A stretch of 64,000 nt of DNA, taken from assembly GCA_016872555.1 (NCBI GenBank), contig VGZO01000017.1, positions 1 to 64,000 of the forward strand. The letters run 5' to 3'. How positions within the stretch are numbered: the stretch's first letter is position 1; each line of letters opens with the position of its first letter. The stretch comes from Planctomycetota bacterium (GTDB lineage Bacteria; Planctomycetota; Planctomycetia; Pirellulales; UBA1268). The translations under genes and the position numbers were made by a program. This document shows positions 1 through 64,000 of the stretch, piece after piece. The notes below the pieces were generated by a model. It was not told the DNA's origin. It made no database searches and worked only from the letters and a program-made list of their open reading frames with translations.

Positions 1-2278
1 CGTCAGCGAGCGAGAGTTTCTGCTGCTTGAATTCCGGGGTGAGAAAGTCGCCGCCGTTCAGAATTGCTGTGCGTGACTCACCAGCGCGGCGGATATCTTT
101 TGCGAGCTTGTCGGCAACCAATGGAAGTTGCTTGGTCTCCTCCCAGTGCAATGAAGAAATCTGCTTGCGGGTGAGGCCGACGAGCGAATCGCCCGAGCGG
201 AGCGAGTGGTCGAGAAACGTGAAGGGGTGATCCTTGGCGAGTGTGGCCAGCCAGAGGGAGAGCTTGGCGAGGTCGGCGGCCATCGGGTTTTTGTCAACGC
301 CGTAGAGGCACTTCTGGGCGACGAGCCGCTTGGCGAGGAGGAGCTCGTCTTCGTCCGGGGGGACGGGCGGCATGCCGCCATGGCGTTGCCAGGCGACGAC
401 GAGATGTTCGGCGAGTTGGCGGCAGGCCTCGACCAAGAACGCGCCCGAGCCCATGGCCGGGTCGCAGATCTTGAGGTCGAGGAGTTGGGCCGGCGTGGGC
501 TTCTCGCCGAGGTTCGCAAGGATCGGTTCGAGCGTTTTGCGGACGATCGGCTCGGTGAGTTTGCGGGGCGTGTAGTTGGAGCCGGAGCGGCGACGTTCGT
601 CGCTCGGCACAAGGAGCATCGCGCCGGCGGCGAGGGGCTGGGGCGTGGCCGAGCGGGCTATTCTTTTGGCGGCCTCGAGAGCGGCGAGGAGGTCGTCGGT
701 TGTGGTGGCGTCTTTGAGCGGAGCAGATTGCTTGGGGGTGAGCTTGTGGTCGGTCTCGGCCTCGAAGGCTTTGGCGCGGTCGGCAGGTTTTTGTGCGAGC
801 AAGGATTCGAGATTCACCGGCACGGGGGCGCCGTGCTTCTTCTTGGGCTTGATCGCGATCGACGTGCCGTCGGCGAGGCCCAAGCCAAAGCCCATCATCA
901 CTTCGTAGACGCTGCCGATCTGCTCGACGTCGAGAGTGCGATACGAGAGCCGCTCACCTTCCAGCACCAAGAGTTTTTCCAGGACGCGGTGGAGCGTGCC
1001 GTCGGGGACTGCCGGCACCTTTTGATGGCGGCCACCGCCTGCGGCGGAGGCCGGGGGATCGACTCCTGCGCGACCGCCGTGCGTTGCTGCCACGCCACCT
1101 TCGAGCCACGGAAACCGGTCGGGATCGAAGAGGTAGCCCGACCGCGGCGGGAGTTTTACGTCGGGGTGTGTGGAGCCGGAGTAGATGAGCCGGAAGAGGG
1201 CGACGAGCTGGGCCCAGCCGCCGTAGCGGAGGTCCATCGTGTCGGGGTGCTTGGCGGCGTCGCCGCGGAGCCGTTCAAAAAGGCCGTGGACGCCGTAGTG
1301 CTGTTGGTAGAGGCTCGACGACGGCAGGAGGCCGCGGTCTTCGGCGTAGAGCGTGAAGACGAGCCGCATGAGGACGGTGAGCAGGCCCTCGTAGACCTCG
1401 TTCGGCCGGGTGGCGAGGACATCGGCGAGCAGGGTGCCACCGGTTTTTTCATTGGCGGATTGAAAGCCGCGGACCAGTTCGAAGGCGGCGTCGATCACCT
1501 GCTGGGCGAGGGCGGTGGAGACGGTGGCCTGGAAGTCGCGGCTCTTGGCGAGGAGCGTGGGGAGGCGGGCGGCGGTGGGGCCGGAGAGAAGGGAATACGG
1601 CCCGAGGAGCATCGAAAGGGCGGCGAGCACGCGGCGGCCGGCCACCTCCCGCATGAAGCCGACGGGAAACGTGAGGACGCCCGCCGACTCACCGCGGGGC
1701 GCGTAGACGAGGCGGAGCGACGTGCCGGCGGTGAGGAGGCCGATGGGCACGCCCGTTTCGCGGAGGAGCCGCTCGAACCGGCGGGTGGGCGAGGCTGTCC
1801 AGGCAGCGGAGTCGCCGGTGGTTTCCTTGTCGAGGTCGGTGCCGACCGGCAGCACCTTCACGAGGATCAGCCAGGGGCGGTCGGCGTTTTTCGGTTTTGG
1901 ATCGCGGAGGGCGTAGGTCGGGACAAGCTCCTCGTGGAGCTCGGGGAGCGGGATGCGGAGGGAATCGGGGATCGGGTGGGCGGGCGAGACGCCAAGCAGA
2001 AGGTCGGCCGGCCAGCCGAGGAAGTCGGTGAGAAACCGGGGGATGTCAACAACAAAGCACTTGTCGGCCTGCTCGGGGGTGAGCTCACGGCCCTCGGGAA
2101 CATCGCCGCGGCGGGCGGTGTGCGACGTGAAGAGCCGCTGCCGCTCGGGGTCGAGCGTGCCGAGGACGACTTGCGCGTCGGCGAGGACGGCCGGGGAGAC
2201 GACGAGCCCCTCGGGGGCGAGCGTGCCGAGCCAGGCGCGGTGGTCGGCGAGGGTTTTTTCGTGCAGATAATCCGTCAC
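1..2278 (-). CDS. drmMI: DISARM-type N6-adenine DNA methyltransferase (DrmMI-like), partial
   Basis: The minus-strand frame is open from a GTG at 2278-2276 to the left edge, giving about 759 codons; the 3' part is outside the window. The first ~590 residues form a long N-terminal region containing 'LYAEDRGLLP' and 'IGSVYEVMMGF'. Then come 'NYTPRKLTEPIV', the SAM-binding motif 'DPAMGSGAFLVEA' at about 606, and 'GVDKNPMAADLAKLSLWL' at about 660, as in Eco57I-type adenine methylases. The catalytic NPPY-type motif should lie off-window. The expected role is N6-adenine methylation of host DNA as the self-marking arm of a defence system; pairing with the DrmD-type helicase (3989-7285) points to DISARM class 1. 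An AAGAAGG lies about 10 nt before the GTG. Other Eco57I-family restriction-modification enzymes are possible alternatives. No ATG lies in frame immediately upstream. Confidence 0.75.
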   Translation of the reverse strand, partial: MTDYLHEKTLADHRAWLGTLAPEGLVVSPAVLADAQVVLGTLDPERQRLFTSHTARRGDVPEGRELTPEQADKCFVVDIPRFLTDFLGWPADLLLGVSPAHPIPDSLRIPLPELHEELVPTYALRDPKPKNADRPWLILVKVLPVGTDLDKETTGDSAAWTASPTRRFERLLRETGVPIGLLTAGTSLRLVYAPRGESAGVLTFPVGFMREVAGRRVLAALSMLLGPYSLLSGPTAARLPTLLAKSRDFQATVSTALAQQVIDAAFELVRGFQSANEKTGGTLLADVLATRPNEVYEGLLTVLMRLVFTLYAEDRGLLPSSSLYQQHYGVHGLFERLRGDAAKHPDTMDLRYGGWAQLVALFRLIYSGSTHPDVKLPPRSGYLFDPDRFPWLEGGVAATHGGRAGVDPPASAAGGGRHQKVPAVPDGTLHRVLEKLLVLEGERLSYRTLDVEQIGSVYEVMMGFGLGLADGTSIAIKPKKKHGAPVPVNLESLLAQKPADRAKAFEAETDHKLTPKQSAPLKDATTTDDLLAALEAAKRIARSATPQPLAAGAMLLVPSDERRRSGSNYTPRKLTEPIVRKTLEPILANLGEKPTPAQLLDLKICDPAMGSGAFLVEACRQLAEHLVVAWQRHGGMPPVPPDEDELLLAKRLVAQKCLYGVDKNPMAADLAKLSLWLATLAKDHPFTFLDHSLRSGDSLVGLTRKQISSLHWEETKQLPLVADKLAKDIRRAGESRTAILNGGDFLTPEFKQQKLSLAD

Positions 2279-2293
2279 GGCCGGAAAACCTTC

Positions 2294-2322
2294 TTGGCAG
2301 GGATGGTGTTCCGGCGTACACT
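2294..2322 (+). promoter_or_regulatory. Candidate sigma70 promoter of the antitoxin-like gene
   Basis: TTGGCA (2294-2299) and TACACT (2317-2322) are separated by 17 nt and lie 39 nt before the ATG at 2362. The site sits in the 83-bp divergent gap between the methylase start (2278, minus) and the antitoxin-like gene, so both genes must be controlled from this short space. Confidence 0.45.
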
Positions 2323-2361
2323 GGTGCAATCGGGATCGGGCTGCGTCGCGGATGTGCCACC

Positions 2362-2559
2362 ATGACCGAAGCCGTCAGGGAATTGCTCGAGTCGTTCGAC
2401 GCGCTCTCCGCGGAGGAGAAGCGGGAGGCCACGCGGCTGTTGCTCGCGCGAGTCGTCGCGGGCGAGGCTGGCGACGTGTCGGACGAGGCACTCGCGGCGG
2501 CGGCCGACGACCTCTTCGCCGAGCTCGACTGTCGTGAGGCCGCCGGTGAAGCAGGCTGA
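2362..2559 (+). CDS. Antitoxin-like small protein of a MazF/PemK-type pair
   Basis: A 65-residue acidic, helical, Ala/Glu/Leu-rich protein ('LSAEEKREATRLLLARVV', 'DEALAAAADDLFAELD'). It resembles the short antitoxin-like proteins that precede PemK/MazF-type toxins in planctomycetes. The stop overlaps by 26 nt the start of the toxin remnant (GTG at 2534), the translational coupling expected of a toxin-antitoxin pair. The gene lies divergently from the methylase and inside the gap between the two DISARM-like genes. The assignment rests on length, composition and context rather than on a catalytic motif. Because the toxin downstream is broken, this may be a solitary antitoxin or a decaying gene. 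Confidence 0.55.
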   Translation: MTEAVRELLESFDALSAEEKREATRLLLARVVAGEAGDVSDEALAAAADDLFAELDCREAAGEAG

Positions 2560-2743
2560 CCGCGGCGACGTGTGGCTCGTCGATCTTGGGCTCGTGGCCA
2601 AAATCCGCCCCTGCGTCGTGATCAGCGTGCCACCATGGCGTCCGACGGCCGACACGCCGCCAGTCGCTAGGCCGACATTTTTCCGCTGCTTCCGACCGGT
2701 CACGACTGCTCCTTTCCCCAGGCAGCGAAGGTGCTGGCACTGA
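2534..2743 (+). pseudogene. Truncated MazF/PemK-type toxin
   Basis: The first ~32 residues after the GTG, including 'RGDVWLVDLG' and 'KIRPCVVISVP', match the conserved N-terminal strand region of MazF/PemK endoribonucleases. After 'VVISVP' the similarity ends abruptly and the frame continues as Pro/Arg-rich nonsense to a stop at 69 codons, while the family normally has about 110 residues. I could not find the missing C-terminal half in another frame in the next ~180 bases, so deletion or rearrangement is more likely than a simple frameshift. The start overlaps the antitoxin-like gene. It is probably non-functional. Confidence 0.6.
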
Positions 2744-2893
2744 CCGGCTTGTCGTGGGTCTTCAGAGTTGCCAGGGGCAGCCGCGCCGACGGCCGAACAC
2801 GGTTGACTCCCAGAAGGCCCGGCATTACATTCCAAGGTGCTTGGGGTTGATAAAAACTCGTTCTCGATATTTGGCCTGGGAGTGCTTCGGCAC

Positions 2894-2911
2894 GTTGGGG
2901 TTAACCCCCAC
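2894..2911. promoter_or_regulatory. Palindrome directly upstream of the DUF3800 gene
   Basis: A perfect 12-nt palindrome, GGGGTTAACCCC (2897-2908), extends imperfectly to 18 nt. It is followed by a C-rich stretch and seven T residues (2922-2928) that abut the ATG at 2929. It could be an operator for the DUF3800 gene or a terminator-like hairpin closing off the toxin-antitoxin remnant. The sequence alone does not decide. Confidence 0.4.
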
Positions 2912-2928
2912 CCGGGCCTCCTTTTTTT

Positions 2929-3777
2929 ATGTACGTCCTCTATCTCGATGCCTCCGGAACTCCCGAGCTGCAGGACCGAAATACCAGGCACTACGTGCTC
3001 GTCGGGCTGTGCATGCACGAGGGCAGTTGGTTCGCGCTCGACAGGCGTCTTCGAGCAGTGAAACAGAGATACTGTCTTGCCGATACAGACCCGGACCAGT
3101 TCGAAATCCATGTCAAGGAGTTTGCGGGCACGATCAAGGAACAGGACGAGATTCCTGATTTTCAGGAGATGGCCTGGGCGGAGCGAAGGGCTCGAGTGCT
3201 CGAACTTCGAAAACAGAAGCTGCTCGCAGAACAATCGAACTCGAAGCGGAATAATCGTAGGGATCGCTACCGGAATTCCGCGCCGTACGTTCACTTGTCT
3301 CGTGAGGAACGGTCGCAGCTTCTCGACGATGCGATCGAGGTGATCGCGGGCTACGACTCGATTCGGTTGTTTGGCGAGGCTATCGACAAGAGTCATCCTG
3401 CCGTTTTGTCCGGTACTGCTGATCTGCGGGAGCAGGCATTCACGCAGGTGGTAGCCCGGTTTGACACCTTCCTCCAGAAGAAGGCCTCGTGGCGACGGCG
3501 AGATAGCCCCCGTGGACGTGTCGATCATGGGTTGTTGATGCACGATCATGACGCATCGACGCAATCAGTCGTCGAGCCCTTGTTTCGGAAATATCGGCAG
3601 AAGGGGCACTCCTTCGGGCTGATCAAGCATGTGATTGATGTGCCGTTTTTCGGTTCCAGTGACAAGGTCGGGGGGCTACAGCTCGCAGACGTCGCGGCAT
3701 ATGTCGTGCGGCGTTATCTCGACAAAGGCGCCGCAGCCGGCAGTCATGAAGAGCGTCAGTTCATGCAGATTTTTTAG
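2929..3777 (+). CDS. DUF3800 domain protein with an in-frame stop before a possible C-terminal tail
   Basis: A 282-residue protein with the DUF3800 signature: an N-terminal 'YLDASG' strand with acidic residue and, near the C-terminus, 'GGLQLADVAAYVVRRYL'. The fold is RNase H-like, and members are frequent in defence islands and mobile regions; the biochemical role is not established. The middle (about 75-125) is charged and probably coiled. Base composition is clearly less GC-rich than the flanks, suggesting transfer. The gene converges on the DISARM-like helicase and splits it from the methylase. The frame meets TAG at 3775-3777 but then stays open for 35 more sense codons to TGA at 3883-3885, including 'GKLHGLRHYVPV' and 'CNCLVCRERGH', so the true or ancestral protein may be about 318 residues. 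Confidence 0.75.
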   Translation: MYVLYLDASGTPELQDRNTRHYVLVGLCMHEGSWFALDRRLRAVKQRYCLADTDPDQFEIHVKEFAGTIKEQDEIPDFQEMAWAERRARVLELRKQKLLAEQSNSKRNNRRDRYRNSAPYVHLSREERSQLLDDAIEVIAGYDSIRLFGEAIDKSHPAVLSGTADLREQAFTQVVARFDTFLQKKASWRRRDSPRGRVDHGLLMHDHDASTQSVVEPLFRKYRQKGHSFGLIKHVIDVPFFGSSDKVGGLQLADVAAYVVRRYLDKGAAAGSHEERQFMQIF

Positions 3778-3988
3778 CGATTCGATCGGGATACATACGG
3801 CAAGTTGCACGGCCTCCGGCATTACGTTCCGGTCGCTTCGTGCAATTGTCTGGTCTGTCGGGAGCGAGGGCATTCCGAAATCTGAGACGATCGGGTGCTG
3901 GCGACTGTCGTGGCCCACACGACGAGCCCGCGCGGCAGTGGATTCGAGGTTTCGTTGCCGGTGCGGGGGTGGTTGGGCATGGGAGCGG

Positions 3989-6900
3989 TCAATTCGTGAC
4001 TGGCCACAGGTAGGCGATGCCGACGGGTTCGATCCGATAGCTCGCGACGCGATAAAAATCGACGATCCGCGCCGGCTCGCGGGCGATGTCGTCGTCCACG
4101 CGGTCGAGGAAGCGCTGCCAGGCCCGGCGGTCGAGGTCGCGCTGCCGCTTTTCGTCGTCGTTGAAATCGCCGCCGAACGTTTTTTGCGGGTCGTCGGCGG
4201 TGGCGAGCTCCTTCTGGATGCGGGCTTTTTGATCCACGAGCACGGTGCGGAGCGCTTCGCTTTCGGCAGCCGCCCGCTTGTCGAGGAGGGCCACGGCGTC
4301 GGCGCGGTGCTCCTCGCCGCGGGTCTGGAGATGCACGAGCAGCTCCTCGATGTCGCGGGGCATCGCCGCGAGGAGCTTGGTGCGGATCGCGTCGGCGACA
4401 CGCATGCCCGCGGCGGGCTTCATCACGTCTTCGAGGAGCGTGAGCGTGTGCTGCTCGGCGGACCGTTTGTAGGGCGTGAGCGTGCCCTTGCGGTTTGCCG
4501 GGTCGGTCCACTGGGCGGTGACCGTGAGGATCTCCTGATGGAGCCGGACGGCGCCCGAGCCATAGAGCGAGAGTCGGCCGAGGAGGATCACGCGGGGGAT
4601 CGCGTCGGCCGACTGGCCGAGGAGGGCGCGGGAGAGGTCGTCGTGGACGAATCCCTGGGCGAGAAACCGGCCGAGGAGCCGCTTTACGAGCCGGTGCTCG
4701 AGGTGGAGCTGCACGACCGAGTCGTCGATGCCGGCCGGGGCGGTGAACACGACGGGGCGGATCGGTTTTTCCTTGCGCCAGCGGAAGTCGCGGGGGCCGG
4801 AGTCGGGGGGCTCGCGGAGCGTGTCGAGCGTGTCGCTCCAGGTGGAATCGCGGCCGAGGCGGGTGTCGAGGTCGGGGAGGGTGAACCGCGCGGGCGCGGC
4901 GGGGTCGGCGGCCGGGAGCGGGACGAGCGGAGAGGCGCGATTCATCTCGAGCGCACAGGAAAGGGCGTCGCGGAGATGCTCTTCGTCGAGGCCGATCGCG
5001 CGGCGGGCGTCGTTGATCCGGTTGCGGAGCGAGTCGATCTGGTCGTCGATCTTCGTGAGCCGGGCGCGCGTGGCCTCGAGCTCCTCGTCGACGGCGGCCT
5101 TTGCGGCGGCGTCGAGGTCGATGGCGCCAAGATCGGCCGCCTGGGCGGCGGCAGTGGCGCGGTCGATGCCTGATTTCAGGATCGTGTCGATCTTCGATTC
5201 GAGCACCTGCGACAGGCTGCCGAGCTCGCGGGCGATGCGGTCGGTCTTCTCGACGAGCACTTCGAGCACGCGGTCTTCGGGCCGCTGGGTGTGGACGAAG
5301 TAGTGGCAGAAGACTTCGGGCGACGGCTGGAGCTTGCGGTCGATGCGGCCGTTGCGCTGTTCGAGGCGACCGGGATTCCAGGGAAGATCGAAATGAAAGA
5401 GGTTGTGGCACCAGGCCTGGAGATTGAGACCCTCGCGGGCGGCATCGGTGGCGATCAAGATGCGGAGCGGCTCCTTCGCCGGATCGGCGTTGAACGCCTT
5501 TTTGATTTCTTCTCTGCCGAAGGCGGGGGTCGAGCCGCGGAAGACGGCGATCCGGCGGTCGGCCAAGTCGGTGCCCTCGATCGCAGCCGAGAGCATCTGC
5601 CAGAGATAGCGGGCGGTGTCTTCCCATTCGGTGAAGATGAGGACGCGGATGGGGGACCAGGCGGTCGACGCGCCGGAGGCCGAGCCACCGGGGAGGCGGA
5701 TGGCGGGGCAGCAGTGTTTCTGGAGCCAGGTCACGAGGGCTCGAAGGCGGGCGTCGGGGCGATGGCGCGCGTCGTCGGCGATCGCGGCCATCCGGTCGAG
5801 GAGGTCGCGCTCGCGGGTGGCGAGCGACGCCGGGCCGGTGGGCGTGGCGGCGGTGAGCGAGGCGATGGCGTCGTCTTCGATCGTCGCCAGTTCGGCCGGG
5901 TCGAGGTCGGCGCGGTCGTCGTCGGACGACGGAGCCGTGACCGCGGCGTCGGCCGTGGCTGAGGCGATCGTGAGGCGGTGTTGCTGGTCCGGGGCCGGCG
6001 CCGCTTCAGCCGCCCAGACCTTCTCCATCGAGCGGCGGTGGACGAGGAGCGTCCTATAAAAAGCTTCGGTGCTGGAGAGGAGCCGCGTCTGGAGGCCGAC
6101 GACCACGAGCATCGCCTCGGCCGCCTGCCGGCGCGTGGCCCTCGCGGAGAGGCGGGTCTTGCGGAGGTCGCGGTATTCGGCGAGGAGCCGGGGGAGCTCG
6201 AGCTCGGGGGCGTCGGGGGGAAGGCTATCGATGTCGAGCCGCTTCACGACGCGCTCGGGAAACCCGCCCACACGGGTGCGGATGTCTTCCTTGAGCCTTC
6301 GGACCATCACCGGATCGAGATCCTTGACGCGGACCTTCACACCACGGGTGAACCGCTGCGGGTCGAGGATCTCGAGGAGGGCGGAAAAGCTGTTGGAGTG
6401 GCCGTTGTGGGGAGTGGCCGAGAGGAACAGCCGGTGCTCGAAGCGCGGGGCGAGGTCGCGGACCGCGCGCGTGATCCGGCTGTCGATGGCATAGCGATTG
6501 TCGCTCGACGGGGCGGCATGGTGGGCCTCGTCGAAGATCAGGAGCGAACCGGGGCGGAGCGTGCCGAGCCAGTCGCGCAAGGGGCCGGCGTAGGTCTCGT
6601 CGATCAGCAGCTTCGACGACACGAGCCAGCGGGGGTGGACGCTCCAGGGGTTCACCGCCCAGCCGCGCTCCTGGCGGATCCGCTCCATCGCGAGCCGGTC
6701 GAGGACGTTGAACACGAGGCCGAAGCGGGCCTCGAGCTCACCCTGCCACTGCGGCACCATCGATGGGGGGCAGACGACGACGACGTCTTTGACGCGGCGC
6801 CGCAGGAGCAGCTCGCTGGTGATCAGCCCCGCCTCGATCGTCTTGCCGAGGCCGACGTCGTCGGCGATGAACAGATTCACCCGCGGGAGCAGCAGGGCTT

Positions 6901-7285
6901 TTCGCAGGGGCTCGAGCTGGTAGGCGTCGAGGCGGATGCCAGCGCGGAAGGGGGATTGGAAGAGCCGCGGGTCGGTGGCCGTGACGCAGTGCCAGCGGAG
7001 CGTGCGGACGAAGGCGCTGAAGTGGCGGGGGTCATCGAAACCCTTGCAGCCGATGCTCTTCCAGGCCTCCCGGTCCACGATGCAGGTGTCGAGCTCGAGC
7101 TCCCAGATGACTTCGAGCTCCTCCCCCTGGGCGTCGTCCTCGAGGCAGGAGAGCGCGACCTTCGTGCCGTGGGGCGAGGCGTCGACCTCGTCGACGAGCC
7201 AGGCCCGGGTGCGGCATTTCACGACCTGGCCGGGGCAGGGGAGCGTGCCAGGGGAGCGGGTCGGCAGGCTGGTCGAAGCGGTCAC
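3989..7285 (-). CDS. drmD: DISARM SNF2-like helicase DrmD
   Basis: A 1098-residue superfamily 2 DEAD/DEAH-box ATPase of the SNF2/HepA type. The N-terminal domain contains 'EDDAQGEELEVIWELE' (about 49-64), a stretch I recognise from DrmD. Motif I is 'DDVGLGKT' (142-149) and motif II 'DEAH' (252-255); motif III is 'SATPHNG'. The C-terminal helicase half includes 'VLIFTEWEDTARYLW' and 'LPWNPGRLEQRNGRIDR'. The last ~350 residues are helical and specific to the family. DrmD is the class 1-specific helicase of DISARM anti-phage systems and is normally next to the DrmMI methylase; here the methylase lies downstream on the same strand but beyond an inserted opposite-strand cassette. Translation starts at GTG 7285-7283. 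drmA, drmB and drmC are not in the window. Confidence 0.8.
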   Translation of the reverse strand: MTASTSLPTRSPGTLPCPGQVVKCRTRAWLVDEVDASPHGTKVALSCLEDDAQGEELEVIWELELDTCIVDREAWKSIGCKGFDDPRHFSAFVRTLRWHCVTATDPRLFQSPFRAGIRLDAYQLEPLRKALLLPRVNLFIADDVGLGKTIEAGLITSELLLRRRVKDVVVVCPPSMVPQWQGELEARFGLVFNVLDRLAMERIRQERGWAVNPWSVHPRWLVSSKLLIDETYAGPLRDWLGTLRPGSLLIFDEAHHAAPSSDNRYAIDSRITRAVRDLAPRFEHRLFLSATPHNGHSNSFSALLEILDPQRFTRGVKVRVKDLDPVMVRRLKEDIRTRVGGFPERVVKRLDIDSLPPDAPELELPRLLAEYRDLRKTRLSARATRRQAAEAMLVVVGLQTRLLSSTEAFYRTLLVHRRSMEKVWAAEAAPAPDQQHRLTIASATADAAVTAPSSDDDRADLDPAELATIEDDAIASLTAATPTGPASLATRERDLLDRMAAIADDARHRPDARLRALVTWLQKHCCPAIRLPGGSASGASTAWSPIRVLIFTEWEDTARYLWQMLSAAIEGTDLADRRIAVFRGSTPAFGREEIKKAFNADPAKEPLRILIATDAAREGLNLQAWCHNLFHFDLPWNPGRLEQRNGRIDRKLQPSPEVFCHYFVHTQRPEDRVLEVLVEKTDRIARELGSLSQVLESKIDTILKSGIDRATAAAQAADLGAIDLDAAAKAAVDEELEATRARLTKIDDQIDSLRNRINDARRAIGLDEEHLRDALSCALEMNRASPLVPLPAADPAAPARFTLPDLDTRLGRDSTWSDTLDTLREPPDSGPRDFRWRKEKPIRPVVFTAPAGIDDSVVQLHLEHRLVKRLLGRFLAQGFVHDDLSRALLGQSADAIPRVILLGRLSLYGSGAVRLHQEILTVTAQWTDPANRKGTLTPYKRSAEQHTLTLLEDVMKPAAGMRVADAIRTKLLAAMPRDIEELLVHLQTRGEEHRADAVALLDKRAAAESEALRTVLVDQKARIQKELATADDPQKTFGGDFNDDEKRQRDLDRRAWQRFLDRVDDDIAREPARIVDFYRVASYRIEPVGIAYLWPVTN

Positions 7286-7370
7286 AGGTGAAGCCCCCGG
7301 AGAACAGGACGGTTTCTACCTCATCGGCGGGGCAGAGGAACAGCGTGGCGAACAGCAGGGGGCGAACCAC

Positions 7371-7478
7371 GTGATCGGCCGCGGGATGCGGCCGACGGCG
7401 ACCCGGGAAACCCTCGGCGTTTCCCGCGGTCGCCTGAGTGGACAAAGGCCATGGAGGGCTTTGTCCACGGACAGATAG
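7371..7478. repeat. 108-bp three-hairpin dispersed repeat, copy A
   Basis: This segment matches 56765-56872 at 100 of 108 positions with no indels. It contains three inverted repeats. The first has 7-bp arms (CGGCCGC/GCGGCCG) at 7376-7394. The second is a long stem with arms GGCGACCCGGGAAAC and GTTTCCCGCGGTCGCC around 7398-7434. The third has 10-bp arms GTGGACAAAG/CTTTGTCCAC ending about 7467. It lies between the 5' end of drmD and the 3' end of sbcC, finishing 7 nt from the sbcC stop codon. Confidence 0.85.
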
Positions 7479-7485
7479 CCCCCGA

Positions 7486-10176
7486 TCACGGCGTGCCGAC
7501 GATCGTGGTCGTGGTGTCGTCGCCGTGGCGAACGAGGCGGAGCTGGACCGGGATCGAACGCTGCATCTCCTCGACGTGCGAGATCACGCCGACCACGCGC
7601 CCCTCCGCCCGCAGGCCCTGGAGCGCGACCAGCGCGTATTCGAGCGTCTCCGCATCGAGGGCCCCGAACCCCTCGTCGATGAACACCGTCTCCAGGCGCC
7701 GCCCCCCCTGGTGCTCCTCGGCCGTCTTCGCCAGCGCCAGCGACAGCGCCAGCGACGCCAGGAACGTCTCGCCCCCCGACAGCGTACGGGCGCCGCGGCA
7801 AGTGCCCGTCCAGTGGTCGAGGACGTCGATGTCGAGCCCCGCCGCCACGCTCCGCGTCGCCGGCTCCGCCCGCACCAGCTCATAGCGCCCGCGCGTCATC
7901 TGCCGGAGGATCACCGTCGCGTGGGCCACGACCTGCTCGAGGACCGCGCCGAGCACCCAGCGGTGCAGGCTCAGCCGCTCGACCGCGTGCGCCTGGCCGG
8001 TCACCATCTGATGGAGCCGATGGGCCGCCAGCGCCGCCGGCCCCACGCGCGCCTGGCGGGCGGCGAAATCGGCGTGGCTGGCGACGAGCGACTCGAGCCA
8101 CGACACGGTGCTCCGCGCCTGCTCGTCGGCCACGAGCGCTTCCTGCCGCTTTTCCGACAGCGCGTCATGGGCCGCGCGGAGGGCCGGCAGGTCGGGCGCG
8201 GTGCGCCCGCCGAGCCGCGTGCGGCGATCGGCGAGCACCTCGCGGGCCGTCGTTGCCTGCTGCTCGGCGCCCGTGATCTGCTTCCGCAGCGCCGCCACGT
8301 CCGCCGCCGGCCGGACCGCCTCGGCCAGCGCCCCCTCGGTGGCAAACGGCGAGGCGGCCAGCGCCGCGGCCAAGGCACACGCGGCATCGGCCGCCTGGCG
8401 GGTGAGTGTCTGCTGGCGCTCGACTGCGGCGGCGCGCCGCTCGCGGAGGAGCCGCACCTCCCCCTCGGCTGTGGCGACCTCCGCCGTGGCCGCGCTCTGG
8501 TCGGCGACGAGCCGACCGCGCCAGGCTCCCAGGTCGCCGCGTTCGCGCTGGAGCGACTCTCCCTCCGGGAGCGCGGGAAGCGCGTCGCGCGACGCCCGCG
8601 CCGCTCCCTCGCGCCCCTCGGCTTCGACCCGCGCCGCCACCGCCGCAGCCGCCGCGCTGACGAGCTGGTCGCGGCGCTGCACCGCCTTGGCCAGCGCCTC
8701 GTCGAGCGTGTCGACCGCGGCGTCGTCTGGCGCGCCGGGCTGAGGGCGCGCCGGCGCCGGATGGTGGCGGCTGCCGCACACCGGGCAGGGAGCGTCGGCC
8801 GCGAGCAGCGCCGCCAGACGGCCGGCGGCGTCGGCCGCATGCAGGCGCCGCGCCTCGCGGAGGGCGTCGGCGGCCGAGTCGGCCGTGGCACTGGCTCGCG
8901 TCGCGGCGGCCGCCGCCGTGGCTTCGGCCTCGCGCTCGATCGCGACTGCGGTGTCGGCGGCGGCAAGCGCCCGGCCGGCGGCGGCGTGCGACTCGCGGAG
9001 GGTGGCGATCGCCGCGAGCTGCTCGGCGATCACGCCGAGGCGGCGGTCGATTCCCTCGACCGCCTCGAGCGCCGTCGTGGCCGCGGCGAGCCGCCCACGC
9101 GCGACCGCTGCCACGTCGGTCGCGGCGGCGAGCCGGACGTCGGCGGTCTCGACCTCCTTCGCCGCACTTCCCACCTCGCGGTCGAGCTCGGCGCTCGCCT
9201 GCCGCAGCCGCTCGGGCTCCGCCGCCGCTTCGGCACGCACGAGCTCGTCGCGCGCGGGGCGCAGGTCGTCGAGGGCCGCGGTCGCCGCAACAAGCGCCCG
9301 CTCTGCATCGGCGACGCCACGCACCAGGGCCTCGACTTCGCCGGCGGCGCCCAGCGCCCGCGCCGAGGCGTCGTGGTCGGCCGTCACCTTGTCGAGCGCC
9401 CCTTTCGCCGCCACCGCGGCGGCGCGGCCGGTATCGAGGTCGGCGGCGAGGCGGACGGCGACGGCGGCATCGTCGAGGTCGCCGAGCCCTTCCGCGTCGG
9501 CCAGCAGCCGGCCGCGCTCGGCGGCGAGGGCCTCGAGGGCCTGCCCCGCCTCCTTGGCGCGCTTGGCCACGAGCTCCTCGAACGCCTCGTAGACGGCGGT
9601 GCCGAAGATCCGCTCGAGCAGCTCCTCGCGCACGGCCGGCGTGCTCACCAGGACGTCGCGGAACCGCCCCTGGGGGATGACGACGACGCGGCGAAACTGA
9701 CCGGCGGTAAACCCGGTGATCTCCTCGACGCGCGCCGTGACGTCGCGGACCTTGGCGGCCAGCGGCTCCCAGCGCCCCCCGCCCGCCGCGTCGTGGCGGT
9801 GGAGCGCCGCGCGGGCCGGCTCGGTGACGGGGGTCGTGCCGCGGCGCGGGGCGCGCGTGTACTGCGGGTTGCGGACGACGCGGTAGCGCGCGCCGGACAC
9901 GGAGAACTCGAGCTCGACCTCGGTGAGCTGGTCGGGCCGGGCCCGGGCCGAGCGGAGGTCGGCGCCGCTCCGGCCGTCGATCGGCCCCTGGCCGAGGCCT
10001 TCGCCCGTCGTCTCGCCGTACAGGGCGTAGCAGATCGCGTCGAGGAGCGTGGTCTTGCCGGCGCCGGTCGGCCCGGCGAGGAGAAACAGGCCGGCGGCCG
10101 AGAGCCGGTCGAAGTCGATCGTCTCGGTGCCGGCGAACGGCCCGAACCCGCTGATCGCGAGGCGCTGGAACCTCAT
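7486..10176 (-). CDS. sbcC: Exonuclease SbcCD ATPase subunit SbcC
   Basis: An 896-residue SMC/Rad50-type ATPase that partners SbcD to cut hairpin and palindromic DNA and process double-strand ends in the cytoplasm. Walker A is 'GPTGAGKTT' (35-43). Long coiled-coil arms rich in Ala, Glu and Arg occupy about 190-720. The zinc hook 'CPVCGSRHH' is near residue 463. The ABC signature 'LSGGETFLASLALSLAL' and Walker B 'VFIDEGFGALD' are near the C-terminus. The start overlaps the sbcD stop by 4 nt (ATGA), so the two are translationally coupled. The length is slightly below the ~1000 residues of E. coli SbcC, in keeping with shorter coils. The dispersed repeat begins just after the stop codon. Confidence 0.93.
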   Translation of the reverse strand: MRFQRLAISGFGPFAGTETIDFDRLSAAGLFLLAGPTGAGKTTLLDAICYALYGETTGEGLGQGPIDGRSGADLRSARARPDQLTEVELEFSVSGARYRVVRNPQYTRAPRRGTTPVTEPARAALHRHDAAGGGRWEPLAAKVRDVTARVEEITGFTAGQFRRVVVIPQGRFRDVLVSTPAVREELLERIFGTAVYEAFEELVAKRAKEAGQALEALAAERGRLLADAEGLGDLDDAAVAVRLAADLDTGRAAAVAAKGALDKVTADHDASARALGAAGEVEALVRGVADAERALVAATAALDDLRPARDELVRAEAAAEPERLRQASAELDREVGSAAKEVETADVRLAAATDVAAVARGRLAAATTALEAVEGIDRRLGVIAEQLAAIATLRESHAAAGRALAAADTAVAIEREAEATAAAAATRASATADSAADALREARRLHAADAAGRLAALLAADAPCPVCGSRHHPAPARPQPGAPDDAAVDTLDEALAKAVQRRDQLVSAAAAAVAARVEAEGREGAARASRDALPALPEGESLQRERGDLGAWRGRLVADQSAATAEVATAEGEVRLLRERRAAAVERQQTLTRQAADAACALAAALAASPFATEGALAEAVRPAADVAALRKQITGAEQQATTAREVLADRRTRLGGRTAPDLPALRAAHDALSEKRQEALVADEQARSTVSWLESLVASHADFAARQARVGPAALAAHRLHQMVTGQAHAVERLSLHRWVLGAVLEQVVAHATVILRQMTRGRYELVRAEPATRSVAAGLDIDVLDHWTGTCRGARTLSGGETFLASLALSLALAKTAEEHQGGRRLETVFIDEGFGALDAETLEYALVALQGLRAEGRVVGVISHVEEMQRSIPVQLRLVRHGDDTTTTIVGTP

Positions 10177-11318
10177 CGCTCACGCTCCGCGGCGAGCGCC
10201 TGCTCCATGCACTCCCGCGCCAGCGCCCGGACCGCGTCGCAGGCGGCGTCGGGATAGCGGTCGCCGAGGAACCGCTCGACGAAGGCGTGGGGGCTCGACC
10301 GGGCGAGGTCGTCAAGCGCGGGGCGGGCGGCGTCGGCCGGGCCGCGCGCGGGGGGCTCGACGCGGAATTCGAGCAGCAGCGGGTAGAGCGTGCGGAGGCG
10401 CTCGCGGGCGCCGGGGGGCACGATCGGGTCGACGACTTCGACGCGGATCAGGTCGCGCTGCCTGTCGGCGTCGTCGGCCGCGGCGCGGACGAGGTCGTCG
10501 AACCGGCCGCGGAGCGTGCGCATCCCGTGGAGCGCGGGAAGCGGGATCTCCTCGACGGTCACGGCGCCGGCGGCATCGAGCGCGACCAGCGCCACGGTCT
10601 TGCGCTGGTGCTCCTCGGAGAAGGAGTAGCGGGCGGGGGACCCGGCATAGCGGATCCGGCCGTCGGCCAGCGCGTGGGGCCGGTGGAGATGGCCGAGCGC
10701 CGTGTAGTGGAACGGGGCGAACAGCGCCGTGGGCACGGTGGCCACGCCGCCGACGGAGATGTCGCGCTCCGAGTCGGACGACTCGCCCCCCTGGGCGAAC
10801 AGATGGCCGACGAGCACGTGGCGGCCGCCGGCCGACGTGTCGGCACCGGCGAGCAGCGCCGCCGTCGCCGCCTCGTGCGACGCCACGTCGTCGCGCCCCG
10901 TCAGGAACCGGGCGTCGGCCGGCGTGGCGAACGGCAGCAGGTGGAACGTGACCGGCCCGTGGGCATCGGCCAGCTCGACGCGCGCCGGACGGGCACGCGG
11001 CCGGCCGGCGAGGTGGACGCCGGCCCGGCGGAAAAACTCGGTGCCGAAGTCGAGCCGGGCGCCGGAATCATGGTTGCCGGCGATCGCGATGACCGGGGCG
11101 ATCTCCCCGAGCCGGCGGAGGGCCTCGTCGAGCAGGCCGACCGCCTCCTCGCCGGGCACGGCGCGGTCGTAGAGATCGCCGGCGACGACGATCACGTCGG
11201 GGCGCGCGTCGGCCGCGATCGCGACGATCGCCTCGATCGCGTGGCGCTGCGCCGGGATCAGGTCGAGGCCGCCGAGGACCCGGCCGAGATGCCAGTCGGC
11301 GGTGTGGAGGATCCGCAT
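10173..11318 (-). CDS. sbcD: Exonuclease SbcCD nuclease subunit SbcD
   Basis: A 381-residue Mre11-type metallophosphoesterase nuclease. The two-metal motifs are intact: 'HTADWHLG' (5-12), 'GDLYDR' (47-52), 'GNHDSG' (81-86), 'LVGHLFAQGG' and 'ALGHLHRPH'. I chose the ATG at 11318 because the protein then begins with 'MRILHTADWHLG', the standard SbcD start; the frame is open further upstream but the extra sequence is Pro-rich and lies over the 3' end of the previous gene. It starts 22 nt after the cyanophycin-synthetase-like gene ends and overlaps sbcC by 4 nt, so the three probably form one transcription unit. Confidence 0.93.
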   Translation of the reverse strand: MRILHTADWHLGRVLGGLDLIPAQRHAIEAIVAIAADARPDVIVVAGDLYDRAVPGEEAVGLLDEALRRLGEIAPVIAIAGNHDSGARLDFGTEFFRRAGVHLAGRPRARPARVELADAHGPVTFHLLPFATPADARFLTGRDDVASHEAATAALLAGADTSAGGRHVLVGHLFAQGGESSDSERDISVGGVATVPTALFAPFHYTALGHLHRPHALADGRIRYAGSPARYSFSEEHQRKTVALVALDAAGAVTVEEIPLPALHGMRTLRGRFDDLVRAAADDADRQRDLIRVEVVDPIVPPGARERLRTLYPLLLEFRVEPPARGPADAARPALDDLARSSPHAFVERFLGDRYPDAACDAVRALARECMEQALAAERER

Positions 11319-11340
11319 CGCTGCGTATTCCCAACGGGCT

Positions 11341-13434
11341 TCAGGGCTGCCGGGCGGCCGACGATCCCGCGCCGGAGGCGCCGAGCCGCTCGGGATCGAC
11401 CCCGGTGGCCCAGGCGGCGGCCAGCGCGAGCAGGTGCTCGGCACCGGTGCCGGCATTCGGGACCGACCGGATCGTGCCGCAGGTGATCACGTCCACCCGT
11501 TCGCCGCTGAGGATCACCTGGCGGCCGGCACCGGAACGCGCGCCACCGACGACCACGACACGCGCGGCGCCGAGCGCCTCCCCGATCGCGCCCAGGGCCG
11601 GATGGTCGGCCGGCACGACGGCCATGCCGCGGGAGCCGAGGGCGTGGAGCAGGGCGGCGCGCTGCGGCGCCGACACGGCCCCGGCGGGAAACACCGCGAC
11701 GTCGAGCCGGCTCGTGCCCAGGCCGTCGCGCTCGGCGGCCGCGGCATGGCTGACGGCCACGCCGGCGTCGAGATCGGGATGGGCCTTGAGGGCCTCGAAC
11801 GCGGCTCCGTCGCCGGCACCGACTTTCCAATCGGGATGGCCCGCCCGCGCCACGTGGCCGCCGGCGGCGATGGCGCAGCGGAGCCCCGCGCCATCGAGCA
11901 GGGTCGCGGCCGCGCGGGCCACCGCCACGGCCCCCGGCGCCTCGGCGACGGCCACGAGCAGCATCGTGCCGTCGGCGCCGGCGGGAAACAGCGTGGCGAC
12001 GATCGCCTCGCCGACGGGGCGCGGCCGGCCATGGAGCGGGGCGACGTGCATGAAGATCCCCGGACCGGCGTTGACCTCGATCACCATCCCGCGCTGCGCC
12101 TCGAGCGGCCGGCCGATGTCTTCGGCGACGACGTCGAGCCCGGCGACGTCGAGGCCGACCGTCTTCGCGGCGAGCACGGCCCGCGCCGCGACCTCCGGGC
12201 AGACCTCGTCGGTCTCGTCGGTGATCAGGTCGCCGTTGACCTTGATCGTCACGCGCCGACCGGCCTCGGGGACGCTGTCGGGGGCGAGGCCGGAGCGCTC
12301 GAGGAGCGCCAGGGCCACCTCGTCGATCCGCATCACGCCGAGGAGATCGGTGTAGTTCTCGCCGCGGAGCGGATCGCGGTTGGCCTCGTCGACCAGCGCC
12401 GCGATCGTGCGCCGGCCGTCGCCGACGACCACGTCGTGCTGGCCGCGCGACGCGGCGACCACCGCCCCGCCGACGACCAGCAGCCGGTGGGCGACACCGG
12501 GAGCGAACTGCTCGATGATCACGCCGGCCGATTGGTCGTGGTTTTCGCGGACCGCCAGCGCGAAGGCGTCGCGCACCTGCCCGGCGCGCACGAGGCCGAA
12601 CGAGATCCCGCGGCCGTGGTTGGCGTCGCGCGGCTTGACGACGACCGGATAGCCGAGCTCGTCGGCGGCGCGGCAGGCATCCTCGGGGGTGTCGGCGACG
12701 CGCCCCAGCGGCACCGGCACGCCGACCTGCCGGAGGAGGAGCTTGGTCAGCTCCTTGTCTTGGGCGATCGACTCGGCGATCGTGCCTGTGGCGTCGGTCT
12801 CGGCCGTCCAGATCCGCCGCTGCCGGCTCCCCTCGCCGAGGCGCACGAGGCTCGCGGTGGTGACCCGGTGGGTGGGGATCGCGCGGGCCTCGGCGGCGCG
12901 GACGATGGCGCGCGTGCTCGGCCCGAGGCGGTGGGTGTCGGCGACGTCGACCGCGTCGCGGACCGCCGCGGCGACGTCGTAGGCCCGGCCGTCGGCGGCA
13001 GCGACGAGACAGCCGCGCGCCGCTTCGAGGCAGGCCAGTGCCAACCGCGGCTCCTCGAACGTGGCCGCGATCACGAATCCGGCCGGGTCGGGCTCGGCAC
13101 GACTCGCCGGGAGGAGCTCCGTCCAGGTCGCCGTCGGCGCGGTCCCGGCGGCGGCGAGAAACGTGCCCCACAGCCAGCGCAGCACGGCGGCGGCGTCACC
13201 GGCGCCGAGCAGCTCGTCGAACGCCGGGCCGGGGACCGGCGGCGATCCCTCGAACGCCATTTCGTGGGGGCGCGATTCGAGCGCGCCGCGCCAGGCCGAC
13301 AGCCTGCCGCGCGCGGCCGTGTCGGCGGCGAGCGACCAGCGCGAGAGCGCCCCCGGATCGACCTCGACTTCGAGCACCGGGAGGGAATGCCAGCGGCTCG
13401 CGCCGTCGTACCGAGTCGTCCGCCGCCATTCCAT
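11341..13434 (-). CDS. Cyanophycin synthetase-like ATP-grasp protein with a degenerate Mur-ligase domain (CphA2-like)
   Basis: A 697-residue protein with cyanophycin synthetase architecture. It has an N-terminal domain (to about 200), an ATP-grasp domain ('AQDKELTKLLL' near 225, 'GYPVVVKPRDANHGRGIS' near 262, 'VIEVNAGPGIFMH' near 452), then a C-terminal Mur-ligase-like region of about 200 residues. Where CphA1 has the ATP-binding 'GTNGKTTT', this protein reads 'AEAPGAVAV', so the second ATP site is lost. Known CphA2 enzymes likewise have a damaged Mur domain, are shorter than CphA1 and polymerise beta-aspartyl-arginine dipeptides; the same is inferred here. No cyanophycinase or CphA1 is in the window. 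The ATG at 13434 is preferred; a GTG at 13446 is the alternative. It is immediately upstream of sbcD. Confidence 0.8.
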   Translation of the reverse strand: MEWRRTTRYDGASRWHSLPVLEVEVDPGALSRWSLAADTAARGRLSAWRGALESRPHEMAFEGSPPVPGPAFDELLGAGDAAAVLRWLWGTFLAAAGTAPTATWTELLPASRAEPDPAGFVIAATFEEPRLALACLEAARGCLVAAADGRAYDVAAAVRDAVDVADTHRLGPSTRAIVRAAEARAIPTHRVTTASLVRLGEGSRQRRIWTAETDATGTIAESIAQDKELTKLLLRQVGVPVPLGRVADTPEDACRAADELGYPVVVKPRDANHGRGISFGLVRAGQVRDAFALAVRENHDQSAGVIIEQFAPGVAHRLLVVGGAVVAASRGQHDVVVGDGRRTIAALVDEANRDPLRGENYTDLLGVMRIDEVALALLERSGLAPDSVPEAGRRVTIKVNGDLITDETDEVCPEVAARAVLAAKTVGLDVAGLDVVAEDIGRPLEAQRGMVIEVNAGPGIFMHVAPLHGRPRPVGEAIVATLFPAGADGTMLLVAVAEAPGAVAVARAAATLLDGAGLRCAIAAGGHVARAGHPDWKVGAGDGAAFEALKAHPDLDAGVAVSHAAAAERDGLGTSRLDVAVFPAGAVSAPQRAALLHALGSRGMAVVPADHPALGAIGEALGAARVVVVGGARSGAGRQVILSGERVDVITCGTIRSVPNAGTGAEHLLALAAAWATGVDPERLGASGAGSSAARQP

Positions 13435-13548
13435 GAGCCGTGCCACCCCCGAGGTTCGGTCGCGAAGCCGTGTGTAGGAAAGGATCGTAGCAACAGCGGC
13501 TGGCGCGGCGGCAAGAGCGGTTCGCCGGCGCGGCGGCCCGCGGGCGAC

Positions 13549-14985
13549 TCAGGCCATGATCGCACGGATCGGTTCGCCATGGTCGATCGCCAGCCGCTTC
13601 TGCCCCGGCAGTTCGAGGCGGCGCGAGTCGAGCCCGAGGAGGGCGAGGATCGTGGCATGCACGTCGGTGACGTAGTGCCGGTCCTCGACGGCGTGGAAGC
13701 CGAGCTCGTCGGTCGCGCCATGGACGCAGCCGCCGCGGATCCCGCCGCCGGCGAGCCACACCGAGAAGGCGAACGGATGGTGGTCGCGGCCGTCGCTCCC
13801 CTGCGTGCCAGGGGTGCGGCCGAACTCGGTGGCGAACACGACGATCGTCTCGTCGAGCAGGCCGCGGCGGTGGAGGTCGGCGAGCAGGCCGCCGATCGGC
13901 CGGTCGACCGCGCGGGCGAGCTTTTCGTGGTTGGCACGCAGGCCGCCATGGGCATCCCAGGCGCCGGCGCCGCCGCCGCCGTGCTGGATCTGCACGAAGC
14001 GCACGCCGCGCTCGACGAACCGCCGGGCGGCGAGGAGCTGCAGGGCGAATTCCCGGCACTCGGGCCGATCGAGGCCGTAGAGGGCGTGCGTCTCGGCGGT
14101 CTCGGCGGCGACGTCGACGACCTCCGGCACGCTCGATTGCATCCGGAATGCGAGCTCGTAGGCCGCCGTGCGCGCCACGGTAGCGGCATCGCCGGGAAAG
14201 CCGCGCGCCGTGAGCCGATTGAGCTCGGTCACGAGGTCGAGGCCGACGGCCGCGGCCGGGGCGGGGAACGGCCGCTCGGGGCGGCCGAAGTCGAGCGGAT
14301 TGGCCGGGTCGATCCGCAGCGGGACGGCGTCGTGGGCGGGGCCGAGGTAGTGGCCGTCGCGCTTGTTCCAATACTCGCGCGTGCCGATCGAGATGAACTG
14401 CGGGAGTGCCGGGTTGAGCGAGCCAAGGCCGTAGTGGACCCAGGCGCCGAGCGTGGGCGAGGCGGGGTCGAGCATGTGCCGGCCGGTGTGAAACTGCGTC
14501 TGCGCCCCATGGTTGGAATCGGTGGTGTACATCGAGCGGACCACGGCGATCCGGTCGATCTCCGCGGCGATGCCGGGAAACCAGTCGCTGACTTCGATCC
14601 CCGATTCGCCATGGCGGCGGAAGCCGACCTGGAGCGGAAACAGGACGTTGCGCTGCTGGCCGTTGGCATCGGGCACCGGCGCCCGCTCGAGCGCCAGCTT
14701 CGCCGGGTCCTGGACCGCGGCGAACGGCGTCTCGGCGATCGTCTTGCCGGCGTGGCGCGTGATTTCGGGCTTGGGATCGAAGCTCTCCAGATGGCTCACG
14801 CCGCCGTTCATGAACAGCCAGATCACGCTCCGCGCCCTGGCCGGCGCGTGGGCCCGGCCGTCAGGGAGCCGCGTGCCGGCGGCCGGCGTGTCGCTGGCTG
14901 CTCCCGGGCGGGGCAGACCGGCCAGGAGCGCCGCCCCGGTGCCGAGGAGTCGGCGGCGGGCCTGCGGTGACGGGTGAGGAACCAT
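13549..14985 (-). CDS. DUF1501 family secreted protein
   Basis: A 478-residue protein of the DUF1501 (sulfatase-like) family that is greatly expanded in planctomycetes. The N-terminus '[15 protein letters not shown]' looks like a twin-arginine-type export signal. Family sequences include '[18 protein letters not shown]', '[10 protein letters not shown]', '[13 protein letters not shown]', '[15 protein letters not shown]', '[16 protein letters not shown]' and '[14 protein letters not shown]'-type C-terminal histidines that resemble the alkaline phosphatase/sulfatase metal site. It starts 22 nt after the PSCyt1/DUF1549/DUF1553 gene ends; this pairing is the classical planctomycete unit. The substrate is unknown. 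The ATG at 14985 was chosen for the signal peptide. Confidence 0.9.
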
Positions 14986-15007
14986 CGGGCGAGCACCTCG
15001 CGGAAGG

Positions 15008-17692
15008 TCAGCGGACGGTGACGAAGTCGGTGTGGTTGAACAGCGCCCACACCAGGTGCGCACGGGCCGGGTCGGGGGCGCTACCGCCGAGGTCGGCGGC
15101 GGGCAAGGCGCGCCACCGCGCGAGTGCGCCGAGGCACGCGGCGCGCTCGGCGCCGTCGGCCGGGCGGGCGAGGACCGTGACGAACGCCCGGTCGACGAAC
15201 GCCTCGTCGCCTCCCCCGCCGGCGGCGAGCCGGGTCGCGACGGCGGCGGCGGCGTCGTGGACGAGCGCCGCGTGGGCCAGCGCCAGCCCCTGCTGCGGCA
15301 CGACGCTCTCGTCGCGCCGATAACACTCCTTCACCGAGGCGTCGTCGAACGCCGCGAGGAGCGGATTGCGGCTGATCTCCGAGTGGGTGAAGTACAGGCT
15401 GCGGCGCCGCGACTCTCCCTGCGCGGCGGGGGCGACCGGCGGCCCACCGGGCGCGACGTCGAGCAGCCCGGCGACGGCGAGGATCGAGTCGCGCACCACC
15501 TGGGCATCGAGCCGCACCGGCTCGCGCCGCCACACCAGGCCGTTGTCGGGATCGAGCCGGGCCGCGTCGAGAAGCCCCACCGGGCTCGAGGCCATCCGGT
15601 AGGCGGCCGACGTGACGATCAGCCGATGGACATGCCGCATGCTCCAGGGCGTGCCGCCCGGGGGACCGGCCATGAATTCCGCCGCCAACCAGTCGAGCAG
15701 CTCGGGGTGCGTGGGAGGCGCGCCGCGGCGGCCGAAGTCGGTCATCGTCGCTACCAGGGGCCTTCCCATGTGGCGCGTCCACAGGTGATTGACCGCGACG
15801 CGGGGCGTGAGCGGATGGCGTGGGTCGGTGATCCACGCGGCCAGCGCCCGCCGCCGGCCGGTGCTCGTGGCGGGAAACGGGATCGGCGGGTCGTCGTGGC
15901 CCGAGTAGGTGAAGCGCGTCGGGACCCAGCGCGCTCCGGCCAGCGGCGTGAACATGTCTCCCGGCTCGTCGATCGCGGTGCGCGCCTGTTCCGCGGCGGT
16001 ACGGGCCGCCGCGAGCTTCTCGGCCGCGGCGCCCTTCTTCGCGTCGTCGGCGGCGGCATGCTGGCTCTCGGCCTCGACGACCGCGAGGTCCGCCCGGGCC
16101 GCAGCGAGCGACCGCTCGGCTCGGACGGCGGCGCGGGCCGTGGATTGGCCGGCGGCGGCGTCGGCGCCTTCCCAGGCGGCCGTCATCGCCGCACCACGGG
16201 CGACGACCGACTCGAGCGCCTCGCGCTCGACGGCGAGCCGGGCCTCGGCCAGCGGCCGGTCGGCCTCGGAAGCCTTGGCGTGGGCCTCATCGGCAGCGGC
16301 GACGCGCTTCGCCGCGGCGGCGCGATGGGCGTCGATCACCCACGGCTGCCGCGCCGGATCAGCCGCGGCAGCGGGGAGGACGACCGGCTCGATCGGCGGC
16401 AGCGGCACGCCGAACAGGTCGGGCACCCCGGGGGCCACCGGGTGATCGCGGTCGGGCCGGGCGTCGTCGCCGCGGACGAACAGGTAGGTGGCGGCATCGG
16501 GAACACCGTCGAAGACGCGCGGGATCGCGTCGCGTTCGGTATCGGGCTCGCCGGGTACGACGTCGAGCCGGACGTGGTACGGCGCGAAAAAGGCGCGAAG
16601 CGCGTAATGATCGCGCTGCCGGAGCGGGTCGTATTTGTGGTCGTGGCACTTGGCGCAGTTGAACGACATCCCAAGCAACGCCTTGCCGACATGCTCGACC
16701 GTCTCGTCGAGCCACGGCGTGCGGTTGAACAGGAACCAGTTCCGGGCGAGGAACCCGGTCGCCCGCAGCCGGGCCGGATCGAGCGGGGCCAACTCGTCGG
16801 CGGCGAGCGACAGCCGCACCATTTCGTCGTAGGGGACGTCGGCGACGAGCGACTCGACGATCCAATCGCGCCAGTGCCAGATGTGCGGCGCGCTGTTGCG
16901 GAGCTGGTCGCCGAGCCCCCACCAGTCGGAGTAGCGCCACACGTCCATCCAGTGGCGCGCCCAGCGCTGGCCGTGGCGGGGATCGGCCAGGAGGCGATCG
17001 ACGAGGCGCTCGTACCAGTCGTCGGCCGGATCGGCCAGGAGCGTGGCGAGATCCTCGGCCGACGGCGGCACGCCGACCAGATCGATGAACACACGTCGCA
17101 CCAGCACGCTCCGCGGCGCCTCGGCGGCGACCGTCGCGATGCCGCGGGCCCGCCGCGCCGCGTCGAGGAACGCATCGAGCGGATGCGCGGGGCCGGGCGG
17201 CGGCACCGGCCGGCCCACGGGACGGAAGGCCCAGTGGTCGCGGGGATCGGGCTCCGGTGCCTCGATCTCGGGCGCCGGGCAGCCGGCGAGGATCCATGCG
17301 CGCAGGGCGTCGATCTCGGCAGCCGTGAACGGTTCCCCTTCTCCCGGCGGCGGCATCCGCAGCGCGGGATCGCCGGCGGAGACGCGGTCGACGATCAGGC
17401 TCCGCTGCGGTGCCCCCCGTTCCACGGCCGGGCCACTCTGTCCGCCGGCCACCAGCGCCGCGGCCGTGTCGAGCCGAAGCCCGGCTTCTTGGCCAAGCGC
17501 CCCATGGCACGGCTGGCAGCGTTTCGCCAGAAGCGGCCGGATGGCCGTGCGATAGACCTCGAGAGCATCGCCAGCGGAGAGGGTCGAGTCAGGCTGCCTC
17601 GACTCGGGCTCGGCGGCCGGTGCTGCGCCGCAGCCCGCGAGGAAAACGCGGACAAGCAGGACGAGACCGCCAACAATCGCCGGCATCCCCAT
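15008..17692 (-). CDS. PSCyt1-DUF1549-DUF1553 planctomycete cytochrome lipoprotein
   Basis: An 894-residue protein with the planctomycete-specific series PSCyt1, PSCyt2 (DUF1549) and PSD1 (DUF1553). The N-terminus '[16 protein letters not shown]' is a lipoprotein signal with lipobox LAGC. A c-type haem motif CQPCH lies near residue 57 and '[11 protein letters not shown]' near 345. An Ala/Glu/Arg-rich coiled segment (about 490-590) separates the DUF1549 and DUF1553 parts, which include '[17 protein letters not shown]' and '[12 protein letters not shown]'. The function is unknown; it is exported and predicted to bind haem covalently, which the ResB/CcsA system at 37-42 kb could supply. It is transcribed with the DUF1501 gene. 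ATG 17692 was chosen for the lipobox; there is no clear Shine-Dalgarno sequence. Confidence 0.9.
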
Positions 17693-18360
17693 GATCGCAG
17701 GAGGTTTGGGGAGCGGAGTTCTCGGTCGATCCGGAATTTCCGTGGGTCCTCGCGGCAGGCGCAGCCTCCGCTCGGGCTCTGCAGAGGGGGACGCCCCCCG
17801 CGCCTTTGCCCTCGCATCGACCCGCAGCCAGGGGGTGACGGGCCGATGCGAGGGCGACGGCGGAGGGGGCTTCGACGGCCCTGTCATGGGAATGCCGGGA
17901 TGTCGTCTCTTGTCGTCCACCCACAAAGATCCCGGATGGGCCGAATTGTCAACATGCTCTCGCAGCTGGAAGCTGGAGCGTTTCACCCCGGTCGAGTGAC
18001 CACGTGTGGAGCAAAACGCCCCAGTGATCAGCCAAATCCCCCTCCCCGAGCTCCCGCTGAAACACATGATCAACCGGCGCTCGAACCGCGACAAGACCCA
18101 CGGACGTCGATGATTCATCGCCAATCCGTGAGAAAGAGACCGGAATGCAACGGGGGTCCTCGACCGCTGCATCAAAAACTTTCTTTTCCGACCGCAACCG
18201 CCGATTCGGCATGGAATATGCAAATAAGTCCGGTTGTAGGTATCGAATGGGGCTGCCAGCGGATGGGCAGCAAGGAGCTGGAATGATGGCTGTGGCACCT
18301 GGTTTTGCGAGGCAGTCAGTGACCGGAATGACCGCGGGCACAATCTCGTCGTGCGGCGAC
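17693..18360. other. 668-bp divergent intergenic region
   Basis: This region separates two divergent exported-protein genes and should hold both promoters. The part near 18150-18250 is noticeably less GC-rich than its surroundings. I saw no convincing -35/-10 pair, RNA gene or repeat. Open frames that cross it are upstream extensions of the flanking genes and lack secretory starts. Confidence 0.5.
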
Positions 18361-19221
18361 ATGCAGCGGCTGGTTTCCGCGGCAATCGGGCTGGCGCTCG
18401 CCGCCGCGTGCGTCGCCCCGGCGACTGCCGCAGTCGTCGAAATCACCGACCTCTTTGGCACTGGCGCCGCGACCCAGACATCGCTGGTCGCCAACGGGGC
18501 CAGCGATCCCCACTACCAGATCACGGCGTTCACCCCCGATACGACCGTCAGCGGGTCGCAGGCCCCGTACGGCAACTATCCCCCGGCAGACCCCTCGATT
18601 TTCCTCGGCGCCCCGGGGGCCTACAAGATTTCCGCCTGGGACTACAGCCCCAACATCACCTCGGGACCGCGGGTTTCGCAATGGGTCACACCACCGAGCT
18701 CGTTCACGTCTACCGGCACGCCGTTTACCCCGACCGACCAAAACGTCATCGCCCCCGTCGGGCTGTACGTCTACCAGACGACGTTCACGCTGCCGTCGTC
18801 GTTCACGGACGTGTTGAAGATCTTCATTTCCGGCTCATTTGCCGGGGATAACGTGACGCCCAACGCGTTTCTCAACGGCACCGCGATCCCAGGGGCCGCG
18901 GGCGGCGGTCCGTTCAGCTACGAGACAACGACGCCTCTGAGCAGCCTGTTCACCACCGGAGTCAATACGCTGACGTTCCGAGTGCGAAACTTGTTCGATA
19001 CGGCGGAAAAGTCCGATTTCTTCAACCCGACCGGGGTCCACGTGGCGATCACCGGCGCGTATTACGAGACGCCTTCGACGGTCATCCCCGAGATCGATCC
19101 GTCGTCGTTTTCAGCCGTGTTTTCGCTGGTTGTCGGGGCGCTAGCGGTCTGTGAACGGCGGCGGAGGGGCCAGACCGCCGGACCAGGGGCAAGGACGCCA
19201 CCGCCTTCACCGAGATGGTGA
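18361..19221 (+). CDS. Secreted protein with PEP-CTERM-like (PEIDP) sorting signal
   Basis: A 286-residue exported protein. It has an N-terminal signal peptide (about 1-28, ending 'CVAPATAA'), then a beta-rich, Thr/Ser/Pro/Gly-rich body without Cys. The C-terminal tripartite signal reads 'VIPEIDPSS', a hydrophobic helix and then 'CERRRRG'. This is the layout of PEP-CTERM/exosortase substrates, with PEIDP in place of the usual PEP motif; it predicts processing by an exosortase and display on the surface or in an extracellular matrix. The body contains 'LYVYQTTFTLPSSF' and 'LFTTGVNTLTFRVRN', typical of jelly-roll-like ligand-binding folds in these substrates. ATG 18361 fits the signal peptide; ATG 18328 is an alternative. 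No exosortase gene is present in the window. Confidence 0.75.
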   Translation: MQRLVSAAIGLALAAACVAPATAAVVEITDLFGTGAATQTSLVANGASDPHYQITAFTPDTTVSGSQAPYGNYPPADPSIFLGAPGAYKISAWDYSPNITSGPRVSQWVTPPSSFTSTGTPFTPTDQNVIAPVGLYVYQTTFTLPSSFTDVLKIFISGSFAGDNVTPNAFLNGTAIPGAAGGGPFSYETTTPLSSLFTTGVNTLTFRVRNLFDTAEKSDFFNPTGVHVAITGAYYETPSTVIPEIDPSSFSAVFSLVVGALAVCERRRRGQTAGPGARTPPPSPRW

Positions 19222-19284
19222 GAAACGGTCACCGAATCGGGGAGGCCTCACTGTGTCGGTGGGGCCGCGTGACCAACGGCCGGA

Positions 19285-20130
19285 TCAGCCCAACCCGAGG
19301 ACGTCGGCCATCGAATAGAGCCCGGCCGGCCGGCCGACCAGGAAGGCAGCAGCCGCCAGCGCCCCGCGGGCGTAGCAGTCGCGGCCCGTGGCCCGGACGT
19401 TGACTGCGAGCGATTCGCCGTCGAGTCCGAACAGGATCGTGTGCTCCCCCGGATTGTCGCCGGCGCGGACGGCGTGATAGCCGATCTCACCCGCCGGCCG
19501 GGGGCCCGGCCGTCCTTCGCGGCCATGGGTGACGCCGCCGCCCCCCAGGGCCTCGTGGACCAGGCTTCCGAACCGCAGCGCCGTGCCGCTCGGGGCGTCT
19601 TCCTTGTGGCGGTGGTGGCACTCGACGATCTCGACGTCGACGCGCTCGCCCGCGCTCCGCAGGAGTGCACCGGCACGGGCCACGAGGTCCATCGCCACGT
19701 TGACCGCCAGGCTCATGCTCGGGGCCTGAAGGACGGCGATGCGCCGCGAGGCAGCCATGATCGCGGCCTGGTCGGCCGGCTCGAGGCCGGTCGTCGCGAC
19801 CACCAGCGGAATACCCCGCTCGGCGCTGTGCGCCGCGATCGCGGCGACCGCCCCGGGAAGCGAGAAGTCGATCACGACATCGGCGTCGCCGGACCACGAG
19901 TCGCTGACGGCCACGCCGAGGGCCGGCACGCCGGCGAGCGTTCCGGCGTCGTCCCCCGTCCGCGGATGCCCCGCGGCTTCGAGGGCCCCGACGATCCTCC
20001 AGGCGGACGGCTCTCCGGCCGCGCAGGCGACGATCCGCCGCCCCATCCGGCCGGCGGCGCCGTGGACCACGAGGCGGCGTGGAACGGGGGACGAAGAGGA
20101 ACCGGCCTGCGGGGCGCGTGCGTCGGTCAT
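19285..20130 (-). CDS. dapB: 4-hydroxy-tetrahydrodipicolinate reductase
   Basis: A 281-residue DapB that reduces the DapA product with NAD(P)H in the diaminopimelate/lysine pathway. The nucleotide-binding 'VHGAAGRMGRR' is at 22-32 and the catalytic 'ECHHRHKEDAPSGTA' is intact. Other family features are 'VVIDFSLPGAV', 'VVATTGL' and the C-terminal 'GREG'/'GYHAVRAGDNPGEHT' segments. It starts 8 nt after thrC ends on the same strand, so the two aspartate-family genes are co-transcribed. DAP is needed for lysine and, if the organism makes it, peptidoglycan. Confidence 0.95.
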   Translation of the reverse strand: MTDARAPQAGSSSSPVPRRLVVHGAAGRMGRRIVACAAGEPSAWRIVGALEAAGHPRTGDDAGTLAGVPALGVAVSDSWSGDADVVIDFSLPGAVAAIAAHSAERGIPLVVATTGLEPADQAAIMAASRRIAVLQAPSMSLAVNVAMDLVARAGALLRSAGERVDVEIVECHHRHKEDAPSGTALRFGSLVHEALGGGGVTHGREGRPGPRPAGEIGYHAVRAGDNPGEHTILFGLDGESLAVNVRATGRDCYARGALAAAAFLVGRPAGLYSMADVLGLG

Positions 20131-20138
20131 CGGGTGGT

Positions 20139-21548
20139 TCAGCCGTAGAGGTCGATCGCCTGGACGATCTCGTCGATCCGATTGCCCACGCTCACCGACC
20201 GGTTGGCGAAGCTGGCCCGGCTGACGCCGCGGCTGCCGAGCGTGTCGTTGAACAGTTTCTGGTCGGTGGTGTGGTAGGCGACCGTGGCCGTCGGGTCCTT
20301 GAGCTGGTGGCCGGTGAGGATGCAGACCACGCGCTCGTCGCGGCCGATCACCCCCTCCGCGACGAGTTGCCGGGCCCCGGCGACGCTGGCAGCGCTGGCC
20401 GGCTCGCAGCCGAAGCCCCCGGCGCCGACCTGCGCCTTGGCGTCGAGAATCTCCTGTTCGCTCACCTGACGGACGACGCCGTCGCAGGTCTCGAGCGCCC
20501 GGAGGCACTTGTTGAGGTTGACGGGGCGGTTGATCTCGATCGCGCTGGCGATGGTGTCGGCGCGCTTCTTGTCGCGGTCGAGCTCGTCGTAGTAGTGGCA
20601 GGCGGGGGCGAGGTCGGCACGCCCCCCGAGCCAGCGCAGCCCGCGCCGCTCGTAGAGCTCGTAGAGCGTATTGGCGCCGGCGGCGTTGATCACCGCCAGC
20701 CGCGGGATCCGGTCGATGAGGCCGAGGGCGTGCAGCTCGGCGAACGCCTTGCCGAAGGCGCTGGAGTTGCCGAGGTTGCCCCCGGGCACGACGATCCACT
20801 CCGGCACGTCCCAGCCGAGCGACTCGAGGACGCGGAACATGATCGTCTTCTGGCCCTCGAGCCGGAACGGGTTGACGCTGTTGACCAGGTAGATCCCCAG
20901 CTTCCCCGCCACCTCCTTGACGCGTGCCATGGCGTCGTCGAAGTCGCCGGCGATCTGGATCGTCAGCGCGCCGTAGTCGAGCGCCTGCGAGAGCTTGCCG
21001 TAGGAGATCTTCCCCGAGCCGATGAAGATGATCCCGCGCATCAGCCGGGTCACGGCGCAATACAGCGCCAGCGACGCGCTGGTGTTGCCGGTCGAGGCAC
21101 AGGCGGCGCGGCGGGCGCCGATCAGCCGGGCATGGGAAAAGGCCGCCGCCATGCCGTTGTCCTTGAACGACCCCGACGGATTGAGGCCCTCGTACTGCAG
21201 ATGGAGGCGGCCGGGCCGGAGCCCGACGAACGCCCCGACCGGGTCGGACACCGAAAGCAGCGTCTGGCCCTCGCCGACCGTGACCAGCGTTTCGCGCGGG
21301 GCGAACGGCAGCAGTTCGTGAAACCGCCACACGCCGCTCACCGCCAGTGGGTCGCCGCGCTGCAGCCACTTCCGTTCGAAGACCTCGAACGACCCCGGCG
21401 GCCGGAGGCGATCCCAGTCGTAGGCGACGTCGAGGAGGTTGCCGCACGCCGGGCAAGCCGTGAGCACCTCGTCGACGGAATACGTCGCGGCGCAGGCGGG
21501 ATCGATGCACCGCTGGAAGGCGAGGTCGGTGCGGGCGAGAACGGACAC
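20139..21548 (-). CDS. thrC: Threonine synthase
   Basis: A 469-residue PLP enzyme converting O-phosphohomoserine to threonine. The PLP lysine is K129 in '[11 protein letters not shown]'. '[12 protein letters not shown]' and '[16 protein letters not shown]' form the phosphate-binding loops. The N-terminus carries four cysteines (14, 19, 32, 35) in a zinc-ribbon-like arrangement, seen in one class of threonine synthases. The start is GTG at 21548. It is the first gene of a two-gene aspartate-family unit with dapB, divergent from the DksA-type gene. Confidence 0.93.
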
Positions 21549-21707
21549 GGGCAGGTCTCCGGCGACCCGCCGGTGGGCCGCGGGATGACGCCACTGGGTG
21601 TTGTCGGCAGAATCGACCAGGGTTCTGGGCCGGACCGGCCACCTGGTGGGAGACTAGGTCACACCCCGGGCGACGGCAAAGACAAGTGCCCCGAACAGCC
21701 TGCCAGT

Positions 21708-21735
21708 TTGACAGCCTCGAGGAATCGAGTACAAA
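21708..21735 (+). promoter_or_regulatory. Candidate sigma70 promoter of the DksA-type gene
   Basis: TTGACA (21708-21713) and TACAAA (21730-21735) are separated by 16 nt, 54 nt upstream of the ATG at 21790. The -35 box is perfect. The region is less GC-rich than the surrounding coding DNA. Confidence 0.5.
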
Positions 21736-21789
21736 AGAGTGCGCGGTTCAGCCCGAGGGGCCCTGGACCTCTGACAGGGGAGACGAGGG

Positions 21790-22191
21790 ATGCGGACGAT
21801 GAAAGCGGCCGAAATGAAGCCGTTTCGCCAGTCGCTCGAGGCGATTCGGGCCCGCCTTCGGGGGGATGTCAACACGATGGCCGATGCCGCGTTGCGGAAG
21901 AATCGCGCCGAGGCCAGCGGCGACCTGTCGACGATGCCGATCCACATGGCGGATCTGGGAAGCGACGCGTACGAGCAGGAGTTCACGCTCAGCTTGATGG
22001 CGTCGGAGGAAGACACCCTCGAATTGGTCGAAGCCGCGCTCGAGCGGATCCGGGCCAAGACATACGGCCAGTGTGAGGAGTGCGGGGGCGTGATCGCCAA
22101 GAAACGCCTTGAAGCCCTCCCATTCGCGCCGACGTGCATCCGCTGCGCGGAACGGCTCGAGTCGGGCGGGAGTCCGCGGCTGCCGCGGTGA
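21790..22191 (+). CDS. DksA/TraR family zinc-finger transcription regulator
   Basis: A 133-residue protein with an N-terminal helical coiled coil (about 1-85) and a C-terminal four-cysteine zinc finger 'CEECG' ... 'TCIRCAERL' (about 95-125). Members bind the RNA polymerase secondary channel; classical DksA works with ppGpp in the stringent response. The tip region contains 'HMADLGSDAYEQE', where family members carry acidic residues. The gene stands alone on the plus strand with a good promoter and a GGGGAGACGAGGG stretch just before the ATG. Whether it is the housekeeping DksA or a paralogue cannot be told from the sequence alone. Confidence 0.88.
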   Translation: MRTMKAAEMKPFRQSLEAIRARLRGDVNTMADAALRKNRAEASGDLSTMPIHMADLGSDAYEQEFTLSLMASEEDTLELVEAALERIRAKTYGQCEECGGVIAKKRLEALPFAPTCIRCAERLESGGSPRLPR

Positions 22192-22558
22192 CCGACCGGT
22201 TCGGGTGACGCACACCATCGCCTCCGGCCGCGCGGCAGGTTGCGCTCGACCGTGCAGCCTGAATCCGGTCCTCGGCAGCCTGGCGGCCCCTGCTGTCCAA
22301 ACAGCAAGGCATCGTGGGTTCAGGTATTCTGCAGCGACACTGTACCTTGTCTGAAAAGTAATTGTTCGGCGCCGCGGGCGTTGAATCCGTGGCCACGACC
22401 CGCGCCGGCCGCACACCTGCCGCTGTCTTTCCGTAGATCCGGGCGCGGGGGTTGTGAGGCCTCCGGCCTACGGGCGATCGAGGGGGGATGCTCGCGGGAG
22501 ACACTCCGTGGCAAGGCGGAATCCCGATCACGCCTGCGAGCAGGGAAGGGCAAGGCTG
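22192..22558. other. 367-bp intergenic region upstream of lspA
   Basis: It holds a short hairpin, TGCTGT-ccaa-ACAGCA (22291-22306), without a following T-run, which might end the DksA-type transcript. I see no RNA gene. The frames that cross it are weak upstream extensions. The lspA promoter is probably here, but no clear pair of boxes stands out. Confidence 0.4.
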
Positions 22559-23203
22559 ATGGCAAGTCATCGAAAAATGTGGCTGGTGTTCATGCTGCTG
22601 GCGCTTGGGGCCGCCGCACTCGATCTGATCACCAAGCAGTGGCTGTTTTCCGTCCTGGGGATGCCGGGAAAACATCCCGGCATCGTCGTCGTTCCTGGAA
22701 TCCTCTCGCTCGAGATGAATCTCAACGAAGGGGCATTGTTCGGCATCGGTCAGGGGTTCGGCATGGTGTTCGCGGCGATCTCGGTCGTCGCGATCGGCGG
22801 GATCGTGACGATGGTGTCGCGCCCCGCGACGCGCGGCGATCCGCGCCTCCTCGGCGCCCTCGGGCTGATCACCGGCGGCATCATCGGCAACCTGTACGAT
22901 CGGCTCGGGCTGGCGGGACTTTCCTGGGAAGAGCCTGCCTCGCGCGCGGGAACCCCGGTGATCGCCGTCCGGGATTGGATCCACTTTCGACTCGACGGCG
23001 TGATCGACTGGCCGGTGTTCAACCTCGCCGATGCGTGGCTGGTGATCGGTGCCACCGCGCTGATCGCGATCTCGCTGCGGCCCGCGCGGGGCCCGCGCCT
23101 CGATCCGACGACCGACGAAAATCGGGCGGAAGATCCCGAGGACGGCCGCCCCGTGCAGGAGGCGACGCGGGCGTCTGCGGCGACCGCCGGCGGAACGCAA
23201 TGA
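22559..23203 (+). CDS. lspA: Lipoprotein signal peptidase (signal peptidase II)
   Basis: A 214-residue polytopic aspartyl protease of the inner membrane that removes signal peptides of diacylglyceryl-prolipoproteins. The catalytic aspartates are in 'GNLYDRL' (D114) and 'FNLADAWL' (D158); 'DLITKQWLF' and 'NEGALFGIGQG' are family motifs. Four membrane helices are visible. The ~40-residue hydrophilic C-terminal tail (Asp/Glu/Ala-rich) and an insertion after D114 ('SWEEPASRAG') make it longer than the usual 160-180 residues. ATG 22559 follows an AGGGAAGGG stretch. The stop overlaps the next start (ATGA). Confidence 0.93.
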   Translation: MASHRKMWLVFMLLALGAAALDLITKQWLFSVLGMPGKHPGIVVVPGILSLEMNLNEGALFGIGQGFGMVFAAISVVAIGGIVTMVSRPATRGDPRLLGALGLITGGIIGNLYDRLGLAGLSWEEPASRAGTPVIAVRDWIHFRLDGVIDWPVFNLADAWLVIGATALIAISLRPARGPRLDPTTDENRAEDPEDGRPVQEATRASAATAGGTQ

Positions 23204-24078
23204 CGATAGCCGACGAGCGCAGCGCCCGGGCCGGAGATGGCCGTTCCGCAGCACGGGCGTCGGATCCCGACGTGGCGGCGCGCCTCGACACCGCCCTCGA
23301 TGCGGTCCGGGCGAGCACGGCAGCGACGCTCGCCTGGTTCCGTAATCCCGATCTCGGCGTCGAGGTCAAGGCGGACAACTCGCCGGTGACGATCGCCGAT
23401 CGCGCCGCCGAGGAGGTGCTCCGTGGGCACCTGCTGCGGGCGTGGCCCGACGACGGATTCCTCGGCGAAGAGTCGGGCGCGGCGGTCGGCCGCAGCGGCT
23501 TCGAGTGGATCGTCGACCCGATCGACGGCACGAAGTCGTTCATCCGCGGCGTGCCGCTGTGGGCGACGCTGGTCGGCTGCCGGCGCGGAGGGCAGGGGGT
23601 GCTGGGGGTGATCGCGATCCCGGCCCTCGACGAAGCGGTCTATGCGGCCCGTGGCGGCGGAGCCTGGCATGTCGAGCGCGGCGGCGTCGCGACCCCCGCC
23701 CGGGTGTCACGGCGCGGCGTGCTGGCGACGGCGCTGGTCACCACCAGCGACTTCACCTCGTTCGGGAAGCGCCGGGACGAGGCTGCCGGTCGGGCTTCCC
23801 GCGGGGCCCTCGAACAGGCCTGCCAGGTGGCGCGCACCTGGGGCGATGGCTACGGCTACCTCTTGGTCGCCACGGGCCGCGCGGAGGTGATGGTCGATCC
23901 GGTGATGAACCCCTGGGATGCGGCGGCCGTTGAACCGGTGATTGCCGAGGCCGGGGGGCGGTTCACCGACTGGTTGGGCGAGCCCCGCATCGACGGAGGC
24001 GATGGCGTAGCCACCAACGGCCTCGTCCACGATGCAGTCCTCGCCCTGCTTGCCGACCGGCCGGGCCCGGGCCGCTGA
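23200..24078 (+). CDS. hisN: Inositol monophosphatase family phosphatase, probable histidinol-phosphatase
   Basis: A 292-residue Mg-dependent phosphatase of the IMPase superfamily. Metal-site motifs are 'GEESG' (89-93), 'DPIDGTKSF' (106-114) and 'NPWDAAAVEPVIAEAGG' near 237. The 'DPIDGTKSFIRGVPLWATL' segment is closest to HisN-type histidinol-phosphate phosphatases, which act in histidine synthesis; inositol-1-phosphatase or CysQ-like activity cannot be excluded. It overlaps lspA by 4 nt, so it is co-translated with it. The first ~25 residues are an Ala/Arg-rich extension not typical of the family. Confidence 0.8.
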   Translation: MTIADERSARAGDGRSAARASDPDVAARLDTALDAVRASTAATLAWFRNPDLGVEVKADNSPVTIADRAAEEVLRGHLLRAWPDDGFLGEESGAAVGRSGFEWIVDPIDGTKSFIRGVPLWATLVGCRRGGQGVLGVIAIPALDEAVYAARGGGAWHVERGGVATPARVSRRGVLATALVTTSDFTSFGKRRDEAAGRASRGALEQACQVARTWGDGYGYLLVATGRAEVMVDPVMNPWDAAAVEPVIAEAGGRFTDWLGEPRIDGGDGVATNGLVHDAVLALLADRPGPGR

Positions 24079-24188
24079 CGACCGGCCGCCGCGGCGCGCG
24101 GGTTGCGATGGCGCCAGCCCCCGCGCAACCCTTCCGGCGGGACAGACGGGCCGATCCCCTCCGACGCCTGGCCCCCGGGCGACTCGGC

Positions 24189-24216
24189 TTGCGGAAATCG
24201 GCCGATTCACTATGCT
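24189..24216 (+). promoter_or_regulatory. Candidate promoter of rpmB
   Basis: TTGCGG (24189-24194) and TATGCT (24211-24216) are 16 nt apart, 51 nt before the GTG start of rpmB, in a relatively AT-rich stretch. Confidence 0.4.
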
Positions 24217-24266
24217 TTTTGGCTGGTTTTCCGGTTCCGTACCCGTTTCGAACAGGCTGGGTCACC

Positions 24267-24587
24267 GTGGCACGTTCCTGCGAAGTCTGCGGCAAGGGGT
24301 TCTCGATGGGGAACACCGTCACGATCCGCGGCAAGGCGAAGTACCTGGGCGGGGTGGGTACGAAGGTGACCGGGATTTCGCGCCGCAAATTCAAGCCCAA
24401 CCTCCAGCGGCTCCGGGTCACGGTCGGGCAGGGGACGAGCACGTCGGTCCTCGCGTGCACGCAGTGCATCCGCTCGGGCCGGGTGACGAAGCTCGTTCGC
24501 CACAAGCCGTTTCGCCTGCCCACCGTCGAGACGCCCAAGACCGTGGCGGAGGACGTCGTTCCGTCGGGTCCCCGCGCACGGCCCTGA
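24267..24587 (+). CDS. rpmB: 50S ribosomal protein L28
   Basis: A 106-residue L28 with the zinc-type cysteine pairs 'CEVCGKG' and 'CTQCI', and the conserved 'GNTVTIRGKAKY', 'RKFKPNLQRLRV' and 'IRSGRVTKL'. The C-terminal ~25 residues ('PTVETPKTVAEDVVPSG') are an extension beyond the usual ~60-80-residue protein. The start is GTG 24267, immediately before 'ARSCEVCG'; no ATG in frame fits. It stands between hisN and the gatCAB cluster. Confidence 0.92.
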   Translation: MARSCEVCGKGFSMGNTVTIRGKAKYLGGVGTKVTGISRRKFKPNLQRLRVTVGQGTSTSVLACTQCIRSGRVTKLVRHKPFRLPTVETPKTVAEDVVPSGPRARP

Positions 24588-24765
24588 GCCGCTGACGGGG
24601 TTGGGCGACGGTCGGCGGTGACCACCGGGCCCCGCAGGGTGCCGTTCCCGTGCCGGCGGCTCGGTGCGGTTCCGGGGGTCGATTGGCCAAGGTGATCGTG
24701 CTGATTCCGCCAGGGGCGGCGTCTGCTACGCGAGCGAGTATTCCCGCCGAGGAGATCCACCGTCG

Positions 24766-25068
24766 ATGAGCCTGTCCCCCGCCGAAGTCGCGAAGGTCGG
24801 ACTGCTCGCCCGGCTGGCTCTGTCGCCCGCCGAGCTCGAGGGAATGGCGCGCGAACTGTCGTCGATCGTCGGCTTCGTGTCGCAGCTCGGTGACCTCGAC
24901 GTCGCGAGCGTCGAGCCGCTCGCCCACCCGCTCGAGACCCGCAACGTGCTGCGGGCCGACACTGTCCACGACTGCCTGTCGACGGCCGAAGCCCTCCAGT
25001 CGGCTCCCCGGCATGACGGTGAGTGTTTTCTCGTTCCGGCGGTGCTCGGCGAGTCGGGATCCGCCTGA
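24766..25068 (+). CDS. gatC: Asp/Glu-tRNA amidotransferase subunit GatC
   Basis: A 100-residue GatC, the small subunit that wraps around GatA in the GatCAB complex. Family sequences are 'VAKVGLLARLALSPAEL', 'LSSIVGFVSQLGDLD' and 'VEPLAHPLETRNVLRAD'. ATG 24766 follows a GAGGAGA Shine-Dalgarno about 10 nt upstream. It is the first gene of gatC-gatA-gatB, with 92 nt to gatA. Confidence 0.93.
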   Translation: MSLSPAEVAKVGLLARLALSPAELEGMARELSSIVGFVSQLGDLDVASVEPLAHPLETRNVLRADTVHDCLSTAEALQSAPRHDGECFLVPAVLGESGSA

Positions 25069-25160
25069 CACGGCCTCCCGCGCCGTCGGGCGCCGATCCA
25101 TGTCGCGGGCGGACCAACGCCGCCCGTTCCCCTTCCCGCCCCGAGACACGGCCTTCCCCG

Positions 25161-26645
25161 ATGCAACCCTGCGAACTGTCAAGCACCGACATCGTCGCCG
25201 CCGTCCGGCGGGGTGAGGTGTCGGCCGAACGGGTGGCGACGGCGTTTCTCGACCGGATCGCGAGGGTCGACGGTTCGATCAACGCGTTCCTTGCGGTCGA
25301 TCGTGAGGGTGCGCTGGCGACGGCGGCGGCGATCGACCGCCGCCGGCGGGCGGGCGAACCGCTCGGGCCACTCGCCGGACTGCCGGTCGCCGTCAAAGAC
25401 GTGCTCTGCACCCGCGACCTGCCGACCACCTGCGCCTCGAAGATGCTCGCCGGCTTCCGGCCGCCGTACGACGCCGAAGTCGTCGCCCGGCTGCGCCGTG
25501 CCGACGCCGTGATCCTCGGCAAGACGAACATGGACGAGTTCGCGATGGGGGGATCGAACGAAAACTCGGCGTTCGGCGCCGTCCACAACCCCTGGGACCT
25601 CGACCGCGCCCCGGGGGGCTCGAGCGGGGGTTCGGCAGCGGCGATCGCGGCCGACATGGCCCCCGCCGCGCTCGGGTCCGACACGGGTGGTTCGATCCGC
25701 CAGCCCGCCGGCCTGTGTGGCATCACCGGTCTCAAGCCGACCTACGGGCGCGTCAGCCGGCGCGGCCTGATCGCCTTCGCCTCGAGCCTCGACCAGGTCG
25801 GGCCGATGTGCCGCTCCGCGGCCGATTGCGCCCTGGTGATGGAGACGATCGCGGGGCACGACCCGGGCGACTCGACGGCACTGTCCGCTCCGGTGCCGGC
25901 GTACTCGCAGCTCCTCGAGCAGCCGCTCACCGGCCTGCGGATCGGCCGCGTGGCCGACCATTTCGGTGCCGGACTGGAACCCGAGGTGGCCCGCGGCGTG
26001 GAAGAGGCGTTCGCCGTTTTCAAGGCGGCGGGGGCGACGATCCACGATGTCGAACTGCCCCACGCCCGGTACGGCGTGCCGACCTACTACCTCGTCGCTC
26101 CCTGCGAGGCCGCCAGCAATCTCGCCCGGTATGACGGGGCCCACTACGGCCATCGGAGCACGGTCACCGCCGGGGGTTTCGATTCGCCGCTGGTGGAGAT
26201 GTACTGCCGCAGCCGCGCCGAGGGTTTCGGTTCCGAGGTCAAGCGCCGGATCATGCTCGGCACCTATGCGCTGTCGGCCGGGTATTACGACGCCTACTAC
26301 GCCCGTGCCCTCCGCGTCCGCCGGCTGATCCGCCAGGACTACCTCGACGCCTTCGAGAAGGTCGACGTCATCGGCGGGCCGGTGTCGGCGACGGCGGCCT
26401 TTCGCCTCGGCGAGAAGACCGGCGACCCGCTGGCGATGTACCTCGTCGACCTGTACACGGTGGCGACGAACCTCGCCGGCATGGCGGGGATCTCGTTTCC
26501 CTGCGGCTTCACGCGCGGCGGACTGCCGATCGGCTTCCAGCTCCAGGGGCCCGCGCTCTCCGAGGCGCTCCTGCTCCGTGTCGCCGACCGCTTCCAACAC
26601 CTCACCGACTGGCACCAACGCCGCACCGCCGCGCTCCCCGCGTGA
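25161..26645 (+). CDS. gatA: Asp/Glu-tRNA amidotransferase subunit GatA
   Basis: A 494-residue amidase-signature subunit that hydrolyses glutamine (or Asn) to supply ammonia to GatB. The Ser-cisSer-Lys triad is present at K79 ('VAVKD'), S154 ('GGSSGGS') and S178 ('GSDTGGSIRQPA'), the same positions as in well-studied GatA. 'KTNMDEFAMGGSNENSAFG' is the invariant family stretch. Its presence with gatC and gatB means that Gln-tRNA and/or Asn-tRNA is made by the indirect transamidation route. Confidence 0.96.
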   Translation: MQPCELSSTDIVAAVRRGEVSAERVATAFLDRIARVDGSINAFLAVDREGALATAAAIDRRRRAGEPLGPLAGLPVAVKDVLCTRDLPTTCASKMLAGFRPPYDAEVVARLRRADAVILGKTNMDEFAMGGSNENSAFGAVHNPWDLDRAPGGSSGGSAAAIAADMAPAALGSDTGGSIRQPAGLCGITGLKPTYGRVSRRGLIAFASSLDQVGPMCRSAADCALVMETIAGHDPGDSTALSAPVPAYSQLLEQPLTGLRIGRVADHFGAGLEPEVARGVEEAFAVFKAAGATIHDVELPHARYGVPTYYLVAPCEAASNLARYDGAHYGHRSTVTAGGFDSPLVEMYCRSRAEGFGSEVKRRIMLGTYALSAGYYDAYYARALRVRRLIRQDYLDAFEKVDVIGGPVSATAAFRLGEKTGDPLAMYLVDLYTVATNLAGMAGISFPCGFTRGGLPIGFQLQGPALSEALLLRVADRFQHLTDWHQRRTAALPA

Positions 26646-26694
26646 CCGGCCGCGGTCCGCACTCCTCCCCCCGTCTCGACCCGGAACCGGGCCC

Positions 26695-28188
<1,494 letters not shown>

Positions 28189-28243
28189 CGCCCCTGCGCA
28201 CGGGCCTCACCGGCCGCCTGCACCTCTCCCCATCGGCCTTTCC

Positions 28244-29035
28244 ATGCCGCTCCTCCGCCCGCGCGTCGTGACGCTGACGACCGACTTCGGCGCCGGGAGC
28301 ATCTACGTCGCCGAAGTGAAGGGGCGGCTGTTGTCGGCGGCCGTGCCGGTGACGCTGGTCGACATCACCCACACGCTTCCGCCCCACGACGTCAGCGCCG
28401 GAGCGTGGATGGTGGCCCGCGGCTGCTTCGCCTTCCCCGACGACTCGCTGCACGTCGTGGTCGTCGATCCGGGGGTCGGCACCGGCCGCCGGCTGGTGTG
28501 GGCCCGCGTCGGTCGCCAGCAATTCCTCGCCCCTGACAACGGCGTCCTGTCGCTGGCGATCGCCCGCCACGGCCTCGTCGGCTGTCACCGCCTCGCCGTA
28601 CCCGCCGAGGCGTCGAGCACGTTCCACGGCCGCGACGTCCTCGCACCGGCGGCGGTGCGGCTCCTCGAGGGCACCGACCCGGGCGCCCTCGGCGCGGCGG
28701 TGGCCGACCTGGTGACGCTGCCACTGCCGCGGCCGTTCCAGCGCGACAAGGCGTGGCACGGGGTGGTGGTCGACGTCGACACGTTCGGCAACCTGGTCAC
28801 CAACCTCCCGGCGGACCTCTGGCCGGCGGTCGTGGCCGCCGGGGCGATCGACCTCGGCCCCCACCACGTGCGGTCGCTCGTCCGCACCTACGGCGATGCC
28901 AACCCCGGGACGGCTGTGACCCTCGTCGGCTCCCAGGACGTGATCGAAGTGGCGGTCGTCCAGGGGAGTGCGGCGTCGCGATTCGGCGCCGGCGTCGGCA
29001 GCGCCGTCACGATTCCCGCTCCGCCGCAGGCGTGA
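28244..29035 (+). CDS. SAM hydroxide adenosyltransferase (DUF62 family)
   Basis: A 263-residue member of the fluorinase/chlorinase-like DUF62 family, whose ordinary bacterial members hydrolyse S-adenosylmethionine to adenosine and methionine with an activated water. Diagnostic parts are 'LTTDFGAGS' near the N-terminus, 'VDITHTLPPHDV', 'VVVVDPGVGTGRR', 'FLAPDNGVLS' and 'HGRDVLAPAAVRL', plus the C-terminal 'DTFGNLVTN'. No halide-specific insertion is evident, so hydrolase activity is more likely than halogenase. It starts 55 nt after gatB and precedes bioA, whose enzyme uses SAM as amino donor. Confidence 0.88.
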   Translation: MPLLRPRVVTLTTDFGAGSIYVAEVKGRLLSAAVPVTLVDITHTLPPHDVSAGAWMVARGCFAFPDDSLHVVVVDPGVGTGRRLVWARVGRQQFLAPDNGVLSLAIARHGLVGCHRLAVPAEASSTFHGRDVLAPAAVRLLEGTDPGALGAAVADLVTLPLPRPFQRDKAWHGVVVDVDTFGNLVTNLPADLWPAVVAAGAIDLGPHHVRSLVRTYGDANPGTAVTLVGSQDVIEVAVVQGSAASRFGAGVGSAVTIPAPPQA

Positions 29036-29207
29036 GGCGGGGCCGACGCCCCGGGCATCAAGGGGCTGCCCTCGGGGCGAGCCACAAGTGTCCGCCGCGG
29101 ACTGCCGGCGGGCACCGTGGGCGATTGCCCGACCGGAACGCCTGAGTGACAGTTGCCCGTTCGGGGAGGCCGCCGGGCCGGTGCGTGCCGACCGCTACAC
29201 TGCGGTC

Positions 29208-30596
29208 ATGATCACCACCACAACCCCCGCGCCGCCGCGCGAGGCGCCCCCCTCCGCACCGACGGCGGAACAACTGGCGCGCTGGGACCGCGAGCACGTC
29301 TGGCACGCGTTCACGCAGATGCAGGAGTACGAACCGCTCCTCATCGAGCGCGGCAGCGGGGCGTGGTTGGTCGACACGGCCGGCCGGCGCTACATCGACG
29401 GCTCCGCGAGCATGTGGTGCGTGGTCCACGGCCACCGCCACCCGCGCCTCGACAGGGCGCTGGTCGAGCAGGCCGGCCGCGTCGCCCATACCACCAATCT
29501 CGGCCTCTCCAACCCGACGACGGTGGCGCTGGCGCGGCGGCTCGTCGAGGTCGCGCCGGCCGGCCTCGAGAAGGTGTTTTTTTCCGACGACGGCTCGACC
29601 GCGATCGAGGCGGCCCTGAAGATGGCGTTCCAGTTCTGGCTCCAGGCCGACCCGCCACGGCCGGCGCGGCGCCGGTTCGTCGCCCTCGACGACGCCTACC
29701 ACGGCGACACGCTCGGGGCCGTCGGCGTCGGCGGAGTCGACCGGTTCACCGATCTGTTCGCACCGCTGACGTTCGAGGCGATCCGGCTGCCGGTGCCGAT
29801 GGAGCGCGGCAGCACCATGGTCCGGGCCGTCGACGCCGCCGCCTGCCTGGCGCGCCTCGAGGCACTGCTGGCCGCCGAGGGGGACTCGATCGCCGCGGTC
29901 GTGATGGAGCCGCTCGTCCAGGCGGCCGGCGGGATTCTCGTCCACCCGCCGGGATTCCTCGCCGCCGTGCGCCGGGTGACCGCGGCCCACGGCGTGTTGC
30001 TGATCCTCGACGAAGTGGCGACCGGCTTTGGCCGCACCGGTCGCATGTTCGCCTGCGACCACGAGGGGGTCGTGCCCGATTTTCTCTGCCTCGCCAAGGG
30101 GCTCACCGCCGGCTACCTGCCGATGGCGGCGACGCTCACGACCCAGCGGGTCTGGAACGCGTTTCTCGGCAGCCACGGTGACCGGCGAACGTTCTTCCAC
30201 GGCCACACCTACGGTGGCAACCCGCTGGCCGCCGCGGTGGCCCTCGAGAGCCTGGCGATCTTCGACGACCGGCACGTGCTCAAGCACGTCACGGAGATCG
30301 CCGGTCGGCTCGCCGACCACCTCGCGCGGATCGCGCGGCTCGAGCATGTCGGGGCCGTGCGGCAGTGCGGGTTGCTCGCCGGCATCGAGTTGGTCGCCGA
30401 CCGGGACCCGCTCACGGCGTATCCCTGGGAGGAGCGCCGCGGAGCGCGGGCGTGCCTCGAGGCGCGGCGCCACGGCGTGCTCCTCCGCCCCCTCGGCGAC
30501 GTCGTCGCGATCGTGCCGCCGCTGTGCATCTCCGCCGACGAGCTCGATCTGCTCGCGACCGCGGTCGAGGCGGGGATCGTCGCGGCGACGGCATGA
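29208..30596 (+). CDS. bioA: Adenosylmethionine-8-amino-7-oxononanoate aminotransferase
   Basis: A 462-residue class III PLP aminotransferase that makes 7,8-diaminopelargonic acid in biotin synthesis, with SAM as amino donor. Family features are 'WHAFTQMQEYEPLLIERG', 'DGSASMWCVVHGHRHPRLD', 'FFSDDGSTAIEAALKMAFQF', 'DAYHGDTLGAVGVGG', 'LILDEVATGFGRTG' and the PLP lysine in 'CLAKGLTAGYLPM' near 296. 'TQMQEY' and 'SMWC' distinguish BioA from other class III enzymes. It ends 16 nt before the convergent ExbD-like gene. No other biotin gene is in the window. Confidence 0.93.
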   Translation: MITTTTPAPPREAPPSAPTAEQLARWDREHVWHAFTQMQEYEPLLIERGSGAWLVDTAGRRYIDGSASMWCVVHGHRHPRLDRALVEQAGRVAHTTNLGLSNPTTVALARRLVEVAPAGLEKVFFSDDGSTAIEAALKMAFQFWLQADPPRPARRRFVALDDAYHGDTLGAVGVGGVDRFTDLFAPLTFEAIRLPVPMERGSTMVRAVDAAACLARLEALLAAEGDSIAAVVMEPLVQAAGGILVHPPGFLAAVRRVTAAHGVLLILDEVATGFGRTGRMFACDHEGVVPDFLCLAKGLTAGYLPMAATLTTQRVWNAFLGSHGDRRTFFHGHTYGGNPLAAAVALESLAIFDDRHVLKHVTEIAGRLADHLARIARLEHVGAVRQCGLLAGIELVADRDPLTAYPWEERRGARACLEARRHGVLLRPLGDVVAIVPPLCISADELDLLATAVEAGIVAATA

Positions 30597-30612
30597 GCGA
30601 GGCCGCGGGCCG

Positions 30613-31605
30613 TCAGTGGGCGACCGACTTGCTCCCCTCGGCGGAGCCGCCGATCGGCGCTCCCTCGGGAAGTGGCCGGCAGGCGGTCTGGAGGCCGAGG
30701 CGGTGGAGCTCGGCGCGGACGGCGCGAAACAACTCGAAGCTGTCGGGGTAGGTCCAGAGCGTGATCGTGGTGTCGGGCGCGATCCCGGCGAGCACACGCC
30801 GGAAGCGCGATGCCGCGGCGAGGGCCTCCTCCTCGGTCTCGCCGATCGTCTCGCCGACCGGCCTGATCACCCATTCGCGCGAACGGATCAGCACCTGCCC
30901 ACGGGCCTGATCGACGCGTGCCTCGATGACGTAGTCGAGCCCGAACTGCTGCACCGGCCCGACCGACTCGATGCGCGTGGCGAGCGACGCGAGATTGGCG
31001 CCGGCGCGCCTCGTCTGCGCCTTGGCCTGCTCGAACAGCTCGGTGAGCGGGATGTAGGCGATCCGGCCGGCGGCGAGCCGGAAGTGGAGCTCCTCGCCAT
31101 TGACCGTGCGGCCGATCGGCGTCGGGTAGGCGAGCACCTCACGGGTCGTGGCGGCGGCATGCGAGAGCCCCTCGGCCTCGAGCTGCGTCCGCTCGATATC
31201 CTCCTCGAGGATCGTCCGCTTGGCGGCCGCCTCGGCGGCGCGGGCCGTCGCTTCGTCGGTCGCCTGCCGCGCCGCCGCCAGGTCGACCTTCACCGCGGCG
31301 ATCGCGGTGGCGAGTTGGAGCCGTGCCCGTCCGGCCTCCTCGGCCGCCGCCGCGACGACGTCCGTCTGCGCCGACAGTTCCGCGACCTCGCTTTCCAGGC
31401 TCCGTGCGGTGACGGCGAGCTCGCCGACGGCGCGCCGAACCTCGGCCGCCTGCGTGTCGGTCGCCGCGGCACCGCCGACGAGCTGGTGCACCCGCCCGCC
31501 GACGAGCATCACGAGGATCACGAGGATGCCGACGATGTTGGTGACGACGTCGAGGAACGAGTCCTGTCCTGCCGTCTCGATCTCGCCGGACCGCGGTCGG
31601 GCCAT
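30613..31605 (-). CDS. ExbD/MotB-like membrane protein, Asp-bearing
   Basis: A 330-residue protein with a single N-terminal membrane helix (about 17-37, 'SFLDVVTNIVGILVILVMLV'). It has the ExbD/TolR/MotB topology and an Asp (D19) in the position used for proton coupling in those proteins. An Ala/Glu-rich coiled coil (about 45-155) and a C-terminal periplasmic alpha/beta domain follow. A GAGAGGAG Shine-Dalgarno lies just upstream of ATG 31605. It is the last gene of a three-gene operon, 15 nt after the larger ExbD-like gene. The exact role is unknown; an energy-transducing stator partner of the MotA/TolQ-like protein is inferred. Confidence 0.72.
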   Translation of the reverse strand: MARPRSGEIETAGQDSFLDVVTNIVGILVILVMLVGGRVHQLVGGAAATDTQAAEVRRAVGELAVTARSLESEVAELSAQTDVVAAAAEEAGRARLQLATAIAAVKVDLAAARQATDEATARAAEAAAKRTILEEDIERTQLEAEGLSHAAATTREVLAYPTPIGRTVNGEELHFRLAAGRIAYIPLTELFEQAKAQTRRAGANLASLATRIESVGPVQQFGLDYVIEARVDQARGQVLIRSREWVIRPVGETIGETEEEALAAASRFRRVLAGIAPDTTITLWTYPDSFELFRAVRAELHRLGLQTACRPLPEGAPIGGSAEGSKSVAH

Positions 31606-31620
31606 CGCGGTGGACTCCTC

Positions 31621-33672
31621 TCAGGGCTGGATGGCGGCGTAGCCAAGGCGGCCCACCGGGGGCAGGCTGCGGATCTCGTCGCCGCGCGTGTCGGTGGTGG
31701 TCTCGAGGCCGGAATCGGCGAGCAGGCGGCAGAGGTCGTCGCGCCGCCCCGCGCCCCCCGCCGCGGCCGAGAGGACGAGCTGCGGTTTCCAATACATCCG
31801 GTCGCCGGCGAGCCCCCAGCGGCCGACCTTCTCGCGGAGGGCCTCGACCAGCGCGTCGACCGATTCGACCGTCGCGCCGGGCACCGCCACGCGCGTCTCG
31901 ACCCGTCGGCTGCCATCGGCCAAGATCCGGAGCTCGTCGGCGGCGCACTCGATCCGCACCGGACGCGTGATCGGGATCGGTCGGTCTTGTGTCGCGAAAC
32001 TCGCCCAGTTGCTGCCGCGCTGCGTCGACAGGGAGACCGTCGCGCCCCCCGCTGCGGCACCGGGCTGCCCGGCACTGCCCGCCGGGGGACTGAGCATCCC
32101 GGGCATCGGTTGGCCCCCGGAGCCTCCGGCCATGCCACCGGCGCTCCCTCCGGCGGTCGCTGCACCGGTGGCGCCCGCGCGTGCCGCTGCTCCGCCGGCT
32201 GCTCCAGCTGCCGCATCGCCGGCTCCGCCACCTCGCGCCACGTCCCCGGCCGTTGGGGTTCCGTCGGTCGCTCCACCACCGGCGAAGGCCGAGGCCGCGG
32301 CCGACGCATACCGATCACCGACCTGGCCCCCCGGGCCCGGCGCGGCACCGCGCGAGGAATCGCCGCCCGGTCCGCCGCCACCGGCCGCGATCCGGCCAGC
32401 GGGACCCTCCCCGGAGCGCGACGCGGCCGTCGCCCGGGAAAAGGCACCTCCCGTCGTGCCTTGGCCGCCGGCGCCCCCTTGGCCGCCGAGCACAGGACCA
32501 TTTCCGTGCGCCGCCGTGTCGTCGCCGCCGGCGACGAGCGGTCGGCCGGGACCTTCCGGCGCGTCGCCGCCGCTGCCGTCGCCGGACGTCCCGGAGCCAG
32601 TCCCACCGCCACCGGGACCGGCGCCGGTCCCCAGCGCCGATCGACCGTCGCGGGGTCCGGCGCTGGCCTGCTGCTCGGTCCACTCCCAACGCGACTGGTC
32701 GCCGAGGACGCTCGGCCCCCCCTCGGAGACGATCCCGCCGCGCGTCGTGGCGGCGCGGTACAGCGGCTGACGCGCCGCCGGCTTCGCCGGGCGAACCTCC
32801 GCCAGCCATTGCAGCCGGCGCCGCGATTCCTCGACCGCGCGGACCTGGACGTCGCGGAGGAGGGGATCGGCCGGGGGAAAGGCGAGCGTCCAGTCTTCGT
32901 CGACGAGCTGGTAGCCGAATTCGCTGCCCCACGAGGCGATCGCCTCCCGCGCGGCGTAGTACGCCATGATCCCCGACGGCCGGACGAGGAGCAGCGGGTA
33001 GGGCTGCTGCGCCGGATCGGCGGGATCGCGCGCCGTCCGGGCCATGTGCTCGCGGGCGGCGCGGAGGGCGCTGGCGAGCGGGTTGCCGGGCCCCGGGGGC
33101 CCCTCGAAGTCGGCCGGCCCGAGCCGGATCCCCTCCGGTTGGAGGAACACGCCGTCGATGCAGCACTCCACGTACAGCGGACGGCGGTGGGTGCCGTGCG
33201 TGCCCTGGTAGGGGATCACCGCATACGCGGGAGGACGGTCGGCCGACTCGGCACGCTTTTTCTCGAGCGACTCGCGGGCCGAGCGGAGCTGGCCTTCGAG
33301 GCTCGTGAGGTCGTCGTCACCCGGCTGCGCGCTCGGCGCCCCCAGCGCCTTCACGGTCGCCACCAGCCGGTCGAGCTCGTCGGCCAGGGCCCGGGCGTTC
33401 TCCTCCGCGCCGGCGAGCTGGAGACGGGCCGTGGCCAGGTCGGCGGCGGTACGGTCGCGAACGCCGCGCAGCTGGTCGACCCGCCACGTGGCCGACTCCC
33501 GCTCCAGTTCGACGTCGGCCAGGGCCGCCTGCACCGCGGCGCGGCCGGCGTCGCCGGCGGCCCGGCTGAAGATCACGAGCAGGACCAGCAGCCCGCCCAT
33601 CATGCAGATGAGCACGGCGAGAAACGGGAACAACGAGATCGTCGGCCCGACGGTGCGGCGGAGTCTGGTCAT
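31621..33672 (-). CDS. Large ExbD-like membrane protein with Gly-rich linker
   Basis: A 683-residue protein. The N-terminal membrane helix is at about 12-36 ('SLFPFLAVLICMMGGLLVLL'). A coiled coil spans about 50-150, followed by a periplasmic domain (to about 345) containing 'VECCIDGVFLQPEGIRLG'. A long Gly/Ala/Ser/Pro-rich low-complexity linker spans about 345-545, and a final alpha/beta domain about 550-683. The helix aligns with ExbD ('PLVDVVLVL'-type), but the coupling Asp is replaced by Ala ('PFLAVLI'). The start overlaps the preceding gene's stop by ATGA. It is likely a structural partner of the MotA/TolQ-like channel; the function is unknown. Confidence 0.72.
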   Translation of the reverse strand: MTRLRRTVGPTISLFPFLAVLICMMGGLLVLLVIFSRAAGDAGRAAVQAALADVELERESATWRVDQLRGVRDRTAADLATARLQLAGAEENARALADELDRLVATVKALGAPSAQPGDDDLTSLEGQLRSARESLEKKRAESADRPPAYAVIPYQGTHGTHRRPLYVECCIDGVFLQPEGIRLGPADFEGPPGPGNPLASALRAAREHMARTARDPADPAQQPYPLLLVRPSGIMAYYAAREAIASWGSEFGYQLVDEDWTLAFPPADPLLRDVQVRAVEESRRRLQWLAEVRPAKPAARQPLYRAATTRGGIVSEGGPSVLGDQSRWEWTEQQASAGPRDGRSALGTGAGPGGGGTGSGTSGDGSGGDAPEGPGRPLVAGGDDTAAHGNGPVLGGQGGAGGQGTTGGAFSRATAASRSGEGPAGRIAAGGGGPGGDSSRGAAPGPGGQVGDRYASAAASAFAGGGATDGTPTAGDVARGGGAGDAAAGAAGGAAARAGATGAATAGGSAGGMAGGSGGQPMPGMLSPPAGSAGQPGAAAGGATVSLSTQRGSNWASFATQDRPIPITRPVRIECAADELRILADGSRRVETRVAVPGATVESVDALVEALREKVGRWGLAGDRMYWKPQLVLSAAAGGAGRRDDLCRLLADSGLETTTDTRGDEIRSLPPVGRLGYAAIQP

Positions 33673-34958
33673 GCGGCGTGTCCGACCCGGCGCACGACCG
33701 CGAGGTCGACGCGCCGCGGCTCGGCGACGTCGGCGGCGCGGGCGGCGAGGAGCTGCACGGCGGCCGACAGGGCGGTGAGCGTCTCCTCGAAGCGTCCGGC
33801 GGACCCGAGCGTGGCGAGGTTGCCCTCGAGGGCCCGTTCGAGCGTGGCGATGTCGCGGGTCGCGTCGACGACGCGGGCGAGGAGCTCGGTCTGGCCGGCG
33901 ATCGCCTGCTGGTGGCGCCCGAGCCCGGCCACGGCCTCGGAGAGCGCCCCGGCGGCCTTCGCCCAGCGGTCCTCGTGGGCCCCGGTGAGGTGGGCGTGGG
34001 CCTCGGCCAGGCTCGAATGCCAGCGCCCGAGCGTCTCCTCGAGCGACGTGGTCACCGCGGTCCGCAGGGCCACGCCCGACTCCGCCAGCATCCTCTCGAC
34101 GCCGGCCCCGGCGGTCTGCTCCAGCCCCTGCCAGGCCTTGGCCTGGGCTTCGATGAGCTCCCGGGTGCTTCGCGTCACGGCCTCTCCGAGACGGGCCACC
34201 GCCAGCGCCGTCACGTCGCCGCCGGCGGGGGTCTGGAACCGGCCGGCGAGCGTCGCCCAGGCGGTCTCGTCGACCGCGGCGAGGAGCTGCTGCTCCTGCC
34301 GATCGAGGATGAATTGCACGAACATCAGCACCATCGACAGCGCGAGCGCCGTCGCCGTGGTGTCGAAGGCCACGCCGAGGCCGGCGACGACGAGCGTGAT
34401 GTTCTCCAGCTGTGTCGGCGACAGATTGGCGATCGCCTCGGTGATCCCGATCACCGTGCCGAGGAAGCCCATGATCGGGATCGCCCAGACGATGAACCGC
34501 ACCAGGCCATGTCCACTCGCGGCGCGCGCGGCGTCGAGGTCGGAGAGGTATTTGAGGTGGTCCTCGAGCCCCTCCGGCGACCCCGTCCGAGCCACCATGT
34601 CGAGGGCCTCGCGGAGCCGGCGCGGGAGCCAACCCTCGGCGTCTTCGTCGATCGAATCGCGGAGCGACACCGCCGTCCCGGGCTCGTCGCCGCCGTCCGC
34701 CGGTGCGTCAAGCCACGTCTCTTCGACATGCGACCGCTGCGTCGCCACGTCGATCATCTTGATGACCAGCGCCGCGAGGCCGACGCAGAACATCGTCGTC
34801 TCGACGTACTCGACCCAGTGGCCGGCGAGGTAGCGGATCGTGCCCGGATGGGTGACGACGCCGGCACGGATCAGGGCGAAGAACGCGAACGCACCTGCTC
34901 CGCCCCAGACGAGCGGCGAGCGGACGAGCAGCGTGGTCAGGCGGGCGACGAACGGCAC
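33669..34958 (-). CDS. MotA/TolQ/ExbB proton channel family protein
   Basis: A 429-residue protein with about four membrane helices (about 13-34, 51-70, 153-175, 195-220) and a long helical cytoplasmic tail (220-429). The family segment 'GFLGTVIGITEAIANLS' and 'GLGVAFDTTATALALSMVL' (about 164-212) match the MotA_ExbB domain. A GGGAGAGGAAG sequence directly before GTG 34958 sets the start; upstream codons are Arg-rich and atypical. It is the first gene of the operon with two ExbD-like genes (ATGA overlap, then 15 nt). The long tail recalls ZorA of Zorya, but the ZorC/ZorD partners are absent. Confidence 0.82.
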   Translation of the reverse strand: MPFVARLTTLLVRSPLVWGGAGAFAFFALIRAGVVTHPGTIRYLAGHWVEYVETTMFCVGLAALVIKMIDVATQRSHVEETWLDAPADGGDEPGTAVSLRDSIDEDAEGWLPRRLREALDMVARTGSPEGLEDHLKYLSDLDAARAASGHGLVRFIVWAIPIMGFLGTVIGITEAIANLSPTQLENITLVVAGLGVAFDTTATALALSMVLMFVQFILDRQEQQLLAAVDETAWATLAGRFQTPAGGDVTALAVARLGEAVTRSTRELIEAQAKAWQGLEQTAGAGVERMLAESGVALRTAVTTSLEETLGRWHSSLAEAHAHLTGAHEDRWAKAAGALSEAVAGLGRHQQAIAGQTELLARVVDATRDIATLERALEGNLATLGSAGRFEETLTALSAAVQLLAARAADVAEPRRVDLAVVRRVGHAA

Positions 34959-35231
34959 GGCTTCCTCTCCCGGAACGTCGGGGCCGAACGCACCGTCGGC
35001 ACGATCACTACCATCGGTAGCGCTTGCGCGGGCGATTGAATCGAAACGGCGCCGGCGGGGGAACGGCAGTGGAGCATGCGAGCGCCGGGGCCCTGCGTCG
35101 ACCAGGCAAGCATGGCGATGGGCGTCGGCCCGGCAGGTGCGCGAGGTCGCCTTGACCTTCGTCGCCGCCACCACGTATCCGCTCACCCCTGCCGCCGCAT
35201 CGACACGGCGTGCCCCCCGCGGAGCAAACCG

Positions 35232-35657
35232 ATGACCAGCCACCTTGGCCTACCCCCCCGATCGGACTGTTGCTCCGGCGACGGCCGCCACGCGCTCCGC
35301 CGCCGGTGGCATGGTTCACGGGCGACGTTGATCGCCACCGCCCTGGTGGGAGGTGGCTTGGCCGGCCTGGCACTGGCCCAGCGCCCGGGGCGCCCCGTCG
35401 GGCCGGCGAGCGAGTCGGCGGCCGGGACGCTCTGGATCTCGACGACCCCGCTCGACGACGGCCGCCAGATGCTCCTCGTGGTCGACGCCTCGGCCCGAGC
35501 CGCGGCGGTGTACCACGTCGAGGCCGCGACCGGAGCCTTGACGCTGAAGAGCACCCGCAATCTCACCTGGGACCTGCTGGTTGGCGAATTCAACGCCGGC
35601 GAGCCGCGGCCATCGGCCGTCAGGCGGATGGTGGAGCAGGACGCCCCCCCCCGCTGA
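35232..35657 (+). CDS. Small exported protein of planctomycete type
   Basis: A 141-residue protein with a hydrophobic N-terminal segment (about 32-50, 'ATLIATALVGGGLAGLALA') that is a signal peptide or anchor, then a compact domain with 'LDDGRQMLLVVDASARAAAVYHV' split over about 75-97 and 'LKSTRNLTWDLLVGEFN'. I recognise this as a type of short conserved planctomycete protein but know no function. It is divergent from the MotA/TolQ-like operon, with 273 bp between the starts. ATG 35232 is preferred; longer frames add Arg-rich sequence. Confidence 0.65.
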   Translation: MTSHLGLPPRSDCCSGDGRHALRRRWHGSRATLIATALVGGGLAGLALAQRPGRPVGPASESAAGTLWISTTPLDDGRQMLLVVDASARAAAVYHVEAATGALTLKSTRNLTWDLLVGEFNAGEPRPSAVRRMVEQDAPPR

Positions 35658-35731
35658 CGAACGCGCCGATCATCGCGGCGGGTACCGGTTGTGATGACGG
35701 TGGCGGTCGCGCGGCGGCTGCGGCGGGGGCG

Positions 35732-35737
35732 TAGAAT
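35732..35737 (+). promoter_or_regulatory. Candidate -10 box (TAGAAT) upstream of the HTH-membrane gene
   Basis: TAGAATCGG at 35732-35740 is 65 nt before ATG 35802 and resembles the TATAATCGG at 37012 upstream of resB. No good -35 box is visible. Confidence 0.3.
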
Positions 35738-35801
35738 CGGAGGCAGGGATTCGACGATCCCACCAGAAAGCCCCATTCCTCCCCGCGCCGCAGGTCGCCC
35801 C

Positions 35802-36962
35802 ATGGCCGGCAAATTCCTGTCGCTCGAAGAAGCCGCCCGGATGCTGGGCAAGACCATCGACGAGGTCAACCGTCTCGTCGACCGCAAGGTGCTGTTCCCG
35901 ATGCGGGACGGCGCGACGCTGAAGTTCAAGCTCGAGGAGATCGAGCGTGCCCTGGCCGACCTCGCCGATGGCAGCGAAGGCTCCGACGACCTGAGTCTCG
36001 ACCTCGACCTGCCGGCCGAGGGTCCGGCGGCGGATGAGCCACTGGTCCTCGACGACGGATTGGAGCTCGACTCGATCTTCGAAGGGCAGCAACCGAATCC
36101 GAAGTCGCCATCGGCGACGGGTGGCCTCGGATCCGCGGCCGGCACCGCCGGTGGATTGTCACTGGACGACGATCTTCTCGGGGGTGGTGACCTGGTGCTC
36201 GGGCCCGACCTCGGGCAGGAAGCGGCCGAGAGCGACGACCTGCAACTCGAGGCGATCGTCGGGGCGACGTCGTCTCCGTCGCTCGACGGCCCGGGCTCGG
36301 GGCGCCTCGGCGGCGGATCGGGAATCGAACTCGGTTCGGGGATCGATCTGGCCGGGGGCTCCGGAATCGGCCCGGCTGCCGGCGCGGGTTCGGGAATCGC
36401 ACTCGGGTCGGGGGTCGATCTCGGCTCGGGAGTCGGGCTCGGATCGAGCCCGAGCCTCGGTTCGGGAGCGTCGCAAGGCGGGAGGCCCAAAGCACCGGCG
36501 TCCGGACCGCTCGACAGCGGCGTCTCGCTCGAGGTCGGCGGGGGCCTGCTCGACGAGCCGGGCAGCTCGGCCGGATCGAGTGGCGACGACTTCGAACTCG
36601 GCGGCGTCACCGGCACCGAGGAGGAAAGCGCTTCGGTGGTGATCGCCTCCGACTCGGAGGCGGGGGAGTCGAGCTTCTTCGGCCAGACGATCGGCGGTCA
36701 GAGCTCCAGTTCGGGGTTCACCGAGGACAGCGCGATCCCCAGCGCCGGCTCGTCGGACCTGCTCGCCTTCCCGGGCACCGTGGTCGAGGAGATGGCGTTC
36801 AGCGTCTGGCAGGTGGTGGGGCTGATCTGCTGCTCGCTGCTGCTGCTCCTGGGAAGCTTCATCGCCTACGACCTGGTGCGGACGATCGGCAGTCCGGAAA
36901 GCACCCGGATGGCCAATCCGCTCCTCGACGGCCTCGCCCAGTTGTTCGGCTGGCGCAGCTGA
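35802..36962 (+). CDS. HTH (excisionase/MerR-like) protein with acidic Gly/Ser repeats and C-terminal membrane anchor
   Basis: A 386-residue protein in three parts. Residues 1-50 form a winged-helix/excisionase-like DNA-binding unit ('LSLEEAARMLGKTIDEVNRL', then 'FKLEEIERAL'). Residues about 55-325 are very acidic and low in complexity, with Leu-Asp-Leu and Gly-Ser-Gly-Ile/Val-Asp-Leu repeats. Residues about 331-356 are one strong membrane helix ('VVGLICCSLLLLLGSFIAY'), followed by a short tail. A DNA-binding-type head on a membrane-tethered acidic arm is unusual; the head could instead bind protein. The gene precedes resB-ccsA but is separated by its own 228-bp gap. No function is known. Confidence 0.75.
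   Translation: MAGKFLSLEEAARMLGKTIDEVNRLVDRKVLFPMRDGATLKFKLEEIERALADLADGSEGSDDLSLDLDLPAEGPAADEPLVLDDGLELDSIFEGQQPNPKSPSATGGLGSAAGTAGGLSLDDDLLGGGDLVLGPDLGQEAAESDDLQLEAIVGATSSPSLDGPGSGRLGGGSGIELGSGIDLAGGSGIGPAAGAGSGIALGSGVDLGSGVGLGSSPSLGSGASQGGRPKAPASGPLDSGVSLEVGGGLLDEPGSSAGSSGDDFELGGVTGTEEESASVVIASDSEAGESSFFGQTIGGQSSSSGFTEDSAIPSAGSSDLLAFPGTVVEEMAFSVWQVVGLICCSLLLLLGSFIAYDLVRTIGSPESTRMANPLLDGLAQLFGWRS
36295..36475 (+). repeat. Degenerate in-frame Gly-Ser repeat region
   Basis: Tandem imperfect units encode variations of GSGIELGSGIDL / GSGVDLGSGVGL within the HTH-membrane protein. The nucleotide units share the core TCGGG(A/G)(A/G)TCG. The tract gives the long flexible acidic arm. Confidence 0.65.
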
Positions 36963-37011
36963 GCGGCAGGGTCCCGCGACGCGCGGGCTCCGCGTCGCTG
37001 ACCGGTCGGCC

Positions 37012-37017
37012 TATAAT
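37012..37017 (+). promoter_or_regulatory. Candidate -10 box (TATAAT) of the resB-ccsA operon
   Basis: A perfect TATAAT lies 174 nt upstream of the resB start in otherwise very GC-rich DNA. No convincing -35 element lies 16-18 nt before it. Confidence 0.45.
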
Positions 37018-37190
37018 CGGGATGCGACGGACGGCTGCCCCCGGTGCGCGGGGGAGCCGGTGGAACGGCCCGTCGCCCCGCCCGGGCCCCGCTCCCCGGA
37101 CGGGCACGAGATCGGTCGTGCAGAGACTCGCCCCGCGTTTCCCCCCGCCCCGACGGATGCGCCGATCCCCGGCCCCCCCCTGCGGTGACC

Positions 37191-39260
37191 ATGATGGCTG
37201 CCCGACGCCTTTCCCGCCCGGATCAATCGGCCCCGGTCCGCTGGGTGCTGCGGGCGTACGAGTTCCTCGCCTCGCTCGGGTTCGCCGTCGTGATCATCAC
37301 GCTCCTGGCGATCGTCCTCGGCGTCGGGACGTTCGTGGAAAGTGCCTACGGCACCGAAGCGGTCAAGTTCGGGGTCTGGAACACCTGGTGGTTCACCCTC
37401 CTCAACGCCCTGCTCGGCGTGAGCGTGTTCTGTGCGGCGGCGATCCGCTACCCGTGGAAGCGTTACCAGACCGGATTCGTGATCACGCATGTCGGCCTGC
37501 TGGTGCTCCTTGCCGGATGCCTGATGTCGCAGCGCGGTGGCGTCGACGCCCAGATCCCGCTGCTGGAAGGGGAGCGGGGTGGACAGGCGTTTGAGGATTC
37601 GCACCACTTCTCGATCGCGGTTTCCCCCACCGGGCGCGGCGGCGCGCCGCGGACGCTCGCCGTGCCGTTCCGCGCCGGTCCTTTCAATTGGTCGGAGTAT
37701 GGGTGGCAGGCCAACGGCGGCAACTCCCAGGGCACGGCCCGTTCGGTGGTCAGCCGGCCGTTCCTCCCGTGGGGCCTGGCGCCCCGCGATACCGGCGTGG
37801 TCCACGATGCCGAGGGCGTGCGCCTCGAAGTGCTCGACTACTTCGCCGACTCGACCGCCGCCCTGGCGCCTTCCGTCCAGCTGCGGATCGGCAGCGACGA
37901 CATGCCCGGCGCGGCGGCCGGCGGGATGTGGCAACCGGTATCGCTCGCCTGGCAACCGGATCCGCTCCGTGCCTCGCCCGACCAACTCCGGCACCGGCAG
38001 ACGGTCGGCGGCGGGGTGGTCGTGTTCTGGAAGGTCGCCAGCCCCACCGAGGCGACGGCGTTCGTTGCCGGTATCCCCGATCCGGCGTTGGGCTACGGCG
38101 AGCGCGGGCAGGTCGTGCTCGTCGCCGACGGGAAGCCGCATCGGCTGCTCGTCGACGAGCGAATCGATCAGCCCGCCGCGGCACTGCCCGGCACCGATCT
38201 GGTCGTCGCGGTGACCGATTTCCAGCCGCAGTTTTCCGCGGTCCGGATCTCGGTCCGCCGGGGTGCCGACGGACCCGAGGAGGAGATGGTGATCCTCGCC
38301 GATCTTCCCGAAGTCACCCGCCACGCACCGGCGGCGGGCGTCTACGGCACGCTGTGGATCGAGCCCAAGGTCGCCGATGCCGCGGAACGGATGCAGGGCA
38401 AGGCGAAGAGCCGGATCGACGTCGTCCAGGCACCTGTCCCCGGGGGCGGCCACCGGCTCCTCTACCGCCGCTGGCAGGCTCCGCAGGCGCTGGCCGGGGA
38501 ACTTCCCGCCGACGGGCGCCCCGTCGCCGCCTTCGAGATGCCGCGGGCCAAACTGCAGATGCGCGTCGAGCGCTTCCTCCCCGCCGACACGCTCGAGATC
38601 GCCACGCTGCCGGTCCCGTTCTCGAAGGACAAGCCGCCGTCGGCGAAACGGCGCGCCGCGAAGGTACGGCTGTCGATCGACGGCCGGAGCGAGGAGTTCT
38701 GGTTGGCAGGACTTCCGATCCAGCCGATCGACGAGCCGCCGGGGCCGGCGGAGCGCCGCACGGTCGCCGGGAGCGGGCGGAGCGCGACGGTGATGCTCGT
38801 ACCCGACGCCGTCGACATCGGATTCGACGTCGCGCTCGACAACTTCGAGCGGCGGCTCGATCCGGGGACCAGCCAAGCGTCCCACTTCACCAGTCAGGTG
38901 GACTTCGTCGGACGCGACGGCCAGCGGCTGACCGCCGCGCCGGTGACGATCACGATGAACGCACCGGTCGATTTCTCCGATCCCGCATCGGGGAGGAGCT
39001 ACCGGCTGTTCCAGGAGAGCTTCATGGGCCCCTGGCTCCCGGGCGATCCGCTCTACGAGCGCTTCACAACGCGGCCCGGCCGGACCGGCGAAAAACCCGA
39101 CCGCCTCGAGGCCTCGGTGTTGACCGTGAACTACGACCCCGGGCGTGGCGTGAAGTATCTCGGCAGCGGGTTGGTCGTCATCGGGATCTTCGCGATGTTC
39201 TACATGCGCGCCTATTTTTTCGGCCCCCGGCGCCAGTCCGGGGGACCGCTTCCCGCCTGA
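37191..39260 (+). CDS. resB: Cytochrome c biogenesis protein ResB (Ccs1-like)
   Basis: A 689-residue system II cytochrome c maturation protein. Three N-terminal membrane helices are seen (about 24-46 'FLASLGFAVVIITLLAIVLG', 62-82, 90-108), then a large extracytoplasmic domain of about 520 residues and a C-terminal helix (about 655-675, 'GLVVIGIFAMFYMRAYFF'), which is the ResB layout. 'HVGLLVLLAGCLMSQ' and 'VNYDPGRGVKYLGSGLVV' are typical family stretches. With CcsA it delivers haem to CxxCH apocytochromes outside the membrane. It is followed by ccsA after 23 nt. Confidence 0.88.
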   Translation: MMAARRLSRPDQSAPVRWVLRAYEFLASLGFAVVIITLLAIVLGVGTFVESAYGTEAVKFGVWNTWWFTLLNALLGVSVFCAAAIRYPWKRYQTGFVITHVGLLVLLAGCLMSQRGGVDAQIPLLEGERGGQAFEDSHHFSIAVSPTGRGGAPRTLAVPFRAGPFNWSEYGWQANGGNSQGTARSVVSRPFLPWGLAPRDTGVVHDAEGVRLEVLDYFADSTAALAPSVQLRIGSDDMPGAAAGGMWQPVSLAWQPDPLRASPDQLRHRQTVGGGVVVFWKVASPTEATAFVAGIPDPALGYGERGQVVLVADGKPHRLLVDERIDQPAAALPGTDLVVAVTDFQPQFSAVRISVRRGADGPEEEMVILADLPEVTRHAPAAGVYGTLWIEPKVADAAERMQGKAKSRIDVVQAPVPGGGHRLLYRRWQAPQALAGELPADGRPVAAFEMPRAKLQMRVERFLPADTLEIATLPVPFSKDKPPSAKRRAAKVRLSIDGRSEEFWLAGLPIQPIDEPPGPAERRTVAGSGRSATVMLVPDAVDIGFDVALDNFERRLDPGTSQASHFTSQVDFVGRDGQRLTAAPVTITMNAPVDFSDPASGRSYRLFQESFMGPWLPGDPLYERFTTRPGRTGEKPDRLEASVLTVNYDPGRGVKYLGSGLVVIGIFAMFYMRAYFFGPRRQSGGPLPA

Positions 39261-39283
39261 GCCGTCCGGTTTCGGAGGATCCC

Positions 39284-41968
39284 ATGGTCCGTTCCCAGAG
39301 CACGTCGATGGCCGGGCTTCGCCTGGTGCTGGCGATCGCGGCGCTCGTCGCCGCCGGCGGCGGTCACGCCCGGGCTGCCGCCACCACCGCTGCACCGTCG
39401 CCCCGGCTCGGCGACGCGCTCTCGCCGTGGCGGGCGATTCCGGTGCTCGAGGACGGGCGGCTGATGCCGCTCGACACGTTCGCGCGACGGCAGGTCGAGA
39501 CGATCTGCAACGCCCAGACCCCGCGGCTGCCGACCGGTCCGGGGGGATCGGCGGTGAAGTGGCCGGCCGACGAACTGCTCCTCGACTGGCTCGTGCGGCC
39601 CGAGGCGTGGGAGGATCTGCCGTTCCTCCATGCCGAGCACGAGGAGCTCCGTGCCCTCCTCGACCTGCCGGTGTTCTCGGATCAGGGTGGTAGCACGCAA
39701 CGGCTCAAGCACGCGGCCCCGTCGGACGTCGCTGAAAGCGGGCCGCTCCGCGAGCGCCTCATGAAGCTCGACGACGCCCGGCGCGCCGCATCCGCGGCCG
39801 GCACGCCGTTTCGCGCCGAGGGGCTCGATGCCAAGGTCGAGCAGCTCTGGCAGTCGTACGTCACGTGGCGGCAACTCACCTTCCGGTCGAGCAGCGACGC
39901 GATCGGCCGGACGCGTTTTCTCCGCCAACTCGACGCCCTCGCCGCCGCATGGCGGCCGCTCGGCCCCCAGCTCCGCGCCGGCGACGCGCGGGACGCGGCC
40001 GGGGAGGTGGAACGGGCGCTGATCGACGTCGCGTCCGCGGCGGGGCAGTCACCGCGGTTCCCGACCGCCGACGCGCTCGCCCCGTGGGAGCGTCTCTCCC
40101 GGGCGACCGGCGCGCTGGTGAAGGCCGTCGCAACCGCCGCGCCGGCGCAACGCCGTGCCGTGCAGCGGTTCGCCGACCGCGTCGCCGTCCTCGGGGAATC
40201 GCTCTACGACAACGGCGGGAGTCCGGCGGTCGTGCCGGCACTCCATGCCTCGGCGCTCGACGCCGAGCGCGACGCCGACGAAGACATGCCGCCGTGGCTC
40301 GGCCTGGCGACGTTGCTCGACGCGCCGCCGAGCGTGCTCACGGGCTACCCGTCGGCGGCGGTCACCTCGGCCCGCGAAGCATTCGTGCGGTTGGCCGCAT
40401 CGGTCCGCGACCCGGCCGGGAAACCGAGCCCGGACGCGGCAGCCGATCTGGCGACCGCGCTGCGGAGGCTCGGCGAGGAGGTCGATCCCGCCCGGCGCGA
40501 CCTCGTCGTCGAGCGCGTCGACCGTGACGTCCTCGCCCACACCGCCTACCCGCCCGTGGGAAGCACCGCGCGCGAAGTGAACTACAACACGTCTGACCCG
40601 TTCCGGATGTCGTGGGTGCTGAGCCTCGCAGCGCTGGCCGGATTCGCACTCGCCTTCGGGGCGGTGCGGGGACCGATGTTCTGGCTCGGCACGATCCTCC
40701 TCGTGGCGGAGCTCGCCTGGACGGCATGGGGCTTCGCCAACCGCGTCGCGATCACCGGCTGGGCGCCGGTGACCAACATGTACGAGACGGTGATCTACGT
40801 TCCCTTCTTCCTGTCGCTCCTCGGGCTCTGCTTCCTCGTGGCGCCGGCCTGCGCCCGCGGCCTGAGCGATGCCTGGCGGATGACGGCCGTGCCGCCCCCG
40901 GTCGGCCGGTGGATCCCGGGCGAGGCCACCGCGCTCGACGCCCGGCAGCAGGGCGTCGCCGCCCCGTCGGCCTGGAATCTCGCCAACTGGTTCCTCCTCC
41001 TTCCGCGGATCGCCCTCTCGGCGGCGGTGGTCTGGGTGCTGGCGATGGCCCCGTATGCCGCCGGCGGACGGACGATCATCAACCTGCTCCCGCAGACCGA
41101 CGTCGACCGGTCGCTCCCCAACGTCAACAACCTCGTCGTCTGGCTCGTCGGGCTGTCGATGCTCCTCCCTGCCGCCTGGTATCTGCCGCGGGTCGTGCTC
41201 GCGGCCGTGACGGCGCTGCTGACCGTGCCGCTGTCGTGGGGGCGCGGTTACCTCGGCCGCGTCCTTCCCGACGTCTACGCGCGCCGCTCGTTCGGGCTGG
41301 TGGTCACGGCTGTAGCGTTCGCCGGGACGTTCATCGCCTGGTTCTTCCCGATCCCGGGCAAGCAGTTCAGCCCGCTGCAGCCGGTGCTGCGGGACAATTT
41401 CTGGCTGACGATCCATGTCCTCACGATCGTCTCGAGCTACGCGGCGGGCGGGCTGGCGTGGGGGCTGGGGATCCTGTCGCTCGGGCACTACCTCCTCGGC
41501 CAGTACCACGACGACGGTCGCGGCGGACGCCAGGCCCCGGCAGCCTGCGCGACGCTCGCCGGCTTCATCTACAAGGCGATGCAGGTGGCGGTGCTGTTGC
41601 TCGCGGCCGGCACGATCCTCGGCGGGCTGTGGGCCGACGTTTCCTGGGGACGCTTCTGGGGCTGGGACCCGAAGGAGGTCTGGGCGCTGGTGTCGCTACT
41701 GGCCTACCTGATCGTCCTCCACGGCCGGTATGCAGGGTGGATCGGCAATTTCGGCCTCGCCGCCGGGAGCGTGCTCGGTGCGGCGGTGATCGGCATGAGT
41801 TGGTACGGCGTCAACTTCCTGCTCGGCGCCGGGCTCCACTCCTACGGCTTCGGACAGGGGGGCCAGACCGAGTTCTTCACGTTCCTCGGAGCCAACGTGC
41901 TTCTCCTCGTGGCGGCGGGGCTGCGCCGGCAGCGCGAAACGCAGCGCCGGGCGACGGCCCTGGCCTGA
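39284..41968 (+). CDS. ccsA: Cytochrome c biogenesis protein CcsA with long N-terminal extension
   Basis: An 894-residue protein. A signal-like helix (about 10-30) is followed by an exported helical domain of about 400 residues, then a polytopic CcsA domain (about 440-890). The haem-binding WWD motif 'WGRFWGWDPKEVWAL' is near 790, with flanking histidines in 'TIHVLTIVSSYAAGG' (about 710), 'LHGRYAGW' (about 812) and 'GLHSYGFG' (about 851). CcsA moves haem to the outside and, with ResB, attaches it to CxxCH motifs. Ordinary CcsA is ~320 residues, so the N-terminal part is a large addition. GGAGG precedes ATG 39284. The 3' end overlaps the convergent comEC by 92 nt. Confidence 0.88.
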   Translation: MVRSQSTSMAGLRLVLAIAALVAAGGGHARAAATTAAPSPRLGDALSPWRAIPVLEDGRLMPLDTFARRQVETICNAQTPRLPTGPGGSAVKWPADELLLDWLVRPEAWEDLPFLHAEHEELRALLDLPVFSDQGGSTQRLKHAAPSDVAESGPLRERLMKLDDARRAASAAGTPFRAEGLDAKVEQLWQSYVTWRQLTFRSSSDAIGRTRFLRQLDALAAAWRPLGPQLRAGDARDAAGEVERALIDVASAAGQSPRFPTADALAPWERLSRATGALVKAVATAAPAQRRAVQRFADRVAVLGESLYDNGGSPAVVPALHASALDAERDADEDMPPWLGLATLLDAPPSVLTGYPSAAVTSAREAFVRLAASVRDPAGKPSPDAAADLATALRRLGEEVDPARRDLVVERVDRDVLAHTAYPPVGSTAREVNYNTSDPFRMSWVLSLAALAGFALAFGAVRGPMFWLGTILLVAELAWTAWGFANRVAITGWAPVTNMYETVIYVPFFLSLLGLCFLVAPACARGLSDAWRMTAVPPPVGRWIPGEATALDARQQGVAAPSAWNLANWFLLLPRIALSAAVVWVLAMAPYAAGGRTIINLLPQTDVDRSLPNVNNLVVWLVGLSMLLPAAWYLPRVVLAAVTALLTVPLSWGRGYLGRVLPDVYARRSFGLVVTAVAFAGTFIAWFFPIPGKQFSPLQPVLRDNFWLTIHVLTIVSSYAAGGLAWGLGILSLGHYLLGQYHDDGRGGRQAPAACATLAGFIYKAMQVAVLLLAAGTILGGLWADVSWGRFWGWDPKEVWALVSLLAYLIVLHGRYAGWIGNFGLAAGSVLGAAVIGMSWYGVNFLLGAGLHSYGFGQGGQTEFFTFLGANVLLLVAAGLRRQRETQRRATALA

Positions 41969-44690
41969 CGACAGGGGCCTCTGCGGGAGCGGCGATCTGG
42001 CGCCACCGGCCGCCACGGTGCTGCCGGACGACGATCTCCGTCGCGGCGAACTCGAGGAGGATCGCCCCCGCGCCACCGCTGCGGAGCACCGCCGTGCCGG
42101 GACCGGCGGCTTCGGTGTAGGCGGCAAGGACGTCGGGCCAACGGTCGCCTCCGGTCCCACTCACCAGCACCCAGCGCGGGGCGGTGGCCGCGATGATTCC
42201 GGTTCCCGCCGCCGCCAGACTGCCGTGGTGCGGCGCGACGACGGCGTCGCACGCCCCGGGCGCGAGGTCCACGAATCGCTCCAGCGCCTCGCCGTCGAGA
42301 TCGCCGGTGAGGAGCAGGCGCCGTCCGGCCGCCTCGACGGCGAGGACGAGGCTCGATTGGTTGTCGTCGGCCGGTGACTCGTCGGCACCGGCGACCGGAT
42401 GGAGCACGCGGACACGGCACAGCGGCTCGAAGGGGAGGTCGTCGCCGGCGGCGAGGACCTGGAGCGGGACGGCGGCGGCCGCCAGCCGGTCGCGGAGGCT
42501 CCGCACCGCCGGAGCGTCGCTGGCGGCGAAGGCCGCGGGAACAGCCACCGCAGCGACTGTGAAGCGCTCGAGGATCCCCGGCACCGCGTTGAAATGGTCG
42601 GTGTCGGCATGGGAGATGACGAGCGTGTCGATCCGGGTCACTCCCCGGTCCCAGAGCACGGCCGCCAGCCCACGCTCCGCCGCCAGTGGCGCTCCGAGGC
42701 GTCCCGCGTCGAAGACGAGGCACCGGCCGGTCGGGCCCCGGACGACGATCCCGCAGCCATGCCCCATCGCCGCGACGACCACCTCGACCAGGGCCGGCCC
42801 CGTGTGGCCGCGCCCCGCCGCACCGGCCACGACCAACCCCACGGCACACCAGGCGGCTGCCGCCAGCGCCCAGGTGCCGACGGAGCGCAGCCGGGCGGCC
42901 GGTAACCACAGCAGGAGCAAGAGCGCCGCGCCGTAGGCCCCGATCACCCACCAGTCCGGCGGCGCGGCGACCCAGGCATGGCCACCGGGCAGTCGGGCTG
43001 CAAGCCGCACGGCCCACTCGACGGCCGCCAGCGAGCCGTTGCACAGCGCCCCGCACGGGGCGGCGACTGCCGAAGCGAGCGGCGCGGTGACGACGCACAG
43101 GAAGCCCCACCCCATCGCCAGTGCCACCAGCGGCGAGAGCAGGGGATTGAGGACCAGCGCGACCGGACTGACGAGATGGAACCGGGCCGCCACGAGCGGC
43201 GCCGTCACCAGCCAGACCGCCGTCCCCGCCACCAGCGCCGTGCGCGCGTCGGCCAACCGGCGCCGCAGCCAGCGCCATCCCGGGCTGGCGCTGGCATCGA
43301 GGAGCCGTTCGACCGGATCGGGAGCGGAGCGCGGCGGCCGACCGACGACCGCCAGCAGGGCGGCGGTCGAGAGGAACGACAGCTGCGTCCCCACGGCCAG
43401 CGTTTCCCCCGGGGTCGCCAGCGCCACGACCAGTGCGGCCACCGCCAGGGCGTTGATCCCGCCGCCGGGCCGGCCGCACGCGGCCCCGGCACAGGTCAGC
43501 CAGACGACGAGCATGGCGCGGACCACCGGCGTATCGCCACCGACCATCACCGCGTAGGCGCCCGTGGACAGTGCCACCAGCGCCAGCCCGACTCCCCGGG
43601 GGAGGCCGACCGCGCGGAACAGCGCCGCCGCGAACATCGCAAGGATCCCGACATGGAGGCCTGAGATCGACAGGATGTGGACGGTGCCGGTGACGAGGAA
43701 GTCGTCGGCGATCGCCGGGTCGAGCGCGTCCCGCTCCCCGAGCAGCAGCGCCGCGGCCAGCGCGGCCCGTGGCGGCGGCAGGTGGGCGGCGAGGGCCCGG
43801 GCGCCATGATCGCGGAGTCGCGACAGCACCGGGAGCGGCTGCCAAGGGGCCGGCGCGGAGAGCAGCACGATCCCCTCCGGACGGACGCGGATCAGCGACA
43901 GCGTCCGCGTCAGCCGTGCACGCCGGCGCTGGTCGAACTCGCCGGGATTGAGCGACGGCGGAGGACGCAAGGCACGGCCGTGGATCCGGACGACGGCGCC
44001 CGCCACGAGATCCGGGGCGGCGCCGCCGACCACGACCCGGGCCCGGCCCGACGCCGGTCGCCAGGTGTCACCGGACCGGACCGCGGTCACGGTGACGATC
44101 GCGGCCGCGCCCGGCACGCTCCCAGCGCCGCGGCCGGGATCACCACCGGGTACGGGGCGCGACGCTTCGACGACGGTGGCCTCGACCGCGACCGGCCGGG
44201 CGTCGTCGGTGAGGCTCCAGGCGAGATCATCCGCGGGAAACAGGTCGAGCCGCGCCGTCGTCCAGGAGGCCATCGCGGCCACGACGGCCATCATGAGGGC
44301 CGCCGCCGCCAGCGCCCCCCGGCCCACCCACGAGGCGAAGCCCCAGCACACGAGCGCCGCAGCGGCAACCGCTCCCCAGACGAAGGCCGTGCCGGGCAGG
44401 GCTGCGGCGAGCCAACAGCCGATCACGACGGCCAGGGCCGCGGCCACCGCCGGCCGGACCGGCAGCGGAGCGGTCCGAGCGGTCTCGCCGACCCAGCCCC
44501 GTGCTCGCGCGGCCGCCCGGGCCACCGCGTGGCCCGTCAGGTGGAGCAGGTCGGCGACGGCAGCCGCCGACTCACTGGCAGCGTTGGCCAGTGCCCGCCT
44601 GGTGCGGACACTCCACGCGATGACCTCGAGGAGCAGGGGATGCGGGTCGGGGCGACCCGAGGGGCCAGGGCGCACGGTGCTTGGGTCCAT
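41877..44690 (-). CDS. comEC: ComEC/Rec2 family DNA uptake channel
   Basis: A 937-residue polytopic protein. The N-terminal membrane and OB-like (DUF4131) region runs to about 290, and the competence domain about 295-610 includes 'LLLGERDALDPAIADDFL' and 'HILSISGLHVGI'. The C-terminal metallo-beta-lactamase domain is at about 640-890, with 'VISHADTDHFNAVPG' near 690 and 'VVAPHHGSL'. ComEC conducts single-stranded DNA across the inner membrane during transformation; the hydrolase domain may degrade the other strand. The last ~30 residues, rich in Pro and Arg, are encoded opposite the end of ccsA. It lies downstream of prmC (111 nt). Confidence 0.9.
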   Translation of the reverse strand: MDPSTVRPGPSGRPDPHPLLLEVIAWSVRTRRALANAASESAAAVADLLHLTGHAVARAAARARGWVGETARTAPLPVRPAVAAALAVVIGCWLAAALPGTAFVWGAVAAAALVCWGFASWVGRGALAAAALMMAVVAAMASWTTARLDLFPADDLAWSLTDDARPVAVEATVVEASRPVPGGDPGRGAGSVPGAAAIVTVTAVRSGDTWRPASGRARVVVGGAAPDLVAGAVVRIHGRALRPPPSLNPGEFDQRRRARLTRTLSLIRVRPEGIVLLSAPAPWQPLPVLSRLRDHGARALAAHLPPPRAALAAALLLGERDALDPAIADDFLVTGTVHILSISGLHVGILAMFAAALFRAVGLPRGVGLALVALSTGAYAVMVGGDTPVVRAMLVVWLTCAGAACGRPGGGINALAVAALVVALATPGETLAVGTQLSFLSTAALLAVVGRPPRSAPDPVERLLDASASPGWRWLRRRLADARTALVAGTAVWLVTAPLVAARFHLVSPVALVLNPLLSPLVALAMGWGFLCVVTAPLASAVAAPCGALCNGSLAAVEWAVRLAARLPGGHAWVAAPPDWWVIGAYGAALLLLLWLPAARLRSVGTWALAAAAWCAVGLVVAGAAGRGHTGPALVEVVVAAMGHGCGIVVRGPTGRCLVFDAGRLGAPLAAERGLAAVLWDRGVTRIDTLVISHADTDHFNAVPGILERFTVAAVAVPAAFAASDAPAVRSLRDRLAAAAVPLQVLAAGDDLPFEPLCRVRVLHPVAGADESPADDNQSSLVLAVEAAGRRLLLTGDLDGEALERFVDLAPGACDAVVAPHHGSLAAAGTGIIAATAPRWVLVSGTGGDRWPDVLAAYTEAAGPGTAVLRSGGAGAILLEFAATEIVVRQHRGGRWRQIAAPAEAPVVRPGPSPGAAFRAAGAAPPPRGEARWLRGT

Positions 44691-44801
44691 CGGCCGCGCG
44701 CCAGCCAGCGGTCGGGCGGCCGACGCCGACCCGCTGCATGCCCCAGTGATGTTCTACCCCCCGGGAGCCCGCGCTGGCAATCGGCCGGTCCGGTCGCCCG
44801 G

Positions 44802-45656
44802 TCACGCGCGCCGTGCCTGCACGATCCGCGGGCGCCCCGCAAGGTCGGCGATCGTCGGCCCGACGACCAGGCCCGGGATCGCGGCCAGCACGTCGTTGGC
44901 CGCCTCCGCGGGACCGACCTCGACCACCAGCCAGCCCCCCTCGACGAGGCGGTCGACGGCCTGCGCCGCCAACCGCGCGATGACCTCCACCCCCGTGGGA
45001 CCGGCGACCAGCGCCGTGCGCGGCTCGTGGAGGCGCACGTCGGGGGGCAAGGCCGCGAATTCATCGTCGCGCACGTAAGGGGGATTGCTGACGATCACGT
45101 CGAAGGGCCCCGGCAGGTCGGCGAGCAGATCGCGCTCGAGCAGCGCGACGCGCTCGGCGACGCCGTGGCGGGCGACGTTGGCCCGCGCCACGTCGAGCGC
45201 GGCGGCGGAGGTGTCGGTGGCCGTGATCGTCGCCCGCGGGAGGTGACGGGCGAGGGCCACCGCGATCGCCCCGGAGCCGGTGCCGACGTCGGCGATCCGC
45301 GCCTCGGGCAACGTGCGGCACAGGTCGATCACACGGACGACGAGCCCCTCGGTCTCGGGCCGCGGCACGAGGACGGCCGGGGAGACCGCCATCGGCAGCG
45401 AGAAGAATTCGCGCATCCCCACCAGGTAGGCGACGGGCGCACCGGCTCCGCGGCGTTTGACCAACTCCCGGAAGCGGGCCCGATGGGCGTCGGCGACCGG
45501 CTCGTCGAAGGCCGTGTAGAGGGCGATCCGCGGACAGCCGCGGATGTGGGCGAGGAGCACCTCGGCGTCGAGGCGGGGAGACTCGCTCCCGCGCGTCGCC
45601 AGCCAGTCGGTCGTCCAGCCCAGCAGCCGACCGACCGTCCACACCTCTTCGGCCAT
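44802..45656 (-). CDS. prmC: Peptide chain release factor N5-glutamine methyltransferase
   Basis: A 284-residue methyltransferase that modifies the Gln of the GGQ motif in release factors. It has an N-terminal helical substrate-binding domain (1-85), 'LVPRPETEGLV' (97-107), the SAM motif 'DVGTGSGAIAVALA' (123-136) and catalytic 'NPPY' (191-194). I chose ATG 45656 because GGGAGG lies directly upstream and the protein then has the usual length. The gene is 28 nt downstream of prfA, its substrate's gene, the normal arrangement. Confidence 0.95.
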   Translation of the reverse strand: MAEEVWTVGRLLGWTTDWLATRGSESPRLDAEVLLAHIRGCPRIALYTAFDEPVADAHRARFRELVKRRGAGAPVAYLVGMREFFSLPMAVSPAVLVPRPETEGLVVRVIDLCRTLPEARIADVGTGSGAIAVALARHLPRATITATDTSAAALDVARANVARHGVAERVALLERDLLADLPGPFDVIVSNPPYVRDDEFAALPPDVRLHEPRTALVAGPTGVEVIARLAAQAVDRLVEGGWLVVEVGPAEAANDVLAAIPGLVVGPTIADLAGRPRIVQARRA

Positions 45657-45684
45657 GGGGCCTCCCTGCGATCGAGCGCGTCCG

Positions 45685-46770
45685 TCAGTCCGCCGCCGGT
45701 GTGGCGGAGCGTTCAATCTCGGCGCGCCGGGCGCTGCGGGCGTGGGCCTCGATGGCGTCGAGTACCAGGCCGAGCCGACCGGCGAGCACCTGGTCGAGCG
45801 TGAAACTCTCGTTGATACGGTGATCGGTCAGCCGGTTCTGCGGGAAATTGTACGTGCGGATCCGCTGGCTCCTGTCACCGGAGCCGACGAGCGTCTTCCG
45901 CTCGCTCGCCCGGCGCTCGTGCTCCTCGCGCCGGCGCAGTTCGTAGAGCCGCGTCTTGAGCACCCGCAGGGCGCGGGCCAGGTTCTTGTGCTGGCTCTTC
46001 TCGTCCTGGCACTGGACCACCAGGCCGGTCTCGAGGTGCGTGAGCCGGACTGCCGACGCCGTCTTGTTGACGTGCTGCCCGCCGGGGCCGCTGGCACAGA
46101 ACAGGTCCTTGCGGTACTCGTCGGGGCCGATCGAAACCTCGACGTCCTCCGGCTCGGGGAGGACGGCGACGGTCGCGGCCGAGGTGTGGATCCGGCCCTT
46201 GGTTTCGGTGTCGGGGACGCGCTGCACGCGGTGGCCGCCGCTCTCGTGGCGGAGCCGCCGGTAGACCTCCGGGCCGCTGACACCGAGGATCAGTTCCTTG
46301 AAGCCGCCGAGCTCGGTCGGGCTGGCGTCGAGGACCTCGAAGTCCCACCCGCGTTCGACGCCGTGGCGCCGGTACATCTCGTAGAGATCGCGGACGAACA
46401 GCGCCGCCTCGTCGCCGCCTGTGCCGGCGCGGAGTTCGACGATGCAGCGACCGCGATCGGCATCGTCGTCGTCGCTGCACAGGTCGACCAATTCTTCCCA
46501 TTCCGCATGGCGGCGGGCGAGCAGGTCGGGGTGCTCCGCCTCGGCGAGAGCGCGGACGTCGGGATCGGCGTCGCGGCGCATCGACTCGAGATCGACGAGT
46601 TGCCGCTCGAGCTCGAGGAACGCCCGGTAGCGCCGGGCGAGCCGGGCGAGGGTGCCGTGCTCTCGGACGACGGCGGCCAGGCGTTGGGGAACGGCGAGGA
46701 CCGCCGGATCGACCAGCTCGCGTTCGAGGACCTCGAAGCGGGCCAGCGTGGCGTCGAGTTGGTCGCGCAT
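45685..46770 (-). CDS. prfA: Peptide chain release factor 1
   Basis: A 361-residue RF1 recognising UAA and UAG. The catalytic GGQ is at 230-232 ('[11 protein letters not shown]'), and the stop-codon tripeptide region reads '[15 protein letters not shown]' (185-199), i.e. P-D-T in the PxT position. The length and the domain order are normal for RF1. The gene lies between rpmE and prmC on the minus strand. Confidence 0.95.
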
Positions 46771-46875
46771 CGGCGTGGCGGTCGCTCGGGGGCACCGGAT
46801 CGGGCGCTCCGCGCCGGGCCGCAGACGCCCTGACGGACTGGATCACGGACGCGGCCCGGAGCGGCAAGCGGCCGA

Positions 46876-47145
46876 TCAGGAGGCCGGCTGCTCGGCCGCG
46901 GCGGCGCCCTTTTTCGCACCGGCGCCCTTCTTCAGGCTGGCATATCCGGCACCGGCGAACTTGGACTTGAACTTCTCGATTCGCCCGGCGGTGTCGACGA
47001 ACTTCAGCTTGCCCGTGAAGAACGGATGGCAGGCGTTGCAGATGTCGACCTTCAACTCCGGTACGGTGCTGCGGGTGGTGAAGGAATTGCCGCAACCGCA
47101 GCGGACGACCGTCTCGACGTAACGGGGGTGGATTCCGTCTTTCAT
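46876..47145 (-). CDS. rpmE: 50S ribosomal protein L31
   Basis: An 89-residue L31 of the zinc-binding type. It has 'MKDGIHPRY' at the start, 'CGCG' and '[13 protein letters not shown]' as the cysteine ligands, and '[12 protein letters not shown]'. A ~20-residue Lys/Ala-rich tail ('[18 protein letters not shown]') extends beyond the ordinary end. I used ATG 47145 rather than an upstream start because the family begins there. Confidence 0.95.
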
Positions 47146-47234
47146 GGCAATCGCATCACGGGGGCTTCGGGGGGAAACCACAGAGCATATCGCCGGCCAT
47201 CCGGGGCGGCAACGCCGCCGGGCCGGGCCGCAGC

Positions 47235-48857
47235 TCAGGGCTGGAGACGGACGATCCGATCGGCGACGATCCGGCTGCCGAACCGCTGCGGCGACGTATC
47301 GGCACGGAGCAGGGCAGCCGCTTCGGCGGGTTGCCCCAGGGCCTGCTTGGCGCGGGCGAGATTGATCCGGGCGGGATCGGCCCAGATGCCGTCGGGGTGC
47401 TCCTCGAGAGTCATCCGTCCGAGGTAATCGACGGCGGTCTCGTAGTCGCGCTCACCGAGCGTCAACACGCCGAGGAAATACGTGGCCGCTTCCTTGAGCC
47501 GTTCATAGGATCGCTTCACGACGTCGGCCTGCTCCGGAGGCAGGCCGGCGACGCCGGCGTTGATCGTCGCCGTCGACGGCCGGGCGAGAAGGTAGGCGCT
47601 TTTCGCCCCGTCGGGGCCCTCGATGTCGCCGCGGAACTCCCGCAGGCGGGCGTTGAACAGAGGTCGCACCAGTTTGTCGGTCGCTCCCGGGCCACCGGAC
47701 TGCGTCAACGCCATCGACAGCGGTCCGAGCTCGGTGCCGAGGGCGGCCATGACCGCCTGGCCGGTCGCACCGCGGCGTCTGGCGATCGACACCCAGGGAA
47801 ACTCCCAGAGCCGGCCCCCCGGCGTCGCGGCGCCGCCCGGGAGCGCCGCCGAAGCCCGCTGGGCGAGGGCGCTGGCGTCGATCGAGAGGTTCAAGCGACG
47901 AGTCCCGACCAATTCGGCGTCGATCCGGGCCATCCGCCGGGCGAGGTTCCACGGCGCGGCGGGAACGAGGACGGTGAGCCGCCCGATGTCGTCGGCTTGA
48001 ACCGGGTATGGTCGATCGGGTAGCGACAAGGACGCGAGGATCGAGGGATCGGCCGCGGCCTGACGGGCGGTCGCGACACCCGTTCCTCCCGGGCCGGGCA
48101 CCGCCAGCCCGTACAGCGGATCGAACACGTAGGCCTCGCCGCCGGCGATCACCGCGACGGCCCACGGCCGCAGCTGGCCCGTGGACGCATCCCCGGTGGC
48201 GAGCACGACGCCGTCGAGCGCGGCGTGACGGAGCAATTCGAGGAACACCCACATGCGCTGCGGGGCGCTGGCACGACCGGCGAGAAGGATCTCGCCGGGA
48301 AGGAACCAGCGGCTGCCCGGCGTGGCCTCGGTGGGGACCGCCGGCGGGTCGGTGGTGATCGCCAGGGTCCGGCATGTCCAGTCGAACAGGTTGCGGGCGA
48401 CCTCGAGATCACCGACCGCGTCGCGCCGCGCGGTGGCGGCAACATCCGCCAGCCAGCGTTGGTCGCGCAGCGTGACGATGTCGGTGCCGGCGTCGAAGGT
48501 CCCGCTCCCGAGGCCGCGGAGCGTGGTCTCGTCGGCGAGCGGGGCGGAAATCGTGCCGACCAACGCGTCGGGACGCCAGTCTGGCGGCGCCGCATCGAGC
48601 CCCACCGCGTGGCTCCACTGATTGAGACGGTCGAAGACCTGCGCCGTCGCCGCCCCCTCGTCGTAGTCGTCGAGTTTGCCGAGAACGTCGATCGCACCGG
48701 AGAGCAGTTGCGTCCGGATTTCCTCCGACATCGTCGCGCCGACCCGCGGGGCCGCCGGCGCGGTGGCGGCGCGGCCAGGGGTCGCCGGAGCGCGACCGCA
48801 CCCTGCCACGACCAGTGCCAGGACGAAGACGACACCGCGGTCCCTGCGCGAACGCAT
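47235..48857 (-). CDS. Lipoprotein with transglutaminase-like and TPR-like regions
   Basis: A 540-residue predicted lipoprotein with signal '[15 protein letters not shown]' and lipobox VAGC. The middle (about 150-290) resembles the transglutaminase-like fold of planctomycete proteins: '[14 protein letters not shown]', '[20 protein letters not shown]', '[13 protein letters not shown]'. The positions where the catalytic Cys and His are expected read Ala/Pro and Trp, so the enzyme site seems lost. The C-terminal ~130 residues look like TPR-type helices ('[22 protein letters not shown]', read across about 465-487). The function is unknown. It follows kdsA by 32 nt; an alternative start at 48896 would overlap kdsA. 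Confidence 0.7.
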
Positions 48858-48889
48858 GTGACGATCGATCGGCTGCGACGGCCCGCGCG

Positions 48890-49741
48890 TCAGCATGCGG
48901 CAGCCTCCGCGTCGGCGGCGAGCCGGGCGGCATGGAACCGCAGCACCCGTTCGAGCAGGCCACCGATGGCATCGAGGGGGACCATGTTCGGTCCGTCGCT
49001 GGGACTCGAGTCGGGATCGGGATGGGTCTCGAGAAACAGCCCGTCGATCCCGACCGCCGCCGCCGCGCGGCACAGCGGTTCGACGAGGCCGCGCTCGCCT
49101 CCCGTCTTGTCGCCGAGGCTGGCGGGGCGCTGGACGGAGTGCGTCCCGTCGAAGATCACCGGCACACCGAGGGCCCGCATCTCGGCCAAGCCACCGAAGT
49201 CGTTGACCAGCCGTCCGTAGCCGAAGAAGGTGCCGCGCTCGCACAGACAGATGTCTCGGCAGCCGCCGGCGAGCAACTTGGCGACGGCGTGCCGCATGTC
49301 GCCAGGCGCCAGGAATTGCCCCTTTTTCACGTTGACCGCCTTGCCGGTCGCGGCGGCGGCGAGGAGGAGGTCGGTCTGCCGGCAGAGAAAAGCCGGGATC
49401 TGGATGAGGTCGCACACCTCCGCCGCCGGACCGGCCTGCTCGGGGAGATGGATGTCGGTCGTCACCGGGAGGCCGGTTTTCTGCCGGACACGCGCGAGGA
49501 TCGCGAGGCCCTCGTCGGTTCCCGGTCCGCGGAAGGCACTCCCGCTGGTCCGGTTGGCCTTGTCGAACGACGCCTTGAACACCACCGGTAGGCGGAGCTC
49601 GACGGACACCAGCGCCAATCGTTCCGCGATGCGCAGGCACAGCGCCTCAGACTCGATGACACATGGCCCCGCGATCACCAGCAGGGGATGGCCGGGGCCG
49701 ACTCGAAAAGTGCCGACATGCGCCGGGAGGCGAGGATTCAA
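48890..49741 (-). CDS. kdsA: 3-deoxy-D-manno-octulosonate 8-phosphate synthase
   Basis: A 283-residue KdsA condensing arabinose-5-phosphate with PEP to Kdo-8-phosphate for LPS inner core. Motifs are '[12 protein letters not shown]', '[14 protein letters not shown]', '[14 protein letters not shown]', '[16 protein letters not shown]', '[11 protein letters not shown]' and '[12 protein letters not shown]'. The cysteine in 'AGPC' is the metal ligand of the metal-dependent class. Translation appears to begin at TTG 49741; no ATG or GTG in frame fits. It is the first gene of the minus-strand run towards comEC and implies an LPS-bearing outer membrane. Confidence 0.93.
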
Positions 49742-50211
49742 GGGGTGACCGTCCTCGGATGGGAGCCAGTGGCCGAAATGCTGCGGGAAACCGGTTCCTT
49801 GGCAGCTGTTCGGGAGGCGGACCGGCCCGAAACAGCAACCCTTCGCATCATAGCGATGACTGCCACGCCAGGGCCCCGAGTTGGTCGCACCGATTCCAGA
49901 GTTGCGACCTGAAACGCCTCACTTCGCACCGCTGCGGATTGCCGCGCTGTGACGCAGGATCGAACAGCGGCAGTGGCCACCTCGCCAGACCTTCTCACAT
50001 TGAGACAGCCGATTCGTGCCCGCATGGACACCTCTACTTGGCTGTCGAGGCCGAAAGCGGTGGTTTCGACGCACCTGGAGGGCGGACCGACGAGGATAAC
50101 GGCGCCGGCGGGGAATTGGCACACGACGTGCAGCGTCTCTTTACCGGCGGCGAGCGACACGAGCGGGCGTTAAAAGCCTCTCGAAACGCGAGCCTCCCGA
50201 CAAACTTCCCC

Positions 50212-50314
50212 AAGGTGGGGCCTTTGGCTTTTTCGGTCGTGCGGTCGCCTTGCCCCTGACTCTCACGGCCATGGCAGGATGCTCCTGCCGGGTCAAAGGC
50301 CCCACCTTTTTTCC
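50212..50314. terminator. Long inverted repeat, possible bidirectional terminator or structured RNA
   Basis: A perfect 15-nt inverted repeat, AAGGTGGGGCCTTTG (50212-50226) and CAAAGGCCCCACCTT (50294-50308), is separated by 67 nt. The loop contains another hairpin, GCAGG-atgct-CCTGC (about 50275-50289). The right arm runs into six T residues on the plus strand, and the left arm is followed by CTTTTTC. The first arm is itself GC-rich and partly self-complementary. Confidence 0.5.
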
Positions 50315-50402
50315 CTCACGACACCCCCTGAATGGGGAACCGCGTCGCGACGTCCGCATAGCGGGGCGGGCCGGCTCGCTGCCGGGACGAAACCGCCGAC
50401 CC

Positions 50403-50432
50403 TTGACGCTGCGAGTCTCGCTGCGCTAGTTT
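50403..50432 (+). promoter_or_regulatory. Candidate promoter of tRNA-Thr
   Basis: TTGACG (50403-50408) and TAGTTT (50427-50432) are 18 nt apart, about 68 nt before the tRNA. The GC content falls locally. Confidence 0.4.
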
Positions 50433-50499
50433 TAGGGATTCCCTCCGCAGGGCTCTTCGCGGATCGGCAGCCGGCCAAGCGTCCGGCTCGCGGAGGAAC

Positions 50500-50573
50500 G
50501 CCAGCGTAGCTTCAATTGGCAGAGCACCGCATTCGTAATGCGGGGGTTGTGGGTTCGATTCCCACCGCTGGCT
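50500..50573 (+). tRNA. tRNA-Thr (anticodon CGT)
   Basis: A 74-nt tRNA. Acceptor arms GCCAGCG and CGCTGGC pair perfectly, with discriminator T. The D arm is GCTTCAATTGGCAGAGC. The anticodon stem is CCGCA/TGCGG with loop TTCGTAA, giving anticodon CGT at 50534-50536. The T arm is GTGGG-TTCGATT-CCCAC. The 3' CCA is not encoded. It decodes ACG. Confidence 0.95.
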
Positions 50574-50794
50574 CTCGGGCCGCCATCGCGGGAAACCGTG
50601 GTGCACGCAGCTTGGAAGCGTTTGGATCCGGAGACGGCTCGATTCGGTCGGGATTCGATCGCGTTCCAGGTCCGGGCCGGGTAAATCCCTGGCTGTGGCT
50701 CGTGCGCGGTTGGCACCGACTGGTTGGTCCACGGTGACCGGTGTCGTCAGGAACGCACCGACAGGCTTACAGGTGGTTTTCATTGGGGGGCTTC

Positions 50795-52144
50795 ATGACT
50801 GCGGCGGTCACTCTCGACGTTCGTGACCTGATCACTGGCACCGGGCCCTTCGGTCCTGCGGAGATCGCGCGGCTTGTCGATCTGCTCGGCGATGACCCCG
50901 CGGCCCACCGCGATCTCAAACTCGCGGTCGCCGACATGGAGCGCAACGGCGAACGGAGCCCCGCCTCGTCGGTCCGTCTCGGGGTCGCCCAGCACCTGCT
51001 CGGACGCCACCGGGACGCGCTGGCGACGCTGCGCAGTGCCGACGGCAGCGCGCTGGCTATTTTCGTGCAGGGACGCGGCCACCTGGCACTGGCCGAGCAG
51101 GGGGGGGCGGACGCGTCCGACCACTTTGCCAAGGCACAGGAATCGTTTCTCGCCGCCCGCAAGGCCGGCTACGACGACGGTGAGTGCCTTGTTGCGGCCG
51201 CCGAAGCGGCCAGCGCCGCAGGCGATCACGATGAAGCTCGCCGGCTGATCGCCAATCTCGATGCCGCGGTGGCTCCCGCCGGTTACTGGGCGTTGCGCGG
51301 GGCGCTGCTGACCGAGTCGGGGGGCGCTCTCGCCGAGGCGGCCGCAGCCTTCGAGAAGGCGCTGGAGCGCGACCCGGGCCACCCAGGTGCGCTGTTCGCC
51401 CTCGGGTTGCTCAACGATCGGGCCGGGAACGACGACGAGGCGATCGCCTGCTACGAGCGGGCGACCCGCCGGTTTCCCGCGTCGGTCGGGGCACTGGTCA
51501 ATCTCGGGATCCTTCACGAGGACCGCGAGAACTACCACCACGCCCAGCAGTGCTATCGCCGCGTGCTCCAGGCCTTTCCCGATCATCCCCGGGCCCGGCT
51601 GTTTCTCAAGGATTCATCCGCCACCGGTGATTTGCGCCTCGACGAGCAGGACGGGCGCCAGCGCGACCGCTATGACCATGTCCTCTCGCTGCCGGTCACG
51701 GACTTCGAACTTTCGGTGCGGAGCCGAAACTGCCTCCAGAAGATGGGGATCATGACGCTCGGCGACCTCGCCAGGACCAGCGAGGCCGAACTGCTCGAAA
51801 GCAAGAATTTCGGTGAGACCAGTCTCGTCGAGATCAAGGACATGCTCGCCAGCAAGGGGCTGTCTCTCGGCCAGTTCACCGTGGTCGGTGCCGGTGAGAG
51901 CCCGGTCGTCGAGGAACTGCCGGTCAGCGGCGACGACATGGAGATCCTCTCCCAGTCGATCACCGAACTGGCTCTCTCCGTCCGGGCACGGAAATGCACG
52001 ACACGTCTCGGGATCACGACCATCGGCGAGTTGGTCCGCCGGACCGCCGAGGATCTCATGGAGTGCAAGAATTTCGGCGTCACGAGCCTCAACGAGGTCC
52101 GTGAAAAACTCGCCGAGCGCGGCTTGAAGCTGCGCGGCGACTGA
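50795..52144 (+). CDS. TPR protein with two RNA polymerase alpha C-terminal domains
   Basis: A 449-residue protein. Residues about 80-290 form TPR repeats ('AAFEKALERDPGHPGALFAL', 'AIACYERATRRFPASVGALV'). They are followed by two tandem alpha-CTD domains at about 294-355 ('SVRSRNCLQKMGIMTLGDL', then 'LLESKNFGETSLVEIKDML') and about 384-449 ('SVRARKCTTRLGITTIGELV', then 'ECKNFGVTSLNEVREKL'). Each keeps the two helix-hairpin-helix halves by which RpoA contacts UP-element DNA and activators, but no polymerase assembly domain is present. The protein could therefore recruit, mimic or titrate alpha-CTD contacts. ATG 50795 follows GGGGGG. No function is known. Confidence 0.85.
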   Translation: MTAAVTLDVRDLITGTGPFGPAEIARLVDLLGDDPAAHRDLKLAVADMERNGERSPASSVRLGVAQHLLGRHRDALATLRSADGSALAIFVQGRGHLALAEQGGADASDHFAKAQESFLAARKAGYDDGECLVAAAEAASAAGDHDEARRLIANLDAAVAPAGYWALRGALLTESGGALAEAAAAFEKALERDPGHPGALFALGLLNDRAGNDDEAIACYERATRRFPASVGALVNLGILHEDRENYHHAQQCYRRVLQAFPDHPRARLFLKDSSATGDLRLDEQDGRQRDRYDHVLSLPVTDFELSVRSRNCLQKMGIMTLGDLARTSEAELLESKNFGETSLVEIKDMLASKGLSLGQFTVVGAGESPVVEELPVSGDDMEILSQSITELALSVRARKCTTRLGITTIGELVRRTAEDLMECKNFGVTSLNEVREKLAERGLKLRGD

Positions 52145-52288
52145 GCCCCGCCCGCCGCGGCCGAACCGGCCCTGAATCGGCGCCGACTTGGGCCTTGCAG
52201 CCGGTCGAATGTCCGCCGACCGCTCGGCGCTGAACCGCGTTTTTCGGCCGGTTTCATGCCCACCACCCTCCTACAGGGGGTGTCTTAT

Positions 52289-52317
52289 TTGCGTTTCCAG
52301 GGGCTCCTGGATACGGT
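52289..52317 (+). promoter_or_regulatory. Candidate promoter of the DUF4912 gene
   Basis: TTGCGT (52289-52294) and TACGGT (52312-52317) are 17 nt apart, 47 nt before the GTG start. Confidence 0.3.
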
Positions 52318-52364
52318 TCAAGTGAAGTTCTGGTGATCGATCCCGGGGTTGGCCGAGGGCCATC

Positions 52365-53477
52365 GTGACAGCATCCAGTCTCAACGAGAAGCCGGTCCGG
52401 GATCTCGCCCGGATGGCGAAGCAGCATGGCGTGTCGGGCTGGCACTCGATGCGGAAGGATCAGTTGATCCGGGCCCTGATCCGCAAAGCCCGTGCCGCCC
52501 GCCCCGTGGCGGCCGCGGCGCTCCGCCCTCGTCCGGTGACGGTGGCCCGCGACGTCGCGCCCTCCAAGAACGCCACCCGGGACGCGGCGGTCACGCAGCG
52601 GATCCAGGAGGCGCGAGAGCGGCTTGCCCGGGCGAAAAACCTCGCCACCCGTCCGGAACAAGGGCGGCCCGCGCGGGCGATGAAGGATCGGCTCGTGGTC
52701 ATGGTCCGCGGCCCCCATTGGCTGCACGCCTTCTGGGAAATCACCCCCGCCAGCGTCGTCCGGGCTGAAGCCGCGCTCGGTCCTGAGTGGCACGCCGCCC
52801 GGCCCACGCTCCGCCTGCTGCAATTGGAGAACGGCCTCCAGGGCTCCCCCTCGGAGCAGGTGATCCGCACGTTCGACGTCCATGGCGGCGTGAAGAACTG
52901 GTTCATCGACATCCGCGAGCCGATCCGCTGCCGGGTTGAAATCGGCTACGCGACGCCGTCCGGCCGGTTCCATGTCCTGGCCCGGAGCAACGGCGTCTCG
53001 ATGCCGGCGACCTCGCAGGCCGACACCCTCGACGTCCATTGGGGCGACATCGCCGCCGATTGCGACAAGATCTACTCGATGAGCGGCGGCTATTCGCCGG
53101 AGAACAACTGCACCGAACTGCAGGAACTGTTTGAAGAACGGCTGCGCCGGCCGATGGGCCCGCCGGTCGGCCGCCGGTCGAGCGGTGACGCCGACGGCGA
53201 GGGGGAACAGGCCGGGGGCCTGCAGCTCGAGGTCGACGCCGAGATGATCATCTACGGCGTCACCGAGGCCGGCTGCTACGTGACGCTGCAGGGAGAGCCG
53301 GTCAAGGTTCAGCCCGACGGCACGTTCCGCGTCCGCGTCGATCTCCCCAACAAACGGCAGGTGATCCCGATCGTCTCCAGCACCCCCAACGGTCTGGAGC
53401 GTCAGACGGTCGTCGTCGCCGTGGAGCGCAACACGAAGTCGATGGAACCGCACTCGCGCGACAACGGCGAGTTCTGA
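52365..53477 (+). CDS. DUF4912 protein with Rho-N/SAP-like N-terminus
   Basis: A 370-residue protein starting at GTG 52365. Residues 1-40 resemble the Rho N-terminal/SAP-like helical domain ('VRDLARMAKQHGVSGWHSM', then 'KDQLIRALI'). An Arg/Ala-rich basic linker (about 40-105) and the DUF4912 domain (about 108-235) follow, with 'DRLVVMVRGPHWLHAFWEI' and 'FIDIREPIRCRVEIGYA'. The C-terminal region (about 285-370) has short beta-strand repeats ('GCYVTLQGEPVKVQPDGTF') like an extracellular or carbohydrate-binding fold. It is downstream of the TPR/alpha-CTD gene by 220 nt. Its function is unknown; the Rho-N-like head and basic linker suggest nucleic acid contact. Confidence 0.8.
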   Translation: MTASSLNEKPVRDLARMAKQHGVSGWHSMRKDQLIRALIRKARAARPVAAAALRPRPVTVARDVAPSKNATRDAAVTQRIQEARERLARAKNLATRPEQGRPARAMKDRLVVMVRGPHWLHAFWEITPASVVRAEAALGPEWHAARPTLRLLQLENGLQGSPSEQVIRTFDVHGGVKNWFIDIREPIRCRVEIGYATPSGRFHVLARSNGVSMPATSQADTLDVHWGDIAADCDKIYSMSGGYSPENNCTELQELFEERLRRPMGPPVGRRSSGDADGEGEQAGGLQLEVDAEMIIYGVTEAGCYVTLQGEPVKVQPDGTFRVRVDLPNKRQVIPIVSSTPNGLERQTVVVAVERNTKSMEPHSRDNGEF

Positions 53478-53858
53478 GCCGCTGCGCTTCGTGCGCGTTC
53501 CGTGAGCGCGGACCGTGTGACCGTGGCCGGCATCTGGTAGAGTGAAATCGCCGCGGTGGTTCGGGTCTGCGGCGATACGTTTTCTGCCATGTTCGTGCTG
53601 CTGTCGACACCATGCCGGTGAGCTCTTACCGAGGCTCGTCGGGTGCCGTCAGGTCTCGTCAGCGCGGCACGCCGGCTGCCTCACGGTCGCCGGATCCCGT
53701 GCCCGGGGCCGAGGCACCCTCCTTTTGTATGAACGAGCTCTCCGCATCCGCGACACCACGGCATCGCGGTGGAAAACGTATCGCCGCCGATCCTTCCCGC
53801 CGGGTCGCCCTCCCCACGGAGACGCCGGCGCCCGAGATGATGGGACCGTCGAATCGGT
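53478..53858. other. 381-bp convergent intergenic region
   Basis: The region lies between the DUF4912 gene (plus) and the c-type cytochrome gene (minus), so it should contain two transcript ends. I found no strong hairpin with a T-run, no RNA gene and no credible ORF. Confidence 0.45.
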
Positions 53859-55784
53859 TCAGGGCGAACGGCGTGAGGGCTTCCGTGATTCGCGGGCCAG
53901 CCAGCCGTCGACGACCGCGGCCGGCGGCCCACGGAAGGCCTGCTGGAACGCCAGATCGAAGCTCTTTCCCTCGTCGAGTTGCGCGACGAGCAGAGGCAGT
54001 TTGGCCGCTCCACCACTGGCACCGAAGAATGCCGCGGCGACAGGCGTCGCGTCGGCGGGATCGGCGCGGCCGGCCACGAGGTCGGCCGCCGAGCGAACCG
54101 CGCTGACCCGGTCGGCGGCTTCGGCGCGCCACGATTTTGCCAGCGCCGCCTTCGGCACGAGCTTCGCGGCCGTCACCCTGGCGGCGCCGTTGGCGAACCA
54201 GGCGGGGACACCGCGCCCTGCCAGGGCGGCAGCCGTGATCTGTTCCGCGAGGCGGAAGTCGAGTTCGGTCGCAGGCTGGCCAGCCTCCGGCACCACCAGC
54301 GCCCCATAGACGACGTCGCCCGAGATCCCCGCCCCGCCGAGGAGCCCCTTGGGGCGCTCGGCGCCGAGGACGTTGACCCAGAAATCGGAGTAGTCGAACG
54401 GCTTGGCGAACGCCATCAGCACGATCCCCCCCTTGATCAACGGCTGCCCATCGGCCACCAGCGCCCCAGCCACCTCCGCCTCGATCCGCCCGGCAGCCTC
54501 CGCCACCTCCTCCAGGCGCGACGCGGGCAGGTTGCCAACCACGCAGAGGCTCGACCCCCGCGCGATCACCACCGGTTCCTCGTCGGCGATCGCACGCCGC
54601 CACAGCCCGTCGGTGGCGGCGAACCGTGCCCGGGCGAGGTTTTCGTGCGACAGGCTGCGGGCACGACCAGCCGCAGCGACGTCGGCCAGCGCCGCCTTCG
54701 GCGAGAGCAGGTCGAGCTTCAGCCCCTGATCGATCCACCGGGCGATGAGGTCGATGGTGTCGGTGGCCAGCGGGGGCTTGCCGAGGGGCATCTGCTGGCC
54801 CTCGATCCCCGTGCCGCGGAGCTTCTTCACCAGGAGGCTGTCGGCCGATTTGCCCGGCACGACCGCGGGCCCCGTCTGACCGCCGCGGACGAGGGATTCG
54901 AGCGACACCATCCGCAGCCCTCCTTCGGGATCGTCGGCGTCGTGACAGCCGGCGCAGTGCTGGAGCAGGACCGGCGCCACCTCGAACGCGAACGACACGT
55001 CCCCCGGTTGGAGCGCCACCGCACCGCGGAGCTGCGGTGGCGCAGCGGCCGTCGCGGCCGGAGGGCCAGCCGGCGGACCGGTGAGCGGCAGGGCCTGGTC
55101 GGTGCCGTCGTAGGCCGCCCCGCGGTCGATCCACGACACCAGCGTAGCCAGATCGGCCGCCGGCACCTTCCCTCCACCGCGCGGCATGTCGCCGGAGAGA
55201 ATCACTTCCACCAGCCGGCTGGCGGCCCCGGCGCCCTTCTGCACCATCCCGGTGCGCATCAGGCCGTCGTAGCTGGTCATCTGGAAATCGCCGCGGCGGC
55301 CACTGACATGGCACCCCCCGCAATGCCTGACGAGCAGCGGAGCGATCTCCTTGGTGAAGCTCGGCCCCGGCTGGGCTGCGGGGGCGGGCCGATCGGCCGG
55401 CGCCGGACGGGTCGCTTTGGCCGCCATGCCCGAGGGGACGAGGAGAGCCGACACGTCGACCCCCTCGAGATCGAGCCGCTCACGCAGATCACCGGCACGC
55501 GTGCACAGCGCGCGGAATCCGGTCGGCGGGCGACTCTCCTCGGCGAGCGCGGTGAGCATCCCCGCCGCTTCACCGAGGCGGTCCTTCGCACGCCCGGGCT
55601 TGCCGTCGGCGAGGAGCACTTCGGCTTCGTCGAGGAGCCGTTTCACCGCCCCGGCAGTAGGCGCCTGATCGGCCGCACGGAGGGGGGCGGGGCGCGTGAT
55701 CCAACCGCAGGCGCCGACGATCACCAAGGCCGCGACGACGCGCGTCGAGCGGTTCGGGCGCGGCATGCGACACGCCATCGTCAT
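53859..55784 (-). CDS. Exported protein with two c-type cytochrome (CxxCH) domains
   Basis: A 641-residue protein with signal peptide (about 12-38, ending 'RAA'). A helical segment (40-110) precedes two planctomycete-type cytochrome c domains: 'VRHCGGCHVSGRRGDFQ' (haem site near 153) and 'LQHCAGCHDADDPEGGLRM' (near 277). Each is followed by the 'MPRGGGKVPAADLATLVSWI'- or 'MPLGKPPLATDTIDLIARWI'-type distal Met and helix. The C-terminal ~250 residues ('PFDYSDFWVNVLG', 'VPAWFANGAARVTAAKLVP') look like a peptidase-MA-like helical domain. It needs haem attachment by ResB/CcsA. The start overlaps the zinc-ribbon gene's stop by ATGA. Confidence 0.82.
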   Translation of the reverse strand: MTMACRMPRPNRSTRVVAALVIVGACGWITRPAPLRAADQAPTAGAVKRLLDEAEVLLADGKPGRAKDRLGEAAGMLTALAEESRPPTGFRALCTRAGDLRERLDLEGVDVSALLVPSGMAAKATRPAPADRPAPAAQPGPSFTKEIAPLLVRHCGGCHVSGRRGDFQMTSYDGLMRTGMVQKGAGAASRLVEVILSGDMPRGGGKVPAADLATLVSWIDRGAAYDGTDQALPLTGPPAGPPAATAAAPPQLRGAVALQPGDVSFAFEVAPVLLQHCAGCHDADDPEGGLRMVSLESLVRGGQTGPAVVPGKSADSLLVKKLRGTGIEGQQMPLGKPPLATDTIDLIARWIDQGLKLDLLSPKAALADVAAAGRARSLSHENLARARFAATDGLWRRAIADEEPVVIARGSSLCVVGNLPASRLEEVAEAAGRIEAEVAGALVADGQPLIKGGIVLMAFAKPFDYSDFWVNVLGAERPKGLLGGAGISGDVVYGALVVPEAGQPATELDFRLAEQITAAALAGRGVPAWFANGAARVTAAKLVPKAALAKSWRAEAADRVSAVRSAADLVAGRADPADATPVAAAFFGASGGAAKLPLLVAQLDEGKSFDLAFQQAFRGPPAAVVDGWLARESRKPSRRSP

Positions 55785-56257
55785 GGGCCCGGCGCTCCGA
55801 CGGACGCCCACCAGAACCCGGCGAAGAACGCCGCCACGATGCTCAGGGTGAGCGTCCCCAGATAAGCATAGACGGCCCACCACGGCAACGTCACCGGCGT
55901 GCGCAAACCACGTGGGCGGGGTTCTGCGTGGTCCTTGGACACGACCACCACGGGAGCGGCGGAGGCCGCTCGGTCGGGAACCGGCGGGGATGAGGCTCGG
56001 CCCGATCGCCCCGGCCGCGGCAGCGTGACAGGCGCGTCGCCGAACGGATCTTCGTGGCTGTTCCCGTCGAGCGCTGCCAGCGATGCCTCCACCGCTGGAG
56101 AGTCGAAGTGCCTTGGCGGTCGAGCCGGTGCCTCGGCTCCGGAAGCGGGAACGACGGCCGGCGCCTCGCAGCGTGGGCAGGCGATCGTGTTCCCCTGCCA
56201 GCGCGAGGGGACGTAGAGCTTGGCACGGCACCCGGGACAACGGAACTTGATCGCCAT
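55781..56257 (-). CDS. Zinc-ribbon membrane protein
   Basis: A 158-residue protein. An N-terminal zinc ribbon reads 'MAIKFRCPGCRAKLYVPSRW' then 'ACPRCEA' (CxxC...CxxC, residues 7-30). It is followed by a Pro/Ala-rich acidic linker and one C-terminal membrane helix (about 122-150, 'AVYAYLGTLTLSIVAAFFAG'). Such zinc-ribbon/linker/TM proteins are common in planctomycetes and their role is unknown. ATG 56257 was chosen to start directly at the ribbon. It is translationally coupled to the cytochrome-domain gene downstream. Confidence 0.75.
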   Translation of the reverse strand: MAIKFRCPGCRAKLYVPSRWQGNTIACPRCEAPAVVPASGAEAPARPPRHFDSPAVEASLAALDGNSHEDPFGDAPVTLPRPGRSGRASSPPVPDRAASAAPVVVVSKDHAEPRPRGLRTPVTLPWWAVYAYLGTLTLSIVAAFFAGFWWASVGAPGP

Positions 56258-56297
56258 CGCCCCGGTCCCCCTTACGCTCCGGCACCCGACCACATCC

Positions 56298-56708
56298 TCA
56301 TGGCGTGCCGCCGCCACCGGGTGGGAGGTCGCGCCTCCGTCGCCCCCCCGAATGGCGATGTCCTCCGTCGCCGGCGACCGCCAGTGCGGTCACCAGGCCC
56401 ATCGCGACCAAACTCGTCGCCCAGACCACGCCACCGACAAGCACGAGGCGCGCACACGCCATCGCCCCACCCCGATCCCCCAACGCGTGCAAAAGTGCCC
56501 CGAGCCCGACGAGCACGACCAGCGCTACCGGAATGATGACGACGGCGGCCACCGTCCTCGCCAGCCAGCGGCGGATCCCTCGCTGCTGGCCCTGTCGCAC
56601 CCGTCTTCCCACGTCGCACTCCACCAGACCATCGGCTGGCCAGCCGAAGGTCACCTCCGCCGCCTGCCGTCGAGCCGCGATTTTCCGACGCCATCCGGCG
56701 GGGGTCAA
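56298..56708 (-). CDS. Small two-helix membrane protein
   Basis: Up to 136 residues with two strong membrane helices ('VAAVVIIPVALVVLVGLGAL' at about 53-72 and 'LVLVGGVVWATSLVAMGLVT' at about 88-107) and a charged Arg/Gly tail. The longest frame begins with TTG at 56708; a GTG at 56654 with GGAGG overlapping it is an alternative start. It lies 40 nt upstream of the zinc-ribbon membrane gene and may be the first gene of that operon. The hydrophobic pattern supports a real gene, but no family is recognised. Confidence 0.45.
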   Translation of the reverse strand: MTPAGWRRKIAARRQAAEVTFGWPADGLVECDVGRRVRQGQQRGIRRWLARTVAAVVIIPVALVVLVGLGALLHALGDRGGAMACARLVLVGGVVWATSLVAMGLVTALAVAGDGGHRHSGGRRRRDLPPGGGGTP

Positions 56709-56764
56709 GCGACGAACCGGCGTGGTCGGCCGCGCGCTTCGCGCGCCAGCAGACCGTGGAAAAA

Positions 56765-56872
56765 GTGATCGGCCGCCGGATGCGGCCGACGGCGACCCGG
56801 GAAACCCTCGGCGTTTCCCGCGGTCGCCAGAGTGGACACTGGCCTCAGAGGGCTTTGTCCACGGACAGCTAG
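56765..56872. repeat. 108-bp three-hairpin dispersed repeat, copy B
   Basis: It is the second copy of the element at 7371-7478 (100/108 identical, same orientation, no gaps). The first two stems are fully conserved; the first stem's only change is in the loop. The third stem is reduced from 10 to 7 bp by changes in its left arm. It ends 9 nt before the ATG at 56882 and so overlaps the 5' leader of that gene. Confidence 0.85.
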
Positions 56873-56881
56873 ACTGCTGCC

Positions 56882-59296
56882 ATGGAACAATTCGACGCAG
56901 TGGTGATGTCGCCCCCCCTCGTCCAGACGCTGCCGTGGCGTTGGCGGGCGAGGGTCGGGCTGATCGCGGCGCTCGTGGCCGTGGTCCTCACCCCGGCGGG
57001 TCCGGCGGAGGCCGATGTCGTCGCCCTCGACGACGGGCGTGTTCTCGAGGGGCGCTTCGCCCTCCTGCCCGGGATCGTGGTGAACCCACTCACCGAGACG
57101 GGGGGAGGGGCAGGCACGCCGGTGCTCGCCTGCGACGACGAACTGACGCGGACGATGGTCCCGAAACGGCGTGTCACCAAGGTCGAGGAGGGGCCGTTCG
57201 ACGTCGGGACCGAACGGATCGAGATCGAGCAGCGCGTGCCGGAAAACGGCCGGCGCGTGGCGGCCGTGGGGGGCATCGTCGGCACGACGCCGTTCGACGA
57301 CCGTGGCCGGCGGATCCTCTCCCTGGCCACCGGAGCAGGGCGCGTGGACGTGGTCCAGGGGATCACGCAGATCACGCCCCGGTGGACCCGGATCGAAGGG
57401 CTCCAGACGGAGAAACCGATCCTGCTCGACATGCGTATCGCGACCTCGTCGCTGCCGCGTGACGTCGTCCGCCAGGTGGTCAACGGTGCGATCGACGGCT
57501 CCGATCCGGACGAGCGCCTCAAGCTCGTTCGCCTCTGGCTGCAGGCCGGTCGCTACGAAGACGCGCGCAGCGAACTCGACCTCGTGATTCGTGACTTCCC
57601 CGCCCTCGCCGACCTCGCCACCGAGCGACGCGAATTGGGTGAATTGGCGGCGGTGGCCCTGTTCGAGGAGATCCGCCAGCGCGAAGAGGCGGGCCAGCAC
57701 CGGCTCGTGGCCCGGCTCATCGAGGCGTTTCCAGCGGCCGACGCCAGCGGAGAGCTGGTCGAGGCGGTCCGCGAGCAGCGCGACCGCGTCCGAAAGCGGG
57801 ACGAGCGGGCCACCGCCACGCTCGCCGCGCTCCGCCGGCGGGTCGCCGCGCTCGAGGACGGCCCCCAGCGCGACGAGGCGACGCGGCTGACCGAGGAGAT
57901 CGCCACCGATATCGGCCCGGAAACCCTCGAACGCCTGGCGACCTTCGAACGCCTCGGCGGAGACGACCTCCCCGCCGACCGGGCGGTGGCGCTGGCGATC
58001 AGCGGATGGCTGACCGGGGCCGGCGCGGCGGTGGAGAATCTCAAGCTCGCGCTGTCGACGGCGCGCGTCCGCGACCGCGTCGCCGACTACCTGCGTTCGG
58101 CCGACGACGGGGCCCGTGCGGCCCTCCTGCGCCGCCTGGCCGACGAAGAGGCATTCGCGGCCCCGACCGTCGCGGCCGTCGCCCGGCAGATGCATCCCCC
58201 GCTCGCCCCCCCCGAGCCGATCCAGCCGGGGTTGTACGAGCTGGCGATTCCGGACGGTGCGGGACCGGGCACCGTTCCCTGCCTGGTGCAGCTGCCCCCC
58301 GAATACGATCCGCTCCGCCGCTACCCGGCGATCGTGACCCTCCACGCCGGCGGCACGACACCACTCAACCAGATCGAGTGGTGGGCTGGAATGCCCGGCC
58401 CCGACGGGACGCGCCTCGGCCAGGCCGGCCGGCACGGCACGATCGTGATCGCGCCGGCCTGGGCGGCTGCCGACCAGACCGGCTACGAGTACTCCGCGCG
58501 GGAGCACGCCGTCGTGCTCGCCGCCCTCCGCGAGGCGTGCCGCCGGTTCTCGGTCGACACCGACCGGGTGTTCCTCTCCGGGCATTCTCTCGGTGGCGAC
58601 GCCGCGTGGGACATCGCGCTTGCCCACCCCGACCTGTGGGCAGGGCTGATCGGCATCGCCCCGGGCGCCGGCCGCTACGTCAACCGCTACTGGCACAACG
58701 CCCGGACGCTGCCGATCTACCTCGTCGCCGGCGAGCTCGATTCCGGTTCGCTGGCGCGCAACGGCATGGACCTCGACCGCTACTTCGCCAAGGGGTTCGA
58801 CGTGACCTACGTCGAATACCGCGGCCGTGGCCACGAGCACTTCTCCGACGAGATCCTCCGGCTCTTCGCCTGGATGCAGCGCCGGCGGCGTTCGTTCGCC
58901 GCGCCGGCGATCGACGCGGTGACGATGCGCCCGTGGGACCGCTTCTTCTGGTGGATCGAGTTGAGCGGGGCGCCGCCGCGGACGGTCGTGCTCCCGTCGC
59001 AATGGCCGCCGCCCCCCAACGTCCGCCCCTTCGAGGTCGAGGCGAAGACCACGGCCACCAACGGACTGACGGTCCACTGCGGAGCCGAACGGGTGACGGT
59101 CTGGCTGCTTCCCGAACTGGTCGACTTCAATCGCCCCGTCACCGTCACGCTCGACGGGCGCCGGCTGGTGAAGGACACCGTCACCCCCGACGCGGCAGTG
59201 ATCCTCGAGGACCTGCGGCGCCGTGCCGACCGCCAGCACCCGTTCTGGGCGAAGGTCGAAGGGGGACGCGGCACCGGTCGGCCAGCTGACCGCTGA
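56882..59296 (+). CDS. Exported alpha/beta hydrolase (esterase/peptidase-like)
   Basis: An 804-residue protein. A signal-like helix (about 25-42, 'VGLIAALVAVVLTPAGPAEA') is followed by an SH3/beta-rich region typical of planctomycete exported proteins ('VVALDDGRVLEGRF') and a helical TPR-like middle (about 200-420). The alpha/beta hydrolase domain is at about 450-680. The nucleophile is S569 in 'SGHSLGGD', the probable acid D620 in 'GELDSG', and the probable base H651 in 'GRGHEHF'. The C-terminal ~120 residues are a beta domain. The substrate is unknown. ATG 56906 is an alternative start giving a more typical signal peptide. The repeat copy B sits directly upstream. Confidence 0.8.
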   Translation: MEQFDAVVMSPPLVQTLPWRWRARVGLIAALVAVVLTPAGPAEADVVALDDGRVLEGRFALLPGIVVNPLTETGGGAGTPVLACDDELTRTMVPKRRVTKVEEGPFDVGTERIEIEQRVPENGRRVAAVGGIVGTTPFDDRGRRILSLATGAGRVDVVQGITQITPRWTRIEGLQTEKPILLDMRIATSSLPRDVVRQVVNGAIDGSDPDERLKLVRLWLQAGRYEDARSELDLVIRDFPALADLATERRELGELAAVALFEEIRQREEAGQHRLVARLIEAFPAADASGELVEAVREQRDRVRKRDERATATLAALRRRVAALEDGPQRDEATRLTEEIATDIGPETLERLATFERLGGDDLPADRAVALAISGWLTGAGAAVENLKLALSTARVRDRVADYLRSADDGARAALLRRLADEEAFAAPTVAAVARQMHPPLAPPEPIQPGLYELAIPDGAGPGTVPCLVQLPPEYDPLRRYPAIVTLHAGGTTPLNQIEWWAGMPGPDGTRLGQAGRHGTIVIAPAWAAADQTGYEYSAREHAVVLAALREACRRFSVDTDRVFLSGHSLGGDAAWDIALAHPDLWAGLIGIAPGAGRYVNRYWHNARTLPIYLVAGELDSGSLARNGMDLDRYFAKGFDVTYVEYRGRGHEHFSDEILRLFAWMQRRRRSFAAPAIDAVTMRPWDRFFWWIELSGAPPRTVVLPSQWPPPPNVRPFEVEAKTTATNGLTVHCGAERVTVWLLPELVDFNRPVTVTLDGRRLVKDTVTPDAAVILEDLRRRADRQHPFWAKVEGGRGTGRPADR

Positions 59297-59357
59297 CCGG
59301 CGGCGCCGATCCGGGCACTGCCGGCCTCCGCGATCTCCGCACCGCCGAGAAGACGAA

Positions 59358-61415
59358 TCAGCGGCCGACGCTGCTCACCGGCCCCCGGGCCATCTCCGGC
59401 TCCCGATCGGGCCCCCGCAGAGCGACTCCGGCGACGTACCAGCCGTTCTCGACCGCTTCCATGCCGGCCCCGGCGGTGCCGAAGTAGCGCTGGATCGTCT
59501 CGAACTCCGGGAGCGTGCTGCCGTCGATCCGCTGCCTCCGCACGCTCCCCTCCTTGCCGTCGCCGAGGATCGCGTTGAGCAACTGGCCGGTGAGGCTCTT
59601 CGACTTGGGCATCTCGCCGCGGCGGAGCATCTCGTAGGCGGGACGGACGGTCCGATCGGTCCGTCCGAACGACCGCAGCGCGATCGACCCGGGAAACAGC
59701 CGCGCCACCTCCGCCGCCACGATCGTGTAGTCGGCCGAGCCGGCGAGCGACGATTCGTCGCCCGACGTCGCCAGCACGCGCTCGAGGAAGTCGCGGTGCG
59801 AGGCGATCAGCAGGTGGCCCTTGGCGACGGTCACGGCCGAGTGGGGAAGCAGTTTCTCCTCGCGCTCGCGGACACGGCGGCGGCCGCGCGAATCGTCGTC
59901 TTCGTCGTCGGCATGCCGACGGGCCAACCCCGGGGTCTCGATCTCGAGCTGCGGGATCGCGTCGGTGTGATCGATCTGTTCCCAGATCACGTGTCCCTCG
60001 AACTCCACTTTCCGCATGTCACGATCGGTCGACATGCTCTTGGCGACGGCCTTGCGCACGCTCTCCTCGTCGGTCGCCTCGATGGCGATCACGAGCCGCT
60101 CGCTGTCGGTGTCGATCGGCGTCGCGTAGTCGCTGACCACCGAGACGCGTTGGCCGAGGCAGTTGACCAATTCCGACTCGACGTCGATCTGCGGCCCGTC
60201 CGGATCCTCCTTGAGCGAGGCGATGACGTCGTCGAACACGCCCTTCTCGCCGACGACGTCGTCGACGAGCGATTCAGCCGACCGGAACGCCGCCCGCATG
60301 TCCCACTGCAACGCCATCCAACTGCCCACCTCGCGCGGCACCCAGGCGGGCGGCTCGACGGAGGCGGCGTTGGGAAACTCGAGCATCCGGGCCGCGAGGT
60401 TGAAGCGATCGGGGGAGAAGGGTTTCCGCCCCGGCAGCGGCGGCGCGTAGATCAAGGTGTGGTGTCGGAGCTGGTACTGGCCGTCGTCGAACAGGGCCAC
60501 GCCGCCGAGGCCGCGGACGGCGTCGAACCCCTGCCGGCCGAGGATCGTCACGTAGTCCGGGCCCTTTTTCTTCTCGCGCGGCGGGTTGGCGCCCTGGTAC
60601 GCCTTGGCGAACCCGAGTGGATCGACGAACCAGCGGAGCGGTGCCGAACCGGCCGCAACCTTCGACCCGCAGCGCTCGGCGACGGCCTGGTAGGCGGGAA
60701 GCGAGGCGAGGTTGTCGGCCCGCCCCTCGGCCAACGTGCCGGCGGTCTGGGCGACCACGGCCGGATGGTCACCGACCACCAGGGCGTGAGGCAACTGGAC
60801 GATCGCGACCTTCCGCGGGCGGTCGGGGCGGTCGCGCGGGTCGGCCGCGAGCTGGAACACGTGGACCACCGCCCCCTCCGCGGTCACCGCCACTGCCGGG
60901 AGCCGGGTGGCCTTCTGCTCGTCGAGCCGGGCGACGACGCGCTCGATGATCGCCGTGGTCTGATCCTCGTGACCGGTGGTATCGACGAGGAGAACGGTCG
61001 CCAGCACGCCGGGCTGCGGCTCGATGGCGGCGAAGGCCAATTCGCCACCGGGGATGGTCTCCAGATCCTCGAGCGAAAGCCCGAGCCGTGCCAGCCGCTG
61101 TGAACCGGCATCGCGGATCTGTCCGCGGAGGCTCTCGACGAACGGCTTCATCGCCGGATCCTTGGTCAATTGGCCGTATTCGGTGCGGTCGAACGCCGCC
61201 GAAAGGCCGTGGACGTCCGGCATGCTGCACCACAGCCGGGTCGTCGCCGGGAACACCTGTTCGCTGGCTGGGAAGGCCCCGGCCGCAGCCAAGGCGGACC
61301 AACCGGCGACGCCCGCCGCGAGCACCATCGCCTTCGCGGCGTGGCAGAGGGGCGGCAGCCATCCACGTTGCGTCCGGTGAACGCCGACCGCCCGCGTCCC
61401 TCTTCCCGTGCCCAT
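59358..61415 (-). CDS. Conserved planctomycete secreted protein of unknown function
   Basis: A 685-residue protein with a signal peptide (about 25-50, 'MVLAAGVAGWSALAAAGAF'). The mature part begins 'PATTRLWCSMPDVHGLSAAF', a pattern of large planctomycete proteins with repeated DUF3352-like domains ('LAFAAIEPQPGVLATVLLVD', 'HVFQLAADP'). A highly charged stretch near 545-570 (Asp/Glu then Arg) lies in the second half. No catalytic motif is recognised. ATG 61415 is chosen for the signal peptide; the frame is open upstream to 61532. Confidence 0.7.
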   Translation of the reverse strand: MGTGRGTRAVGVHRTQRGWLPPLCHAAKAMVLAAGVAGWSALAAAGAFPASEQVFPATTRLWCSMPDVHGLSAAFDRTEYGQLTKDPAMKPFVESLRGQIRDAGSQRLARLGLSLEDLETIPGGELAFAAIEPQPGVLATVLLVDTTGHEDQTTAIIERVVARLDEQKATRLPAVAVTAEGAVVHVFQLAADPRDRPDRPRKVAIVQLPHALVVGDHPAVVAQTAGTLAEGRADNLASLPAYQAVAERCGSKVAAGSAPLRWFVDPLGFAKAYQGANPPREKKKGPDYVTILGRQGFDAVRGLGGVALFDDGQYQLRHHTLIYAPPLPGRKPFSPDRFNLAARMLEFPNAASVEPPAWVPREVGSWMALQWDMRAAFRSAESLVDDVVGEKGVFDDVIASLKEDPDGPQIDVESELVNCLGQRVSVVSDYATPIDTDSERLVIAIEATDEESVRKAVAKSMSTDRDMRKVEFEGHVIWEQIDHTDAIPQLEIETPGLARRHADDEDDDSRGRRRVREREEKLLPHSAVTVAKGHLLIASHRDFLERVLATSGDESSLAGSADYTIVAAEVARLFPGSIALRSFGRTDRTVRPAYEMLRRGEMPKSKSLTGQLLNAILGDGKEGSVRRQRIDGSTLPEFETIQRYFGTAGAGMEAVENGWYVAGVALRGPDREPEMARGPVSSVGR

Positions 61416-61752
61416 CACCTCACCGGCGACGCTGGTTCCGTGCACGACGCTTCCTCCTGGGGACTGCGAAGACCGTGTTGACGTTGGTCGGACACCGCAC
61501 CGGTGCACTTCGTCGCGCCTGGCGACCGTCACGCCGACTTCCTTCGGCAGCGCCGATGAAGCGGTCGCAGACGTCCCCGGACAGCGCGGGTGACGAGGTG
61601 ATTCCTGTTACTATCGAACGGCGCCACCGTGTTTCTCGACACACCCTTGCCAGGATCCCTTGTTCTCCGTTCCGCCCGCCTCCCTCACGGTGATTCAGGC
61701 AGCCTTGGCGGTCCCGGCGAGGTGGAGAGTGTCGCAGGTGAGGCGGAAAGCC
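61416..61752. other. 337-bp intergenic region
   Basis: It lies upstream of the secreted-protein gene and downstream of the polytopic membrane-protein gene, both on minus. It should hold the promoter of the former. I saw no RNA gene, repeat or strong terminator. Confidence 0.4.
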
Positions 61753-62877
61753 TCAACACCGTTCGAACGCCGCAAGCCCCGGATACCGCGCGGCCGATCG
61801 GCCCTCGTCCCACGTGACTCCAGAGCCCGCCGCCGCCGACGCGATCGTCCGGCGGGTGACCGCGTTGAGGCCGGTCAGCATCATCCCTGCCGCGAGCCCC
61901 AGAGCCAGCGCCAGCGCCGTCTCGCCCCTTCCCACCCCCCCGGCGCCGCCATTTCCCCAACGCCCCCAAACTGCCGTCAGCGCGAGGGCGATCGCCAGCG
62001 TCGTCACGGTCGCCAACGACCACGCCGCCGCGGCGAGCTGCACGCGATCCCCGGCGGCCAGTGCGATCGCCACGCACATCGGCCAGACGACCACCGCCGT
62101 ATGCCAGGCCACGATCCGCACGGCCGTCGAGGGCCCCACCAGCGCGGAGCGCCGGATCGCGTCGTCGCCGTCGGCGAGGGCGCCGAGACACGCCGGTGGC
62201 GCCGCCAACGCGACCAGCCAGGTCCCGCCGACCAGCGCCGCGACCGTCGCCGACGGCAGGAGAAACAGCCCCCCGACCATCGTCGCCAAGCCGGAGACCA
62301 TCGCTGCTGAAAGGAGCATGGAGCGCAGCCGCGTCGTCGCGGGGCAGGGCCCGGGAGGCCTGCCCAGGCTCCACGGCAGGGGATCGAACAGCCACCCGCC
62401 TCGGTCTCCCGCGAGGCGCGTCGCCACCACCACCAATCCCGCCGCGCCCACGGCCACGACGCCGCCGACGCGCGGGTCGCCGGCGACCGCCGCCGCGGCG
62501 GCGGCGAGGCCGCCGACGAGGGCCGTCGCCACCAGCGCCGCCGTCGTGGCGTCGGCGGCCGAGGCATCGTGGCGCAGTCGCCCGATCAGCGCCACGGCGG
62601 CGGCCAGTCCGGCGAGCGAGGCGGCGACGAAGGTGGCATCGCCGGCCAAGGCGGCGCCGCCCACGAGCGCGATCGCGGGCCACGCCGCGCGGGCCGCGAT
62701 CCAGACCGCGCCGGCGGTCGTCCCCACCGCGGCGCACGCCACCACCCCGCCGATGATCGCGGCGACGCCGCCTGTCCAGGGCGACGGCACCGGCACCAGC
62801 GGAGCGGCGCAGCCGACGGCCGCGGCGAGCCAGCAGGCCGGCTGGCGTGCCGCCCAGCGGAGGCTGACGATGACCAC
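61753..62877 (-). CDS. Polytopic membrane protein of unknown function
   Basis: About 374 residues, almost entirely hydrophobic Ala/Val/Gly-rich helices (roughly 10), for example 'WLAAAVGCAAPLVPVPS', 'WPAIALVGGAALAGDATF', 'AMVSGLATMVGGLFLLPSAT' and 'ALALALGLAAGMMLTGL'. I recognise no transporter or enzyme motif. The start is uncertain: GTG 62877 is taken because upstream codons of the same frame run over argG. It lies 74 nt downstream of argG on the same strand. Confidence 0.6.
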   Translation of the reverse strand: MVIVSLRWAARQPACWLAAAVGCAAPLVPVPSPWTGGVAAIIGGVVACAAVGTTAGAVWIAARAAWPAIALVGGAALAGDATFVAASLAGLAAAVALIGRLRHDASAADATTAALVATALVGGLAAAAAAVAGDPRVGGVVAVGAAGLVVVATRLAGDRGGWLFDPLPWSLGRPPGPCPATTRLRSMLLSAAMVSGLATMVGGLFLLPSATVAALVGGTWLVALAAPPACLGALADGDDAIRRSALVGPSTAVRIVAWHTAVVVWPMCVAIALAAGDRVQLAAAAWSLATVTTLAIALALTAVWGRWGNGGAGGVGRGETALALALGLAAGMMLTGLNAVTRRTIASAAAGSGVTWDEGRSAARYPGLAAFERC

Positions 62878-62951
62878 GGCCAAGCGGGCACTCGCCACTG
62901 ACTGCAAGGCCTTCCCAGGAGGCCAGTGGGCGCCCACGCCCCGGGTGGATC

Positions 62952-64000
62952 TCAATCGCACGAGCGCGGCCGCACGCGGCCCTGCACCCGGCCGGGCAGG
63001 CCGAGGATCCGGAGGAAGCCCTCGGCGTCGGTCTGGTCGTAGGAGCCGCCCCCCTCCATCGACGCGATCGCGGCGTCGTACAGGCTCACGGGGCTCGTCC
63101 GGCTCTTCACCAGGACGTTGCCCTTGTACAGGGCCAGCTCGATGCTGCCGGTCACCGGACGCTGCGCTTCGCGGATGAACGCCAACAGGGCGTCCATCTT
63201 CGGCGCGTACCAAAATCCGTAATACACCATCTCGGCGATCTCGGGGGACAGCCGGTCGCGGAGGTGGACGAGGTCGCGGTCGAGCGTCATCTGCTCCACG
63301 AGCCGATGCGCCTCGTAAAGCAGCGTCATCCCCGGCGCCTCGTAGACACCGCGGCTCTTCATGCCGACGAGCCGGTTCTCGAGAACGTCGATCCGGCCGA
63401 CGCCGTTGCGGCCGCCGATGCGGTTGAGCTCGAGGACGATCTCGTGGGGGGCCAGCGACCGCCCGTTGACCGCCACGGGCACGCCCGCGGTGAAGTCGAT
63501 CCGAACCGTCTCCGGGGTCTCGGGGGCGTGCTGCGGTGCGACCGTCATCCCGAAGTCGACCAGCGCGTAGCCGTCGGTGGAGAGCTCCTCGAGCAAGCCG
63601 GCTTCGTAGCTGGTGTGGAGGCAGTTCTCGTCCGACGAATAGGGCTTTCCCTTCGACGCCTTGACGGGGATCCCCCGCGCCTCGCAGAACTCGATCAGCT
63701 CGGTGCGCCCGGGGAACAGATCGCGGAATTCCCGGATCCGCCACGGCGCCAGGACCTTGATCGCCGGATCGAGCGCCTCGGCGGCGAGTTGGAAGCGGCA
63801 CTGGTCGTTGCCCTTGCCGGTCGCCCCGTGGGCGAAGACGGTCGCCCCCTCGCGATGGGCGATGGCGACACACTCCTTGGCGATCAGCGGCCGGGCGATC
63901 GAGGTGCCGAGCAGGTAGGTGCCCTCGTACCGCGCCTGCCACTGGAGCACGGGAAAGGCGAAGTCGCGGCACAGTTCCTCGCGGACGTCGACGGCCTCGG
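62952..64000 (-). CDS. argG: Argininosuccinate synthase, 3' part
   Basis: About 349 C-terminal codons of ArgG; the 5' end is beyond the right edge. ArgG joins citrulline and aspartate with ATP in arginine synthesis. Family features are 'YLLGTSIARPLIAK', 'VFAHGATGKGNDQCRFQLA', 'IKVLAPWR', 'YSSDENCLHTSYEAGLLE', 'GGRNGVGRIDVLENRLVGMK' and 'RGVYEAPGMTLLYEAH'. The frame continues upstream of a GTG at 63950 as 'VREELCRDFAFPVLQWQ', so that GTG is not the start. The N-terminal ATP pyrophosphatase loop is not in the window. Confidence 0.95.
   Translation of the reverse strand, partial: EAVDVREELCRDFAFPVLQWQARYEGTYLLGTSIARPLIAKECVAIAHREGATVFAHGATGKGNDQCRFQLAAEALDPAIKVLAPWRIREFRDLFPGRTELIEFCEARGIPVKASKGKPYSSDENCLHTSYEAGLLEELSTDGYALVDFGMTVAPQHAPETPETVRIDFTAGVPVAVNGRSLAPHEIVLELNRIGGRNGVGRIDVLENRLVGMKSRGVYEAPGMTLLYEAHRLVEQMTLDRDLVHLRDRLSPEIAEMVYYGFWYAPKMDALLAFIREAQRPVTGSIELALYKGNVLVKSRTSPVSLYDAAIASMEGGGSYDQTDAEGFLRILGLPGRVQGRVRPRSCD

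Follow-up and report, generated by a model that had tools for sequence, protein, structure and literature searches.

A Putative Reduced CphA' of a Planctomycete Keeps the ATP-Grasp Residues of Cyanophycin Synthetase and Lacks Its Aspartate Site

RESULTS

A probable CphA' subunit in a planctomycete

The gene at positions 11341 to 13434 of the window (by which we mean the whole 64,000-nucleotide stretch of planctomycete DNA analyzed here) is in our judgment probably the solitary, reduced CphA' of a two-gene system, an ATP-grasp ligase that would act with CphA to join an acceptor other than aspartate to a cyanophycin-like chain. In our model, CphA' would use ATP to phosphorylate a cyanophycin-type chain at its C-terminal carboxylate and would couple the activated chain to an amine other than an Asp bound as in CphA1. 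The SET-fused full-length CphA of the same genome, with which CphA' may cooperate physically, would add Asp, carry out the side-chain step of the Mur ligase, and provide the N-domain hydrolase. Since CphA of the window lineage would have kept the N-domain hydrolase too, CphA' would be left with one task. The product or a derivative of it would perhaps be exported via an ABC exporter/DUF1854 pathway.

Tandem cphA genes outside cyanobacteria have been read as cyanophycin synthetases. The loss of the Asp site throughout CphA', together with an exporter instead of cyanophycinase, suggests that cyanophycin-type chemistry has a second branch, so far overlooked, which occurs in at least three phyla and whose product is directly testable. 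The idea of export is the most interesting part of the result. A more far-reaching version of our model, which we put forward tentatively and consider the less probable of the two, would make CphA' and CphA a two-subunit synthetase for an exported poly-amino acid other than cyanophycin, with CphA' adding a second, non-Asp unit. The pathway would then include the ABC exporter and DUF1854, as well as SET in this planctomycete family, and the window gene would encode one of the most reduced subunits.

Domain architecture and predicted structure

The gene and its domains are arranged as follows.

11341 to 13434, minus strand: gene for a CphA'-type ATP-grasp ligase of 697 amino acids, ATG at 13434, stop ending at 11341
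12952 to 13434, minus strand: N domain with its fold but without the hydrolase motif Cx19HxxEH (alignment and model)
11977 to 12951, minus strand: G domain (ATP-grasp), the most conserved part (alignment, identity)
11344 to 11976, minus strand: Mur-ligase core domain that keeps its fold and has no lid (model; VIA-align against the MurE core)
11923 to 11946, minus strand: Mur P-loop remnant, AEAPGAVA for the GTNGKTTT of active enzymes (alignment)

The start is backed by an orthologue (L011, 72% identity) with the same MEWRRTT beginning. An alternative GTG start at 13446 gives a protein of 701 amino acids, P0001, whose numbering is used for residues throughout. The best-matching models of the window protein were those of cyanophycin synthetase (PRK14016 of NCBIfam, 477 bits, E 1e-142; TIGR02068, 370 bits), in agreement with the family named in an earlier, sequence-only reading of this DNA, and both scores were below the cut-offs for full enzymes. 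P0001 had no relative in the viral contigs searched and matched no defense family in PADLOC. Among the 60 best plasmid records listed (full CphA, GshAB, Ngg, and others), none covered 80% of it.

The sequence-only reading had described an intact ATP-grasp half, a Mur-ligase half with a lost P-loop, and a shortened C-terminal domain, and we came to the same description. The catalytic ATP-grasp residues were kept in the G domain alignment. At the position of the Mur P-loop GTNGKTTT, the window protein reads AEAPGAVAV, and no Walker A motif was found elsewhere in the whole protein. No Mur_ligase_C (lid) domain follows at the end of the protein, and an AlphaFold2 model (67-row alignment, mean pLDDT of 93.1, pTM of 0.90) contained a complete Mur core and no lid. 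By VIA-align, the C-terminal domain of the model matched the MurE core with a Z of about 20 over ~200 residues. As modeled, the C-terminal domain thus has the fold of a Mur core but neither an ATP site nor a lid. Over its whole length, the model matched CphA1 (7lgn) with a Z of 33.6 over 656 residues; CphA2 (7ta5) ranked after CphA1, with a Z of 27.5 over 575 residues. The alignment also lacked the N-domain metallopeptidase motif Cx19HxxEH, as defined in PMC9262961, a loss absent from the earlier reading. With two of three active sites apparently dead, the ATP-grasp site of the G domain is predicted to be the sole intact one.

ATP-side residues are kept and the aspartate site is lost

Residue roles (contacts to ATP, Mg, acyl-phosphate, the chain end, and Asp) were taken from TeCphA1 (PMC9427784). 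The corresponding features of the window gene are as follows.

12754 to 12756, minus strand: K231 (TeCphA1 K220), ATP phosphate contact, kept (alignment; PMC9427784)
12634 to 12636, minus strand: K271 (TeCphA1 K261), ATP phosphate contact, kept (alignment; PMC9427784)
12607 to 12621, minus strand: NHGRG loop with H277 (TeCphA1 H267), acyl-phosphate stabilization, kept (alignment; PMC9427784)
12484 to 12486, minus strand: R321 (TeCphA1 R309), binds the C-terminal carboxylate of the growing chain, kept (PMC9427784)
12442 to 12444, minus strand: G335 in place of R323, the binder of the incoming Asp beta-carboxylate (G in 97/97 CphA')
12217 to 12243, minus strand: shortened acceptor loop; in the Asp-binding loop 389-399, S396 and the following residues are deleted (PMC9427784)
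12133 to 12135, minus strand: D438 (TeCphA1 D431), Mg ligand, kept (alignment; PMC9427784)
12076 to 12078, minus strand: E457 (TeCphA1 E450), Mg ligand, kept (alignment; PMC9427784)
12052 to 12054, minus strand: F465 in place of R458, the binder of the incoming Asp alpha-carboxylate (alignment; PMC9427784)

All three groups that hold Asp are changed in P0001: R323 to G335, the N394/S396 loop by deletion or replacement, and R458 to F465. The earlier reading did not include this loss. We scanned 84,980 species genomes, took the best 80 loci, and classified the enzymes by residues, which gave three kinds: canonical CphA1, the CphA' type, and the partner CphA type. Locus and sequence counts are raw and include related genomes. 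Each of the 97 CphA' sequences had G at 323, a deleted 396-400 loop, and no R458, while K220, K261, R309, D431, and E450 were kept and H267 was kept in 99%. Neither the change at 323 nor that in the loop occurred in any of 89 partner and 24 canonical sequences. The CphA' of Ralstonia eutropha H16 reportedly lacks most of a loop found in active synthetases, which may be the one deleted here. Because R309 is kept, a chain end of the cyanophycin type probably still serves as the donor. The loss of the carboxylate-binding arginines suggests that the acceptor is either an amine lacking the carboxylates of Asp or some larger unit.

The best trees place CphA' apart from CphA2

In G-domain trees, CphA' formed one group within the clade of the two-gene system, and neither CphA2 nor canonical CphA1 fell in it. 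It was one side of a branch with SH-aLRT values of 98, 95, and 97 in trees that included or omitted the diagnostic columns, and the best trees placed the window protein in this clade and not with CphA2. On the tree, the label for loss of the Mur half takes a minimum of seven changes, a sign of repeated loss. The Mur-ligase half was apparently lost on several occasions, both within CphA' and in CphA2; thus, such loss alone does not identify a CphA2. Both the N motif and the Mur P-loop are lost in the solitary CphA' of the window-type relatives in Planctomycetota (S1 and S3) and of a second group (S2). Judged by sequence, the window gene appears to be a strongly reduced variant of CphA', separate from both canonical CphA1 and cyanobacterial CphA2.

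The tandem CphA' proteins of Ralstonia/Cupriavidus and Bordetella belong to the same clade, have lost the Asp loop, R323, and R458, and keep H267. Unlike them, the window protein is solitary and has neither the N-domain motif nor the Mur P-loop, which the Cupriavidus, Ralstonia, and Bordetella proteins keep. CphA1 (SuCphA1 and TeCphA1) shares the fold over ~660 residues and the G-domain residues for ATP and the chain end, but the window protein is without its Asp site, Mur catalysis, and N-domain hydrolase. The ATP-grasp module of GshF (3ln6 and 3ln7) has the same ligase fold and a non-Arg residue at 458; however, it has no Mur-like domain, and Tyr/Phe is the P-loop residue in place of His267. 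As a side observation, genome G059 encodes three distant ATP-grasp relatives of cyanophycin synthetases of ~600 amino acids (L047:1537-3399, L049:7752-9530, and L050:7980-9830), and the alignment of the L050 protein with CphA2 7ta5 (157 bits) extends into the C-terminal domain.

The sequence-only reading had drawn a parallel to cyanobacterial CphA2 and had raised, as alternatives, the recycling of dipeptides and a different peptide polymer. The domain losses are indeed alike, since CphA2 (7ta5 from Gloeothece, 8fxh from Stanieria) also lacks the Mur P-loop and lid (PMC9427784) and the N motif (PMC9262961). In addition, R458 is replaced by an aromatic residue in CphA2 (F or Y) and in the window protein, with F in both 7ta5 and P0001. 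It is conceivable, though we think it unlikely, that the window protein is a functional analogue of CphA2 that polymerizes beta-Asp-Arg and whose Mur and N-domain activities were lost separately from those in cyanobacteria; a bulkier substrate could fit its altered acceptor pocket. An AU test of the window group joined with CphA2 gave p values of 0.096 for all columns and 0.3 with the diagnostic columns masked, with two CphA2 rows only. As this test does not reject the joining, the shared deletion and the R323 change carry part of the clade argument. Membership in CphA2 was not supported: CphA2 keeps R323 and the N394/S396 (ANxS) loop, has K at 267, and takes another position in the best trees, whereas P0001 keeps H267, has G for R323, and has the loop deleted, so that only R458 to F is shared. 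The order of the structural matches, CphA1 before CphA2, also argues against a CphA2 analogue. Furthermore, searches of the 98%-complete window genome for cyanophycinase (TIGR02069), Peptidase_S51 (PF03575), Asparaginase_2 (IaaA), and IadA found none of them, and just 3 of the 72 genomes of the window's family had cyanophycinase. Thus, the genome has no known source of beta-Asp-Arg, and dipeptide recycling is unlikely.

CphA' occurs with a partner CphA

The preferred reading, a CphA' that would work with CphA, draws on 56 loci with tandem pairs in Betaproteobacteria, Myxococcota, and some Planctomycetota, in which cphA' lies upstream and the partner cphA downstream. The N motif was present in CphA' at 54 of these loci and in no partner (0/56). 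The Mur P-loop was present in 55/56 partners and in well under half of the CphA' proteins. This implies that the domains of tandem pairs are complementary. The partner type has a full Asp site, a replaced E215, and mostly Q for H267. The change of H267 to Q was rejected as a universal mark of partners, as those of the Pirellula type keep H.

The window genome, a 98%-complete MAG, has a full-length CphA of the partner type with an intact P-loop on another contig (G000:C5:118029-121172 or 118029-121175, the latter equal to L009:10030-13176), so the enzyme does not stand alone as the sequence-only reading had supposed. This CphA carries a C-terminal SET domain (PF00856, E 1.4e-11). The same fusion was seen in many full CphA proteins of the window's family (E 3.8e-11 in L056). 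The SET domain has a protein-lysine methyltransferase fold, and in CphA it could possibly modify Lys in the polymer.

The two genes are not adjacent in the window genome, lying on different contigs, and the S1, S2, and S3 forms are all solitary. As not every member of the clade is tandem, this weakens the claim of a pair, not that of CphA' descent. A full or nearly full partner CphA was also held by 23 of 25 genomes with a window-type or Pirellula-type short CphA', the exceptions being one 63%-complete MAG and G483. In the family scan, a window-type or similar short paralogue was found in a minority of genomes and full CphA in most; with many genomes carrying the partner without any CphA', CphA' is not always needed. 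We also observed three planctomycete genomes (G485, G486, and G484; loci L075, L076, and L072) with up to three solitary CphA'-like paralogues and one partner CphA.

The complementary domains of tandem pairs, the two dead active sites, and the cross-protomer contact made by the G domain of CphA1 (PMC9427784) would also suit a catalytically silent subunit that assembles with CphA into mixed oligomers and either tunes CphA activity or anchors the chain. We regard this as improbable because the catalytic residues of the ATP-grasp site hardly vary across 97 sequences and a silent subunit would not need them.

An exporter and DUF1854 adjoin the partner gene

Next to the SET-fused cphA of the window genome are the following genes.

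L009:6905-9265, divergent: ABC exporter
L009:6396-6911: DUF1854 gene (PF08909, E 5.7e-37)

Both genes were present at 9/9 loci of the window's family with enough flanking DNA, the window's own genome included. Directly upstream of cphA', 45 of the 56 tandem loci have a divergent gene for an ABC exporter, with DUF1854 next in most; L115, L134, L099, and L083 are examples with both genes. The exporter adjoined the partner cphA in 57 loci in total and was divergent in all. Class-wide, 8 of 9 genomes with this kind of CphA had DUF1854, among those listed in both searches. The linkage was missing in several planctomycete loci with tandem or solitary partners (e.g., L080, L088, and L207-L222), and the exporter was not near cphA' in the window genome or in other solitary forms. 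As a control, we used 12 canonical planctomycete cphA1 loci, mostly with ~6-kb flanks. Cyanophycinase adjoined 11 of these, and none (0/12) had the exporter or DUF1854; conversely, no cyanophycinase was found in the flanks of the tandem loci. As judged from gene neighborhood, the ABC exporter and DUF1854 hint at transport of the product, or of a derivative, out of the cytoplasm, although an adjoining exporter does not prove polymer export. In the literature library searched, we found nothing on DUF1854 or on cyanophycin export.

These loci also bear on whether the pair is simply a split cyanophycin synthetase that makes ordinary cyanophycin, with the Asp acceptor held in CphA' by other residues. 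In favor of this, the chain-end Arg309 is kept and the partner has a complete Asp site, but the reported contacts to the incoming Asp are lost in CphA' and cyanophycinase is not near the tandem genes. Moreover, expression of the cphA-like genes of R. eutropha H16 gave no cyanophycin, according to the citation of Adames 2013 in PMC8560796. This result fits a different product and could have other causes. We believe that ordinary cyanophycin is a very improbable product of the pair.

Selection on the window gene and its local neighbors

The window frame is a real gene under purifying selection, based on GC by codon position (0.80/0.56/0.92) and dN/dS. Compared to the genus-level orthologue, dN/dS was 0.34 overall, 0.23 for the G domain, 0.26 for the N domain, and 0.49 for the Mur domain. 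Constraint is strongest in the G domain, which is 88% identical to this orthologue. A decaying paralogue without function could be proposed from the faster change of the Mur domain, but with an open frame under purifying selection, a G domain this conserved within the genus, and orthologues in many planctomycete genomes, it is hardly credible.

The linkage to sbcDC noted in the sequence-only reading holds within the genus, and among the loci checked it was seen solely there (L059 and L060), which says little about function. DUF1501/DUF1553 precede the gene in L059 and L053. These and sbcDC are abundant planctomycete genes, and we draw no functional inference from them.

In the Pirellula-type loci (e.g., L081:4847-6907 and L092:5181-6656), a gene for a low-complexity, proline-rich protein is found upstream of the short CphA' in 9/9, and in L092 there is a 4-base overlap. 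This proline-rich protein had no database match. At the contig edge, the minus strand of the window carries genes for a methyltransferase resembling DrmMI (691 bits) and a helicase resembling DrmD (1033 bits) at 2-2329 and 3989-7285, which by PADLOC apparently are a cut-off class 1 DISARM defense system.
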